Shown piece after piece: positions 1 through 64,000 of a stretch of 64,000 nt of DNA. The DNA is taken from contig NZ_JACHML010000001.1 in assembly GCF_014208045.1 (NCBI RefSeq), forward strand, positions 2,418,001-2,482,000, read 5' to 3'. The stretch's first letter is position 1. Every line of letters begins with the position of its first letter. The notes below the pieces were generated by a model, which ran no database searches, had not been told where the DNA came from, and saw nothing but the letters and a program-made list of their open reading frames with translations. The DNA is from Microbacterium thalassium (GTDB lineage: Bacteria > Actinomycetota > Actinomycetes > Actinomycetales > Microbacteriaceae). The translations under genes were made by a program, and so were the position numbers.

Positions 1-2
1 CG

Positions 3-425
3 AACCAGTTCGAGCTGGGGTTCCTCACCGGCACCGAGCCTCACGACCTGGCGTCCACGCTCGCGTCGGCCGATCGCGCCCGCGAGATGGGCCCGCGGAC
101 GGTCCTCGTCACGAGCGTGGAGCGCCCCGACCGCCCCGAGGGCACGATCGAGATGCTCGCCGTCACGGACGACGGCGCGTGGCTCGTGCAGACCCCGCAC
201 ATCCCGATGAAGGCCAACGGCTCGGGCGACGTCACCGCGGCGCTGTTCACGGCGCACCTCGGCCGAACCGGCGATGCGGCCGACGCGCTCGCGCGCACCA
301 CCTCGAGCGTCTTCGATCTGCTCGCCCGCACGCACGAATCGGGGCAGCGCGAGCTGCAGCTCGTGGAGTCGCAGGAGGCCTACGCGCACCCGCGCATGCA
401 GTTCGCCGTCACACAGGTGCGCTGA
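3..425 (+). CDS. pdxY: Pyridoxal kinase, C-terminal part (cut by window edge)
   Basis: The visible 140 residues are the C-terminal part of a ribokinase-fold vitamin B6 kinase that phosphorylates pyridoxal to PLP. The reading frame enters at base 3 and ends with TGA at 423-425. The motif NGSGDVTAALF is the family's anion-hole signature (GSGD, with the catalytic Asp). FELGFLTG near the left edge matches the conserved N-x-x-E-x-x-x-L-[ST]-G segment of PdxY/PdxK. The gene ends one base before the convergent HIT gene. The start and the first half lie outside the window. The family call is firm; PdxY rather than PdxK is inferred from general similarity. Confidence 0.85.
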   Translation, partial: NQFELGFLTGTEPHDLASTLASADRAREMGPRTVLVTSVERPDRPEGTIEMLAVTDDGAWLVQTPHIPMKANGSGDVTAALFTAHLGRTGDAADALARTTSSVFDLLARTHESGQRELQLVESQEAYAHPRMQFAVTQVR

Positions 426-426
426 G

Positions 427-1014
427 TCAGTCCGCCGGCCAGGCGTGCGCGACGGCCTCGCGCACCTCGCCGAGCAGCTGCGGCAGCGCCTTGGTCTTGG
501 CGATGATCGGGAAGAAGTTCGCATCCGACCCCCACCGCGGCACCACGTGCTGGTGCAGGTGCTCGTCGACGCCCGCTCCGGCCACGCTCCCCTGGTTCAT
601 GCCGATGTTGAAGCCCTCGCAGCGCGAGACGTGGCGCAGCACCCGCATCGCCGTCTGCGTGAGCTCCCCGATCTCGGCGACCTCTTCGTCGGTCGCCTGG
701 TCGTAGGTCGCGATGTGGCGGTACGGGCACACCAGCAGATGACCGGAGTTGTACGGGAACAGGTTCAGCAGCACGTACGCGGTGCGGCCGCGATGGACGA
801 TCAGCCCGTCGGCGTCGTCCTTGCCCGGCGCCGCGCAGAACGGGCAGTCGGCCCGCATCGCGTCGGCGCCGGCGCGGATGTAGGCCATCCGGTGCGGCGT
901 CCACAGACGCTGGAACTCGTCGGGGACCCCCGCGAACGACGCGGCGTCGGCCAGGGCGGATGCTTCCGGCGTCGCGTCGGCTGCGGCGCCGGATGCGTCC
1001 TGCGGGCTGGTCAC
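427..1014 (-). CDS. HIT-family nucleotide hydrolase/phosphorylase
   Basis: A 195-residue histidine-triad protein. The active-site triad HLHQHVVP (His152, 154, 156) is intact, and a CPFC pair at 57-60 resembles the zinc site of actinobacterial HIT proteins of the AP4A phosphorylase-like group. Members of this group act on dinucleoside polyphosphates or nucleotidyl conjugates in the cytoplasm. The GTG start at 1014 overlaps the thrS stop (GTGA), so the two are translationally coupled. The thrS-HIT pair is common in actinobacteria, and such proteins may clear adenylylated by-products of tRNA synthetases (inference). The first 40 residues are Ala-rich and probably disordered. The substrate cannot be read from sequence. 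Confidence 0.85.
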
Positions 1015-3020
1015 GCGAGGTCCTCGGCGGTGTCGACGAGGGTCTTGCCCTCGATCGCACCCAGGATGAGCGAGACGGCGTCGTCCACGGGCACGCCGTT
1101 GGTCTGCGTGCCGTCGCGGAAGCGGAACGACACGGTGCCGCCGGAGCGGTCCTGCTCCCCCGCGATCAGCTGGATCGGCACCTTCTGCGTCGTGTGGGTG
1201 CGGATCTTCTTCTGCATGCGGTCGTCGGAGTGGTCCACCTCGGCCCGCACGCCGCTCGTGCGCAGACGCCGGACGATGTCCTCGAGATAGCCGGCGTACT
1301 CCTCGGCGACCGGGATGCCGACGACCTGGACGGGCGCCAGCCACACCGGGAACGCGCCGGCGTAGTGCTCGACGAGGATCGCGAAGAAGCGCTCGATCGA
1401 GCCGAAGAGCGCGCGGTGGATCATCACCGGGCGGTGCTTGGCGCCGTCGGGGCCGGTGTACTCGAGCTCGAAGCGCTCCGGCTGGTTGAAATCGAGCTGG
1501 ATGGTCGACATCTGCCACGTGCGGCCGATGGCGTCCCGCGCCTGCACGGAGATCTTGGGACCGTAGAACGCGGCGCCGCCGGGATCCGGGACGAGCTCCA
1601 GGCCGGAGCCCTCGGCGACCTCGCGCAGCGTCTCCGTCGCCTCGGCCCACAGGGCGTCGTCGCCGATGAACTTCGGGTTGCCCTCCTCCTTGCTCGACAG
1701 CTCGAGATAGAAGTCGTTCAGGCCGTAGTCGCGCAGCGTCTGCAGCACGAAGTCCAGGCTGTGGGTGAGCTCGTCCTTGACCTGGTCGGGCGTGACGTAG
1801 ATGTGGGTGTCGTCCTGGGTCATGCCGCGCACGCGCGTGAGCCCCGACAGGGTGCCGCTCTTCTCGTAGCGGTACACCGAGCCGAACTCGCTCAGCCGCA
1901 GCGGCAGCTCGCGGTAGCTACGTCCGCGGGCGCGGAAGATCAGGTTGTGGAACGGGCAGTTCATGGGCTTGAGGTAGTAGTCCTGGCCCTGCCGCGTGAC
2001 GTTGCCGTCCTCGTCGTGCAGCGCGTCGAGGTGCATCGGCGGGTACATGCCGTCGGCGTACCACTGCAGGTGCCCGCTCGTCATGAACAGGTCGCCCTTG
2101 GTGATGTGCGGGGTGTTCACGACCTCGTAGCCGTTGGCGAGCAGGCGCTCGCGCATGTACCGCTCGATCTCGTAGCGGATGATCCCGCCCTTGGGGTGGA
2201 ACACGCTCAGGCCCGGGCCGATCTCGTCCGGGAACGAGAAGAGGTCCAGCTCCAGTCCGAGCTTGCGGTGGTCGCGCTTGGCGGCCTCCTCGAGGCGGGT
2301 CTTGTACGCGCGCAGCTCGTCCTTCGTGGGCCACGCGGTGCCGTAGATGCGCTGCAGCTGCGGGTTCTTCTCGCTGCCCCGCCAGTAGGCACCCGCCACG
2401 CGCGTGATGTCCCAGCCGTTGCCGATCATGCGGGTGCCGGGGACGTGGGGTCCGCGGCACAGGTCCTTCCAGACGGTCTCACCGTCGCGGCTGACGTTGT
2501 CGTAGATGGTGAGCTCGCCGGCGCCGACCTCGACCGACGCACCCTCCGCCGCGTCGGCGGAGCCGCCCTTCAGCCCGATCAGCTCGAGCTTGAACGGCTC
2601 GTCGACCAGCTCGGCGCGGGCCTCGTCGTCGCTCACGACGCGTCGGACGAAGCGCTGGCCCTCGCGGACGATGCGCTCCATCTCCTTCTTGACCGCCTTG
2701 AGGTCCTCGGGCGTGAACGGCTCGTCGACGCCGAAGTCGTAGTAGAAGCCGTCCTGGATGGGTGGGCCGATGCCCAGGTTCGCCTGGGGCTTGATGCGCT
2801 GGACCGCCTGCGCGAGGACGTGCGCGGTCGAGTGGCGCAGGATGTCGAGGCCGTCCGCGCTGTCGACGGTGACCGGCTCGACGGCATCCGTCTCGTCGAC
2901 CACGGCGGCGAGGTCTTTCAGCTCCCCGTTCACGCGCATCGCGACGACGGAGCGGTCGGGGAAGAGGGCGAAGCCGTCGGCGGGGTACGACACGTCCGAC
3001 GGGATGGCGACGTCAGTCAA
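1011..3020 (-). CDS. thrS: Threonyl-tRNA synthetase
   Basis: Charges tRNA-Thr in the cytoplasm. The 669-residue protein has the usual order: a TGS-like N-terminal region, an editing domain with the HSTAH motif (His63, His67), a class II catalytic core containing MNCPFHN (zinc-binding Cys), the motif 2 region RVRGMTQDD and motif 3 [11 protein letters not shown], and a C-terminal anticodon-binding domain. The TTG at 3018-3020 was chosen because AGGAG lies seven bases upstream. An in-frame ATG at 3050 would add ten residues without a better ribosome site. First gene of a two-gene operon with the HIT gene. About 180 bases upstream there is a possible leaderless short ORF (3132-3203) that could be a leader. 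Confidence 0.96.
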
Positions 3021-3131
3021 GGGAACTCTCCTGGGGATGGCTCGGATCAAGGCTACCCGCCCGCCCGCACGGCACTCGGCGCGCGAGGGCGGGGTTGTGC
3101 TCAGCTTCGGACGCTCGCGCGCCCTGCCCGC

Positions 3132-3203
3132 TCAGGCGCAGAGCGTTCGCGTGCCGACGACCGCGACGACGACGGTCGCGAGGGTCATCCGGCCCGGTTC
3201 CAT
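3132..3203 (-). CDS. Possible 23-residue leader peptide upstream of thrS
   Basis: The reading frame starts at ATG 3203 and ends at TGA 3132-3134. The hexamer TAGACT (minus strand) ends six bases before the ATG, as in leaderless genes elsewhere in this window. The peptide begins MEPGRMTLATVVVAVV and contains four threonines in 23 residues. It lies 111 bases before the thrS start. A threonine-sensitive attenuator is one possible role, but four Thr codons are not clearly enriched and no obvious terminator/antiterminator pair was worked out. It may be only a chance frame behind the thrS promoter. Confidence 0.3.
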   Translation of the reverse strand: MEPGRMTLATVVVAVVGTRTLCA

Positions 3204-3209
3204 GCGCCC

Positions 3210-3215
3210 AGTCTA
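3210..3215 (-). promoter_or_regulatory. Putative -10 element for the thrS transcript
   Basis: TAGACT on the minus strand, six bases before ATG 3203. No convincing -35 was seen. It would give an approximately 185-base leader before thrS. The rest of 3021-3349 holds nothing else that can be supported. Confidence 0.4.
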
Positions 3216-3349
3216 GTCGGGTCGCCCCGCAGGCGTGCTCTCACCCGTGACGCGGCGGCGGTGCCTGCAATATGCTGAGCCCCATCCGGGGGCGGGGAGA
3301 GCTCCCCGGGTGCGACGACACGCGAGCACGACATCCTCTGGGGGTCGAC

Positions 3350-4432
3350 ATGGGCGATGGAGCAGCCGGGACCGACGTCCCGCAGGCGACGACCGAGCGG
3401 GTGCGACGGCCGCTGCGATGCGGCGAGCCGACCGTGTACGACCTCGTCACGGAGGACGGCGTCACCGTCCGCCTGACGCGCTTCGAGGGCGGGTCGAAGG
3501 GGCCCGTCATCCTCACTCCCGGCTTCGGGACGTCGGCGGTCGCGTACACCCTCGACACGACGGACACCAACTTCCCCGAGTATCTGTACGAGCACGGCTA
3601 CGACGTGTGGATCTTCGAGTACCGCGCGAGCCCGCACCTCGCGTCGGCGAGCACGCAGTTCTCGCTCGACGCCATCGCCCAGTACGACTATCCGGCCGCG
3701 GTGGCGAAGGTGCGTGAGATCACCGGGGCCGAGTCCGTGCAGATCGTCGCGCACTGCATCGGCTCGCTCACGATGCTGATGTCGATGGGTCTCGGACTGA
3801 CGGGCGTCCGCTCCGCCGTCGCGTCGCAGGTGACGCTGCATCCGCGCGGCGGGGCCCTGAACGAGTTCCGCTCCGGGATCTATGCCGCAAGCGTCATGAA
3901 GGCGCTCGGGATCGACACCCTCACCACCGAGGAGGACGACGACCCCTCGTGGCTCGACAAGCTGTACGAGAAGGCGCTCGCGCTCTATCCGGCCGGAGAG
4001 GAGGAGTGCGAGAGACCGTTCTGCCGACGGGTGATGTTCATGTACGGCGAGGTGTACGACCACGACCACCTCAACGAGGCGACGCACGAGCACCTCGAGG
4101 AGGCGTTCGGCGTGGCGAACATGACGACGTTCCTGCAGATCACGAAGATCCTGCGCGAGGACCACGCCGTCAGCCTCGACGGCGAGCACGACTACCTCGA
4201 GGACGTCGAGGGGCTGCGACTGCCGATCGCGTTCATCCACGGCGAGCACAACCGGCTCTTCGTGCCCGAGGGCAGCCGACTGACGTACGAGTTCCTGCGC
4301 GAGCGGAACGGCCCGGACCTCTACACGCGTCACGTGATCCCCGGCTACGCGCATATGGACTGCTTCATCGGCAAGGACGCCGCGCGCGACGTCTACCCGC
4401 TCATCACCGCCGAACTGGACCGCTTCAACTGA
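3350..4432 (+). CDS. Alpha/beta hydrolase with a Cys at the nucleophile position, cluster gene 1
   Basis: A 360-residue alpha/beta-hydrolase-fold protein. The nucleophile elbow reads AHCIG, placing Cys136 where most family members have Ser, as in dienelactone-hydrolase-type enzymes. Likely triad partners are Glu299 (HGEHNRLF) and His335 (PGYAHMD). It is a clear paralogue of the hydrolase at 15248-16300 (GHCQG, GDENRAF, PGYGHAD), so the two bracket the oxidative cluster. ATG 3350 was chosen for the GGGGG run five bases upstream; an earlier ATG at 3272 lacks a ribosome site. Relatives of this kind often accompany or are fused to GMC oxidoreductases. No signal peptide. The substrate is unknown; an ester, lactone or thioester of an oxidised lipid is a guess. 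Confidence 0.8.
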   Translation: MGDGAAGTDVPQATTERVRRPLRCGEPTVYDLVTEDGVTVRLTRFEGGSKGPVILTPGFGTSAVAYTLDTTDTNFPEYLYEHGYDVWIFEYRASPHLASASTQFSLDAIAQYDYPAAVAKVREITGAESVQIVAHCIGSLTMLMSMGLGLTGVRSAVASQVTLHPRGGALNEFRSGIYAASVMKALGIDTLTTEEDDDPSWLDKLYEKALALYPAGEEECERPFCRRVMFMYGEVYDHDHLNEATHEHLEEAFGVANMTTFLQITKILREDHAVSLDGEHDYLEDVEGLRLPIAFIHGEHNRLFVPEGSRLTYEFLRERNGPDLYTRHVIPGYAHMDCFIGKDAARDVYPLITAELDRFN

Positions 4433-4446
4433 TCAGGAGTGTGCAC

Positions 4447-5898
4447 ATGACCACCGTCGACGACCCGACGCCCGCGGCGACGGCACAGGACGGGGCCCTC
4501 GCGGACCTGTTCAGCTACCCGCTGATGTCCTCCCTCACCGAGCGCCGCACGCGCCGCATCCCGCGCGGCTTCTCGGTGGACGCCGGTCCGCTCAGCCACG
4601 TCAGCCCGAACGAGCCGGCCCCGCTGTCGAAGCTGGAGGAGGCCATCCTCGTGACGGTCATCGCCGGCATCACCGGCTCGACCACGCACGACGGGCCGCT
4701 GACCAAGCCCGACGGCACGCCCGAACTCGGCACGCCGTTCCTCAACATCCTCGCGCGCACCGCCAGCAGCGCCGACAACGCGCAGGCGACGTCGTTCTTC
4801 ATGATCAACGACGACGGGATCTTCCTGATCAAGACGCCGACGCCGCAGCGCGCCCTCGAGCTCGCCGCCGAGCTGCCGCCGTCGTGGGGCGACTGGACCG
4901 AAGCGGACTGGCTCGCCGCCGCCGATGAAGCGCTCGTGCGGGTCTCGGACAAGCGTCTGGACTTCCCGCGGGAGTGGCCCTACTACCTGGGCTGGAACGC
5001 GCAGGCGTCGAATGCGCCCGGCACGACGGTGTTCTTCCCGGTGGTCGACTGCACGTGGCAGTACATCAACGCGCTCATCATCCTCGCGTGCGAGCCGGAG
5101 GGGAAGCGCCCGATCTTCCTCGACGACTGGCGCCCGTTCAAGCCGAAGGGCGTGGTGGAGTGGCTGGCGAAGATCGGCGGAGAGCTCGGTCTGACCGAGA
5201 AGATCCCGTACCAGCCGATCGGCGGGTTGAAGTGGGCCCGCAGCGGCTTCGTCAGCCGCGAGAACAGTGCGCCGCTGGGATTCGGCGGTGCTCTGCGCAC
5301 GGACTACGAGGCGTTCTTCTACTTCCAGAACCTCATGCTCACGGGGCAGGCCATGGGGCTCGGCGGATGGATCCACGGATCGGTGTTCCCGCCGTACATC
5401 TGGCAGCGGGATCCGTCGAAGGGGTGGCACGGCCTCGGCTTCCGCATGGAGGAGCCCAAGAAGCATCGCTCGTGGCCGCCCGTCCCCGCCTCGCAGCCGA
5501 ATCCGGTCGGCATCGACGGGATCCTCGAGAGCCTGACCCCGCCCTACGTGGGCTCGATGGACGAGGCCGTGGACCGGGTCGTGGAGATGAAGTACGGAAA
5601 GGACGGCCCCGGGTACGGCAACGAGGAGATCTGGGCGCGCTCCTACCGGAACCGCTCGGACGCGAAGGCGTACACGGACGAGGGCACGAAGTTCGGTCCG
5701 AAGCAGATCCAGTACGTCAAGGAGGCCTGCAACTACATCTGGGACACGTACGGGCGCTTCCCGGCGCACGTCGACGCGTTCTACAGTCCCGGGATGTTCC
5801 TGCAGTTCGCGCACCTCGAGATCGAGTACTACGACCGGTTCTTCGACCCCAAGCAGTACGCGCGTCAGGCGGCGCACGACGCGCTGTGGCACCCCTGA
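4447..5898 (+). CDS. Unknown protein, faint nitroreductase resemblance, cluster gene 2
   Basis: A 483-residue soluble protein without signal peptide or membrane segments. The family is not recognised with certainty. Residues 31-40 (TERRTRRIPR) and RTASSADNAQATSFF (104-118) recall the FMN-binding R-x-S-R and A-P-S-x-x-N-x-Q segments of nitroreductases. A later stretch, INALIILACEPEGKRP, recalls the hydrophobic helix of that fold. This similarity is weak and may be chance. The protein is rich in aromatic residues (YYLGWNAQ, EYYDRFFDP). CAGGAG lies seven bases before ATG 4447, and only 14 bases separate it from the hydrolase before it, so the two probably share one transcript. It ends 13 bases from the convergent P450. 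Confidence 0.75.
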   Translation: MTTVDDPTPAATAQDGALADLFSYPLMSSLTERRTRRIPRGFSVDAGPLSHVSPNEPAPLSKLEEAILVTVIAGITGSTTHDGPLTKPDGTPELGTPFLNILARTASSADNAQATSFFMINDDGIFLIKTPTPQRALELAAELPPSWGDWTEADWLAAADEALVRVSDKRLDFPREWPYYLGWNAQASNAPGTTVFFPVVDCTWQYINALIILACEPEGKRPIFLDDWRPFKPKGVVEWLAKIGGELGLTEKIPYQPIGGLKWARSGFVSRENSAPLGFGGALRTDYEAFFYFQNLMLTGQAMGLGGWIHGSVFPPYIWQRDPSKGWHGLGFRMEEPKKHRSWPPVPASQPNPVGIDGILESLTPPYVGSMDEAVDRVVEMKYGKDGPGYGNEEIWARSYRNRSDAKAYTDEGTKFGPKQIQYVKEACNYIWDTYGRFPAHVDAFYSPGMFLQFAHLEIEYYDRFFDPKQYARQAAHDALWHP

Positions 5899-5910
5899 CG
5901 CGGTGGCCGG

Positions 5911-7233
5911 CTACCCGGGCGGCTGCGGTTCGAACCGGATCCGCAGACCGCTGCGGGGCATGGGGAAGATCTCGCGCGACAGCGTGAGGTCCTGCTCGGG
6001 AACCGACCACACACCCCGCCGCAGTGCGAGGGCGAGGTACAGCTTCGTGGCGACGGTCACCATGTCCTCACCCGGGCAGCGGTGTCCCGCCCGGTCGCCG
6101 TCGCCCTGGGGCACGTAGCTTCCGGGGGCGAGCTTCGCCTCTCGTTCGGGGGTGAACCGTTCGGGGTCGAAGACGTCCGGCTCGGCGAAGACGTCGGGGT
6201 TGCGCATCGTGATGTGGATCGCGCCGATCGCGCCCCAGCCCGCGGGGATGCGGTATCCGCCTACCTCCATCGGGGCGGTGACGCGCCCGAAGTTCGTCGA
6301 GGCGTTCATCGGGTAGTACCGGCGCACCTCCTTCGAGATCGCGCCCAGGTACTCGAGCCTGTCGAGGTCGTCGAGGGTGAGGTCGCCGTCGGGTGCGACC
6401 GCGAGCGCCTCGGCGCGCGCCCGCTCCATGATCTCGGGATTCCGGCCGAGGGCCATCGTCGCGAACGTCAGCGGCACGGTCAGCCCCGACTGGCCGGCGA
6501 ACAGCAGGAACACCATGTCGTGGCGCAGCTCACGCGGGTCGACGCCGCGTGAGCGGGCGGAGTCGATCATGCGCGAGAGCGCGTCGTCCCGGGGTTCGGC
6601 GAGGTGGCGGTCGAGGGTGTCGTCGATGAGCGCCATGAGGTCGCGCCGTGCTCGCACCGCTCGTCCGTACTGCGTCCAGGGCAGCGGGATCGGCAGGGTC
6701 GTGAACGCCCCCGAGAACGCCGGCAGGAAGCGGAGCAGTCGCTCGACGTCCGCGGGCTGCGGGTCGACCAGGTACATCGCAGCGGTGTTCTCGGCGGTGA
6801 AGCGGCTCAGACTCTCGCGCACCGACACATCGGGCTGGGCCCTCCATCGGTCGAGCATGCGCTCGAGCCCCGCCTGCATCCCGGGCAGGTAGTGCGCGAT
6901 CGCCTCGCGCCGCCACACCCCGTCCAGGATCGACAGCTTGCGCTCGCGGAAGTGCGGGCCGTCGGTGACCGCGACGGAGCTGTCGAACATCTGCGCGACC
7001 GGCAGGGGGTGCGCCCCGATGCGCTCGATGCGGGGATCCGTGGCGAACCGGTGGAACGCCTCGGGACCCGAGAACACGGCGAAGTCGATGCCGAACAGCC
7101 GGGTCTTGAAGACGGGCCCGTACCGGTCGAACCGATCGCGGAAGAACTGATGGTTGTCCTTGAGGATCGCCGCGGACTCGCCGAGCCAGGGCAGGCCGAG
7201 ACGCCCGGGGGGCACAGCGGATTCGTTCGCCAC
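5911..7233 (-). CDS. Cytochrome P450 with atypical haem loop and no acid-alcohol pair, cluster gene 3
   Basis: A 440-residue soluble P450. The ExxR motif is KEVRR (Glu302, Arg305). The cysteine ligand is Cys386 in YVPQGDGDRAGHRCPGE, longer than the usual FxxGxRxCxG and resembling the PQGGG...GHRCPGE loop of CYP152 fatty-acid peroxygenases as I recall it. The I helix reads FAGQSGLT, so neither the acidic residue nor the following threonine of the normal AG-x-x-[DE]-T oxygen-activation motif is present. That pattern is known from P450s that use peroxides or rearrange hydroperoxides. The GTG start at 7233 has GGAGG six bases upstream. It is transcribed divergently from the lactonase-like gene. 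Use of a fatty-acid hydroperoxide or H2O2 is inference. Confidence 0.9.
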   Translation of the reverse strand: MANESAVPPGRLGLPWLGESAAILKDNHQFFRDRFDRYGPVFKTRLFGIDFAVFSGPEAFHRFATDPRIERIGAHPLPVAQMFDSSVAVTDGPHFRERKLSILDGVWRREAIAHYLPGMQAGLERMLDRWRAQPDVSVRESLSRFTAENTAAMYLVDPQPADVERLLRFLPAFSGAFTTLPIPLPWTQYGRAVRARRDLMALIDDTLDRHLAEPRDDALSRMIDSARSRGVDPRELRHDMVFLLFAGQSGLTVPLTFATMALGRNPEIMERARAEALAVAPDGDLTLDDLDRLEYLGAISKEVRRYYPMNASTNFGRVTAPMEVGGYRIPAGWGAIGAIHITMRNPDVFAEPDVFDPERFTPEREAKLAPGSYVPQGDGDRAGHRCPGEDMVTVATKLYLALALRRGVWSVPEQDLTLSREIFPMPRSGLRIRFEPQPPG

Positions 7234-7273
7234 GGTCGTCCTCCACGCGCCCCTGGTCCGGCGGATGACCTTC

Positions 7274-7304
7274 TTGTCAGGGGCGGATCGCGTCCCACAT
7301 AATA
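7274..7304. promoter_or_regulatory. Divergent promoter between P450 and lactonase-like gene
   Basis: On the plus strand TTGTCA (7274-7279) and CATAAT (7298-7303) are 18 bases apart, and ATG 7312 follows eight bases after the -10, so that transcript would be almost leaderless. On the minus strand TATTAT (7299-7304) overlaps the same position and could serve the P450, whose start lies 65 bases away. The two -10 boxes overlap, so one polymerase should exclude the other. Confidence 0.55.
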
Positions 7305-7311
7305 GCGCCTA

Positions 7312-8208
7312 ATGGACGACCCATCCGCGAGTTCCATCCACAGAGCGACCGTCGTGAGCACGGGCGCCGTCCGCATCCGCCCCGACCACGCGCGGGCCAC
7401 CTGGAAGCCGACATTCCTCTGGCTGCTCACCTCGCAGCGGTGGACCGGCCCGAAGCCGATCAACGTGTACGTCATCGAGCATGAACGCGGCGTGGTCGTC
7501 TTCGACACCGGGCAGGATCGCGCGTCCGTGACCGATCCGGACTACTTCCCCACGGGACTGGCCGGGGTCGTGTTCGACCGCCTCGCGCGATTCGAGATCG
7601 CCGAGGACGAGACGCTGCCGGTCCTGATGCAGGCCGAGGGCTTCGATCCGGCCGCGGTGACGCACGTCGTCATCTCGCATCTGCACCAGGATCACATCGG
7701 CGGCATCGCCGACTTCCCCGAGGCCGAGGTCATCGTCTCGCGCGACGAGTGGGACGCGCACCGCAAGGCCGGTGCCGAGGTGCAGGGGTACATGCGCGAC
7801 CACATCGACCTCCCGGGCGTGAGCTGGCGCATCGTCGACTTCGAGCCGACGGCCGATCCCCTGCTGGCGGACTTCGGCGGAGCCCTCGACCTGTTCGGCG
7901 ACGGGAGCCTCGTGGTGCTTCCCACCGCCGGGCACACGTCGGGATCGATCTCTCTCCTGGTCCGTCGACCGGGGTGGGCGCCGATCCTGCTCGCGGGCGA
8001 CCTCACGTTCGACGCGCATCACTTCGACGAAGAGCACATCCCCGGGATCGGCAGCCGTCGACAGCTGCGGGCCTCCACGAAGCGCGTGCGCGCCCTCCGC
8101 GCCCGGCTGCCCGGGCTCGTCGTCGCGGCCGCGCACGATCCCGGCGCCGCCGAGCTCTTCACCGCCGCGATCAGCGACCCGGGAGGACTCGAGAAGGGAC
8201 GTCCATGA
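7312..8208 (+). CDS. Metallo-beta-lactamase-fold hydrolase, AHL-lactonase-like, cluster gene 4
   Basis: A 298-residue MBL-fold enzyme with a complete dinuclear zinc site: SHLHQDH (His123, His125, Asp127, His128), GHTSG (His208), Asp230 (AGDLTF) and His275 (AAAHDP). The H-x-H-x-D-H ~ H ~ D ~ H arrangement and overall length match the N-acyl-homoserine-lactone lactonase-like branch. The ring-opening of a lactone is therefore the best guess, but related proteins also hydrolyse other esters. No signal peptide. There is no ribosome site before ATG 7312, in line with a near-leaderless message. The stop overlaps the next start (ATGA), so it is the first gene of a four-gene unit ending in the DyP peroxidase. 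Confidence 0.85.
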   Translation: MDDPSASSIHRATVVSTGAVRIRPDHARATWKPTFLWLLTSQRWTGPKPINVYVIEHERGVVVFDTGQDRASVTDPDYFPTGLAGVVFDRLARFEIAEDETLPVLMQAEGFDPAAVTHVVISHLHQDHIGGIADFPEAEVIVSRDEWDAHRKAGAEVQGYMRDHIDLPGVSWRIVDFEPTADPLLADFGGALDLFGDGSLVVLPTAGHTSGSISLLVRRPGWAPILLAGDLTFDAHHFDEEHIPGIGSRRQLRASTKRVRALRARLPGLVVAAAHDPGAAELFTAAISDPGGLEKGRP

Positions 8209-8786
8209 CGACCACCCCCGCAGCGCCCAAGCCCGCGCCCGAGGCCCGCGGCGGCAACGTCGCCGGGCGCATGACCGCGCTGACCCTCTTCACCCCGATC
8301 CGCCGGCAGTGGACCTGGGCGCTGAGGCTCGGGTTCGCGATCGTCCCCTACCTTCCGGTGCGTCGGCACATCATCCAGTTCAACTTCATCAAGTTCGTGC
8401 GCTGGGTCATCGTCGACGACCTGGACGGCGAGAAGCTGCACTACCCGTACCTGTTCTTCGAGAGCAACTTCGACGGCCCCTGGCAGCACTACATCGACGC
8501 GTTCGCCTACGTCATCCCGGCCGACATCCGATTCGTCTGGGGGCGGGGCCCGGGCTTCCCCGGGCCGCCTCCCGCAGAGCCGCTCAAGGCGTGGATCGCA
8601 CACAACAGCATGGAGGGCGGCACGTACTACTGCGCGCACGAGGACCTGTCGACGCGCCAGATCCAGCACGCCCTCAGCGTCACGGACGCCTTCGAGAAGC
8701 TGCAGCGAGACGCGCGCGGGATGAGCCCGGCGGAGTTCGGCCAGGCGTGGCGGTCCTTCCTGACCGATCAGCAGAGCCACCTCTAG
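8205..8786 (+). CDS. Conserved protein of unknown function, paralogue of next gene, cluster gene 5
   Basis: A 193-residue soluble protein, function unknown. Its central part (about residues 80-150) shares a pattern with the next gene: hydrophobic-F-x-S-x-FDG, then a Tyr/Asp pair (YID versus YLD), a Trp-containing strand (FVWG versus RWWG), and a G-[FY]-PG turn, followed by a helix with Trp (KAWIAH versus AAWVRS). This points to a tandem duplication. The compact alpha/beta pattern would suit a dimeric alpha+beta barrel, the fold also found in DyP and chlorite-dismutase relatives (inference). ATG 8205 overlaps the previous stop, and the following gene starts nine bases after its stop. A role with the peroxidase is suggested only by coupling. 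Confidence 0.75.
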   Translation: MTTTPAAPKPAPEARGGNVAGRMTALTLFTPIRRQWTWALRLGFAIVPYLPVRRHIIQFNFIKFVRWVIVDDLDGEKLHYPYLFFESNFDGPWQHYIDAFAYVIPADIRFVWGRGPGFPGPPPAEPLKAWIAHNSMEGGTYYCAHEDLSTRQIQHALSVTDAFEKLQRDARGMSPAEFGQAWRSFLTDQQSHL

Positions 8787-8794
8787 GAGCGCAG

Positions 8795-9331
8795 ATGCCG
8801 AATCGCACCGGAACCGCCTACGCCCTGACGACCTTCGCCCGGCTCGAGGATTCGGCGGACGCCGATGAGCTCGAGCGGTATCTGCAGGAGCTGCCCCGGG
8901 GGGCGGACAGTCCGTTCCACCGCCTGACGGGCGTGCATCTCACGCGCGTGCAGCTGTTCCGCACGCTCGTCCACCAGGGGCCCAAGCAGACCCACGACGA
9001 CCGCCTTCGGCATCCGCACCTGGTCTTCACCAGCGTGTTCGACGGGGACCGTGACGCCTACCTCGATCAGCTTCGCGTGAAGGTTCCCGAATGCGACCGC
9101 TGGTGGGGCGACTGCGTCGGGTACCCCGGCCGGTCCGACGCGGCCGCCTTCGCCGCGTGGGTGCGCAGCCTCCAGCGGACCACGACGCTGTTCCAGTCCC
9201 CGTTCCCGACGGCGACGGTCGGGCGGATACGGGAGTCGGTGGCGATGCGAGAGCGCGTGCTCGACTTCGCCGTGTCGACCCAGGGGCTGGACGACGATGC
9301 TCTGCTGCGCCGCTTCCGAGAGGACTTCTGA
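8795..9331 (+). CDS. Conserved protein of unknown function, paralogue of previous gene, cluster gene 6
   Basis: A 178-residue soluble protein, function unknown. HLVFTSVFDG, YLDQL, RWWGDCVGYPG and AAFAAWV line up with the preceding protein's core, so the two probably arose by duplication. The N-terminal 60 residues differ from the paralogue. TAGGAG lies upstream of ATG 8795. The stop TGA (9329-9331) shares its last base with the ATG of the DyP peroxidase, which indicates tight translational coupling. No haem-binding or metal motif is evident; one Cys (WWGDC) is visible. It could be a partner or delivery protein for the peroxidase, but nothing in the sequence proves that. Confidence 0.75.
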   Translation: MPNRTGTAYALTTFARLEDSADADELERYLQELPRGADSPFHRLTGVHLTRVQLFRTLVHQGPKQTHDDRLRHPHLVFTSVFDGDRDAYLDQLRVKVPECDRWWGDCVGYPGRSDAAAFAAWVRSLQRTTTLFQSPFPTATVGRIRESVAMRERVLDFAVSTQGLDDDALLRRFREDF

Positions 9332-10692
9332 TGCTGGGGCGACCCGAGAACCTCCCCGCTCGCTCCGTCGAGCCCGCGACGATCGACCTCGGTGACATCC
9401 AGGGGAACGTGCTGCGCGGGTACACGATGCCCGCGGCGGCCTATGTCTTCCTCACGATCGTCGACGCGCCCCGCGCGCGGGCGCTGCTGCGACGCGTCCT
9501 GCCGCTGGTGCAGACCGCGGAGCTGTGGGACGCCACGCCCGAGCACGCCGTGAACGTCGCCTTCTCGCACGAGGGGCTGCGAGCGATGGGAGTGACCGAG
9601 GACGTGCTCGCGTCGTTCCCCGAGGTGTTCTCCGAGGGGATCGCCCCTCGCGCGGAGCGCCTGGGCGACACCGGCACCAGCGCACCGTCCGAGTGGGAGT
9701 TCTCGGACCCGCATGCTCTCCTGACCGTGTGCGCGGTCGACACCGAGTCGCTGGAGTCCGTTCTCGCGGAGCTGCGCGCATTCGAGGCCGAGGGCGCCGT
9801 GGAGTTCGTCCACATCATGCACACGCTCGATCGCACGACCGGGCACGACCATTTCGGCTTCTTCGACGGCGTGAGCCAGCCGGCGATCGCGGGCGCCGGC
9901 GTGCGCTCGCGGCGTGGCGACGGTCAGCCCGACGGCAATGGCGGGTGGCGGGAGGTCGCGACCGGCGAGGTGCTGCTGGGGTACCCGGACGAGGACGGCA
10001 GGCTCCCGGAGGCGCCGGCGGCGCCGTTCGAGCGCAACGGAACGTTCGTCGTCGTGCGCAAGCTCGCCATGGACGTGGCAGGCTTCCGTCGCTTCGTCCG
10101 CGACGCGGGCTATCCCGGAGGTCCCGACAAGCTCGCGGCCAAGATGGTGGGCCGCTGGCCCGACGGGACGCCCCTGGCGATCTCACCCGAGGCCCCCGAC
10201 GCCGCGATCTCGGCCGATCCCGAGCGCATCAACGACTTCGCCTACGACGACGATCCCGAGGGCCTGCGCTGTCCCGTCGGCGCGCACGTGCGTCGCAGCA
10301 ACCCGCGCGACTCGAAGGGGTTCTTCCACGGACGGCTCACCAACCGGCACCGGATGGTGCGCCGCGGTCGCTCGTACGGCACGCCGCTGGATGAGGACCG
10401 GCTGGATGACGACGGCACCGAGCGCGGACTGATGTTCGTGTCGTTCCAGACCGACATCTGGCGGCAGTTCGAGACGGTGCAGGCGCTGTGGATGAACGAC
10501 GGCGACCCGCTCGGTGTCGGCGCCGACAAGGACTTCCTCGCCAGCGGCGACGACGACGGGGGCAAGATGACCATCCCGGGGCACCCGCCGTTCTTCCTCA
10601 AGCCGCTCCCCCGCTTCGTCACGACCCGAGGCGGGGCGTACCTCTTCCAGCCGTCGATGTCGGCGCTGCGGTGGCTCGGCGACCTGGCCTGA
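9331..10692 (+). CDS. DyP-type haem peroxidase, cluster gene 7
   Basis: A 453-residue dye-decolourising-type peroxidase that would reduce hydroperoxides with an organic electron donor. The GxxDG signature is GFFDG (176-180, catalytic Asp179) followed by VSQP. The proximal haem ligand is His319 in GAHVRRSNPR, and the distal arginine region is HRMVRRGRSYG (340-350). The length places it with the larger bacterial DyPs rather than the compact EfeB/DyP-A type. There is no Tat or Sec signal, and the C-terminus (RWLGDLA) does not look like an encapsulin-loading peptide, so it is probably cytoplasmic. Its ATG overlaps the stop of the preceding small gene. The stop lies 55 bases from the convergent dioxygenase gene. 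Confidence 0.92.
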   Translation: MLGRPENLPARSVEPATIDLGDIQGNVLRGYTMPAAAYVFLTIVDAPRARALLRRVLPLVQTAELWDATPEHAVNVAFSHEGLRAMGVTEDVLASFPEVFSEGIAPRAERLGDTGTSAPSEWEFSDPHALLTVCAVDTESLESVLAELRAFEAEGAVEFVHIMHTLDRTTGHDHFGFFDGVSQPAIAGAGVRSRRGDGQPDGNGGWREVATGEVLLGYPDEDGRLPEAPAAPFERNGTFVVVRKLAMDVAGFRRFVRDAGYPGGPDKLAAKMVGRWPDGTPLAISPEAPDAAISADPERINDFAYDDDPEGLRCPVGAHVRRSNPRDSKGFFHGRLTNRHRMVRRGRSYGTPLDEDRLDDDGTERGLMFVSFQTDIWRQFETVQALWMNDGDPLGVGADKDFLASGDDDGGKMTIPGHPPFFLKPLPRFVTTRGGAYLFQPSMSALRWLGDLA

Positions 10693-10747
10693 GCCGCGAT
10701 CGGCGCGAGCCGCGTCCGGACCGCGCCCCGATCGTGCGCGCGCCGCG

Positions 10748-12562
10748 CTAGTCCGTGCGACCCGCGGCCGCGCGCTTCCACGGCGCGAACGCGTTCGTGA
10801 CGCCGTCGAACGCGGGGGCCAGCTGCGGGAAGTGCCTCAGGATCACCGTGATCATGGTGTTGTCGGCGATCCAGTCCAGACCGGTCTGCGTGTAGTACTC
10901 GGCGGTGAAGCACTCGGTGAGGAACCGGTCGCTCTTGAGGCGCCGGCTGGCCATCAGGATGAACACGCGGAAGGCGGTGTCGCTGAAGCCGAACCCGGGC
11001 GGCGGCGTCTCGGCGTGCATCCCGACCTGGAGGTCCACCAGCTCGACGTCGCCGTACATCTCCTTCAGCTGCAGCGCCCAGACCGGGTCGTCGGTGAGCT
11101 CCTCGAAGGTCGCGGCGGGTCTCAGGTGGAGCTGGCGGCGGAACTCGTTGTACCGCGGCACGCCGCGCTCTCGGTCGCGCAGGATGTCGAGCGCCGCGAG
11201 ATCCAGCCGCGTCCCGTCGGGCAGCGTGATGTCCTGCATCCAGCGCGGGAAGTTGTGCAGCTGGACCGCCCCCGGGTGCTGCGTGCCGAAGGAGTACCAG
11301 AGATCGGCGACGTCCTGTTCGCCCTCGAGCACGCGCTGGGCGTTGAGGAGGACGATCTCCTCGAAGTCCATGGCGTCGAGGAGCCGGTCGTCCGTGCGCG
11401 AGCGCACGTCGAGGCGCTCGGGAAGCAGCGGGTGCAGACGGTAGACCGCGGCGAACTCCTCGGTGAGCTGGTAGGGCGCGCCGTGGTGGTCGTGCTCGGA
11501 CCCCGGGATGCCGCTGATCACATCGCTCTTGCTGAGGCGTCCGAAGCGGCGGCTGACGCGCTCGCCGGCCAGACCCCACCAGTTCGCGCGCATGGCGGTG
11601 TTCATCACCGGTGTTGCGATGATCCCCGGCGTCCACTCCACCGTGTGGATCTTCGCGAGCAGCGCCGAGACGATGAGCTGAGCGGTGCCGAACAGCTCGT
11701 CCTCGGTCATGTCGGGGTGCTCCCGGTGCAGGGCGTCGCAGATCGCGTTGTGCTCGAGGGTGAACAGCGTGTGGAGCATGCCCAGCCCCACCCACCAGTT
11801 CTCGTTGAACCCCGTCATCGCCACGCCGGACGCCGGATCCAGCGGCAGATGGCCGTCCTGAAGCTTGAGCTTGCCGCCGATGTGGCTGCGCACCTGACTC
11901 CGACGCGTCTCGGAGCTGCCGTAGATCGACGAGGCATCCCACCAGTGCGACTGGCTGTTGATGTACGTGGGCGGAAGGTGGGCGTCGGCGGCCGTGCGGG
12001 TCGTGTCCTGCTTGGTGCGCGGGATGCGCATGGGATCCTCGAACCAGCCGTCGTGGGGCGGCAGGGGCACCTCGAGCGGCTCGTCGTCCTCGCGCCCGTG
12101 CGCGAACCAGTCGTGCGTCTGGAACTGGATCCACGCCGCCGCGAGCAGGTTCAGCGACGTCGCCGGGGTGAAGCTGTCGCGCCGCATGAGCTTCTGGCTG
12201 ATCTCGCGCGGGTTGGGCGTCAGCATGTGCTCGGTGTCGGGCCAGGCGCGCTCGAGCGACACGTTGCGCGCGAACCGCGTTCCGGCGCGGCCCATGTCGG
12301 GATCGCCCAGGTCGTTGTAGGCGCCGTCCGCGTTGCGGAATCGGCGATCGGATTCCCGCGCGCCCTCCAGCGTCGTCCCCGGGGTCCGTCCCGCGTCGCC
12401 CGGCGTCCGCGTGTCGACGAGATTCTCATCGCGCAGCTGATCCCGCAGCGCGATGAGGTTGACGACGCTCATCACGAAGGGCAGTCGGAACCAGGGCGTC
12501 TTCCGGTTGACGCGGCTGTAATAGCGGATCAGCGCCCGCCCGAAACCCGATGGATTGCTCAC
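10748..12562 (-). CDS. Animal-type haem peroxidase related to fatty-acid alpha-dioxygenase, cluster gene 8
   Basis: A 604-residue member of the cyclooxygenase/alpha-dioxygenase branch of haem peroxidases. IQFQTHDWFAHG supplies the distal His150. EEFAAVYRLHPLLPE supplies Tyr374 and His377, matching the radical tyrosine and proximal haem ligand (Tyr386/His389 of plant alpha-DOX; Tyr385/His388 of COX). KIHTVEWT and MRANWWGL match plant alpha-DOX segments. Such enzymes add O2 at C-alpha of fatty acids, giving 2-hydroperoxides that can decarboxylate to shorter aldehydes. Length is close to the plant enzyme (about 640). There is no signal peptide and no EGF-like domain. The GTG start at 12562 has GGAGCGGGAA upstream. 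Family is firm; regiospecificity is inference. Confidence 0.9.
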   Translation of the reverse strand: MSNPSGFGRALIRYYSRVNRKTPWFRLPFVMSVVNLIALRDQLRDENLVDTRTPGDAGRTPGTTLEGARESDRRFRNADGAYNDLGDPDMGRAGTRFARNVSLERAWPDTEHMLTPNPREISQKLMRRDSFTPATSLNLLAAAWIQFQTHDWFAHGREDDEPLEVPLPPHDGWFEDPMRIPRTKQDTTRTAADAHLPPTYINSQSHWWDASSIYGSSETRRSQVRSHIGGKLKLQDGHLPLDPASGVAMTGFNENWWVGLGMLHTLFTLEHNAICDALHREHPDMTEDELFGTAQLIVSALLAKIHTVEWTPGIIATPVMNTAMRANWWGLAGERVSRRFGRLSKSDVISGIPGSEHDHHGAPYQLTEEFAAVYRLHPLLPERLDVRSRTDDRLLDAMDFEEIVLLNAQRVLEGEQDVADLWYSFGTQHPGAVQLHNFPRWMQDITLPDGTRLDLAALDILRDRERGVPRYNEFRRQLHLRPAATFEELTDDPVWALQLKEMYGDVELVDLQVGMHAETPPPGFGFSDTAFRVFILMASRRLKSDRFLTECFTAEYYTQTGLDWIADNTMITVILRHFPQLAPAFDGVTNAFAPWKRAAAGRTD

Positions 12563-12842
12563 TTCCCGCTCCGTTCGGTTGAGGAATGCCCCAGTGTCCT
12601 GCCCGCATCATAGTGAAGCCGCACGTGCCGGGGCCATCACCCGCGTCGGATGCGCGACGGCATTCCGCCACGGGCATCCGTGTCCGGTTCCGCGCGAATA
12701 CGTCCATTGCGGCGGGGCCCCGTGCGTGGATAGCGTGAGGTCAGGCACTGATCGACGGACGCGGGGCCAGGGGGCCGTCCGCTGGGGATTCGTGCCACGT
12801 GCTTCGCCGGGTACCACCGTACGCCGAAGGAGGGCCGCACCC
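12563..12842. other. Intergenic divergent region between dioxygenase and GMC genes
   Basis: About 280 bases between two divergent starts. A strong ribosome site, AAGGAGG, precedes GTG 12843 by nine bases. A TAGCGT hexamer near 12729-12734 could be a -10 for the GMC gene, but no good -35 was found. No supported reading frame, repeat or RNA was seen. Confidence 0.4.
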
Positions 12843-15247
<2,405 letters not shown>

Positions 15248-15251
<4 letters not shown>

Positions 15252-16300
15252 GCGCTCCCGCGTCGCCGACGTCGCGAGGCGAGCACCGGGACGAGGTGGA
15301 CTTCGTCCTGACCGACGACGGCACCATCATCACGCTGATCCGGGTGCGCGGCGCATCCGCCCCGACTCGCGGTCCGGTGCTGCTCGCGCACGGGGCGGGG
15401 ATGCGGGCGGAGTCGTTCCGCCCGCCGGCCATCCGGTCCGTCGTGGACGTCCTCATCGATGACGGCTGGGACGTCTGGATGCTCAACTGGCGCGGCTCCA
15501 TCGACCTTCCCCCGGTCCCGTGGACGATCGACGACGTCGCGCTGTACGACGTGCCCGCGGCGGTTCGGCACGTCACGGGTGTCACCGGCTCCGACACCGT
15601 GAAGGTCATCGGCCACTGCCAGGGTGCGGCGGCCCTCAGCGTCGCCGCCGCGGCGGGCCTCGTGCCCGAGGTCGACGTCGTCGTGGCGAATTCGGTGTCG
15701 CTGCATCCGGTGCTGCCGTTCTTCGCCCGGGTGAAGCTCGATGTGCTCCTGCCCATGTTCCGCACCGGCGAGCCCTACGTCGACATCGCGTGGGGCGACG
15801 GGCCCGAGAAGGGCGTCGCGCGCATCACCAGGAACACGGTGAGGCTGGCGCATCCGGAGTGCAAGAACCCCGGGTGCAGCATGGCCAGCTTCGCTCTGGG
15901 CTCCGGCCACCCGGCGCTCTGGCGCCACGAGAACCTCGACAGCGCCACGCACGACTGGCTCGAGCACGAGTTCGGGAAGATCCCGCTCAGCTGGTACGCG
16001 CAGATGTCCCTCTCGCACCGTGCCGGACGGTACGTGATGGTGCGCGGGTACGAGGCGCTCCCCCACCGCATCGCCGACGCGCCGCCGCAGACGGATGCCC
16101 GGTTCACGCTGCTGACCGGCGATGAGAACCGGGCATTCCTGCCGTCGAGTCAGCACCGCACGTTCGCGTACCTCGACGACGCGCAGCCCGGCAGGCACTC
16201 CCTCACCCAGATCCCGGGATACGGCCACGCGGACGTCTTCGTCGGCCGCCGGGCGCACGTCGACGCGTTCCCGTACATCCGCTACGCGCTGGGACGCTGA
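15248..16300 (+). CDS. Alpha/beta hydrolase with a Cys at the nucleophile position, cluster gene 10
   Basis: A 350-residue paralogue of the hydrolase at 3350-4432. The nucleophile elbow is GHCQG (Cys124), the acid is Asp292 in TGDENRAF, and the base is His327 in PGYGHAD. Both paralogues keep Cys at the nucleophile, so this is probably a family feature and not a loss. The ATG overlaps the stop of the GMC gene (ATGA), so the two are co-translated. Large fused GMC-alpha/beta-hydrolase proteins exist in other bacteria, and this pair looks like the split arrangement (recollection, not searched). No signal peptide. It is the last gene of the accessory cluster and converges on the EF-G2-like gene 30 bases away. 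Confidence 0.82.
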
Positions 16301-16330
16301 GCCGCGCACGCGCCGCGGGCTCGCGCGGCC

Positions 16331-18394
16331 TCAGTCGCGATCGTGGCCGGCGTGCGGCATCGGCTCGTAGCGGTCGGGCGTGATCGAGACCTCACCCAGC
16401 CCGGCGGTGAGCGAGCGCAGATCGAGCACGTACCGTGCGAGCTCGGACTCGGGGACGGTCGCGGTCACGCGCACCCGGCGGTCGTCGACGGTCTCGGTGG
16501 CGCTGACCCGCCCGCGGCGGCCGGAGAGGTCGGTGAGGACCGCGCCCTGCAGCTCGGTGGGCACCGTCACGACGACGCTCGAGACCGGCTCCAGCACGAC
16601 CGTGCCCGCGTCCGCCACTGCCGACTTGACGGCGAGGGAGGCCGCGATGCGAAAGGCCATGTCGGACGAGTCGACGGAGTGCGCCTTGCCGTCGAGCAGC
16701 TCGATCCTCGCGTCGACGACCGGGTGGCCGTGCGGGCCCCCGGCTTCGAGCGCTTCGAGCGCGCCCTTCTCCACGGCGGACACATAGGCCTTCGGCACCG
16801 CGCCGCCGACCACCGAGCTCGCGAACTCGTATCCGGCGTTCGCCGGAAGCGGCGAGACCTGCAGCTGCACGAGCGCGAACTGGCCGTGGCCGCCGGACTG
16901 CTTCTTCACCTTGCCCTCGGCGGTCGCCGCGCGCGTGATGCGCTCACGGTACGCGATCGGCGCCGGCCCCGTCGTGACGTGCACGCCGAGCACGCGCGCC
17001 ATGCGCTCCACCGCGACCTCCACGTGGGTCTCCCCCATGCCCCTCAGAACCGTGGCGGTGCCGGTCCTGTCCACGACGAGGGTCGGATCCTCCGTCACGA
17101 GGCGCGCGAGAGCCGTCGACAGCTTCGCGTCGTCGGACTGCGACTCGGGCTCGATGCTGACGGCGAACAGGGGCTGCCGCTCGGGCGGCGGGAGCGGACG
17201 CGCCGCGCCCGTCGATCGTGACCACAGCAGCGATCCGGAGGGCGTGCCGGTGAGCTTCGCGACCGCGCCGACCTCGCCGGCGCGCAAGGAGGCTGCCGGC
17301 ACGTGCTCCGAGCCGCGCAGCCGGAAGAGGCCGGCGAGCCGCTCCTCGACGCCCGTCGTCGCGTTGCGCAGCCGGTCGTTGGGTCGCACCACGCCCGACA
17401 GCACCTTCAGCATCGACACCTGCCCCACGAACGGGTCGGCGATCGTCCGGAACACCTGAACCAGGGTGTCGCCGCCGGGATCGCAGGCGACGTCCACCTC
17501 GGCCCCGCGCCCGTCCGCGCCCACGAGGATGCGCGCATCGCGTGCCGCCGCGGACGGCGCGAGCGCGCACACGAGGTCGAGCAGCCGATCGACACCCGTG
17601 CCCGCGGTGCCCGAGCAGACGACGACGGGCACCGCGTCGCCCGCGGCGATCTCGTCGGCGAACGTGCGCTGGAGGGCGCCGACGGAGGGCTCCCGGCCCT
17701 CGAGGTACTCCTCGAGCTGCGCGTCGTCGTGCGACACGATCTCCTCCACGACGGCGACATGCGCGTCGTGCTCCTCCGGCTGCATGTCCGCCGGCAGAGC
17801 CCCCACGGTGCGCCCGCCCGCACCGTCGTCCTCGAGGGCCTGCTCGGTGAGGACGTCCGCGACGCCGTGGAAGGCATGCTCCTCGCCGAGCGGGAACTCG
17901 ATCGGCCACACGACGTCTCCGAGGAGCTCGCGGAGATCGGCGACCACCTTCCGGAAGTCGGCGCGCGCCCGATCCTCCTGGGACACCACGGCGATGAGGG
18001 GCACCCCCGCGCTGCGCGCGGCGTCGGCGGCGGCGTGCGTCCCCGCCACGACGCCGTCGAACGAGCTGAGGACGAGCAGCCCGACGTCGGCGACCGCGAG
18101 CGCGGCGTCGACCGCGCCCACGAAATCCGGATGACCGGGAGTGTCCACGAGGGTGAGCGCGTGGGTGGTTCCGTCCTCCGCCGTCCAGTCGAGGGGTGCG
18201 AGCGCGAGGTTCAGCGAGTGACCGCGCGCGACCTCCTCGGGCTCGTGGTCCGAGACGGTGGAACCCTGCTCGACGCTCCCCGGCCGTGAGATGCTGCCTG
18301 CACGATGGAGGATCGCTTCGACGAGCGTCGTCTTCCCCGAGCCGGCCGCGCCGAGCAGCGCGATCGTCCGGATGGTCTTGTCTTTCGCAGGCAT
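16331..18394 (-). CDS. fusA2: Elongation factor G-like protein (EF-G2 type)
   Basis: A 687-residue translation-factor-like GTPase with the full EF-G domain order. The P-loop GAAGSGKT (15-22) and G3 DTPGH (84-88) are intact. The G4 motif, normally NKxD, reads SQED (138-141), and the switch I threonine region reads ARGHSL, so GTP handling is probably unusual. This matches the actinobacterial EF-G2 (Rv0120c-like) paralogue group, whose mycobacterial member is reported to bind nucleotide but lack ribosome-stimulated GTPase activity. ATG 18394 was preferred over ATG 18430 because GGGGAGGGG lies directly upstream. The true EF-G gene is not in this window. Its cellular role is unclear. Confidence 0.88.
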   Translation of the reverse strand: MPAKDKTIRTIALLGAAGSGKTTLVEAILHRAGSISRPGSVEQGSTVSDHEPEEVARGHSLNLALAPLDWTAEDGTTHALTLVDTPGHPDFVGAVDAALAVADVGLLVLSSFDGVVAGTHAAADAARSAGVPLIAVVSQEDRARADFRKVVADLRELLGDVVWPIEFPLGEEHAFHGVADVLTEQALEDDGAGGRTVGALPADMQPEEHDAHVAVVEEIVSHDDAQLEEYLEGREPSVGALQRTFADEIAAGDAVPVVVCSGTAGTGVDRLLDLVCALAPSAAARDARILVGADGRGAEVDVACDPGGDTLVQVFRTIADPFVGQVSMLKVLSGVVRPNDRLRNATTGVEERLAGLFRLRGSEHVPAASLRAGEVGAVAKLTGTPSGSLLWSRSTGAARPLPPPERQPLFAVSIEPESQSDDAKLSTALARLVTEDPTLVVDRTGTATVLRGMGETHVEVAVERMARVLGVHVTTGPAPIAYRERITRAATAEGKVKKQSGGHGQFALVQLQVSPLPANAGYEFASSVVGGAVPKAYVSAVEKGALEALEAGGPHGHPVVDARIELLDGKAHSVDSSDMAFRIAASLAVKSAVADAGTVVLEPVSSVVVTVPTELQGAVLTDLSGRRGRVSATETVDDRRVRVTATVPESELARYVLDLRSLTAGLGEVSITPDRYEPMPHAGHDRD

Positions 18395-18484
18395 GCCCCT
18401 CCCCGCGACGGTGCGGACGGTGGCTTCCATCGTGCCCGGCGCGAGCGCGGTCCGCTACTGCGATCCCGCTGGCCGATCAGGCTC

Positions 18485-18679
18485 TCAGGCGAGCTGGCGC
18501 GCGGCGGAGCGGTCCACCCAGCGCCGGAGCAGTCCCAGGAGGCCGATGCTGCGGCGCGAGGTCGGCTGGGTCGGTCGGTGGACGGGGCCGGTCGCCACGA
18601 TCGCGGCTCCCCAGCCGTTCCCGACACTGGACACGGGGCGGTGCGTGGTGGTCTCCCACGGATTCGGTGCAGTGTACAT
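18485..18679 (-). CDS. Small hypothetical protein, 64 residues
   Basis: Not recognised. AGGAGG lies seven bases before ATG 18679, which is the main reason to accept the frame. The protein starts MYTAPNPWETTTHRP, has a glycine-containing hydrophobic middle (GWGAAIVATG) and a basic C-terminus (LLRRWVDRSAARQLA). There is no clear membrane segment. GATAAT on the minus strand (18724-18729) is a good -10 candidate about 45 bases upstream. It lies between the EF-G2-like gene and the tRNA group and is likely transcribed on its own. Confidence 0.6.
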   Translation of the reverse strand: MYTAPNPWETTTHRPVSSVGNGWGAAIVATGPVHRPTQPTSRRSIGLLGLLRRWVDRSAARQLA

Positions 18680-18820
18680 GTCAGTCCTCCTCGACCGTCG
18701 GCGTGTGCCGATACTGCGCGTCCATTATCCCGCGGGTGAGCGCGCGCGGGGGCGGAGACATGCCGCTTCGGGGCTGTGAGGGGCGCGCGGAGGCGACCGT
18801 CCGAGCCCCCGGGAATATGG

Positions 18821-18893
18821 AGCGGATGACGAGACTCGAACTCGCGACCCTCACCTTGGCAAGGTGATGCGCTACCAACTGCGCTACATCCGC
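18821..18893 (-). tRNA. tRNA-Gly (GCC), copy 1
   Basis: A cloverleaf with acceptor GCGGATG/CATCCGC, anticodon arm TCACC-TTGCCAA-GGTGA (anticodon GCC) and TTCGAGT T-loop. The 73-base body is followed by CCA at 18820-18818. It is identical to the copy at 19190-19262. Last gene of the minus-strand tRNA group. Confidence 0.96.
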
Positions 18894-18924
18894 GTGCCGC
18901 CCGGATCGCTCCGAGCGACGAGAA

Positions 18925-18944
18925 AGCCCCCGGTTCCGGGGGCT
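18925..18944 (-). terminator. Hairpin downstream of tRNA-Val(GAC)
   Basis: Complementary arms AGCCCCCGG / CCGGGGGCT separated by two bases, followed on the minus strand by TTCT. It lies between tRNA-Val(GAC) and tRNA-Gly copy 1 and probably ends or processes the tRNA transcript. Confidence 0.65.
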
Positions 18945-18950
18945 GTTCCG

Positions 18951-19022
18951 TGCGCGATACTGGGATCGAACCAGTGACCTCTTCCGTGTCAGGGAAGCGC
19001 GCTACCGCTGCGCCAATCGCGC
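18951..19022 (-). tRNA. tRNA-Val (GAC)
   Basis: Acceptor GCGCGAT/ATCGCGC, D-arm GCGC-AGCGGTA-GCGC, anticodon arm CTTCC-CTGACAC-GGAAG (anticodon GAC), T-loop TTCGATC. 72 bases, CCA not encoded. Confidence 0.95.
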
Positions 19023-19051
19023 CCAAAATGGGCTGTTCAGTTGTGTCAGTG

Positions 19052-19122
19052 AGGTGGCGACGGGATTCGAACCCGTGTAAACGGCTTTGCAGGCCGGTGC
19101 CTAGCCGCTCGGCCACGCCACC
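19052..19122 (-). tRNA. tRNA-Cys (GCA)
   Basis: Acceptor GGTGGCG/CGCCACC and anticodon GCA in the loop CTGCAAA of the anticodon arm, with TTCGAAT T-loop. 71 bases, CCA not encoded. Confidence 0.95.
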
Positions 19123-19189
19123 GTGTGTGGTTCGAACCACGTGTCGTGATCGGCTTTCGGATTCCTCCGTGTGGCGATCCCCGCACTCG

Positions 19190-19262
19190 AGCGGATGACG
19201 AGACTCGAACTCGCGACCCTCACCTTGGCAAGGTGATGCGCTACCAACTGCGCTACATCCGC
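19190..19262 (-). tRNA. tRNA-Gly (GCC), copy 2
   Basis: Same 73-base sequence as the copy at 18821-18893, anticodon GCC. Here the bases after the discriminator are not CCA. First gene of the minus-strand tRNA group Gly-Cys-Val-Gly. Confidence 0.96.
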
Positions 19263-19416
19263 ATTTTCGCCTCCGGGTCTCCCCAGCGACTTCATCGACT
19301 TTAGCCGATCTCGGCGCAACCGCAAAACCGACAGCGCCCCGCGCGTGTCCTGCATCTCGATTCGTCGCAGGGCCCGGCATCCGCTAACATCGTTACTCGG
19401 CCCCCTCGCGGGCCAC

Positions 19417-19489
19417 GGGCGATTGGCGCAGTTGGTAGCGCGCTTCCTTCACACGGAAGAGGTCATCAGTTCGAGTCTGGTATCGCCCA
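19417..19489 (+). tRNA. tRNA-Val (CAC)
   Basis: Acceptor GGGCGAT/ATCGCCC, anticodon arm CTTCC-TTCACAC-GGAAG (anticodon CAC), T-loop TTCGAGT. 73 bases, CCA not encoded. It stands alone on the plus strand with a possible -10 TAACAT at 19385-19390 and a hairpin terminator just after it. Confidence 0.95.
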
Positions 19490-19494
19490 CCGCA

Positions 19495-19518
19495 AGACCC
19501 CCGGTTCGCCGGGGGTCT
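19495..19518 (+). terminator. Terminator of tRNA-Val(CAC)
   Basis: A perfect ten-base-pair stem, AGACCCCCGG / CCGGGGGTCT, closed by a TTCG loop, six bases after the tRNA end. The T-run behind it is weak. Confidence 0.75.
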
Positions 19519-19548
19519 CGTCGTTTCGTCGTCCGATCGCGACGGGAC

Positions 19549-19737
19549 TCAGCGGCCGCCGCGGTCGCGCCGCTCCCGGTAGCGCGCGATGAGCTCCTGC
19601 GTCGTGACGATGAGGCCGGCGGCGGTGAGGATGTATGCCCCGTAGAGGATGAACGGCTGGGCGTCCGCACCGGTGAAGCCCCACGAGACCACGGCCACGA
19701 TGACGAGTCCGCCGAGCAGCAGCCAGGGTCCCTTCAC
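19549..19737 (-). CDS. Small two-TM membrane protein
   Basis: A 62-residue protein (64 if GTG 19743 is used). Two hydrophobic segments (LLLGGLVIVAVVSWGF and FILYGAYILTAAGLIV) are followed by a basic tail, ARYRERRDRGGR, so it is a small inner-membrane protein of unknown role. GTG 19737 was chosen because TAGTCT (19744-19749) ends six bases before it, the spacing seen at other probable leaderless genes here. No ribosome site is placed well for either start. It follows amtB on the same strand after an 88-base gap; whether they share a transcript is unclear. Confidence 0.65.
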   Translation of the reverse strand: MKGPWLLLGGLVIVAVVSWGFTGADAQPFILYGAYILTAAGLIVTTQELIARYRERRDRGGR

Positions 19738-19831
19738 GGTCACAGACTAGCCGCGCCCTCCATCGCCGCGCACGCACGCGGAAGGGCGCCGCGGCCGAAG
19801 CCACGACGCCCTTCCGTGCTGCGAGAGAGGA

Positions 19832-21055
19832 TCAGCTCTGCTCGGCGAGGGAGTAGCCCTCCTCGCCGTGCACGACGGTGTCGACACCGGCGAGCTCGTC
19901 CTCGTTCTTGATGCGGAAGCCGATGGTCTTCTCGATCGCGAAGCCGACGATGAACGCGACGACGAACGAGTAGACCAGGACGCCGACGGCGGCGATCAGC
20001 TGAAGCACGAGCTGTTCGTAGTTGCCGCCCACGAACAGGCCGGTCTCGGTGGCGAAGAAGCCGAGGTAGAGGGTACCGATGAGACCGCCGACGAGGTGGA
20101 TGCCGACGACGTCGAGCGAGTCGTCGTAGCCGAGCTTCCACTTGAGCTCGATCGCCAGGGCGCAGACCGCGCCGACCACGACACCGAGCAGCAGGGCCCA
20201 GCCGGGGGTCAGGTTGGCACATGCCGGGGTGATGGCGACGAGACCGGCGACGGCGCCCGAGGCGGCGCCGACCGACGTGGCCTTGCCGTCCTTGAGCTTC
20301 TCGACGACCAGCCAGCCGATGATGGCCGCAGCCGTCGCGCCGAGCGTGTTGATGACGATCAGGCCGACGACCGAGTCCTCGGTGCCCAGGGCGCCCAGGC
20401 CCTCGGCGCCGCCGTTGAAGCCGAACCAGCCGAACCACAGCAGCGACGCGCCCAGGAGGACGAGCGGCACGTTGTGGGGCTTCTGGATGCCCTTCTGGAA
20501 GCCGATGCGCTTGCCGAGGACGAGCGCGAGGGCGAGGGCCGCAGCACCGGCGTTGATGTGCACCGCGGTACCACCGGCGTAGTCGATGACCTCGGTCGAG
20601 AAGCCCATCTCGGTGCCGAGGTTGTAGATCCAGCCACCGCCCCAGACCCAGGCGGCGACGGGGAAGTAGACCAGCGAGGCCCAGATGCCGGAGAAGAGCA
20701 TCCAGGCGCCGAACTTGGCGCGATCGGCGATCGCGCCCGAGATCAGGGCGACGGTGATGATCGCGAAGGTGGCGCCGAAGAGCGCACCCACGTAGTCATC
20801 GCTGGACAGTCCGCCGATGCCGAAGTCCGAGAAGGGGTTGCCGCTGAAGGCCCAGGTGCTCTCGACGGCGCTCATGTTGAATCCGTAGAGGATCCAGAGA
20901 ACGCTGATCAGCCCCAGGGCGCCGAAGCTCATCATCATCATGCTGACGACGCTCTTGGCCTTCACCAGGCCGCCGTAGAAGAACGCCACTCCGGGCGTCA
21001 TCAACAGCACGAGCGCAGACGCGGTGATAAGCCACGCAAGATTTCCGCTATCCAT
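19832..21055 (-). CDS. amtB: Ammonium transporter
   Basis: A 407-residue Amt/MEP/Rh-family channel with about eleven membrane segments. DYAGGTAVHINAG (158-170) is the family signature. The pore twin histidines are His166 and His320 (GIHLVGG). The cytoplasmic C-terminal tail ends EEGYSLAEQS. ATG 21055 was chosen because GAGGA lies six bases upstream; an earlier ATG at 21067 would add four residues. A GTNAC-n6-GAAAC box (21175-21190) lies about 120 bases upstream, which suggests nitrogen-responsive activation by a GlnR-type regulator. No glnK or glnD follows it, unlike the common amtB-glnK-glnD arrangement, so the PII gene must be elsewhere or missing. Confidence 0.95.
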   Translation of the reverse strand: MDSGNLAWLITASALVLLMTPGVAFFYGGLVKAKSVVSMMMMSFGALGLISVLWILYGFNMSAVESTWAFSGNPFSDFGIGGLSSDDYVGALFGATFAIITVALISGAIADRAKFGAWMLFSGIWASLVYFPVAAWVWGGGWIYNLGTEMGFSTEVIDYAGGTAVHINAGAAALALALVLGKRIGFQKGIQKPHNVPLVLLGASLLWFGWFGFNGGAEGLGALGTEDSVVGLIVINTLGATAAAIIGWLVVEKLKDGKATSVGAASGAVAGLVAITPACANLTPGWALLLGVVVGAVCALAIELKWKLGYDDSLDVVGIHLVGGLIGTLYLGFFATETGLFVGGNYEQLVLQLIAAVGVLVYSFVVAFIVGFAIEKTIGFRIKNEDELAGVDTVVHGEEGYSLAEQS

Positions 21056-21174
21056 GAGATTCCTCATCCATGTGTCGTGTTACTCGAGGTGCCGAAGCCG
21101 CCGCAGAGTCGGGTCGCGGCTGTCCGGGCCAAGCCAGTTTCGCTAGCGGGAGTTTCGAGCGGCGTGCGTGTCGT

Positions 21175-21190
21175 GTTTCGGGAGTGTTAC
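21175..21190 (-). promoter_or_regulatory. GlnR-like binding box upstream of amtB
   Basis: Read on the minus strand: GTAAC, six bases, GAAAC. This fits the actinobacterial GlnR consensus gTnAC-n6-GaAAC exactly. A second, weaker half (CGCAC) follows after six more bases. The same pattern occurs upstream of glnA1. Confidence 0.65.
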
Positions 21191-21271
21191 GTCAGCGCCC
21201 GTCGTGTAAACATCAGGTTTCACGCAGACGCGAACGAACCGTGAACCAGGCACCCGGTTGCGCGCGGCCGT

Positions 21272-22306
21272 TCAGGCGAGAGTAGAGGCGACGAGGCGTG
21301 AGATCGCCCGCAGGTACTTCTTGCGGTAGCCGCCCGAGAGCATCTCGTCGGGGAAGACGAGGTCCAGCGCGTCGCCGGTGGCGCGGATCGGGATCTGCGC
21401 GTCGTAGACGCGGTCGATGAACGCCACGAATCGCAGCGCCGCCGACTGGTCCTCGAAGGGCGCGACATCGCGCAGGCCGATGACGCCCACGCCGTCCAGG
21501 AGCCGGATGTAGCGCGAGGGATGCACGCGGGCGAGGTGCGACACCAGCATGCCGAAGTCGTCGTCCGACACGAGCGTCGCCGACTTGGCCTCGTCCACCG
21601 CCTCGGCGTACGCCTCCCCCGACAGCACGACGGCGTGGCCGTCGACGGCGCGGTGGCGGTAGTCCGTGCCGTCGATGCGGATCGTCTGGAAGCTCTCGGC
21701 CATCGCGTGGATCTCGCGCAGGAAGTCCTGTGCGGCGAACCGTCCTTCGCCGAGGGCGTTCGGCGGCGTGTTGCTGGTCGCGGCCAGGCGCGTCCCCGTC
21801 GCGACGAGCTCTCCGAGCAGGCGCGTCATCACCATCGTGTCGCCGGGGTCGTCCAGCTCGAACTCGTCGATGCACAGCAGGTCGGAGCCGCGGAAGAGGT
21901 CGACGGTGTTCTTGTAGCCGAGGGCGCCGACGAGAGCCGTGTACTCGATGAACGAGCCGAAGTACTTCCTCCTGGCCGGCATCGCGTGGTAGACGGCGGC
22001 GAGCAGGTGGGTCTTGCCGACGCCGAACCCGCCGTCGAGGTAGACACCGGGCTTGAGCGCCGGCTCTCGCTTGGGCCGGCGGAACAGTCCGCCGCGCGGC
22101 GCGGGGGCTCCTCCCCCGGCGAACCGCACCAGCAGATCCTTAGCCTCCTGCTGGGAGGGGAAGTCGGCATCCGCCCGATAAGACTCGAAGGACGCGGTCG
22201 CGAACTGCGGCGGCGGCGTGAGGGCTGCGACCATCTCGGCACCGGAGAGGTCGGGCGAGCGCTCCGTGAGGTGGACGATTCCGGTCAGTGCTGAGGTCGC
22301 GGTCAT
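21272..22306 (-). CDS. zapE: AFG1/ZapE-family ATPase
   Basis: A 344-residue P-loop ATPase. Walker A is GGFGVGKTH (92-100), Walker B is LLCIDEFE (143-150), followed by sensor-like ATSNTPP. Members of the family (ZapE in proteobacteria, AFG1/LACE1 in mitochondria) act at the division site or in protein turnover; the actinobacterial role is not settled. The length is normal. The start ATG 22306 has AGGACC nearby. It is divergent from sufE. Between its stop and amtB lies a 216-base region that holds the amtB leader and the GlnR-like box. Confidence 0.9.
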   Translation of the reverse strand: MTATSALTGIVHLTERSPDLSGAEMVAALTPPPQFATASFESYRADADFPSQQEAKDLLVRFAGGGAPAPRGGLFRRPKREPALKPGVYLDGGFGVGKTHLLAAVYHAMPARRKYFGSFIEYTALVGALGYKNTVDLFRGSDLLCIDEFELDDPGDTMVMTRLLGELVATGTRLAATSNTPPNALGEGRFAAQDFLREIHAMAESFQTIRIDGTDYRHRAVDGHAVVLSGEAYAEAVDEAKSATLVSDDDFGMLVSHLARVHPSRYIRLLDGVGVIGLRDVAPFEDQSAALRFVAFIDRVYDAQIPIRATGDALDLVFPDEMLSGGYRKKYLRAISRLVASTLA

Positions 22307-22442
22307 CGTGGTCCTGTGTCTGTGCCGGCGCTGAGGGGGCGCACCTCGCCCGATGTCGCGGGGGCTGGGGCCGCGTCCAGCCTATTCGCTCCGCGAGCCC
22401 CCGGCGTCCGCTCGACCCCGCCGCCTCTGCGAGGATCTCGTC

Positions 22443-22883
22443 ATGACCGCATCCGCTCTGCCCGAATCCCTCGCCGGGATCAGCGAGGCGTTCGGCGAGC
22501 TCGAGCTGCCGGAGCGCCTTCAGCTGCTCGCGGAGTTCGCGGCCGGTCTCCCGCCGCTGCCCGCCGTCTACGCGGAGAGCCCCGAGCTGCTCGAACGTGT
22601 GGCCGAGTGCCAGTCGCCGGTGTTCATCGTCGTGGACGTCGGGCTCGACGGCCGCGTTGCACTGCACGCGACCGCGCCCGAGCAGGCGCCGACCACCCGC
22701 GGGTTCGCCGGCGTGCTCGTCGAGGGCGTCGCGGGACTGACCCCCGCCGAGCTCGACGCCGTGCCGGACGAGTTCGCCCGGGAGCTCGGGCTCGAGCGCG
22801 TCGTGTCGCCGCTGCGGCTGGCCGGCATGGCGGGCATGCTCCGGCGTGTGAAGCGTCAGGCGCGCGAGAAGGGCGCCGCGTGA
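22443..22883 (+). CDS. sufE: SufE-like sulfur acceptor protein
   Basis: A 146-residue SufE-family protein. The sulfur-accepting cysteine is Cys56 in ECQSPVF, matching the family's G-C-Q-S-x-V-[WF] motif. LAGMAGMLRRVK near the end is the usual C-terminal helix. SufE takes persulfide sulfur from a cysteine desulfurase for Fe-S cluster assembly. GAGGA lies five bases before ATG 22443. In many actinobacteria sufE follows a sulfurtransferase gene; here it stands alone and converges on a hydrolase gene, so it might instead be a stand-alone paralogue. Family firm, partner unknown. Confidence 0.9.
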   Translation: MTASALPESLAGISEAFGELELPERLQLLAEFAAGLPPLPAVYAESPELLERVAECQSPVFIVVDVGLDGRVALHATAPEQAPTTRGFAGVLVEGVAGLTPAELDAVPDEFARELGLERVVSPLRLAGMAGMLRRVKRQAREKGAA

Positions 22884-22893
22884 GGGCGAACGC

Positions 22894-24114
22894 TCACGCC
22901 TGCTGCGCGTCCACCGTGCCGGCCAGTCCCCGCTCCTGGACCCACGAGCGGATGCTGTCGCTCCACCGATCCTGGTCGTAGTTCCACAGCTTGGTGTGCC
23001 GCGCGACGTCGAACACCTTCATCTGCACCAGATCGGGGCGGGCGACGACCAGGTCGTGCGAGGCGTCCGAGGGGACGAAGCCGTCGTCGTCGCTGTGGAG
23101 GATGAGGATCGGATGCCGCAGCTCGCCGGCACGCGCCACGATGTCGAGCCGCTCGAACGGGATCGGAGCGCCGGCGCCGGCGAGGGGGCTCGCCCACTCC
23201 GACCTCAGCGCGCGGATCGCGAGGGACGTGACCGTCGGCGGGACGCGCAGCATGCTCGCCTGATAGCCGAGCACCACGCGCCAGTCGACCACCGGCGACT
23301 CGAGGATGAGGCCGGCGATCGTGTCGCGGTGCGCCGAGTGGAGCGAGAGCTGCAGCGCCACGGCACCGCCCATGGACCAGCCCATGAGGATGACCCGCTT
23401 CGCCCCGTGACGACGGGCGAAGCCCACCGCCGCGTCGACGTCGCGCCACTCGGTGGCCCCGAGCGTGTACGTGCCCGCGCGGCTGCGCGGCGCCTCGCCG
23501 TCGTTGCGGTACGACACCACGAGCGAGGTGATGCCCATGGCGTGGAAGACCGGCACCGCCCGAAGGCACTCGGCGCGCGTCGCGCCGCGGCCGTGGACCT
23601 GGATGACCCAGACGTCGCCGTCCCCGGCCGGGAACAGCCACGCGGGGCACGGACCGAGCGCCGAGCCGATGAGCTCGGGAGTGAACGGGAGGTGGAGCTG
23701 CTCGGGCCGGTCGAAGTACCAGCCGCTGAAGGCCGCGGCCGAGGAGAGCTTCGCGGTGTCGGGCACGTGGGTGAGGAGCTTGCGGGTGACGGAGTCGGCG
23801 TCCTCCGAGACCACCGAGCCGAGCTTGACGTAGTCGGCCGTCCCGGTCGTGAACAGCCCGTAGCGTCCCGGCAGCTGCGTGTCGGGGGTGCGCGCCAGCG
23901 TGATCGTCTGCGCGTCGGTGTCGAGGCGGAGGATCTCGGTGTCCGCCGGACGGGTCGCGGGGGTCACCACCTTGCGGGCCATGTGCAGCGACGCGAAGCC
24001 GAGCGCCGCGAGCGCTCCGGCGAGGGCTGCGGCGATCATCGTCAGAGCAGCCCGGATCCCGGCAATGAGAGAAGGAGAGGCACCGGTCCGCCCGGCGCGC
24101 CTGGAGTCGACCAT
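22894..24114 (-). CDS. Membrane-anchored alpha/beta hydrolase
   Basis: A 406-residue protein with an N-terminal hydrophobic segment (about 17-43, IRAALTMIAAALAGALAALG) that serves as signal anchor, then an alpha/beta hydrolase domain. The nucleophile is Ser in GWSMGG, the acid lies in HSDDDGFVP, and the base is probably His in VARHTKLW near the C-terminus. The oxyanion region is VIQVHGRGATR. It is unrelated in detail to the two Cys-type hydrolases of the oxidative cluster. The substrate is unknown. ATG 24114 follows TAGAGT by nine bases, and that box overlaps the -10 of the divergent DUF3000 gene. No convincing ribosome site. Confidence 0.82.
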   Translation of the reverse strand: MVDSRRAGRTGASPSLIAGIRAALTMIAAALAGALAALGFASLHMARKVVTPATRPADTEILRLDTDAQTITLARTPDTQLPGRYGLFTTGTADYVKLGSVVSEDADSVTRKLLTHVPDTAKLSSAAAFSGWYFDRPEQLHLPFTPELIGSALGPCPAWLFPAGDGDVWVIQVHGRGATRAECLRAVPVFHAMGITSLVVSYRNDGEAPRSRAGTYTLGATEWRDVDAAVGFARRHGAKRVILMGWSMGGAVALQLSLHSAHRDTIAGLILESPVVDWRVVLGYQASMLRVPPTVTSLAIRALRSEWASPLAGAGAPIPFERLDIVARAGELRHPILILHSDDDGFVPSDASHDLVVARPDLVQMKVFDVARHTKLWNYDQDRWSDSIRSWVQERGLAGTVDAQQA

Positions 24115-24127
24115 CGACGGACCACTC

Positions 24128-24133
24128 TAGTCT
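24128..24133 (+). promoter_or_regulatory. -10 element of a leaderless DUF3000 transcript
   Basis: TAGTCT, six bases before GTG 24140. On the other strand TAGAGT (24124-24129) overlaps it and could serve the divergent hydrolase. Confidence 0.5.
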
Positions 24134-24139
24134 GTCGCC

Positions 24140-24727
24140 GTGGCCGACCACCCTCTCGCGCAGGCTCCGATGTCGTTCGCGGCTGCGGCCGAGCAGGTGC
24201 GCGGCACCGTCTTCCGCGACGACCTCACGGTCCACGAGATCGCCTCGCCGACGGGCCTCGCGCCCGACGCGCTCGCACTCGCCGGCGACGTGCGCCCCGA
24301 GGACGGCGAGGAGTCGGTCTACGGCACCGGACGGTTCGTGCTGCTGCACGACCCCGACGAGCCGACCGCGTGGAACGGCCCATGGCGGATCGTGTGCTTC
24401 GCGCAGGCGCCCCTCGAGCCCGATCTCGGGGTGGACCCGCTCGTCGCGGACGTCGCCTGGTCGTGGCTCACGGACGCACTCGACTCGCGGTCGGCGGGGT
24501 TCCACTCCGCGTCCGGCACGGCGACCAAGACGCTGTCGAAGGGGTTCGGGTCTCTTGCCGAGGAGGGCGAGGGGGCTCAGCTCGAGCTGCGCGCGTCCTG
24601 GTCGCCCGAGGGTGCGATCGGCCCGCATGTGAAAGCATGGGCAGAGCTCGTGTGCATGCTCGCCGGGCTGCCACCCGGCTCGGAAGGAATCGAGATGCTC
24701 GGTACGCGCAGGACGCGACGTGGCTGA
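24140..24727 (+). CDS. DUF3000 protein
   Basis: A 195-residue actinobacterial protein of the DUF3000 family, function unknown. No signal peptide or membrane segment. Conserved-looking parts are RFVLLHDPDEP, WRIVCFAQAPLEPD and AWSWLTDAL. The GTG start at 24140 lacks a ribosome site but follows TAGTCT by six bases, which points to a leaderless message. Its last eight bases overlap the RNase D gene. That DUF3000-RNase D pairing is common in actinobacteria and hints at a role in RNA metabolism, but this is inference from neighbourhood only. Confidence 0.85.
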   Translation: MADHPLAQAPMSFAAAAEQVRGTVFRDDLTVHEIASPTGLAPDALALAGDVRPEDGEESVYGTGRFVLLHDPDEPTAWNGPWRIVCFAQAPLEPDLGVDPLVADVAWSWLTDALDSRSAGFHSASGTATKTLSKGFGSLAEEGEGAQLELRASWSPEGAIGPHVKAWAELVCMLAGLPPGSEGIEMLGTRRTRRG

Positions 24728-25919
24728 GTACACCGTGATCGCGGATGCCGCCGGTCTGGCGGCCGCCGCGACGGAGCTGGCCGCGGGCACCGGCCCCGTC
24801 GCGGTCGACGTCGAACGCGCGTCGGGCTTCCGCTATTCGCAGCGCGCGTATCTGATCCAGGTCTTCCGCCGCGATGCCGGCGTCTACCTGTTCGACCCGC
24901 CGCCGATCGGCGAGTTCGGCGCGCTGCAGGAGGCCATCGGCGCGCACGAGTGGGTGCTGCACGCCGCGAGCCAGGATCTGCCGAGCCTGCGCGAGCTCGG
25001 GCTCGAGCCGACGGAGATGTTCGACACCGAGCTGGCCGCGCGCCTGCTGGGGCACGAGCGCGTCGGTCTCGGCGCCGTCGTCGAGGACACCCTCGGCATC
25101 TCGCTGGCGAAGGCCCATTCGGCATCCGATTGGTCGACACGGCCTCTCCCGCAGGACTGGCTGGAGTACGCCGCACTCGATGTGCTCCATCTGGTCGACG
25201 TCCGCGACGCCCTGGTCTCCGAGCTCGAGACGCAGGGCAAGACCTCCTTCGCGCACCAGGAGTTCCAGGACGTGCTGATGAGGCCGCCGAAGCCGCCGCG
25301 CGAGGACCCGTGGCGCCGACTGAGCGGCCTGCACACCGTTCGCGGCCGTCGCGCCCTCGCCGTCGCCCGCTCGCTGTGGACCGCGCGCGAGGAACTGGCC
25401 CAGCAGGTGGACGTCGCGCCGGGACGCCTGGTCCCGGACCGTTCGCTCGTCGCCGCCGTACTGGCCGAGCCGGCGTCGAAGCAGGCGCTCGCCGGCGTCA
25501 AGGAATTCACGGGCCGCGCGAGCCGCACCGAGCTGGAGCGCTGGTGGAGCGCCATCGTCGAAGGACGCGAGAGCGGCGATCTGCCACCGGAGCGACTGCG
25601 CGGGGGCGACTCCCTCCCCCCGCCGCGTGCCTGGTCCGACCGCAATCCCGAGGCCGACGCCCGACTGAAGGCCGCGCGGCCCGCCGTCGAGCAGCGGGCG
25701 ACGGAGCTGTCCATGCCGACCGAGAACCTGCTGACGCCGGACATGCTGAGGCGTGTGGCGTGGGCGCCGCCGGCGTCGGTCACCGCCGAATCGGTCGGAT
25801 CCGCGCTGGGCGAACTCGGGGCGCGACCGTGGCAGATTTCAGAGACTGCACAGTTGATCGCCGACGCCTTTGTGGAGTCCGTGCAATCCGGCTCCGAAGC
25901 GTCGGAGGCAGGTTCGTAG
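24720..25919 (+). CDS. rnd: Ribonuclease D-like 3'-5' exonuclease with HRDC domain
   Basis: A 399-residue DEDD-family exonuclease. The catalytic acids appear in VDVERASG (Asp, Glu), in LHAASQDLPSL (Asp) and in YAALDVLHLVD (Tyr, Asp), the DEDDy arrangement. An HRDC helical domain follows (about 200-290) and a second helical segment ends the protein. RNase D trims 3' ends of tRNA and other stable RNAs. GTG 24720 lies inside the end of DUF3000, so the two are translationally coupled. The length is close to that of actinobacterial homologues. The start was fixed by the MAEYTVIAD beginning shared by relatives. Confidence 0.9.
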   Translation: MAEYTVIADAAGLAAAATELAAGTGPVAVDVERASGFRYSQRAYLIQVFRRDAGVYLFDPPPIGEFGALQEAIGAHEWVLHAASQDLPSLRELGLEPTEMFDTELAARLLGHERVGLGAVVEDTLGISLAKAHSASDWSTRPLPQDWLEYAALDVLHLVDVRDALVSELETQGKTSFAHQEFQDVLMRPPKPPREDPWRRLSGLHTVRGRRALAVARSLWTAREELAQQVDVAPGRLVPDRSLVAAVLAEPASKQALAGVKEFTGRASRTELERWWSAIVEGRESGDLPPERLRGGDSLPPPRAWSDRNPEADARLKAARPAVEQRATELSMPTENLLTPDMLRRVAWAPPASVTAESVGSALGELGARPWQISETAQLIADAFVESVQSGSEASEAGS

Positions 25920-25959
25920 GTTCGGACCAACCGATTCCGGCCGTCCGTCGGCGGCTTCC

Positions 25960-25965
25960 TAATCT
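25960..25965 (+). promoter_or_regulatory. Putative -10 of the fadA-fadB operon
   Basis: TAATCT, with a probable start of transcription near 25972 and GGAGG just before GTG 25993. No clear -35 was found. Confidence 0.4.
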
Positions 25966-25992
25966 GACGGCATCCCAACAATTGGAGGCAGA

Positions 25993-27198
25993 GTGGCCGA
26001 GCTTTCGGACGTCTACTTCGTCGACGGAATGCGCACCCCGTTCGGGCGCGCCGGCGAAAAGGGCATGTACTGGAACACCCGATCGGATGATCTCGCCGTG
26101 AAGGCGACGATCGGTCTGATGGAGCGCAATCCCGAGGTTCCCAAGGAGCGCATCGACGACGTCGCGATCGCCGCGACCAGCCAGACGGGTGACCAGGGCC
26201 TCACCCTGGGCCGCACCGTCGGCATCCTCGCAGGGCTGCCGCTGACCGTGCCGGGCTTCGCGATCGACCGCATGTGCGCCGGTGCCATGACGAGCGTCAC
26301 GACGATGGCGGGCTCCATCGCCATGGGCATGTACGACCTCGCCATCGCCGGCGGCGTCGAGCACATGGGCCGCCACCCCATCGGCTCCAACGCCGACCCC
26401 AACCCGCGCTTCGTCGCCGAGAAGATGGTCGACCCCGGCGCCCTGAACATGGGCGTCACCGCCGAGCGTCTCTTCGACCGCTTCCCGCACCTGACCAAGG
26501 AGCGCTCCGACCGGTTCGGCATGCTGAGCCAGCACAAGGCGCAGGCCGCCTACGACGCCGGCAGGATCCAGCCCGATCTCGTGTCGGTGGCCGTCAAGGG
26601 CGCCGACGGCGCCTGGGGCCTGGCCACCGAGGACGAGGGTCGTCGCCCGCAGACGACGATGGAGGATCTGGCGGGTCTGAAGACGCCGTTCCGTCCGCAC
26701 GGCCGCGTCACCGCCGGCACCTCGTCGCCCCTCACCGACGGTGCGACGATGTCGCTGCTGGCCGGAGGCGGAGCCGTGAAGGAACTGGGCCTCAAGCCCA
26801 AGATGAAGCTCGTCTCGTACGCGTTCGCGGGTGTCCAGCCCGAGATCATGGGCATCGGCCCGATCCCCTCGACCGAGAAGGCGCTGAAGAAGGCCGGCCT
26901 GACGATCGACGACATCGGCCTGTTCGAGCTCAACGAGGCCTTCGCCGTCCAGGTCATCTCGCTCCTGGACCACTTCGGCATCGCCGACGACGATCCGCGC
27001 GTCAACCAGTGGGGCGGCGCGATCGCCGTCGGCCACCCGCTCGCGGCATCCGGTGTGCGCCTCATGATCCAGCTCGCAGCCCAGTTCGCCGAGCGCCCCG
27101 ACGTCCGCTACGGCCTGACGGCGATGTGCGTCGGCCTCGGACAGGGCGGCTCTGTCATCTGGGAGAACCCGCACTACAACGGCAAGAAGAAGAAGTGA
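25993..27198 (+). CDS. fadA: Acetyl-CoA C-acyltransferase (3-ketoacyl-CoA thiolase)
   Basis: A 401-residue thiolase that cleaves 3-ketoacyl-CoA in the last step of fatty-acid beta-oxidation. The acyl-accepting Cys95 is in DRMCAGAMTS. GHPLAASG carries the catalytic His and AMCVGLGQGG carries the second catalytic Cys. FELNEAFAVQ is the usual thiolase block. The GTG start has GGAGG upstream. fadB begins 12 bases after the stop, so this is the classical fadA-fadB operon of the cytoplasmic trifunctional complex. The C-terminus ends in a run of four lysines. Confidence 0.95.
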   Translation: MAELSDVYFVDGMRTPFGRAGEKGMYWNTRSDDLAVKATIGLMERNPEVPKERIDDVAIAATSQTGDQGLTLGRTVGILAGLPLTVPGFAIDRMCAGAMTSVTTMAGSIAMGMYDLAIAGGVEHMGRHPIGSNADPNPRFVAEKMVDPGALNMGVTAERLFDRFPHLTKERSDRFGMLSQHKAQAAYDAGRIQPDLVSVAVKGADGAWGLATEDEGRRPQTTMEDLAGLKTPFRPHGRVTAGTSSPLTDGATMSLLAGGGAVKELGLKPKMKLVSYAFAGVQPEIMGIGPIPSTEKALKKAGLTIDDIGLFELNEAFAVQVISLLDHFGIADDDPRVNQWGGAIAVGHPLAASGVRLMIQLAAQFAERPDVRYGLTAMCVGLGQGGSVIWENPHYNGKKKK

Positions 27199-27209
27199 GC
27201 CACGGCACG

Positions 27210-29357
27210 ATGACCAACTACGACGAGATCGACTTCTCGCCCATCCTCGCCCTCACCGACGACGAAGTGGTCACGCACTCCCCCGTGCGGGACGTCCGTC
27301 TGCCGTCGGGCAAGACCCTCGCGCTCATCACGCTCGACAACGGACGCGACCACACGCGCCCGAACACCCTGGGCCCCGCCACCATGGCCGAGCTCGGCGA
27401 GACGCTCGACGCGCTCAAGGCCCGCGCCGCCGCCGGTGAGATCGACGCCGTCGGCATCACGGGCAAGCAGTACATCCTGGCCGCCGGCGCCGACCTGAGC
27501 GACATCACGAAGGTCGGCTCGAAGGACAACGCGCGCCTGGTCGCTCAGCTCGGCCACAAGGTGCTCGGGACCCTCGGCGAACTCGGCGTGCCCTCGTTCG
27601 CGTTCGTCAACGGCCTCGCGCTCGGCGGCGGCCTCGAGATCGCGCTGAACTCCAGCTACCGCACGGTGGACGCCTCCGCCGCCGCGATCGGGCTCCCCGA
27701 GGTCTTCCTCGGCATCATCCCCGGCTGGGGCGGCGCCTACCTGCTGCCGAACCTCATCGGGATCGAGAAGGCCCTCGAGGTCGTCATCTCCAACCCGCTC
27801 AAGTTCAACCGGATGCTCAAGCCTCAACAGGCGTTCGACTACGGGATCATGGACGCGATCTTCCCGGCGGGCAACTACCTCGAGGATTCGCTGCGGTGGG
27901 CCGACGGCGTGCTGAGCGGCACGGTCAAGGTCGAGCGCAAGAACGCGCCGGGCAAGGTCGAGCGTCTGACGAAGTGGCCGATCGCGATCAAGATGGCCCG
28001 CGGCATGCTCGAGTCGCAGATCGGCACGGTGCCTCTCTCGCCGTACGTCGCGCTCGACCTGCTCGACAAGGCCAAGAGCGGCACCAAGGCCGAGGGCTTC
28101 GCGCGCGAGGACGAGGCGCTGGCAGACCTCGTCACCGGGGACCAGTTCGCGGCGTCGATGTACGCCTTCGACCTGGTGCAGAAGCGTGCGAAGCGCCCCG
28201 TCGGCGCGCCCGACAAGGCGCTCGCCAAGAAGGTGCAGAAGGTCGGCATCATCGGCGCCGGCCTGATGGCGAGCCAGTTCGCGCTGCTGTTCGTCCGCAA
28301 GCTCCAGGTGCCCGTCCTCATCACCGACCTCGATCAGACGCGCGTCGACAAGGGCATCGCGTACATCCACGACGAGATCGGCAAGCTCGAGGCCAAGGGG
28401 CGCCTCGACGGCGACGCGGCGAACAGGCTCCGCGCCCTCGTCCGCGGCACGACCGACAAGAGCGAGTACGCCGACTGCGATTTCGTCATCGAGGCGGTGT
28501 TCGAGGAGGTCTCGGTCAAGCAGCAGGTCTTCGGCGAGGTCGAACAGTACATCGCCGACGATGCGATCCTGGCCACGAACACCTCGTCGCTTTCCGTCGA
28601 GGAGATCGGCGCGAAGCTGGCACACCCCGAGCGACTCCTGGGCTTCCACTTCTTCAACCCGGTGTCGGTGATGCCGCTCGTCGAGATCGTGAAGACGCCG
28701 AACACCACCGACGAGGCGCTGTCCACGGCGTTCGTGACCGCCAAGGCGCTCGGCAAGAGCGCAGTGCTGACCGCGGACGCACCGGGCTTCGTCTTCAACC
28801 GCCTCATCGCCAAGGTGTTCGGCGAGGCCGCTCGCGCGCTATACGAGGGCACGCCGCTGCTGACGATCGAGAAGGCATACGCGCCCCTCGGCCTGCCGAT
28901 GGCGCCATTCCAGCTGATCGACCTGGTCGGCTGGAAGGTCGCGGCCCACGTGCAGGACACCATGGTTCAGGCGTACCCCGACCGCTTCTTCTCGTCGGAC
29001 AACTTCCACGAGCTCGCCGAGCTCGAGCAGGTCGTCGAGAAGGACAAGGCGGGTCGCGTCACGGGCTGGACCAAGGCGGCCGAGAAGGTGCTCAAGGGCG
29101 CCGTCGGCCAGACCCCGGTCTCGGAGGAGGAGATCCTTCGCCGCGTGCAGGACGGCCTCGCGAACGAGATGAAGATCATGCTCGACGAGGGCGTGGTGCC
29201 CGAGGTCGAGGACATCGACCTGTGCCTCATCTTCGGCGGCAGATGGCCCATGATCGACGGCGGGGCCTCGGCGTACCTCGACCGCGAGGGCGCGTCGGAG
29301 CGGGTCTTCGGAGCCACGTTCCACCAGCCGCCCATCCGCGGCATCGCGGCGGGCTGA
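27210..29357 (+). CDS. fadB: Fatty-acid oxidation multifunctional protein (enoyl-CoA hydratase / 3-hydroxyacyl-CoA dehydrogenase)
   Basis: A 715-residue fusion. The N-terminal crotonase domain carries ADLSDI, VNGLALGGGLEIAL (Glu143) and GLPEVFLGIIPGWGG (Glu164), both catalytic glutamates present. The dehydrogenase part has the NAD-binding GAGLMASQ and the catalytic His in FHFFNPVSVMPLVEI. Two C-terminal helical domains close the protein. It hydrates enoyl-CoA and oxidises the hydroxyacyl product, feeding the adjacent thiolase. ATG 27210 lies 12 bases after fadA. A strong hairpin follows the stop, so the operon ends here. The protein could process chain-shortened products of the oxidative cluster, but the distance makes that speculative. 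Confidence 0.95.
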   Translation: MTNYDEIDFSPILALTDDEVVTHSPVRDVRLPSGKTLALITLDNGRDHTRPNTLGPATMAELGETLDALKARAAAGEIDAVGITGKQYILAAGADLSDITKVGSKDNARLVAQLGHKVLGTLGELGVPSFAFVNGLALGGGLEIALNSSYRTVDASAAAIGLPEVFLGIIPGWGGAYLLPNLIGIEKALEVVISNPLKFNRMLKPQQAFDYGIMDAIFPAGNYLEDSLRWADGVLSGTVKVERKNAPGKVERLTKWPIAIKMARGMLESQIGTVPLSPYVALDLLDKAKSGTKAEGFAREDEALADLVTGDQFAASMYAFDLVQKRAKRPVGAPDKALAKKVQKVGIIGAGLMASQFALLFVRKLQVPVLITDLDQTRVDKGIAYIHDEIGKLEAKGRLDGDAANRLRALVRGTTDKSEYADCDFVIEAVFEEVSVKQQVFGEVEQYIADDAILATNTSSLSVEEIGAKLAHPERLLGFHFFNPVSVMPLVEIVKTPNTTDEALSTAFVTAKALGKSAVLTADAPGFVFNRLIAKVFGEAARALYEGTPLLTIEKAYAPLGLPMAPFQLIDLVGWKVAAHVQDTMVQAYPDRFFSSDNFHELAELEQVVEKDKAGRVTGWTKAAEKVLKGAVGQTPVSEEEILRRVQDGLANEMKIMLDEGVVPEVEDIDLCLIFGGRWPMIDGGASAYLDREGASERVFGATFHQPPIRGIAAG

Positions 29358-29372
29358 GCCCCACAACCGAGT

Positions 29373-29408
29373 GACAGCGGCTCCGGGCTTCGGCTCGGGG
29401 CCGCTGTC
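29373..29408 (+). terminator. Terminator after fadB
   Basis: Stem GACAGCGGC / GCCGCTGTC with an imperfect upper part, followed by GTTTCC. It also lies behind dxs, which converges on it. Confidence 0.8.
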
Positions 29409-29443
29409 GTTTCCGCGACGTGCCCGCCTCCGGGCGCGGGCGG

Positions 29444-31405
29444 TCAGCGTCGAGTGTCGCGGGCCTCTGCAGCGGCGGGGAGGCTGATCGTGCCGGTGTC
29501 GGTCGTCGGACGCGCGATCGGGATGCGCGTGCCCAGCACCTGCGCGACGACGTCCTGTGCGATCTTGGCCGCGGTCAGTCCGGCGTCCACGAGGATCTCG
29601 TCGCGGGAGGCGTGGTCGATGAACTCATCCGGCACGCCCAGCTCGTCCACCGCGGTGTCGATCCCGGCCTCGCGCAGCACCTGGCGCACGCGCGTGCCGA
29701 TGCCGCCCACGCGGATGCCGTCCTCGATCGTGATGACGAGGCGATGCGCGGCTGCGAGCGAGACGATGGCCGGCTGCACGGGGATCGCCCAGCGCGGGTC
29801 CACGACCGTCGCGCCGATCCCCTGCGCGCGAAGGCGCTCGGCGACGTCGACGGCAAGGTGCGCCATCGAGCCGATGCCCACGATCAGGACGTCTTCGGCT
29901 CCGGCCCGGTACAGCACGTCGGTGCCGTCGTCGAGGCGCTCGATCGCCGGGAGCTCGGCGGCGACGGACCCCTTCGGGAACCGCACCACCGTGGGTCCGT
30001 CCTCGACGGCCACGGCTTCGCGGAGCTCCTCGCGGAGCCGTGCGGCGTCGCGCGGAGCTGCGATGCGGATGTGCGGCACCAGCTGCAGGAGGGCCAGATC
30101 CCAGATCCCGTGGTGGCTCGGGCCGTCGGGCCCGGTGACGCCGGCGCGGTCGAGCACGAACGTCACTCCCGCGCGATGCAGCGCCACGTCCATGAGCACC
30201 TGGTCGAAGGCGCGGTTCATGAACGTCGCGTAGATCGCCACGACCGGATGCAGTCCGCCGAACGCCAGGCCCGCGGCCGAAGCCGCGGCGTGCTGCTCGG
30301 CGATGCCGACGTCGTAGACGCGGCCGGGGAACCGCTCCGAGAACGGCTGCAGACCGACGGGGCGAAGCATGGCCGCCGTCATCGCGATGACGTCGTCGCG
30401 GTCCTCGCCGACGTGCACGAGCTCGTCGGCGAACACATCCGTCCACGCCTGCGCGCCGCCACCGCCGCCGAGCGACGCGCCCGTGACGGGGTCGATCTTG
30501 CCGACGGCGTGGAACTGGTCGGCCTCGTCGTCTCGAGCCGGCTGGAAGCCGCGGCCCTTCTCGGTGATGGCGTGGACGATGACCGGCGAGCCGAACTCCT
30601 TCGCGAGCTCGAGGGTCTCCAGGAGCGTGCCGAGGTCGTGACCGTCGATCGGGCCGAGGTATTTGATGTCGAGGTTCGAGTACAGATCGGCGTTGTTGGT
30701 GAAGCGCGACAGGAACCCGCGCGTGCCGCCGCGCACGCCCCGGTAGATCGCACGGCCGACCGGCCCGAGCTTGGCGAACAGGCTCGCGGACCCGCGACGC
30801 AGGTTGCGGTACGTGTCGGCCGTGCGGACGCGGTTGAGGTAGCGCGCCATGCCCCCGATCGTGGGCGCATAGGACCGGCCGTTGTCGTTGACGACGATCA
30901 CGAGGTTGCGATCGTTGTCGTCGGAGATGTTGTTGAGCGCCTCCCAGGTCATGCCGCCCGTCAGCGAGCCGTCGCCGACGACGGCGACGACGTGGCGGTC
31001 GTTGCGGCCGGTCTGGGTCAGGGCACGCGAGACGCCATCGGCCCAGCTGAGCGAGCTGGACGCGTGCGAGGACTCGACGACGTCGTGCTCGCTCTCGGAC
31101 CGCTGCGGGTAGCCGGCCAGCCCGCCGCGGGCGCGCAGGCGCGAGAAGTCCTGGCGTCCGGTGAGCAGCTTGTGCACGTACGACTGGTGACCCGTGTCGA
31201 AGATGATCGGGTCGGCCGGAGAGTCGAAGACGCGGTGGAGCGCGATCGTGAGCTCGACGACGCCCAGGTTCGGCCCGAGGTGGCCGCCGGTGCGCGCGAC
31301 GTTCTCGATGAGGAACCCGCGGATCTCGGCGGCGAGCTCGTCGAGCTGCTCGAGGGTCAGCGAGTCCAGATCGCGAGGGCCGGCGATCGAGTCCAGCAGC
31401 GCCAT
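29444..31405 (-). CDS. dxs: 1-Deoxy-D-xylulose-5-phosphate synthase
   Basis: A 653-residue thiamine-diphosphate enzyme that makes DXP from pyruvate and glyceraldehyde-3-phosphate, the first step of the MEP isoprenoid route. HLGPNLGVVELT and FDTGHQSYVHK belong to the substrate pocket. VVGDGSLTGGM...NN is the ThDP/Mg motif (GDGx~NN). YDVGIAEQHA carries the conserved catalytic Glu, and DRAGVTGPDGPSHHG is the Dxs signature. ATG 31405 was chosen for AAGGAG six bases upstream; the open frame extends 66 codons further without support. Transcribed in the same direction as acnA but separated from it by a strong hairpin. Confidence 0.96.
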   Translation of the reverse strand: MALLDSIAGPRDLDSLTLEQLDELAAEIRGFLIENVARTGGHLGPNLGVVELTIALHRVFDSPADPIIFDTGHQSYVHKLLTGRQDFSRLRARGGLAGYPQRSESEHDVVESSHASSSLSWADGVSRALTQTGRNDRHVVAVVGDGSLTGGMTWEALNNISDDNDRNLVIVVNDNGRSYAPTIGGMARYLNRVRTADTYRNLRRGSASLFAKLGPVGRAIYRGVRGGTRGFLSRFTNNADLYSNLDIKYLGPIDGHDLGTLLETLELAKEFGSPVIVHAITEKGRGFQPARDDEADQFHAVGKIDPVTGASLGGGGGAQAWTDVFADELVHVGEDRDDVIAMTAAMLRPVGLQPFSERFPGRVYDVGIAEQHAAASAAGLAFGGLHPVVAIYATFMNRAFDQVLMDVALHRAGVTFVLDRAGVTGPDGPSHHGIWDLALLQLVPHIRIAAPRDAARLREELREAVAVEDGPTVVRFPKGSVAAELPAIERLDDGTDVLYRAGAEDVLIVGIGSMAHLAVDVAERLRAQGIGATVVDPRWAIPVQPAIVSLAAAHRLVITIEDGIRVGGIGTRVRQVLREAGIDTAVDELGVPDEFIDHASRDEILVDAGLTAAKIAQDVVAQVLGTRIPIARPTTDTGTISLPAAAEARDTRR

Positions 31406-31498
31406 CAGTCTCCTTCTGCCCCCGTCGGAGTGGGAGCGCGGTCTCGGTCCGTCGATTCTACCTGCGGCCTTCGCGACGAGCCTGATCGACGCCGAACG

Positions 31499-31536
31499 CG
31501 CGAGGGCCCGGGACACGGCTGTCCCGGGCCCTCGCG
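31499..31536 (-). terminator. Terminator after acnA
   Basis: A perfect 17-base-pair stem with a CGGC loop, between the acnA stop and the dxs start. It should end the acnA transcript. There is no clear T-run. Confidence 0.85.
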
Positions 31537-31541
31537 ACGAT

Positions 31542-34370
<2,829 letters not shown>

Positions 34371-34478
34371 GTGTGTCTCCTTCGTCGGCGGCGGGACAGG
34401 ACATGGCCCCGTCTCCGCCCATCATCCCCCGCGCGCGCATCGGACTGCTAGTGAGGCGGACCTAACCGCGGGGCGGGA

Positions 34479-34502
34479 ATTTATCTCGATGTCGAGATAA
34501 AT
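34479..34502. promoter_or_regulatory. Perfect palindrome upstream of acnA, probable operator
   Basis: Arms ATTTATCTCGA and TCGAGATAAAT flank a TG spacer, an 11-base perfect inverted repeat in otherwise GC-rich DNA. It sits between the end of DUF3159 and acnA. The size and symmetry fit a MarR/PecS-type repressor site (inference). Nearer to acnA, the minus-strand stretch TTAGGTCCGCCTCAC partly resembles an IdeR/DtxR box. Confidence 0.6.
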
Positions 34503-34505
34503 GTA

Positions 34506-35234
34506 TCAGGTGTCGCGGCGCGGGTAGAGAGCGCGCGCGGCGAGCCACGTCACCGCGACCATCGGGGCGAACAGCGGCAGGCCCATGACGAGCTTCAGCG
34601 TCCCCAGCGCGGTCACGTCATCGGCGAAGTAGAACGGCAGCTGGACCGCGAGACGGGCGGCGAACAGTCCGGCCCATGCGATGGCGAGCCAGAAGTAGAC
34701 ACGGCGCTTTCGCCGGTCCTGCCGCCACGCCGTCCCCTCTCCCATCAGGAACCCGCCGGCCAGGCCGATCAGCGACCATCCGACCAGCGCAGACACCAGG
34801 AACGCCGTGCCGTACACCGCGTTGGTGATGAAGCCGGGGACGAAGTTGTTGCTGGCCTCGCCGGTGAGGAGGGCGAACAGCGCCGCGACCGCGACCGCGA
34901 TCAGCCCGCCGATCGCCGCCGAGGCCGGCTGTCGGGCGATGAGCCGCAGGATCGTGAAGACGGCGGCGATCCCGACCGACAGCCCGAGCGCGAGCCACAG
35001 CGCGCCGTCGCCGGTCGCCGGGTCGATGGTGACCGTGTACACCACGATGAAGACCAGGCCGGGCAGGACGGACTCGAGCACCCCGCGCCAGCCGCCCATC
35101 GCCTTCCAGACGACGTGCCCGGTCGAAGCGCCCTCCGACGGGTCCAGACCGGCGCGCCGCGCCGCGCCGCCGAGAGCCTGACCCAGCATCTCGGAGGCGC
35201 TGGGCTCCGGATCGGGTTCCCGGGGGTCGGTCAT
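34506..35234 (-). CDS. DUF3159 membrane protein
   Basis: A 242-residue membrane protein of the actinobacterial DUF3159 family. After a cytoplasmic N-terminus (about 1-50) there are six or so hydrophobic segments, beginning VLPGLVFIVVYTVTI. The function is unknown. The ATG at 35234 overlaps the DUF3710 stop (ATGA), and it is the third gene of the dut-DUF3710-DUF3159 operon, an arrangement widespread in actinobacteria. Conserved-looking residues include GFLMGEGTAWRQDRRKRRVY between two membrane segments. It ends four bases from the palindrome that precedes acnA. Confidence 0.88.
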   Translation of the reverse strand: MTDPREPDPEPSASEMLGQALGGAARRAGLDPSEGASTGHVVWKAMGGWRGVLESVLPGLVFIVVYTVTIDPATGDGALWLALGLSVGIAAVFTILRLIARQPASAAIGGLIAVAVAALFALLTGEASNNFVPGFITNAVYGTAFLVSALVGWSLIGLAGGFLMGEGTAWRQDRRKRRVYFWLAIAWAGLFAARLAVQLPFYFADDVTALGTLKLVMGLPLFAPMVAVTWLAARALYPRRDT

Positions 35235-35827
35235 GCCGATCCCGGCGTCGCCGGCATCCGCAGCGGGATGAGATCGCGCGGGGGCATCGGAGAGCCGCCC
35301 CGGACGACCACGAGCGAGCGGAACAGCTCCTCGACCTTCGCCGCCGACTCCACGTCGGAGGTCGCGGCGCCGCCGATCACGCCGCGCAGGAACCAGCGCG
35401 GCCCGTCGACGCCCACGAAGCGGGCCAGGCGGGTGCCGGCGCCGCCGCCGGCCGCGGCCACCGGGACCTCGGCGAGCAGTTCGGGGCCGAGAGGCCCCTC
35501 GCGCTCCTCGACGCGCCCGCCCTGCTGCCGGATCTGACCGCGGATCTGCTCGCGCGTCTCGTGCCACAGACCGCTCGAGCGCGGAGCGGCGAAGGGCTGC
35601 ACCTGCAGCGTGGACCCGGCGTAGTCCAGACCCACCGCGACGATGCGCTTGGTCTGCTCCTCGACCTCGAGCCGCAGGTTCAGCCCGTCGCGCGGAAGCA
35701 CCTTGATCCCGCCCAGGTCGATGTAGGGACGCACCGGGTTCGCCTCGGACTCGTCGAACGGTCCCCCGGTCGGGCGGTCGTCGGGAGCCGACTTGTCGGC
35801 CGCGCCGGCGGGTGTGGTGTCGGTCAT
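35231..35827 (-). CDS. DUF3710 protein
   Basis: A 198-residue soluble protein of the actinobacterial DUF3710 family, function unknown. Typical segments are RPYIDLGGIKVLPRDG, VQPFAAPRSSGLWHETREQI and GVDGPRWFLRGVIGG. The ATG at 35827 overlaps the dut stop, and its own stop overlaps the DUF3159 start, so all three are translationally coupled. The conserved link to dut suggests a housekeeping role, but nothing in the sequence defines it. Confidence 0.88.
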   Translation of the reverse strand: MTDTTPAGAADKSAPDDRPTGGPFDESEANPVRPYIDLGGIKVLPRDGLNLRLEVEEQTKRIVAVGLDYAGSTLQVQPFAAPRSSGLWHETREQIRGQIRQQGGRVEEREGPLGPELLAEVPVAAAGGGAGTRLARFVGVDGPRWFLRGVIGGAATSDVESAAKVEELFRSLVVVRGGSPMPPRDLIPLRMPATPGSA

Positions 35828-36264
35828 GCCTGGACTTCTTCCTTCTGGTAGCCGGTCGATCCGAAGCCGCCCTCGCCTCGGGTGCTGTCGGGCAGTTCGT
35901 CGACCGGGATGAAGCGGGCCCGCGGGACGGGCATGAGGATCAGCTGCGCGATGCGGTCGCCCACCGCGATGTCGAAGGCGTGCGCGGCGTCGGTGTTCAG
36001 CAGCGCGACCTTGATCTCGCCGCGATATCCGGCGTCGACCGTGCCCGGCGAGTTGACGATGGTGATGCCGTGCTTGGCGGCGAGGCCGCTGCGCGGCACC
36101 ACGAAGGCCGCGTAGCCGTCGGGCAGGGCGATGCGGACACCGGTTCCGACCAGTGCACGCTGGCCGGGCTCGAGCCTCACGTCCTCTGCCGAGACGAGAT
36201 CCGCGCCGGCGTCACCCGGATGGGCGTACACGGGAACCTCGGACGCGATAATGGGGACGTCCAT
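35824..36264 (-). CDS. dut: dUTP diphosphatase
   Basis: A 146-residue trimeric-type dUTPase that hydrolyses dUTP to dUMP, keeping uracil out of DNA. All five motifs are present: HPGDAGADL, PRSGLAAKHGI, NSPGTVDAGYRGEIKV, GDRIAQL and RGEGGFGSTGY. ATG 36264 was chosen with GGAG 11 bases upstream; GTG 36276 in the same frame would add four residues. First gene of the operon with DUF3710 and DUF3159, and divergent from DUF3093. Confidence 0.95.
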   Translation of the reverse strand: MDVPIIASEVPVYAHPGDAGADLVSAEDVRLEPGQRALVGTGVRIALPDGYAAFVVPRSGLAAKHGITIVNSPGTVDAGYRGEIKVALLNTDAAHAFDIAVGDRIAQLILMPVPRARFIPVDELPDSTRGEGGFGSTGYQKEEVQA

Positions 36265-36288
36265 CGATTCAGTCACTCCACGAGGGTA

Positions 36289-36780
36289 ATGCAGATCACC
36301 GTGAGCCATGTCGACCACGCAGAGACGTACCGCGAACGCCTGAGCCCATCGCTGTGGGTGCTCGCCGCCGCCGGCGGCGCCGCGCCGATGGTGGCGCTGG
36401 TGTTCGCGCCGGTCGACACGACGCTGGCCCTGGTCGCCGGAGCGCTCGTGGGCGTCGCGGTCATCGCGCTGCTCGTCCTGGCATCGCCGGTGCTCGAGGT
36501 CGCCGAGGGAGAGCTGAGGGCCGGGCGGGCGCACATCGAGGTCTCGCTGCTGGGTGCCCCGCAGGTGCTCGCCGGCGAGCCGGCGAGGCTCGCTCGCGGC
36601 CAGGATCTGGACCCGCGGTGCTGGCACGTGATCCGGGGCGGCATCGACGGGATCGTCTCGATCCCGGTGCTCGACCCGGTGGATCCGGCTCCGGCGTGGG
36701 TTCTGTCGTCCCGCACGCCGGACCGGCTGGCCGCGGCGGTGCGCCGCGCTCAGGTCAGGCGGAGCACTCCGAGCAGATAG
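36289..36780 (+). CDS. DUF3093 membrane protein
   Basis: A 163-residue protein of the actinobacterial DUF3093 family. Two hydrophobic segments (about 24-42 and 46-66) follow the typical start ETYRERLSPSLW, and a soluble C-terminal domain contains WHVIRGGIDGIVSIPV. The function is unknown. ATG 36289 has GAGGG close upstream; GTG 36301 is an alternative. The last 26 bases overlap the convergent DUF4193 gene. DUF3093, DUF4193 and dut are neighbours in many actinobacteria. Confidence 0.85.
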   Translation: MQITVSHVDHAETYRERLSPSLWVLAAAGGAAPMVALVFAPVDTTLALVAGALVGVAVIALLVLASPVLEVAEGELRAGRAHIEVSLLGAPQVLAGEPARLARGQDLDPRCWHVIRGGIDGIVSIPVLDPVDPAPAWVLSSRTPDRLAAAVRRAQVRRSTPSR

Positions 36781-37048
36781 GCCCGTCGGAGCCCTCGTGG
36801 TCGAGCTGCGAGCGGTGCTTCACGAGGAAGCAGTTCATGCAGGTGAACTCGTCCTCCTGCGGTGGCAGGACGACCACATCCAGTTCCAGGTCGGACAGGT
36901 CCGCGCCGGGCAGCTCGAAGCCCGAGGGGTTGTCCGAGTCCTCGACGTCCACCGAGCCCGAGCGCTTGTCGGGAACGCGCTCCTTGAGAGCCTCGATCGA
37001 CTCGCTGTCGTCTTCGGACTTGCGGGGGGCGTCGTAGTCGGTTGCCAT
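36755..37048 (-). CDS. DUF4193 zinc-ribbon-like protein
   Basis: A 97-residue acidic protein. Two cysteine pairs, CMNC and CSEC near the C-terminus, probably bind one zinc ion. The N-terminus MATDYDAPRK is typical of the DUF4193 family in actinobacteria, where relatives are highly expressed small proteins of unknown function. It overlaps DUF3093 tail to tail. ATG 37048 has only a weak ribosome site. Confidence 0.9.
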   Translation of the reverse strand: MATDYDAPRKSEDDSESIEALKERVPDKRSGSVDVEDSDNPSGFELPGADLSDLELDVVVLPPQEDEFTCMNCFLVKHRSQLDHEGSDGPICSECSA

Positions 37049-37260
37049 AGGTGGATGTCTCTACTTCCGGGAGTCTCACAGGGTGCCCGGCGAATCGGGC
37101 GGCCATAGTTTGCACGAACGGGCCTGTTTTCGCAAATGCGATTTCCGCCGTCGATGCGTGCACCCCGCCCAAACCCGCGCCACGCGCGGGATATTCCCGG
37201 TCCGGACGTGTCGCTGTGTCAGCATGTTGCGCAGACGGCTGGATCGAAAGAGGCGTTCGC

Positions 37261-38289
37261 ATGGAACAGCTCAGGCTCATTGGAACGGAGAACGACCGTC
37301 TCGTCATGGCGAACGAGGCAGGCGACAGGTTCGCGCTGTCGCTGGACGAGGTGCTCCGCGCCGAACTTCGCCGCGCACGCCGCGACCAGACCGCGGAGCC
37401 CGACCGGCCCCGGCCGAGCCCCCGCGACATCCAGTCCCACATCCGAGCGGGACTGTCGACGGAGGAGGTGGCCGATCTCCTGGGCGCCCGCGTCGAGGAC
37501 ATCCGCCGCTTCGAAGGGCCGGTGCTCGCCGAGCGGGAGCACATCGTCGGACAGGCGCTGGCGGTGCCCGTGCTCGTAGCCGGCGACTTCGAGTCCGATT
37601 CGCAGCCGACGTTCGGCGCCGCCGTCCGCACCAAGCTGAGCGAGGCGGGCGCGATCGGCGAGCGATGGACGAGCTGGAAGGAGCAGTCCGGCTGGGTCGT
37701 GAAGGTGGAGTTCACCTCGGCGGACGTCGACCACGACGCCCGGTGGGGCTTCGAGCCGCGGCGCAGCACGCTCACCCCTCAGAACGCCGACGCCGTGCAG
37801 CTCTCACGTCAGGGGTCGCTCCCCGAGGGGCTCATCCCGCGGCTGCGCGCGCTGGACAACGGCGCCCAGAAGGACGACTCGCGCTTCGACACCGGATCGT
37901 TCGGCCCGCGGCGGGACGCCGAGCCCGAGGCCGCCGTCGAGGCGCCGGAGCTCGTTCCGGCCCCGTCACCGGCCCAGGAGGCCGCAATCAAGCGGCGCGA
38001 GGAGCCGGTGTCCACCTCTGCGGAGACCGCCGACCTGCTCGAAGCGCTTCGCCGGCGCCGCGGGCAGCGCGAACCACTCCCGGGCATGGATGAGCAGACC
38101 GAACGGCATCCCGCGCCGGTCGCCCTGTTCGACGCCCTCGAGCCCGACTACGAGCCCGCCGATGAGATCCCGGTCGAAGAGGAGGAGGCTCCTCCCGCGC
38201 CGGCGGTGGCCGAGGCGGGACGGCGCAAGGGGCGCACATCGATGCCCTCGTGGGACGAGATCGTCTTCGGCGCCCGCACCGAGGAGTGA
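37261..38289 (+). CDS. sepH: Septation protein SepH
   Basis: A 342-residue protein of the DUF3071/SepH family, which in Streptomyces and Mycobacterium binds FtsZ and promotes Z-ring assembly. The conserved N-terminal domain (about 1-165) starts MEQLRLIG and includes the helix-turn-helix-like STEEVADLLGARVEDIRRFEG region (66-86). The remaining half is an acidic, proline-rich, disordered tail ending PSWDEIVFGARTEE, a conserved C-terminal motif in the family. AAAGAGG precedes ATG 37261. The approximately 210 bases upstream hold nothing else that can be supported. It converges on the phosphodiesterase-like gene. Confidence 0.92.
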   Translation: MEQLRLIGTENDRLVMANEAGDRFALSLDEVLRAELRRARRDQTAEPDRPRPSPRDIQSHIRAGLSTEEVADLLGARVEDIRRFEGPVLAEREHIVGQALAVPVLVAGDFESDSQPTFGAAVRTKLSEAGAIGERWTSWKEQSGWVVKVEFTSADVDHDARWGFEPRRSTLTPQNADAVQLSRQGSLPEGLIPRLRALDNGAQKDDSRFDTGSFGPRRDAEPEAAVEAPELVPAPSPAQEAAIKRREEPVSTSAETADLLEALRRRRGQREPLPGMDEQTERHPAPVALFDALEPDYEPADEIPVEEEEAPPAPAVAEAGRRKGRTSMPSWDEIVFGARTEE

Positions 38290-38290
38290 C

Positions 38291-39412
38291 TCACTCCGTC
38301 GCGAACGCGCCCAGGCGCAGCAGCGGGACGACGCGCTCCTCGTCGGTGAGCGACCCGTGCTGGCCGATCATGCGCTGAGGTCCCTTGTCCGCCACGCGAT
38401 CGTCGTAGTAGGCGATCCCGGCGCGGGCCGCGACGAGGACGTCGCCGATCCGGTGCGACACCTCGTCGTCGACGAGCGGGCCGAACAGCCCGGCTCCGAT
38501 CGCCTCGTCGCGCGAGAGGACCCACGAGCGGTGGCCCTCGGCGGCACGCCACGACGCCAGCACGTGGCCCGCCGCATCCGCTTCCGCATACAGGTGGAGC
38601 ATGCGCGGCTCTCCCCCGATGTGTCGCACGCCTTCGGTGAGCGCATCGCCCTCCGCCAGCAGCACGTGCCGGCGCCGCGGGACGTCGACCATGCCGTGGT
38701 CGGCGGTGACGACGATTCCGGTGCCCGCGGCGGCGGACCCGGCCAGGTCCTGCACGGCCGCGTCCACACGCTCGAGCATGCCCACCCAGTCGTCCGACTC
38801 CCAGCCGCGCCGGTGCCCGATCGCGTCGAGCTCCGGTGCGTACAGATACGTGAACGAGCCCGGATGCCGCGATGCGAGATCCGCCGCCAGGCGCACGCGT
38901 TCACCGAGGTCGTCGGCTCCGTGGAACTCGGCGCCGACGAGCGTCACCCGCGTGAACCCCGTCCCCGCGTACTCCTCCTTGCTCACGGCGAAGCACCGGC
39001 GCTCGCCCGCCGTGATCGGCGCGGCGCGCTGCCACTCGTCCGCGAGCTCGCCGGCGTCCCACCCGCGGAGCTGGTTGACGACGTCGCCGGAGCCGGGGAC
39101 GAGCGCCCGGTAGCCGACGATGCCGTGCCGTCCCACCGGCGAGGTCGTCAGCAGGCTCGTCAGCGCGCTCGCCGTGGTCGACGGGAAGACGGTGCACGCG
39201 ACGTCCCGCTTGGAGCCGGCGCGCGCGAGGAAGCGCGCGTGCCCCGCACGCGCGCTCAGGTTGCGCGCTCCGAGGCCGTCGATCACGAAGGCGATGACGC
39301 TCCGCGCCGGCGAGAACCACTCCGAGCGTCCGTCGAGCGCGGCGATCATCTGCGACGCCACGTCGGTGAGGCTCCGGGCTCGCGCCGGGTCCGCAGGTAG
39401 GCTGAGGGACAT
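38291..39412 (-). CDS. Type I phosphodiesterase / nucleotide pyrophosphatase-like enzyme
   Basis: A 373-residue alkaline-phosphatase-superfamily protein. Metal and nucleophile motifs are visible: VIDGLG (Asp), FPSTTAS (Thr nucleophile), [11 protein letters not shown] (Asp, His) and TADHGM (Asp, His). HGIVGYRAL is another family block. It probably hydrolyses phosphodiester or pyrophosphate bonds; the natural substrate is unknown. No signal peptide, so cytoplasmic. ATG 39412 was chosen because it opens the conserved part; an in-frame GTG at 39436 is possible. It lies between sepH and the topoisomerase gene and is divergent from the latter. Confidence 0.85.
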
Positions 39413-39481
39413 CCGGGCCAGTCTCGCACATCGCACTCCGGCCCCCTCCCGCCCGCCGTATCACGAGGCCACCACATCGTC

Positions 39482-41941
<2,460 letters not shown>

Positions 41942-41986
41942 CGTCGGAGCGCCCCGCGCGCGGCGTCGATCCGCTCGGCGCCCGCG

Positions 41987-44056
<2,070 letters not shown>

Positions 44057-44225
44057 AATCTCCAAGAGTATCCGCGGGGCCCGACGTCGCCGTGCACAGA
44101 CACGGCTTCGCGGCTCGCGCGTACGCGGTCAGCGAACTGTGACACGTTCGCGGCATTCTCGAAACAATCCCGTGGTTACATGTCAGCACCAGAAGAAGCA
44201 CCTGATCGCGAACGAGGAGGCAGAC

Positions 44226-44450
44226 ATGACCACGATTTCCACGACCGCCGAGCCCGCGGCCCTCATCGAGTACCGCCTCACCGCCGTCGACCGGTGCGAC
44301 TCCTGCGGAGCGCAGGCGTACATCGCCGCCGAGGTCAACGGCAGCGAGCTGCTCTTCTGCGCGCACCACGGCCGCAAGTACGAGGAGAAGCTCCGCGCTG
44401 TCGCCTCCACGTGGCACGACGAGACCGCGCGCCTGGCCGACGACGTCTGA
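44226..44450 (+). CDS. DUF7455 small zinc-binding-like protein
   Basis: A 74-residue protein. CDSCGAQAY and FCAHHGRKY supply three Cys and two His residues suited to one metal site. GAGGAGG lies six bases before ATG 44226, so the frame is well supported. The same small gene sits between parE and the primary sigma factor gene in many actinobacteria (for example near hrdB in Streptomyces). The function is unknown. The region between it and parE (44057-44225) probably holds its promoter; TACATG near 44177 is a weak candidate. Confidence 0.9.
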   Translation: MTTISTTAEPAALIEYRLTAVDRCDSCGAQAYIAAEVNGSELLFCAHHGRKYEEKLRAVASTWHDETARLADDV

Positions 44451-44468
44451 CGCCCCGGGCGCCCGGCC

Positions 44469-45512
44469 TCAGTTCCAGCGCCGCGGGATCCCGGGTGACA
44501 CCCGGACCGCGATCTCCTCGCCGATCGTGTCGATCGCCTCGGCGAGATCGGTCGGCGATCCCTCGCCGCTGCCGCCGGGACCGAACACCGTGACGACGTC
44601 GCCGGGGCGTGCATCCGGCCACGACTGCACGGCCGACTCGTAGGCGCCGATACCCAGGAGGGAACGACTGCCTCCGGGCGTCCCGACCTCGACGAGACCC
44701 GCGAGCGACGACGGCAGCCCGTCGAGGGAGCCGACGGCCGCGATCGCCTGATCGCCCGAGACGCGCAGAATCGGCGCCCGCAGGCTCGCGATCGGCCGGA
44801 TGCCGAGGTCGGCGGACCCCGGTCCCCCCGCCGGACGGATGCCGTAGGCGAACGCGCCCACCCGCACCATGTCGTAGCGGAACCCGGGGCGCGCGAACGA
44901 GGCCGCGCTGGCGGCCAGGTGCCGCACGCGCGGCGCCAGACCGGCATCGCGTGCGCGGGCCACGGCGACGTCGAACCGGTCGCGCGCCGCGTCGTCCTCC
45001 GCGTCCGACGCCTCGGCGATATGACTCCACACGCCGACGACCTCGAGGACCCCCTGGCGCTCCAGGTCGCGCGCCCGGCGGACGAAGCCATCCCAGTCCT
45101 CGGGGCGCACGCCGTTGCGGTGAAGGCCGGTGTCGGCCTTCAGATGGATCCGGGCCGCACGGCCGTCGCGCCGCGCGGCGTCGGCGACGTCCTCGAGCAG
45201 CAGCGCGTCGCCGACGCCGATCTCGAGGCCCGCCGCGATCGCGTCGGCAGCCTCCGTCGCCGTGCCCACGATCCACACGAAGATGGAGGCCTGTTCGCCG
45301 ACCGCCGCCCGCACCGCCGCACCGGTGCGCACGTCGAAGGCGCCGAAGCTGCGGATCCCGGCCGCCCAGGCGCGCTCGGCGGTCGCGGAAAGGCCGTGGC
45401 CGTAGGCGTCGTCCTTCACCACGAGCATGTGCTGCGCGGGCGCCACGCGTGCGCGGATCGCCGCCAGGTTCGCGACGAACGCCTCCGAGTCCATGACGAG
45501 CTCCGCCCTCAC
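44469..45512 (-). CDS. Alanine racemase-like protein with PLP barrel but degenerate C-domain (AlrB)
   Basis: A 347-residue fold-type III PLP protein. The barrel is complete: Lys33 in VVKDDAYGHG (PLP lysine, with Tyr37), IHLKADTGLHRNG (Arg132), SHIAEA (His164), LAASAAS (Ser202) and DMVRVG (Arg217). The C-terminal domain is abnormal. No tyrosine occurs between residues 224 and 290, so the catalytic Tyr265 equivalent (V-S-Y-G in other Alr) is missing. The Met312/Asp313 site appears as Tyr291/Glu292, and the late TINYEV motif reads TIGEEI. GTG 45512 has GGGAGG eight bases upstream and overlaps the previous stop. It probably needs the C-domain of the coupled partner. Confidence 0.85.
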   Translation of the reverse strand: MRAELVMDSEAFVANLAAIRARVAPAQHMLVVKDDAYGHGLSATAERAWAAGIRSFGAFDVRTGAAVRAAVGEQASIFVWIVGTATEAADAIAAGLEIGVGDALLLEDVADAARRDGRAARIHLKADTGLHRNGVRPEDWDGFVRRARDLERQGVLEVVGVWSHIAEASDAEDDAARDRFDVAVARARDAGLAPRVRHLAASAASFARPGFRYDMVRVGAFAYGIRPAGGPGSADLGIRPIASLRAPILRVSGDQAIAAVGSLDGLPSSLAGLVEVGTPGGSRSLLGIGAYESAVQSWPDARPGDVVTVFGPGGSGEGSPTDLAEAIDTIGEEIAVRVSPGIPRRWN

Positions 45513-46240
45513 GCGGCGTCCTCCCTGAGCGCACGCGCGCCGATCACGGCGACGATCTCGCCTGCTGACAGTCCCGAGCCGGCCTCCCACGGCGCGAGCG
45601 ACGGCGCCGCTGCGCGCGGATCCCCGAAGAACACGATCTCGTCCCCGCGCGAGAGGTCGGCACCGCCGATGTCGACGACGCAGACGTCCATGGCGACGCG
45701 CCCGACGATGGCGTGGCGGCCGGCGCGGCTGGCGACCTCGACGCGATCGCCCAGGGAGCGGACGATCCCCTGTGCGTAGCCGCCGGTCACGAGCGCGATG
45801 GTCGTGTCCGCCGATGCGCGATGCCGGTAGCCGTACGAGACGCCCTCGCCGGCCAGCAGCGGTTTGACCGACAGGATGGCGCCGTACAGCGTCAGGGCGG
45901 GCTCGGCGGCCGCGTCGCCGCCCGGCAGCCCGAGCACGGTGCGGGGGTCGAGCGTCGGCTCGGCGGTGGCCGAGACGGCGTCGTCCGCCACGCCTGCGGC
46001 GGACAGGGCGGCCGCCGCCGCGTCGTCGACCCGCAGCACCGGCACGCCCGCCGCCAGCAGGGCGCGCCCCACGGCGACGGCGCCATGCCCCCAGGCATCC
46101 GCCCGGACGTCGCCGACGAGCGCTGCATCGGCGGTGGCGACGGCCAGCCCGGCGTTGTGCGCGAGGGCTCCGCGCGACACGACCGCGCGGGGAGCGCTGC
46201 CTCCGGCGCGCAGTCGTCCGCCGAGGTTCGCCGCAGTCAC
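45509..46240 (-). CDS. Alanine racemase-like protein with intact C-domain but truncated barrel (AlrA)
   Basis: A 243-residue relative of alanine racemase. It begins like Alr, but the PLP lysine motif VKADAYGHG reads VRADAWGHG (Arg46, Trp50), and after about residue 84 most of the barrel (roughly 130 residues) is missing. The C-terminal beta-domain is well kept: AGEGVSYG (Tyr136, equivalent of catalytic Tyr265), GGYAQG (Tyr155), VGRVAMD (Met184, Asp185) and GDEIVFFG. It cannot bind PLP in the usual way alone. GTG 46240 follows TAGTCT by seven bases, so the message is probably leaderless. The stop overlaps the start of the second racemase-like gene, and the two are co-translated. Confidence 0.82.
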   Translation of the reverse strand: MTAANLGGRLRAGGSAPRAVVSRGALAHNAGLAVATADAALVGDVRADAWGHGAVAVGRALLAAGVPVLRVDDAAAAALSAAGVADDAVSATAEPTLDPRTVLGLPGGDAAAEPALTLYGAILSVKPLLAGEGVSYGYRHRASADTTIALVTGGYAQGIVRSLGDRVEVASRAGRHAIVGRVAMDVCVVDIGGADLSRGDEIVFFGDPRAAAPSLAPWEAGSGLSAGEIVAVIGARALREDAA

Positions 46241-46246
46241 GCCCCC

Positions 46247-46253
46247 TAGACTA
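46247..46253. promoter_or_regulatory. Overlapping divergent -10 boxes
   Basis: TAGACT on the plus strand (46247-46252) could serve the ATP-grasp gene, giving a leader of about 27 bases. TAGTCT on the minus strand (46248-46253) lies seven bases before GTG 46240 of the racemase pair. The two cannot be occupied at once. Confidence 0.5.
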
Positions 46254-46285
46254 TCCGGGTCCCCCATCCTCGACTTTGGAGACCC

Positions 46286-47302
46286 ATGCCCACGCTCGGC
46301 CTCGCTCCCCGCCTCCGCTACCTGGCCGCACGCGCCCGCCGCATCGACGTCGGCTCGGTGTGGGAGCGTGCGAAGGAGACCAGCGAGCAGCACGGCAAGT
46401 GGATGGCGGCGGTCCTCGTCGACATGCTCTGGTCGGCCGGGTTCCGTCAGGTCGGGTTCCAGGACTACGTCGACTACGACTTCGCCATCCTCAGCGCCGC
46501 CGAGCGCGCCACCTACATGACGCACCCGGTCTCGAACGAGCTGTCCCAGAGGTTCGACGACCCCGCCTACCGGCACATCTTCCACGACAAGCTCGCGTTC
46601 GACCGCGAGTTCTCGGAATTCCTCCGCCGGGACTGGATGGTCGTCGAGGAGGGCAACGCCGACGCCGTGCGCGCCTTCGTGGAGCGTCTGGGCACCGTCG
46701 TGACCAAGGAGCCCATCGGTCAGGCGGGAACGGGTGTGCACCGCTACCACGCGGCAGAGATCGACGACTGGGACGCCTTCCACCGTGGGCTCCTCGAGCG
46801 CGGGGAGCTCCTCATCGAAGAGGTCATCCGCCAGCACGCCGATCTCGCGGCGGTGTGCCCGGGGACGGTCAACACGACCCGCGTGACGGCGTTCTTCGAC
46901 GGTGAGAAGACCCACATCCTCGCCATGGCGCAGAAGTTCGGCCGCGGTGAGGTCAGCGACCAGATGACGTTCGGCGGGTTCTACACGATGCTCGACGAGA
47001 ACGGCCACGCGGTCGGCCCGGGCTACGACTCCCACGCCCACGTCCACGAGGTGCACCCGGACTCGGGACTGCGCATCGCCGACTTCCAGCTGCCCATGGT
47101 CGACGAGGTCACGGCGTTCGTCGATGAGGTCGCGCGCGTCGTCCCGCAGGTGCAGTACGTCGGCTGGGACATCGTCGTGACGCCGGACGGCCCCGTGCTC
47201 GTCGAGGGCAACTGGGGCGCGGGCGTCTACGAGAACAAGCCCAGCGTCACCGGCATCCGCACCGGGCACAAGCAGCGCTACCGCGACGCCATCGGGTTCT
47301 GA
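46286..47302 (+). CDS. ATP-grasp protein, sugar-transfer-associated type
   Basis: A 338-residue ATP-grasp enzyme. VVTKEPIGQAGTGVHRY looks like the glycine-rich nucleotide-binding strand-loop. LLIEEVIRQHADL and PGTVNTTRV match the family's E-x-x-I-x-Q-H and V-N-T-x-R motifs. The metal-binding end reads VLVEGNWGAGVYE. This pattern fits the ATP-grasp group linked to sugar transfer (ATPgrasp_ST), whose members join a carboxylate to an amine by an acyl-phosphate; the true substrates are unknown. TTTGGAG precedes ATG 46286. It is divergent from the racemase pair by only 45 bases, so a role in cell-wall or D-amino-acid chemistry is a reasonable but unproven idea. Confidence 0.8.
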   Translation: MPTLGLAPRLRYLAARARRIDVGSVWERAKETSEQHGKWMAAVLVDMLWSAGFRQVGFQDYVDYDFAILSAAERATYMTHPVSNELSQRFDDPAYRHIFHDKLAFDREFSEFLRRDWMVVEEGNADAVRAFVERLGTVVTKEPIGQAGTGVHRYHAAEIDDWDAFHRGLLERGELLIEEVIRQHADLAAVCPGTVNTTRVTAFFDGEKTHILAMAQKFGRGEVSDQMTFGGFYTMLDENGHAVGPGYDSHAHVHEVHPDSGLRIADFQLPMVDEVTAFVDEVARVVPQVQYVGWDIVVTPDGPVLVEGNWGAGVYENKPSVTGIRTGHKQRYRDAIGF

Positions 47303-47316
47303 GCATCGACGCGAAA

Positions 47317-47349
47317 CAGCCCCGGCCCGCCGAAGCGGGACCGGGGCTG
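47317..47349. terminator. Hairpin terminator between convergent genes
   Basis: CAGCCCCGG and CCGGGGCTG arms with an inner CCCGC/GCGGG stem and CGAA loop. It serves both the ATP-grasp gene and the CofE-like gene. Confidence 0.8.
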
Positions 47350-47363
47350 CATCGTCTGAGTTG

Positions 47364-48062
47364 TCAGGCGGGGCGGACGACGCCGAGGGGCGTCGACTGG
47401 TGGCCCTGGCCGAGCGGGTTGTCGCCCAGGATCTGGACCAGGCGCTTCTCCCCCGCCGCGTCGAGCGTCGAGCCGAGGATGTTGCCGCCGAGGTCGTTGA
47501 TGTCCACGACCGCCACCTCGACGCCGCTCGCGAGCAGCGTCTGCAGGTGTCGTGCGACCTCGCGCGGCTTGCTCGGGCCCAGCACGACCGCCTTGTTGTA
47601 CGGCGGGATGGTGCCGCTGGTGGGGCCGTCGATGGCGCGCGCCTTGTCGCCGGCGATGCGGTAGAAGTCGCCCTTGCGGCCGAATGCCTTGGTGACGGCC
47701 GAGACCGCCGCGGCGAACAGGATGCGGGGCGTGCCGCACTCGCGCAGCGCCATCTCCATCGTCTCGGGCATGCCGAGGCCGATGCCGTACGGCGTGCGCG
47801 TGACGTACTTCGACAGGAAGAACGCGAGCTTGCGGGGCTGGATCTCCTCCACGAGGTACGAGCGGCCCTGCGTGATCGCGACGATCTTCTCGGTCACGAA
47901 CAGGATGTCGCCGGGCTGGACGACGGCGGGAGCGTAGTCGGTGATGAACGCCTCGAGGTCGTCTCCGGGCATGACGACCCGCGTGCGGATCGGAATGCGC
48001 TGGTACGACGAGCCGTCGACCTGGATCTCGAGCGCCTTGCCGGCGTTGGCCTGCGCGCTCAC
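47364..48062 (-). CDS. Coenzyme F420:L-glutamate ligase-like protein
   Basis: A 232-residue protein resembling the CofE/FbiB-N family, which adds glutamate to F420-0. [19 protein letters not shown] matches the family's opening domain, and [19 protein letters not shown] and [14 protein letters not shown] are likely substrate or metal-binding segments. GTG 48062 overlaps the sigA stop (GTGA), so it is translated with the primary sigma factor. No other F420 genes are in the window, so either F420 is made elsewhere or the protein belongs to a CofE-like side branch that glutamylates something else. Related genes directly after sigA seem usual in Microbacteriaceae (recollection). Confidence 0.75.
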
Positions 48063-49381
48063 TCGAGGTAGTCCCGCAGCGACTGCGACCGCGACGGGTG
48101 ACGGAGCTTGGCCATGGTCTTCGACTCGATCTGTCGGATGCGCTCGCGCGTCACGCCGAACGTGTCGCCGATCTGGTCCAGCGTCTTGGGCTGGCCGTCG
48201 CCGAGACCGAAGCGCATGCGGATGACGCCCGCCTCGCGCTCGGACAGCGAGTCCAGCAGCGACTCGAGCTGGCGCTGCAGCATCGTGAAGCCCACCGCGT
48301 CGGCGGGGACCACCGCGTCGGTGTCCTCGATCAGGTCGCCGAACTCGCTGTCGCCGTCCTCGCCGAGGGGCGTGTGCAGCGAGATCGGCTCGCGGCCGTA
48401 CTTCTGCACCTCGATGACCTTCTCGGGGGTCATGTCGAGCTCGCGGCTGAGCTCCTCGGGCGTGGGCTCGCGGCCCAGGTCCTGGAGCATCTGGCGCTGC
48501 ACGCGCGCGAGCTTGTTGATGACCTCGACCATGTGGACGGGGATGCGGATGGTGCGGGCCTGGTCGGCCATGGCACGGGTGATCGCCTGGCGGATCCACC
48601 ACGTCGCGTACGTCGAGAACTTGAAGCCCTTGGTGTAGTCGAACTTCTCCACCGCGCGGATGAGGCCCAGGTTGCCCTCCTGGATGAGGTCCAGGAACTG
48701 CATGCCGCGGCCGGTGTAGCGCTTGGCGAGCGACACGACCAGGCGCAGGTTGGCGCCCAGCAGGTGGCTCTTCGCGCGCTGGCCGTCGCGGGCGACCCAC
48801 TGCAGGTCGAGCCCGAGCTGCGAGGACTTCTCGGCCGCCGACATGTGCGACAGCTTCTCCTCGGCGAACAGGCCCGCTTCGATGCGCATCGCCAGCTCGA
48901 CCTCTTCGGCCGCGTTCAGCAGCGGAACCTTGCCGATCTGCTTCAGGTAGTCCTTGACCGGGTCGGCCGTGGCGCCGGTGATGGTCGTGGAGTAGACGGG
49001 GACCTCGTCCTCGTCGCCCGAGCGGATGACGATCGCGCCGGTCGGAAGCGGCTCGACCGCCGGCTTCGGGGCGCTGTCGTCGTCGTCATCGTCGGACGAG
49101 CCCTTGGCGCCGCCCTTTCCGGCGTCGCTCGAGTCGCCCTCGGCGGCGTCGGCGGCCTCGACGCCGACTTCGTCGTCCTCGTCCTCGGCGTCGCTCTTCT
49201 TCTTCTTGGCGGCCGTCTTCGGAGACGCCTTGGCCTTGCGCGCGGGCGCCTTCTTGGCAGTCCCCGACGTGGCGGCCGGCGCCTTCTTGGCCGTCGTCGT
49301 CGTCTCGGTCGCCTCGACGTCGTCCGTCTCGGTGTCCTTCGCTGCCGCTGTGCGTGCCTTGGTGTTCGTGCCTGGAGTCAC
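48059..49381 (-). CDS. sigA: Primary sigma factor (RpoD/SigA)
   Basis: A 440-residue group 1 sigma-70 factor. After an approximately 130-residue Lys/Ala- and Asp-rich N-terminal region come region 1.2 ([16 protein letters not shown]), region 2 ([27 protein letters not shown] and the -10-reading [19 protein letters not shown]), region 3 and region 4 with the -35-reading helix ([20 protein letters not shown]). It directs housekeeping transcription. The GTG start has a weak ribosome site. The upstream region to 49592 contains TTGACA-like and GATAAT-like elements on the minus strand (GATAAT at 49509-49514), but they could not be paired with certainty. Confidence 0.97.
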
Positions 49382-49592
49382 GTCTCGCCTTTCACCGACG
49401 GTTCCCGAACCCTCGCCGGTCGTCTTCGGACACTAGTAAGACCCTTGTCAAGTCCCCCCGAGCCGCACGAAGCGGTCACGACACGGTTGACAACGGGTCA
49501 GAGCGTCCATTATCGCATACTCGTCGCGCGGGCACGGTGAAGCGTCCGCGCGCCTTGTGTCTTCCAACGCCCGGCGCGTCGACGGAATTCCC

Positions 49593-50516
49593 TCAGGAGC
49601 CGAACGGGTCCTCGTCGGGCGAAGGCCGCGTGGCCAGGAACCGCTCGAGTTCGGCGGCGAGCTCATCCGCGCTGGGAAGATCGCCGGTGTGCACCATCGC
49701 CGTGGCGTTGGTGGATCCGGCCATGTAGGAGTCGTAGCGCTCCTCGAGCTGCTCGACCATGCGCGTGAGCTCCTCGCTGGCCACGACCTGCTCGTCGACC
49801 TTCGTGAGGTAGTCCTTGTTCTCTTCGCGCAGCGCGTCCCCGTTGAAGACGAGGCCGGTGGCCGCGGTGAGCGAGTCCAGCGCCGCCAGAGCGGCCGCCG
49901 GGTACTCCGTGTCGGCGAGGTAATGGGGCACGAGCAGGACGAACGAGGCCACCGGCGTGCTCGAGGCCGCGAGCCGGTACTCGATGAGGTGCCCGGCGGT
50001 CGCGGGGACCTCGGTCTGCGGCTGCCACACCGAGTGCGCCGCCGTGAGCTCGGTGCGCGTGCCGCTCACCGTGGTGCCGAGCGGCCGCGTGTGGGGCACC
50101 GGCATCGGGATGGCATGGACCCACGTCACCGTCGAGACCTCGTACTCCGCGCACAGCTGGAGCACGGCCTGCGTGAACGCATCCCAGGCGAAGTCCGGCT
50201 CGTAGCCGGCGAGCACCAGGAACGGCTGCCCCACGCTGTCGTGCGCGAGCGAGAGCTCGAGCCGCGCGGGACGGAAGTCGCTCAGGTGGTCCTTGTCGAA
50301 GGCGACGATCGGGCGGCGCGCCCGGTAGTCCAGCAGCGTGTCGTTGGCGAACACCGCCAGCGGCGTCGGATCCAGATCGTCGCGCACGAACGACACGACC
50401 TGGCTCACGGCGCTGCCCGCGTCGGTGAATCCGGTCAGCGCGATCACCAGCGGCAGACCCCGCGGCACCGGCGGAGCCGTCGCCGCGCGCTCGAAGATCG
50501 GTCCCGGGAACGGCAT
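49593..50516 (-). CDS. PAC2-family protein
   Basis: A 307-residue protein of the PAC2 (proteasome assembly chaperone) family, found in many actinobacteria. LVIALTGFTDAGSAVSQV is the typical N-terminal strand-helix, and VPHYLADTEYPAAALAALDSL the later block. The function is not known; a link to proteasome or ubiquitin-like systems is suggested only by the family name. ATG 50516 follows TAGCAT by seven bases, so the transcript is probably leaderless. It is divergent from pepA. Confidence 0.87.
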   Translation of the reverse strand: MPFPGPIFERAATAPPVPRGLPLVIALTGFTDAGSAVSQVVSFVRDDLDPTPLAVFANDTLLDYRARRPIVAFDKDHLSDFRPARLELSLAHDSVGQPFLVLAGYEPDFAWDAFTQAVLQLCAEYEVSTVTWVHAIPMPVPHTRPLGTTVSGTRTELTAAHSVWQPQTEVPATAGHLIEYRLAASSTPVASFVLLVPHYLADTEYPAAALAALDSLTAATGLVFNGDALREENKDYLTKVDEQVVASEELTRMVEQLEERYDSYMAGSTNATAMVHTGDLPSADELAAELERFLATRPSPDEDPFGS

Positions 50517-50523
50517 GTCTTCA

Positions 50524-50529
50524 ATGCTA
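50524..50529 (-). promoter_or_regulatory. -10 element of leaderless PAC2 transcript
   Basis: TAGCAT on the minus strand, seven bases before ATG 50516; no ribosome site is present. Confidence 0.5.
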
Positions 50530-50588
50530 CGAGCCGGGCGCGGACCTCGGTCGGCGTGACGTCCCGCTCTCAGCGAACACGACGTCCC

Positions 50589-50594
50589 TAGGAT
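50589..50594 (+). promoter_or_regulatory. -10 element of probable leaderless pepA transcript
   Basis: TAGGAT, seven bases before ATG 50602. The earlier in-frame ATG at 50593 lies inside this hexamer and is therefore unlikely to be used. Confidence 0.5.
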
Positions 50595-50601
50595 GGGAGT
50601 C

Positions 50602-52077
50602 ATGTCGCTCCCCGACCTCGAGTACCGCACCGAGCCCATTCGAGAGTCCGACGCAGACGCCCTCCTGCTGGCGCTGCCGCCGCTCTCCGAGATCCCCGAG
50701 GAGGTCCTGTCCGACTGGCCGGGGCTGGCCGCCGCTCTCGAGGCGACCGGGTTCACCGGCGCACCGTCGTCCTTCCAGCGCGTCTACGCGCCCGAGGCCA
50801 CGACGCTCCCCATCGCGGTCGTCGGCACGGGGGCCGACCCCGACGCCACGGCCGTCCGCCTCGCCGTCGGAGCCGCCGTCCGCACGCTCACCGGGTTCGA
50901 GAAGGTCTCGGTCGCCGCACCGGCCGCGCCCGCGCTGTGGCGCGCCGTCGCCGAGGGAGCCGCGCTGGGCGGCTACCGGTTCGACGGCTACAAGTCGGAG
51001 GCGCCGAAGCCCCGCGCCTCCGCCGTGTTGGTGCACGGCGACGATGCCCCGGACGCCGACGCGCTGGACGCCGTCCGCGCCGAATCGGACGCGGTCGCGC
51101 TCGTCAAGGACCTCGTGTCGATCCCGGCCGAGTGGCTCGGCCCGGCCGATTTCGCGGTGCGCGCCGAGCAGGCCGTCGACGGACTGCCCGTGACGGTCGA
51201 GGTCTACGACGAGAGCGCCCTGCGCGCCGGCGGCTTCGGAGGCATCCTCGGCGTCGGGCAGGGCTCGGATCGCCCGCCGCGCCTGATCCGTCTCGCGTAT
51301 GCGCCCGAGGGCGCGCCGCGCCACGTCGCGCTCGTCGGCAAGGGCATCACGTTCGACACCGGCGGTCTCTCGCTCAAGCCGTCGTCGTCGATGGTGGGCA
51401 TGAAGTACGACATGGCCGGCGCCGCCACTGTGCTGGCCGTCCTGCGCGCGGTCGCCTCGGTGGGCGCACCGGTCGCCGTCACGGCCTGGCTGTGCGTCGC
51501 CGACAACATGCCGTCCGGGCGCGCCACCCGCCCGGGCGATGTGCTGCGGATGGCCGACGGGACGACCGTGGAGGTCCTCAACACGGATGCCGAGGGCCGG
51601 CTCGTGCTCGCCGACGGTCTCGTCGCCGCGAGCCGCGAGAAGCCGGACGCGATCGTCGACGTCGCCACCCTGACCGGCGCGATCACGGTCGCCCTGGGAA
51701 CGCGCCACACCGGCGTCATGGGCGACGACGCGGCCGTCGCCGAGTATCTGGCGGCCGCCGCCGACGTCGGCGAGCTCGCGTGGCAGCTGCCGCTGCCCGA
51801 TCACATGGTCGAGGAGCTGGACTCGCCCATCGCGGACCTCCAGAACGCCAAGATCGGCGACACCGCGGGCGGATCGATGTTCGCGGGACTCTTCCTGCGC
51901 CACTTCGTCGGCCGCGTCGACGACGGCGAAGACGCGCCGCGGATCCCGTGGGTGCACCTGGACATCGCCGGCGCGGGCTGGAACAAGGGCGGCCCGTACG
52001 GCTACACCGAGAAGGGGCCGACCGCGGCGTCGGTCCGCAGCCTCATCCGGTTCCTCACGACCGAGCGCCCCGCATGA
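50602..52077 (+). CDS. pepA: Leucyl aminopeptidase (M17)
   Basis: A 491-residue cytosol aminopeptidase that removes N-terminal residues from peptides. The two-metal site is complete: VGKGITFDTGGLSLKP (Lys, Asp), DNMPSGRATRPGD (Asp) and NTDAEGRLVLAD (Asp, Glu, Arg), the last being the M17 signature. The N-terminal macro-like domain fills about 1-160. ATG 50602 was preferred because TAGGAT ends seven bases before it. The stop overlaps the lpdA start (ATGA), so peptidase and lipoamide dehydrogenase are co-translated. Confidence 0.95.
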   Translation: MSLPDLEYRTEPIRESDADALLLALPPLSEIPEEVLSDWPGLAAALEATGFTGAPSSFQRVYAPEATTLPIAVVGTGADPDATAVRLAVGAAVRTLTGFEKVSVAAPAAPALWRAVAEGAALGGYRFDGYKSEAPKPRASAVLVHGDDAPDADALDAVRAESDAVALVKDLVSIPAEWLGPADFAVRAEQAVDGLPVTVEVYDESALRAGGFGGILGVGQGSDRPPRLIRLAYAPEGAPRHVALVGKGITFDTGGLSLKPSSSMVGMKYDMAGAATVLAVLRAVASVGAPVAVTAWLCVADNMPSGRATRPGDVLRMADGTTVEVLNTDAEGRLVLADGLVAASREKPDAIVDVATLTGAITVALGTRHTGVMGDDAAVAEYLAAAADVGELAWQLPLPDHMVEELDSPIADLQNAKIGDTAGGSMFAGLFLRHFVGRVDDGEDAPRIPWVHLDIAGAGWNKGGPYGYTEKGPTAASVRSLIRFLTTERPA

Positions 52078-53447
52078 GCGATCACGCCTTCGACCTGGTC
52101 GTGCTCGGCGGGGGAAGCGGCGGGTACGCCGCGGCGCTGCGCGCGGCCGAACTCGGGCGATCGGTGGCCCTGATCGAGAAGTCGCTGGTCGGCGGCACCT
52201 GCCTGCACCGCGGGTGCATCCCGACCAAGGCGCTGCTCCACGCGGCCGAAGTTGCGGAGTCGGCTCGGCACGGCTCGGCCATCGGCATCCGCACGTCCTT
52301 CGAGGGCGTGGACGCGGCCGCGGTCCGCTCGTATCGCGAAGGCATCGTGCACAAGAAGCACAAGGGCCTCGAAGGACTCATCAAAGCGCGCGGCATCACC
52401 GTCGTGGCAGGCGAGGGCCGCCTCGAGCCCGGCCCGCGGGTGCGCGTGGGAGAGGACACCTACACCGGCGCGGACGTGGTCCTCGCGACCGGCTCCACCA
52501 GCAGGACGCTGCCCGGCCTCGAGCTCGGCGGCCGCATCATCGCCAGCGAGCACGCGCTCGACCTCGAGGAGGTCCCCCGCAGCGCGATCATCCTCGGCGG
52601 CGGCGTCATCGGCGTCGAGTTCGCGAGCATCTGGCGCTCCTTCGGCGTGGACGTCACGATCGTCGAAGCGCTCGACCACCTGCTCCCGGCCGAGGACGTC
52701 GCCTCGAGCAAGGCTCTGGAGCGCGCGTTCCGGCGACGGGGCATCACGCAGCGTCTCGGCGTGCGCTTCGGCTCGGCGAGCCAGACCGCGGACGCGGTGA
52801 GCGTCGAGCTCGCCGACGGCACCAGCCTCACGGCGGACGTGCTGCTCGTGGCCGTGGGGCGCGGCCCCGCCACGGCCGGCATGGGATTCGAGGATGCCGG
52901 CATCGAGCTCGAGCGCGGCTTCGTGCGCACCGACGACCGGCTGCGCACGGGCGCCGCGCACGTGTGGGCCGTCGGCGACATCGTCCCCGGTCCCCAGCTG
53001 GCCCACCGGGGGTTCCAGCAGGGGATCTTCGTCGCCGAGGAGATCGCGGGCCTCGCGCCGGTGCTCGTCGCCGATGAGATGATCCCGAAGGTGGCATACT
53101 GCTCCCCCGAGGTCGCCTCGGTCGGGCTCACGGAGGCCGCCGCGGCGGAGTCGTTCGGCGCCGACGCGGTGCACGCGTACGAGTACAACCTCGCCGGCAA
53201 CGGCAAGAGCGAGATCCTCGGCACGGCGGGCATCATCAAGGTCGTCCGCCGGGTCGACGGGCCCGTCGTCGGGGTCCACCTCGTGGGCGACCGCGTCGGC
53301 GAACTCATCACGGAGGCGCAGCTCGCCATCGGGTGGGAGGCCCATCCCGAGGACATCGCACCGTTCATCCATGCACACCCCACCCAGAGCGAAGCCCTCG
53401 GCGAAGCGTTCCTCGCGCTGGCAGGCAAGCCCCTGCACGCGCTGTGA
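52074..53447 (+). CDS. lpdA: Dihydrolipoyl dehydrogenase (E3)
   Basis: A 457-residue flavoprotein disulfide reductase that reoxidises dihydrolipoyl groups of the 2-oxoacid dehydrogenase complexes. The redox cysteines are Cys43 and Cys48 in GGTCLHRGCIPTK. FAD binds at LGGGSGGYAAAL, NAD at ILGGGVIGVEF. The catalytic base pair is His435 and Glu440 in HAHPTQSE. The ATG overlaps the pepA stop. sucB follows after 64 bases with its own -10-like TAAGCT (53472-53477). Confidence 0.96.
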   Translation: MSDHAFDLVVLGGGSGGYAAALRAAELGRSVALIEKSLVGGTCLHRGCIPTKALLHAAEVAESARHGSAIGIRTSFEGVDAAAVRSYREGIVHKKHKGLEGLIKARGITVVAGEGRLEPGPRVRVGEDTYTGADVVLATGSTSRTLPGLELGGRIIASEHALDLEEVPRSAIILGGGVIGVEFASIWRSFGVDVTIVEALDHLLPAEDVASSKALERAFRRRGITQRLGVRFGSASQTADAVSVELADGTSLTADVLLVAVGRGPATAGMGFEDAGIELERGFVRTDDRLRTGAAHVWAVGDIVPGPQLAHRGFQQGIFVAEEIAGLAPVLVADEMIPKVAYCSPEVASVGLTEAAAAESFGADAVHAYEYNLAGNGKSEILGTAGIIKVVRRVDGPVVGVHLVGDRVGELITEAQLAIGWEAHPEDIAPFIHAHPTQSEALGEAFLALAGKPLHAL

Positions 53448-53511
53448 CGTCGCGGCATCGTTCGCATCACTAAGCTAGACACCAATCAGGAATCCTGAAG
53501 GAGACATCCCC

Positions 53512-55188
53512 ATGAGCACTTCTGTGGTCCTCCCCGCGCTCGGCGAGAGCGTCACCGAGGGAACGGTCACCCGCTGGCTCAAGCAGGTCGGCGACACCGT
53601 CGAGGCCGACGAAGGACTGCTCGAGATCTCGACCGACAAGGTCGACACCGAGATTCCCTCGCCCGTCGGCGGCGTGATCGAAGAGATCCTCGTCCAGGAG
53701 GACGAGACGGTCGAGGTGGGCGCCGTGCTCGCCAAGATCGGCGACGGCTCGGCCGCCGCCGCTCCGGCGCCGGCCGCCGAGGCCGCTCCAGCGCCCGCCG
53801 CGGAGCCCGAGCCGGCTCCCGCACCCGCCGCAGAGCCGGCCCCCGCGGAGCCCGCGCCCGCCGCCGCGCCCGCCGCCTCGGGCGGCAAGGACGTCGTGCT
53901 CCCCGAACTGGGCGAGTCCGTGACCGAGGGCACCGTGACCCGCTGGCTCAAGCAGGTCGGCGAGGACGTCGCGGTCGACGAACCGCTGCTGGAGATCTCG
54001 ACCGACAAGGTCGACACCGAGATCCCGTCGCCGATCGCCGGCACGCTGCAGGAGATCCTGGTCGCCGAAGACGAGACGGTCGCGGTCGGCTCGGTGCTGG
54101 CGCGCATCGGCGACGCGGCAGCCGCCGCCCCCGCCGAGCCCGCCCCCGCGGCAGCGCCCGAGCCCGCCCCCGCGGCAGCGCCCGAGCCCGCTCCGGCGCC
54201 CGAGCCCGCCCCTGCACCGGCCGCCGCTCCCGCTCCGGCCGCCGCACCGGCTCCTGCGCCCGCACCGGCCGCCGAGCCCGCCGCCGACGAGCAGGTCACC
54301 TACGTCACTCCGCTGGTGCGTCGTCTCGCCCAGCAGCAGGGCGTCGACCTCGCCTCGGTCACCGGCACCGGGGTCGGGGGACGCATCCGCAAGGAGGACG
54401 TCCTGAAGGCCGCGGAGGCGCCCGCGCCGGCCGCGGAGGCGCCCGCCGCGGCTCCGGTCGTCGAGGTCTCGCCGCTGCGCGGCACCACGCAGCCGATGTC
54501 GCGTCTGCGCAAGGTGCTGGCGGAGCGCGCCGTCGCCTCGATGCAGGCCACCGCGCAGCTGACGACGGTGGTCGAGGTCGACGTGACGAACGTCTCGGCG
54601 TACCGCGACAGCGTCAAGGCCGACTTCCTCGCCAAGACCGGCGACAAGCTGTCGTTCCTGCCGTTCTTCGCCCTCGCCGCCGCCGAGGCCCTCCAGGCCT
54701 ATCCGGTGATCAACGCGACCGTCGACGGAGACCAGATCGTCTACCCGGCGACCGAGAACCTCTCCATCGCCGTCGACACCGAGCGCGGCCTGCTCACGCC
54801 GGTCCTCCGCGACGCCGCGAGCAAGAACCTCGCCGAGATCGCCCACGAGATCGCGGACCTCGCGGCACGCACGCGTGACAACAAGCTGAAGCCGGACGAG
54901 CTCGCCGGCGGAACCTTCACGCTCACCAACACCGGCTCGCGCGGCGCGCTGTTCGACACGCCGGTCGTGTTCCTCCCGCAGTCGGCGATCCTCGGCACCG
55001 GGACGGTCGTGAAGCGCCCCGGTCTGGTGAAGGTCGGCGGGCAGGACGCCATCGCCGTGCGCTCGTACGTGTACCTCGCGCTCTCGTACGACCACCGCAT
55101 CATCGACGGCGCCGACGCCGCGCGCTTCCTGAGTGCCGTCAAGTCCCGCCTCGAGAACGCGGAGTTCGCCGCCCAGCTCGGCATCTGA
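53512..55188 (+). CDS. sucB: 2-Oxoacid dehydrogenase complex E2 (dihydrolipoamide acyltransferase)
   Basis: A 558-residue acyltransferase core of the pyruvate/2-oxoglutarate dehydrogenase complex. Two near-identical lipoyl domains carry Lys43 and Lys166 ([14 protein letters not shown]). Ala/Pro-rich linkers connect them to a peripheral subunit-binding domain ([17 protein letters not shown], 264-280) and to the catalytic domain with His528 and Asp532 (DHRIIDG). GAAGGAG precedes ATG 53512. In actinobacteria one E2 can serve both complexes, so the exact acyl group is uncertain. Confidence 0.94.
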
Positions 55189-55189
55189 G

Positions 55190-56479
55190 TCAGCCCTCCG
55201 ATGGCTGCTGCGCGACGTCGTGAACGTCGCGCAGCAGCCATCGGTCTTCCTGGCGGACGATGACGGCGATCTGGGCGGGCTCCGCGCCGTCGGACGCCGT
55301 GATGCGGACGACCGCGACATCCCCGAAGTCCTCCAGCAGGTCGGCCCGCCGGTCGGCGCCGGCCAGGTCGACCGGCCCGGGGCCGAACCGCCGGGACGGG
55401 TCCGTCTGCACCGTCTCGAGACAGGTCGGGTGCGCGTCGCACAGGATGCGCGCGTCCAGCAGCCGCTGGGTGGCGGTCGCGAGATCCGTCTGAGGGTCGG
55501 CGTCGCTCGCGATCGGCGCGAGGTCGGCGGCTTCGACCGCCGCCTCGCCGCTTTCGGCCACCGTCGGCTCCAGGGCGTCCGCCGCGCCACGACCGCTTCC
55601 GGGCTCGGGCCACAGCAGCCCGCCGAGCAGGACGAGCGCGGCCGCTCCCGTCGCCACCGCCCATGCGCGGCGACGCTGCGGCGCACGGCGGGCCGACCGC
55701 CAGACCGCCGTCGTGATCCGCGAGAGGACGTCTGCGGCGTCCGCGTCGACGGATCGCGCCGCACGGGACAGCCAGCCGTCGGCGGTCGCGGCGTCCTCGG
55801 AGGATGTGACGGGGTCGGCGCCGCCCGGGAGCGTCTGCAGCGATCTCGCGAGCCGAGGTTCCAGGGAGTCGGTTCGCAGCGGCTCCGCCGGCGCCGACGC
55901 GAACAGCAGGGCTTCGGCTTCGTCGAGATCACGCGCCGAGATGCGCTCGGCGCCCAGCGTCGCGCGGACCCGTGACCAGGTGTCGGCGTCGGGGTCCGGG
56001 GAGATCCTGGTCAGCAGCCCGGAGCATGCGTCGAGGGCCGACGCGCCCCCGACGTCGGCGACGAGCACCGGTCGGCCGTCGGCGGTGAGCCACCACTGCG
56101 CCCGCGCGTGTCGCGCAGCCGGTTCGAGGTCCGCGATGCCGCGCAGTACGCTGACCGCGAGCGTGACCGCCTCCCCGAGTCGGAGCGGACGGAGGGCTCG
56201 CTCGCGCCGGTCGAGGAACCCGTCGACGGTCTCGGGGCAGTGCGGCAGCACGACGTCGTGACCGCCGGCGCGTCGCACGACGTCGACCGGTGCGAGAACG
56301 TGCCCCTGCGGCTCGGCGCGCCACCCGGGCCAGTCCGCGCCGCAGGAGAGGCCATCGACCATCACACAGGGGTCCTCGTCGCCGTGCCGGACCAGGATGC
56401 CGCCGTACGGCGCGTCCCGACCCGCCGTGAGATGCCGCAGCGTGCGATAGGGCGCCAGCGGAGACGGGTGCTCGGTCAT
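55190..56479 (-). CDS. Single-pass membrane protein with a kinase-like N-terminal domain
   Basis: A 429-residue protein, family not firmly recognised. The N-terminal 190 residues have a kinase-like layout: a helix LGEAVTLAVSVLRGIADLE, then WWLTADGRPVLVADVGG, which resembles the catalytic-loop to DFG region of Ser/Thr kinases but lacks the HRD and DFG residues. If this is right it is a pseudokinase. One membrane segment lies at about 272-290, with an approximately 139-residue external domain containing two Cys (CDAHPTC). ATG 56479 starts MTEHPSPLAPYRTLRHLTAG. It ends directly next to sucB tail to tail. The topology is inferred from the basic stretch before the membrane segment. Confidence 0.75.
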   Translation of the reverse strand: MTEHPSPLAPYRTLRHLTAGRDAPYGGILVRHGDEDPCVMVDGLSCGADWPGWRAEPQGHVLAPVDVVRRAGGHDVVLPHCPETVDGFLDRRERALRPLRLGEAVTLAVSVLRGIADLEPAARHARAQWWLTADGRPVLVADVGGASALDACSGLLTRISPDPDADTWSRVRATLGAERISARDLDEAEALLFASAPAEPLRTDSLEPRLARSLQTLPGGADPVTSSEDAATADGWLSRAARSVDADAADVLSRITTAVWRSARRAPQRRRAWAVATGAAALVLLGGLLWPEPGSGRGAADALEPTVAESGEAAVEAADLAPIASDADPQTDLATATQRLLDARILCDAHPTCLETVQTDPSRRFGPGPVDLAGADRRADLLEDFGDVAVVRITASDGAEPAQIAVIVRQEDRWLLRDVHDVAQQPSEG

Positions 56480-56589
56480 GCCCCCACCGTCCCGCGCTGA
56501 CGCCCGCGGGAGATCCGGCACGGTGCTCCTGTGGATGATCCGGCCGCACGGAGTCTGTGGGGAGGAAGCAGCGATGCGACGGGAAAAGG

Positions 56590-56595
56590 TAGTCT
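56590..56595 (+). promoter_or_regulatory. -10 element of DUF4191 transcript
   Basis: TAGTCT, seven bases before ATG 56603; the spacer GGAGGGT could also act as a ribosome site in a longer transcript. Confidence 0.45.
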
Positions 56596-56602
56596 GGAGG
56601 GT

Positions 56603-57313
56603 ATGGCAGCACGCAGTACCGCACCCGAGAAGCGGCCGGGCTTCTTCGCTCAGATCCGCACCCTCTACACCTTCACGCAGAAGACCTTCGGCTGGCTGCC
56701 GTTCCTCCTCGCGGGCATCCTCGTGCTCGGCACCGGCGCCGGCGTCGGCATCGGATTCCTCATCCCGCCCGTCGCGGTCTGGACCGTCATCCTGTGGGGC
56801 GTCACCGGCCTCATGGCCGGCATCCTCGGCTCGCCCATGATCATGACGCGCCTGTCGACCATCGCGATGTACCGCCAGATCGACGGCATGCCCGGGGCGG
56901 CGGGGCATGTCATGTCGACGGCGCTGGGGCGCAAGTGGCAGGCCAGCGACATGCCGGTGGGCGTGAACCCCAAGACGCAGGAGGCCGTCTACCGTGCGAT
57001 CGGCCGCGGCGGCGTCGTCATCGTCGGCGAAGGCGCCCGCGGACGCCTGACGCGTCTCGTGAACGACGAGCGATCCAAGGCCCAGCGCGTCGCGCAGGGC
57101 GTCCCCGTCACCGTCCTGTACGTCGGCCACGGCGAGGACGAGGTCCCGATCTCGAAGCTGGCGCCGACCATCAAGAAGCTGCCGAAGAAGATCGACCGGG
57201 CCACGATGGCCGCCGTCATCAAGCGCATCGACTCGGTCTCGCAGTCCGTGACGTCGCTGCCGATCCCCAAGGGGATCGACCCGCAGCGCGTGCGCGCTCA
57301 GCGTCCCCGCTGA
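56603..57313 (+). CDS. DUF4191 membrane protein
   Basis: A 236-residue protein of the actinobacterial DUF4191 family. Two membrane segments (about 33-52 and 55-77) follow FFAQIRTLYTFTQKT, and a soluble C-terminal domain contains VYRAIGRGGVVIVGEGARGR. The function is unknown. In many actinobacteria it lies close to lipoate genes or glnA, as here with glnA1 550 bases on. It converges on the RDD gene. Confidence 0.88.
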   Translation: MAARSTAPEKRPGFFAQIRTLYTFTQKTFGWLPFLLAGILVLGTGAGVGIGFLIPPVAVWTVILWGVTGLMAGILGSPMIMTRLSTIAMYRQIDGMPGAAGHVMSTALGRKWQASDMPVGVNPKTQEAVYRAIGRGGVVIVGEGARGRLTRLVNDERSKAQRVAQGVPVTVLYVGHGEDEVPISKLAPTIKKLPKKIDRATMAAVIKRIDSVSQSVTSLPIPKGIDPQRVRAQRPR

Positions 57314-57335
57314 GCCCCCGCCGCCGGTTCGCCGC

Positions 57336-57728
57336 TCACGCCCGGACGAGGACCGTCCCGGCCGCCTTGTCGTGCAGTCCGCGCTGATCCGCGTCCCAGA
57401 TGGCGGCGGGGATCACGATGATCAGCAGCGCCGTGCGCACGATCGGTCGCCACAGCCCGACCCACCCGCCGTCGACGCGCTGCAGGCGCAGTCCGAAGAT
57501 CCGGTGCCCGGGGCTCCCCTGGACCGTCGGGATGAACGCGATCTGGATGATCGCGAAGATCGCGAGGATCGCCAGCGGATCCCAGCCGAAGAATCCTGAG
57601 ATGAGGTACGCGGCGCCGTAGTCGAAGAAGAGGGCCGCGACGCGCCGGCCGAGCCGCCCGATCGAGCCGGATCCTTCACGAGGCAGTCCGAGCCGTTCTC
57701 CGGGGTAATCCTGGGGGACCTGTGTCAC
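57336..57728 (-). CDS. RDD-family membrane protein
   Basis: A 130-residue RDD protein. [19 protein letters not shown] contains the Arg...Asp pattern, and [17 protein letters not shown] is the family's second block. Three membrane segments are visible. The function is unknown. GTG 57728 was chosen because TACGCT (57735-57740, minus strand) ends six bases before it; GAGGAG directly adjoins the GTG and is too close to be a normal ribosome site. ATG 57758 is an alternative that would place the start inside the GlnR-like box. It is divergent from glnA1 and shares the upstream region. Confidence 0.82.
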
Positions 57729-57751
57729 CTCCTCAGCGTACTCAGGCCGGT

Positions 57752-57778
57752 GTAACATGCTCGAAACAAACCGGTCAC
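57752..57778 (+). promoter_or_regulatory. GlnR-like binding site upstream of glnA1
   Basis: GTAAC (57752-57756), six bases, GAAAC (57763-57767), six bases, GTCAC (57774-57778). The first pair fits gTnAC-n6-GaAAC exactly, and the third half-site keeps the phase. A possible -10 TACGTT lies at 57800-57805. The glnA1 start is 85 bases downstream. Confidence 0.7.
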
Positions 57779-57862
57779 TGTCGGGCAATGCCCCACCGGT
57801 ACGTTTCCTGCAAGCTCGCTTTGCGGGCGGCACTTCCCGATGCCCAGACCTCTGGAGAGTTC

Positions 57863-59287
57863 ATGTTCAGTGATTCATCCGAGGTGCTGAAGTTCATCAA
57901 GGACGAGGACGTCAAGTTCCTCGACATCCGTTTCACGGATCTCCCTGGTGTGCAGCAGCACTTCAACATCCCGGCCTCCACCGTGGACGAGGAGTTCTTC
58001 ACCGTCGGACAGCTGTTCGACGGTTCCTCCATCCGTGGATTCGCCAACATCCACGAGTCGGACATGCAGCTGATCCCGGATGTCTCGACCGCCTACCTCG
58101 ACCCGTTCCGCGAGGCGAAGACCCTCGTGATGGTCTTCGACATCTACAACCCGCGCAACGGCGAGATCTACGCGAAGGACCCGCGCCAGGTCGCGAAGAA
58201 GGCCGAGAAGTACCTCGCTTCGACCGGCATCGCCGACACGGCGTTCTTCGCCCCCGAGGCCGAGTTCTACATCTTCGACGACGTCCGCTACGAGGTGAAG
58301 CAGAACTCCAGCTTCTACTCGGTCGACTCCGAGGAAGGCGCCTGGAACACCGGCCGCGTGGAAGAGGGCGGCAACCTCGCCAACAAGACCCCCTACAAGG
58401 GCGGCTACTTCCCCGTCTCCCCCGTCGACAAGACGGCGGACCTCCGCGACGACATCAGCCTCAAGCTGATCGAGGGCGGCCTCGAGCTGGAGCGTGCGCA
58501 CCACGAGGTGGGCACCGGCGGCCAGCAGGAGATCAACTACAAGTTCGACACGATGGTCCACGCCGCGGACGACATCCTGAAGTTCAAGTACATCGTGAAG
58601 AACGTCGCCGAGCAGTGGGGCAAGGTCGCGACCTTCATGCCCAAGCCGCTCTTCGGCGACAACGGCTCGGGCATGCACACCCACCAGTCGCTGTGGCTCG
58701 ACGGCAAGCCCCTCTTCTACGACGAGAAGGGCTACGGCGGTCTGTCGGACCTCGCCCGCTGGTACATCGGCGGTCTGCTGGCGCACGCGCCGGCCGTCCT
58801 CGCGTTCACCAACCCGACCCTCAACAGCTACCACCGTCTGGTGAAGGGCTTCGAGGCTCCGGTCAACCTGGTGTACTCGGCCGGCAACCGCTCGGCTGCC
58901 ATCCGCATCCCGATCACGGGCACCAACCCCAAGGCCAAGCGCATCGAGTTCCGTGCGCCCGACGCCTCGGGCAACCCGTACCTCGCGTTCGCCGCGCAGA
59001 TGATGGCCGGCATCGACGGCATCATCAACCGCATCGAGCCGCACGAGCCGGTGGACAAGGACCTCTACGAGCTGCCGCCCGAGGAGGCCAAGAACATCCC
59101 GCAGGTGCCGAACTCGCTTCTGGACTCGCTCGAGGCGCTCCGCGCCGACAACGAGTTCCTGACGCGCGGCAACGTGTTCACGCCCGAGCTGATCGAGACG
59201 TGGATCGAGTACAAGATCGAGAACGAGATCCAGCCGCTCGCGCAGCGTCCGCACCCGTTCGAGTTCGAGCTGTACTTCGGCGTCTGA
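57863..59287 (+). CDS. glnA: Glutamine synthetase type I (adenylylatable)
   Basis: A 474-residue GSI-beta type enzyme that makes glutamine from glutamate, ammonia and [11 protein letters not shown], the ATP-binding [16 protein letters not shown] and the active-site loop NRSAAIRIP are present. Tyr402 in [11 protein letters not shown] is the adenylylation site, and glnE for this modification lies just downstream. ATG 57863 has TGGAGAG upstream. A GlnR-like box precedes it. A 16-base-pair terminator follows. Position beside glnE and glnA2 is identical to the mycobacterial glnA1-glnE-glnA2 locus. Confidence 0.97.
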
Positions 59288-59304
59288 GTCGCTCGACAGC
59301 ACTC

Positions 59305-59342
59305 CCGAAGGGGCCCCGGTTTCACGACCGGGGCCCCTTCGG
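59305..59342. terminator. Terminator after glnA1
   Basis: A perfect 16-base-pair stem (CCGAAGGGGCCCCGGT and its complement) with a TTCACG loop, 17 bases after the stop codon; it also faces glnE. Confidence 0.85.
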
Positions 59343-59399
59343 CGTGCGCGCGACATCTCCCCCGCTCGGACGCACGCGGCGCCGGGCGAGCGGTTCCCG

Positions 59400-62300
59400 T
59401 CAGCCGTAGAAGAGCTTCTCGAAGACGCGCCGTGCGCGCCGCGTCGCCCCCATGTAGGCCTCCTCGACCTGCGTCGCCGAGCGGGGCGGATACTCCAGCA
59501 GGCGACCGATGCCGTCCAGCCGCACCCTGTCGGTCGGCAGCACGTCGCTGGTCTGCCCCGACAGGAGGGTGTTCGCCGACCGCAGGCGACTGGCCAGGCG
59601 CCACGCCGAGGAGAGCCGCTCCGCGTCACTGGGGGCGACGATCCCCGCCGCCTCCGCCGCGCGCAGCGCCGCCATCGTCGAGGTCGTCCGCATCTCGGGG
59701 ATGCGGTGGGCGTGCTGGAGCTGGAGCATCTGCACCAGCCACTCGACATCCGAGAGCGAACCGGGGCCGAGCTTGAGATGCCGTCGCGGATCGACGCCCT
59801 GCGGCAGACGCTCGTTCTCGACCCGCGCCTTGATGCGCTTGATCTCGCGCAGTCCCTGCGGGTCGGCGGCGGCCGGATAGCGCACCTCGTCGGCCAACGC
59901 CATGAAGTCGCGGATCAGCTTGACGCTGCCGGCGGCGCCCCGCGCCCGCAGGAGCGCCTGGGCCTCCCAGGACAGCGACCAGCGATGGTAGTACTCGGTG
60001 TAGCTGTCGAGCGACCGCACCATCGGGCCGCTGCGGCCCTCGGGGCGCAGGTCGGCATCCAGGTCGAGCGGGACGCGGTGGTCCTCGGAATGCCGTCGCA
60101 GCTCCTGGACGATGCGCGTGGCGAGTCGCCCGGCCCGCTCGGGATCGACGCCGTTCGCGCGGTACACGTAGAGGACATCCGCATCCGACCCGAATCCGAG
60201 TTCACTCCCGCCGAAGCGGCCCATCGCGATCACCGAGAAGTCGAGCTCGGCGTCCTCGGGCGGGACGACCTCTCGGCGGACCGCGCGCAGCGCCGCCTGG
60301 ATGGTGACCTCGGTGATCGTCGTCAGCGAACGGGCGACGTCCTCGATGGTCGCCACGCCGACCATGCCCGCGATCGCGGTCCGCAGCAGCTCCCGACGGC
60401 GCAGCGCGCGCACCGCGCGCATCGCATCGTCGACCGTCTGATGGCGCGTCTGGATCGCACGAGCCTCCTGCTGCAGCGCGACACCCGTCCGCGGCACCAG
60501 CTGCTCCTCATCATCGAGCCACGCGGCCGACTCCGGGATCCACTCCATGAGCTCGCCGATGTACCGCGAGCCCGAGAGCACGCGTGTGAGGCTCTCGGCC
60601 GCCCCGGACGAGTCGCGCAGCATCCGCAGGAACCACGGGGTGTCGCCCAGCCGCTCGCTGAGCCGGCGGAACGCGAGCAGACCGTAGTCGGGGTCCACGC
60701 CGTCGGCGAACCATCGGATCATCACCGGCATCAGGTGCCGCTGGATGACCACCTTGCGGCTGATGCCGCTCGTGAGCGCGCCGATGTGCCGCAGCGCGCC
60801 GGCCGGATCGGTGAAGCCGATGGCCGCGAGGCGGTCGTGCGCCTGCTCGGGCGAGATCACGCGCTCCTCTTCGGGGAGCGAGGCCACAGCCGCCAGCAGG
60901 GGGCGGTAGAACAGCCGCACGTGGATCTCGCGGACGTCGCGCTTGGTGCGCTCCCACAGCTCCCACACGGCGTCGCCCGAGGACGCCAGTCCGGTCGCGC
61001 GGGCGAGGATCCGTCTGTCCTCGGGCTTGGCGGGCATGAGGTGCGTGCGGCGGAGCCCGCGCAGCTGCACGCGATGCTCGAGCACCCGCAGCACGCGATA
61101 GTGGTCCGAGAACGCGGACGCCTCGGCGCGTCCGATGTACCCCTGGGCGACGAGGGCGTCCAGCGCGTCGAGGGTGCCCCGCTGGCGGATGTCCTCGTCG
61201 GTGAGCCCGTGGACGAGCTGCAGCAGCTGCACGGTGAACTCGATGTCGCGGATGCCGCCCGGACCGAGCTTGATCTGGTACGGCACGTCGGCGGCCGGAA
61301 TGTGCTCGGTGACGCGCTCGCGCATGCGCTGAACCGAGTCGACGAAGTTCTCCCGCGCGGCGCTCGTCCACACCTTCGGCTGGACGGCCGCGACATATGC
61401 GTCGCCGAGCTCGCGGCTGCCTGCGATCGGGCGGGCCTTCAGGAGCGCCTGGAACTCCCAGCTCTTGGCCCACCGCTCGTAGTACGACAGGTGGGAGTCC
61501 AGGGTGCGCACCAGCGCGCCCTGCTTGCCCTCGGGGCGCAGGTTCGCGTCGACCTCCCAGAGCGGCGGTTCCACCTCGACCTCCGAGATGCCCCGCATCA
61601 GCTGGACCGCGAGCCGCGTGGCGATGTCCACCACCCGCGATTCGCCCGGGTCGACGGTCGCCTCCGGATCTGCGTCGGCCACGAAGATCACGTCGACGTC
61701 GCTGACGTAGTTCAGCTCGCGCGCGCCGGTCTTGCCCATGCCGATGACGGCGAGCCTCGTCGCCGCGACCTCCTCGCGGGGGAACAGCCCCGCGCCCGCT
61801 CCGCCGCGCGTGACACGCGTGCGCGCGACGCTCAGCGACGCCTCGAGCGCGGCGGCGGCGGCATCCGCCAGCGCGGCGGCGACGGCCGGCAGCGCATCGA
61901 CCGCCGACGGCTCCAGCAGGTCGTAGGCCGCGATGCGCGCCAGCATGCGCCGGTAGCGCACCCGCAGTGCGATCCAAGACGCCTCTCCCCCGTCGGCGGC
62001 GAAGCCGTCCTCGTCGTCCACCGCTTCGAGCAGGGTCTCGCGCAGCTCGTCGCCCGTCGGCAGGTAGCGCCCCCGCACGACGATGTCGGCGATCTCCTCC
62101 GGATGCCGCACATAGAAGTCGGCGAACCCCGTCGAGGCGCCCAGCAGTGCCCAGAGCGCCCGCCACGCGTCGTCGTCGGACCCCAGCGGCGCGAGCGCGC
62201 GAGGATCACGTCGGACGATCCGTTCGAGCGCGATCAGCGCCGCGTCGGGGTCGGCGGCCGTCGGGGAGTGCTCGCACAGCATGTCGCGTCCGACGCCGGT

Positions 62301-62402
62301 CGCGTCGGAGAGCTCGGTGAGCAGACCGTCGGCCTCGGCCAGGCGGCTGAAGCCCAGCCGCGCGAGCCGTGTGAGCGACGAGGAGCGATCGCTGGCAGTC
62401 AT
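59400..62402 (-). CDS. glnE: Bifunctional glutamine synthetase adenylyltransferase/deadenylylase
   Basis: A 1000-residue GlnE with two nucleotidyltransferase domains. The N-terminal one has GMGKTGARELNYVSDVDV, the C-terminal one AMGRFGGSELGFGSDADV; both keep the G-[GKR]-x-G and SD-x-D metal motifs, so removal and addition of AMP should both be possible. The target is Tyr402 of the adjacent glnA1 product. ATG 62402 lies ten bases after the glnA2 stop, so glnA2-glnE form one minus-strand operon that converges on glnA1. The length is normal for actinobacteria. Confidence 0.96.
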   Translation of the reverse strand: MTASDRSSSLTRLARLGFSRLAEADGLLTELSDATGVGRDMLCEHSPTAADPDAALIALERIVRRDPRALAPLGSDDDAWRALWALLGASTGFADFYVRHPEEIADIVVRGRYLPTGDELRETLLEAVDDEDGFAADGGEASWIALRVRYRRMLARIAAYDLLEPSAVDALPAVAAALADAAAAALEASLSVARTRVTRGGAGAGLFPREEVAATRLAVIGMGKTGARELNYVSDVDVIFVADADPEATVDPGESRVVDIATRLAVQLMRGISEVEVEPPLWEVDANLRPEGKQGALVRTLDSHLSYYERWAKSWEFQALLKARPIAGSRELGDAYVAAVQPKVWTSAARENFVDSVQRMRERVTEHIPAADVPYQIKLGPGGIRDIEFTVQLLQLVHGLTDEDIRQRGTLDALDALVAQGYIGRAEASAFSDHYRVLRVLEHRVQLRGLRRTHLMPAKPEDRRILARATGLASSGDAVWELWERTKRDVREIHVRLFYRPLLAAVASLPEEERVISPEQAHDRLAAIGFTDPAGALRHIGALTSGISRKVVIQRHLMPVMIRWFADGVDPDYGLLAFRRLSERLGDTPWFLRMLRDSSGAAESLTRVLSGSRYIGELMEWIPESAAWLDDEEQLVPRTGVALQQEARAIQTRHQTVDDAMRAVRALRRRELLRTAIAGMVGVATIEDVARSLTTITEVTIQAALRAVRREVVPPEDAELDFSVIAMGRFGGSELGFGSDADVLYVYRANGVDPERAGRLATRIVQELRRHSEDHRVPLDLDADLRPEGRSGPMVRSLDSYTEYYHRWSLSWEAQALLRARGAAGSVKLIRDFMALADEVRYPAAADPQGLREIKRIKARVENERLPQGVDPRRHLKLGPGSLSDVEWLVQMLQLQHAHRIPEMRTTSTMAALRAAEAAGIVAPSDAERLSSAWRLASRLRSANTLLSGQTSDVLPTDRVRLDGIGRLLEYPPRSATQVEEAYMGATRRARRVFEKLFYG

Positions 62403-62412
62403 GTGCCGGCGG

Positions 62413-63750
62413 TCAGAGCATCTCGAGGTTGCTCTTCAGTTCGAAGGGGGTGACCTGAGAGCGGTACTGCTGCCATTCGCGGCGCTTGTTGAGCAGCACG
62501 TGGTTGAACACCTGCTCGCCCAGCGTCTCGGCGACGAGCTCGGACTCCTCCATGAACTCCAGCGCGTGGTCGAGGCTCGCGGGCAGCGGAGCGTAGCCGA
62601 GCGCGCGACGCTCCGAGTCCGTGAGGGACCACACGTTGTCCTCGGCCTCGAGCGGCAGCTCGTACTCCTCCTCGATGCCCTTCAGCCCCGCGGCGAGCAT
62701 GAGCGCGTAGGCGAGGTACGGGTTCGCGGCCGAGTCCAGGCCGCGGTACTCGACCCGCGACGACTGGCCCTTGTTGGGCTTGTAGAGCGGCACCCGCACC
62801 AGCGCGGAGCGGTTGTTGTGACCCCAGCAGATGAAGCTCGGCGCCTCGTCGCCGCCCCAGATGCGCTTGTACGAGTTGACGAACTGGTTCGTGACCGCGG
62901 CGATCTCGTTGGCGTGCCGCAGCAGGCCGGCGATGAACTGACGGCCGACCTTCGACAGCTGGTACTGCGCGCCCTCCTCGTAGAAGGCGTTGACGTCGGC
63001 CTCGAACAGCGACATGTGGGTGTGCATCCCGCTGCCGGGCTGGCCGCTCAGAGGCTTGGGCATGAAGGTCGCGTAGACGCCCTGCTCGATCGCCACCTCC
63101 TTGATGACGGTGCGGAACGTCATGATGTTGTCGGCCGTCGCCAGGGCGTCGGCGTACCGCAGGTCGATCTCGTTCTGGCCGGGCCCGCCCTCGTGGTGGC
63201 TGAACTCGACCGAGATGCCCAGATCCTCGAGCATCCGCACCGAGCGGCGCCGGAAGTCATGGGCCGTCCCGCCGGGGACGTTGTCGAAGTAGCCCGCGGA
63301 GTCCACGGGGATCGGCCCCTCGGGGCCGTACTGCGAGGACTTCAGCAGATAGAACTCGATCTCGGGATGCGTGTAGAACGTGAACCCCGCGTCCGCGGCC
63401 TTCGCCAGCGCGCGCTTGAGGACGTTGCGCGGATCGGCCACCGCGGGCTGGCCGTCGGGCGTCGTGATGTCGCAGAACATGCGCGCGGTCGGGTCGATCT
63501 CGCCGCGCCACGGGAGGGTCTGGAACGTCGTCGGGTCCGGGTGGGCCAGCAGGTCCGACTCGTAGGACCTCGTGAGACCCTCGATCGCGGAGCCGTCGAA
63601 GCCCAGCCCCTCGGTGAAGGCGCCCTCGACCTCGGCGGGGGCGATGGCGACCGACTTGAGCGTGCCCGTCACGTCCGTGAACCACAGACGCACGAACTTG
63701 ACGCCTCGCTCCTCGATCGTCCGGAGCACGAAGTCCCGCTGCTTGTCCAT
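62413..63750 (-). CDS. glnA2: Glutamine synthetase-like protein GlnA2
   Basis: A 445-residue GSI-alpha-type protein. DGSAIEG, the ATP-binding KPLSGQPGSGMHTHMS and NRSALVRVP are present, but the adenylylation tyrosine is absent: the region reads EDNVWSLTDSER. It would therefore escape GlnE control. Mycobacterial and streptomycete GlnA2 occupy the same position; in Streptomyces, GlnA2 is reported to glutamylate polyamines, so ordinary glutamine synthesis should not be assumed. GAGAGGA precedes ATG 63750. A TAGTCT hexamer about 35 bases upstream may be its -10. Confidence 0.94.
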   Translation of the reverse strand: MDKQRDFVLRTIEERGVKFVRLWFTDVTGTLKSVAIAPAEVEGAFTEGLGFDGSAIEGLTRSYESDLLAHPDPTTFQTLPWRGEIDPTARMFCDITTPDGQPAVADPRNVLKRALAKAADAGFTFYTHPEIEFYLLKSSQYGPEGPIPVDSAGYFDNVPGGTAHDFRRRSVRMLEDLGISVEFSHHEGGPGQNEIDLRYADALATADNIMTFRTVIKEVAIEQGVYATFMPKPLSGQPGSGMHTHMSLFEADVNAFYEEGAQYQLSKVGRQFIAGLLRHANEIAAVTNQFVNSYKRIWGGDEAPSFICWGHNNRSALVRVPLYKPNKGQSSRVEYRGLDSAANPYLAYALMLAAGLKGIEEEYELPLEAEDNVWSLTDSERRALGYAPLPASLDHALEFMEESELVAETLGEQVFNHVLLNKRREWQQYRSQVTPFELKSNLEML

Positions 63751-63835
63751 CGCATCCTCTCTCGAGCCGCATCGGCTCCCGCCAGACTACTCGCCGCGCG
63801 CACCCGTCCCCGCCGCACACGCGTGCGAGGGGAGG

Positions 63836-64000
63836 TCAGTCCTCCTGCGCGTCCTCTTCGGCCCACGCCCGGGCGCGCTCGCGCAGGATCTCGGGTGCGC
63901 GTGCGGCCTCCTCGGCCGTGTCGAACGGGCCCGCCCGGTCGATCGCGGGCGAGGCGTAGCCGAACTCGACCTCGCCGGTGGTCATGTTGTACCAGTACTT
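63836..64000 (-). CDS. SPOR-domain-like small protein, C-terminal part (cut by window edge)
   Basis: The last 54 residues of a small protein, beginning KYWYNMTTGEVEFGYASP at the window edge and ending in TGA 63836-63838. The pattern YWYN-x-x-T-G-E-V-E, GPFDTAEEAARA and WAEED fits the short actinobacterial SPOR-domain-like proteins found near glnA2. Only a few N-terminal residues are likely missing. The function is unknown. Confidence 0.65.
   Translation of the reverse strand, partial: KYWYNMTTGEVEFGYASPAIDRAGPFDTAEEAARAPEILRERARAWAEEDAQED

Follow-up and report, generated by a model that had tools for sequence, protein, structure and literature searches.

The window analysed here, a stretch of 64,000 nucleotides from Microbacterium thalassium, contains two overlapping genes on the reverse strand whose products both resemble alanine racemase (Alr). 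The upstream gene, AlrA (45509..46240; 243 aa, GTG start), is a C-domain half of the enzyme and the downstream gene, AlrB (44469..45512; 347 aa, GTG start), is a barrel half, as judged in each case from the reading frame, Pfam matches, alignment and an AlphaFold model. The AlrA stop and the AlrB start overlap by four bases (45509..45512, reverse strand), across which the two are presumably translationally coupled, and in their relatives the two frames likewise abut or overlap.

Alr makes D-alanine for bacterial cell walls and, as a homodimer, is an antibacterial target. It is a fold-type III PLP enzyme (PF01168 and PF00842; TIGR00492) with two active sites per homodimer, whereas AlrA and AlrB are two different chains with a predicted maximum of one site between them. 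Reports on Alr structures assign the PLP lysine, Tyr43, Ser204, Arg219 and Tyr354 of a site to one monomer and Tyr265′, Tyr284′, Arg290′ and Met312′ to the other (PMC3245724; PMC3485190); Alr residues are numbered here as in the Bacillus/Geobacillus enzyme.

AlrB has the PLP lysine, Lys33 (codon 45414..45416, reverse strand), at the position of Alr Lys39 and within the motif VVKDDAYGHG, together with Tyr37, Lys125, Arg132, His164, Ser202 and Arg217, and retains the lysine-side active-site residues of Alr with the exception of Tyr354. Its only tyrosines are at positions 37, 213, 223 and 291, with none from 224 to 290, and its C-domain lacks both the Tyr265 stretch and Met312; among aligned AlrB sequences it is the whole Tyr265-bearing stretch that is deleted rather than the tyrosine alone. 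AlrA has a vestigial barrel without the PLP lysine, with Arg46 in its place (46103..46105) and Trp50 at the position of Tyr43, and a C-domain in which Tyr136 (45833..45835), Tyr155 and Met184-Asp185 (45686..45691; all reverse strand) correspond to Alr Tyr265, Tyr284 and Met312-Asp313. Pfam recognizes the barrel of AlrB with an E-value of 3.8e-50 and its C-domain at just 7.1e-6, and the C-domain of AlrA at 1.7e-25 and its barrel at 0.0028, below the cut-off for that model; neither protein passes the TIGR00492 alr model (124 bits for AlrB and 94.2 for AlrA, with a cut-off of 168). Single-chain AlphaFold models (mean pLDDT 94.7 for AlrB and 93.2 for AlrA) predict the full Alr fold of barrel plus beta C-domain for AlrB, and a C-domain with a partial barrel of about three strands for AlrA. 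A first-pass annotation of this DNA had described AlrB as having the PLP lysine and a full barrel with no tyrosine between residues 224 and 290, and AlrA as having Arg46, a tryptophan and a reduced barrel while retaining Tyr136, Tyr155, Met184 and Asp185, and both descriptions agree with the residues, alignment, domain matches and models given above.

The same division of residues is seen among relatives of the two proteins. The count was made after removing six duplicate rows per class, and excludes two long misaligned rows that are fusions (G018 and G045) and two odd rows (G012_L112 and G053_L151). Among 60 distinct AlrA sequences Lys39 occurs in none, 57 being aligned at that position and the other three having, by eye, arginine in two cases and no motif in one, while Tyr265 and Met312 are each present in all 60, Arg290 in 58 and Tyr284 in 56 (phenylalanine in the other four). 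All 60 distinct AlrB sequences have Lys39, Lys129, Arg136, His166, Ser204 and Arg219, and none has Tyr265 or Met312; a changed Met-Asp site in AlrB had been pointed out in the first-pass annotation. Lys129 and His166 are presumably the equivalents of Lys131 and His168 in the numbering of PMC3245724. There are thus no exceptions to the lysine/tyrosine/methionine partition among these sequences; 18 one-per-genus pairs were labelled by the state of Lys39 and Tyr265, making the tally circular for those rows, and the same result is obtained from the window and from 47 loci whose labels came from gene order. With 60 distinct sequences per class showing it, the partition is not due to chance. Lys39, Tyr265 and Met312, as expected of an Alr, are held by the pair jointly and by neither protein singly, and the two catalytic residues are not found in one chain type, as they would be in a lysine or broad-specificity racemase. 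The split also matches the subunit from which each residue derives in Alr structures (PMC3245724; PMC3485190).

These patterns make it highly likely that AlrA and AlrB together form a fold-type III PLP racemase of the Alr family from two non-identical subunits, with one active site; very probably neither protein works outside the mixed pair. As in Alr, the barrel of one chain and the partner's C-domain would enclose the site: PLP would be bound to AlrB Lys33 and held by AlrB Tyr37, Arg132, His164, Ser202 and Arg217, with AlrA Tyr136, the catalytic tyrosine proposed to be supplied in trans, and AlrA Met184 facing the AlrB-bound cofactor. The opposite site would have neither lysine nor tyrosine, such that only one of the two possible sites would be workable, and each protein alone, and each homodimer, would be inactive; the loss of residues from both chains argues against active homodimers. 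Both heterodimer formation and racemase activity are what we infer from these features.

The distribution of the genes is consistent with obligate partnership. AlrB was found at 30 loci in named genomes, 29 of them in the Microbacteriaceae (28 Microbacterium and one Humibacter), and AlrA lies directly upstream of it in all 29, the thirtieth locus being a single distant Alr; beyond the Microbacteriaceae, the search took in 139 genomes of the order, using AlrB as the only query and an E-value of 1e-60. When 60 Microbacteriaceae genera were sampled with one genome each, the pair was present in 18, with AlrA directly before AlrB in every one. A further two genera have a fusion, and eight carry a complete alr with another complete gene, here called alr2, directly after it; the pair and alr2 occur together in none of the 60. 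Homologues of either gene on its own, named at the outset as evidence that would speak against a heterodimer, do not appear among the matches listed for the 60 genera, which extend to E-values of about 8e-10. DUF7455 and parE lie behind AlrB at all 29 named loci. On the other side of the window pair are genes for an ATP-grasp protein (PF14397; 46286-47302) and an F420-ligase-like protein (PF01996; 47364-48062); a PF14397 gene is found within the 5 kb flanks at 25 of the 29 named loci (at four of them a 45-49% paralogue) and a PF01996 gene at 23, and both are possibly wall-modifying ligases.

The pair is not the only racemase of its host. A complete alr is present in the window genome (G000:C1:1559710-1560780), leading us to reject that idea, and 17 of the 18 pair genera also have one, which counts against the proposal in that it leaves the pair's own role there putative. 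The first-pass annotation had suggested surveying the family for co-occurrence of the two genes in the absence of a normal alr; the co-occurrence is borne out by adjacency in all 18 pair genera, but a normal alr is absent from only one. It had likewise regarded a complete alr elsewhere, with the pair dispensable, as telling against its reading. The first half of this is what we find, and in a wider sample of 12 Microbacterium genomes the best match is AlrB- or alr2-like in ten, with a canonical-type match only in the other two.

In G013, which was identified as Tropheryma whipplei and consists of one contig (927,303 bases), an AlrA/AlrB pair lies beside parE and no other Alr was found in the genome. 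Its two halves score 91.1 and 106.7 bits against TIGR00492, below the cut-off of 168, and a D-Ala-D-Ala ligase match is present. Two class-IV aminotransferases score above cut-off as an aminodeoxychorismate lyase and a branched-chain transaminase, and no D-amino-acid transaminase was found above cut-off. The pair should therefore make D-alanine in this organism, unless D-Ala is imported, and it appears to replace the normal alr in G013, though not in the window genome. The D-amino-acid transaminase model finds nothing above cut-off in any of the 20 genomes without a complete Alr (G013 and 19 of the fusion-bearing genomes described below), and in the control set it passes in one of 14 genomes; weak matches occur in 18 of the 20, the best at 64.7 of the required 277 bits, and these have been assigned to other enzymes for G013 only.

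At the position of Tyr354, AlrB has glutamate in 41 sequences, aspartate in 18 and a gap in one (n = 60), the window AlrB having glutamate; alr2 has Glu or Asp in 11 of 11 (loci L023, L034, L038, L078, L080 and others), and the fusions keep the tyrosine. AlrB lacks a tyrosine at 354, as do lysine and broad-specificity racemases, so its site is not a plain Alr site. According to one report, the gap between Tyr265′ and Tyr354 sets the specificity for alanine, and in lysine-preferring racemases the latter position is occupied by Thr or Ala (PMC3485190). The Lyr, Bar and BsrV racemases have the same fold as AlrB, with Tyr354 likewise replaced, and are homodimers. In Lyr and Bar the replacement is Thr or Ala (PMC3485190); AlrB differs in having Glu or Asp there and would need AlrA for its tyrosine. 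A separate Alr-like family, complete in one chain and with histidine aligned at 354, is present in several genera (loci L116, L136, L137, L153, L249 and L250).

It is accordingly a genuine possibility, though not one on which we would wager, that the pair is a heterodimeric racemase working by the same mechanism on a physiological substrate other than alanine, such as ornithine, lysine or serine. Besides the residues at 354, this accords with alanine already being covered by the complete alr and with a statement that Microbacterium walls can contain D-ornithine (PMC10757982). Against it, G013 also has Asp aligned at 354 and no other Alr was found there, indicating that alanine is accepted unless D-Ala is imported; restoring tyrosine at 354 in a lysine racemase is described as changing its Lys/Arg preference little, so position 354 alone is not predictive (PMC3485190); and M. 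enclense, which carries the pair (L043), is listed with L-lysine in the same source on walls (PMC10757982), which makes it harder to tie the pair in any simple way to wall D-ornithine. Since glutamate replaces the alanine-specificity tyrosine and the host has its own complete alr, it seems more likely that the window pair in particular is a specialised racemase, and a D-diamino acid for the wall would be a fair guess at its substrate.

The complementary halves also occur joined in single chains. Two genera, g19 and g46, contain them in all genomes searched (11 of 11 and 12 of 12, respectively), and in ten g19 and nine g46 genomes (19 of 23) they form one open frame in the order AlrB half then AlrA half. 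The first half has a barrel with Lys39, Lys129, Arg136, His166 and Arg219, followed by a C-domain where Tyr354 aligns and neither Tyr265 nor Met312 does; the second has Tyr265, Tyr284, Met312 and Asp313 and no aligned lysine (serine where the motif is found), and in g46 it is barely more than a C-domain. The halves occupy two frames in G439 and G484, and the fusion frame is broken by a frame change in G496 (L243) and G533 (L245/L252), which may reflect assembly error or decay. Of the 23 genomes, 19 yielded no complete Alr, the exceptions being G457, G439, G484 and G518, so that in most genomes of these two genera the fused form appears to stand in for the normal alr; two genomes with both a pair and a fusion (G432 and G478) also have no complete Alr that we could find. 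The usual surroundings of alr are glmS and tsaE, and by inspection of two loci the fusion genes of G018 and G045 adjoin glmS- and tsaE-like frames. TsaE, the tRNA threonylcarbamoylation ATPase, continues the fusion frame of G045 and, in G439, comes after the C-domain half (Pfam); an Alr half and TsaE share one frame at L143:1573-3555 (+) and L231:590-1816 (-) by Pfam, these being the two loci covered by the TsaE scan, and other g46 loci have long frames as well. One genome, G457, has a 595-aa frame with the order reversed to AlrA-AlrB (L246:1495-3279, reverse strand), in addition to its complete alr (L225) and an AlrB-AlrA fusion (L253).

These fusions bear on two further readings of the pair. 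By analogy with antizyme inhibitor and ornithine decarboxylase, AlrB alone might be a PLP enzyme of some non-racemase kind, with AlrA as its regulator, as the complete PLP-binding barrel of AlrB and the lost PLP site of AlrA would allow; we consider this very unlikely, as AlrA keeps the partner-site residues Tyr265, Met312 and (in all but two sequences) Arg290, for which a regulator has no need, and the same partition is found in fusions that are the sole Alr found in most of their genomes. Just as improbable to our minds is that AlrA or AlrB pairs mainly with full-length Alr and modulates it: AlrA could in principle pair with a full Alr, a complete alr accompanies the pair in nearly all pair genera, and fold and interface are common to both, but wherever pairs were inspected their genes either overlap or abut, and pairs occur where no complete Alr was found in G013, G432 and G478, the latter two also having a fusion. 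Least credible of all is a decaying duplicate leaving two pseudo-racemases without joint function, which the complete alr of the window genome and the two Microbacterium genomes with a canonical-type match only might suggest, but which is at odds with dN/dS values well below one in both genes, the invariance of the catalytic residues in 60 distinct sequences per class and retention of the pair in the 0.93 Mb genome of G013.

The dN/dS values are 0.09-0.28 for AlrA and 0.12-0.24 for AlrB, from the 14 closest of 153 pairs among 18 Microbacterium loci. Across all 153 pairs the mean pN of AlrB is 0.118 in the barrel and 0.210 in the C-part, and that of AlrA is 0.197 in the N-part and 0.120 in the C-part; both genes are under purifying selection, which is strongest in the domain that builds the proposed shared site. 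Returning to the heterodimer, the initial suggestion that a duplicated alr suffered reciprocal losses to give one shared site is strongly supported by comparison, through the residue partition, adjacency, selection, the constraint on opposite domains and the fusions.

The history of the pair is not a simple single split, since in a barrel tree intact alr2 genes nest within AlrB, which is not one clade (AU p 0.0008 for AlrB as one clade, the group having been chosen after earlier trees were seen); alr2 may be ancestral or may be an AlrB with a regained loop. Eleven rows of fused or split genes have barrels that cluster with canonical alr (100/96), apart from AlrB and alr2, and a single origin of AlrB and the barrel halves of both fusion groups is rejected (AU p 2.8e-5), from which it follows that Tyr265 was lost at least twice from the lysine-bearing copy. 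This demonstration of separate origins extends to the barrel halves and not to the AlrA halves: AlrA and the g19 AlrA halves as one clade are not rejected (AU p 0.136), and the G018 row falls inside the AlrA group in a quick C-domain tree. A common origin of g19 and g46 gives an AU p of 0.16. The quick C-domain tree places 38 of 39 AlrA rows in one group, which a second, smaller tree does not recover, C-domain trees having too few columns. The exceptional row, G008, lies near canonical alr, and its AlrA is nearly full length (about 380 aa) without Lys39, Arg136 or His166, an apparent intermediate. Living genera would then display successive stages, from the near-full AlrA of G008 through the partial barrel of the window to g46, with almost no AlrA barrel.

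Duplication of a homomer followed by complementary loss and an obligate heteromer is familiar from trypanosome deoxyhypusine synthase and from AdoMet decarboxylase with its prozyme, which are other enzymes and eukaryotic; to our knowledge no such case has been described among bacterial PLP racemases, nor any accompanied by naturally fused single chains. Strych and Benedik (2002) are said to have used inactive mutants of Alr/DadX to test the dimer; those mutants were engineered, with lysine and tyrosine coming from different subunits as proposed for the pair. The first-pass annotation knew of no described case, and the accessible part of the open-licence PMC literature likewise yielded no account of an alanine racemase that is heterodimeric or split.

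A practical consequence concerns annotation: the G013 halves miss the NCBI alr cut-off, and the two fusions that were scanned exceed it once the scores of their halves are summed (273.3 and 208.8 bits) and would look ordinary. Putting the strands together, we offer only tentatively, and with more doubt than belief, the full scenario in which the homodimeric Alr of the Microbacteriaceae was reduced to one active site on no fewer than two occasions, perhaps on more. One outcome would be the separate AlrA/AlrB subunits, with repeated loss of the Tyr265 loop within the AlrB/alr2 clade; the others would be the g19 AlrB-AlrA fusion and the g46 barrel-C-domain-C-domain-TsaE fusion. In the same scenario the heterodimer of the window lineage moved to a new substrate, a D-diamino acid of the wall. 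If it works as proposed, the pair would be a clean bacterial example of the passage from homomer to obligate heteromer: a natural Alr, apparently evolved more than once, whose dead sites complement each other and whose active sites are halved in number.
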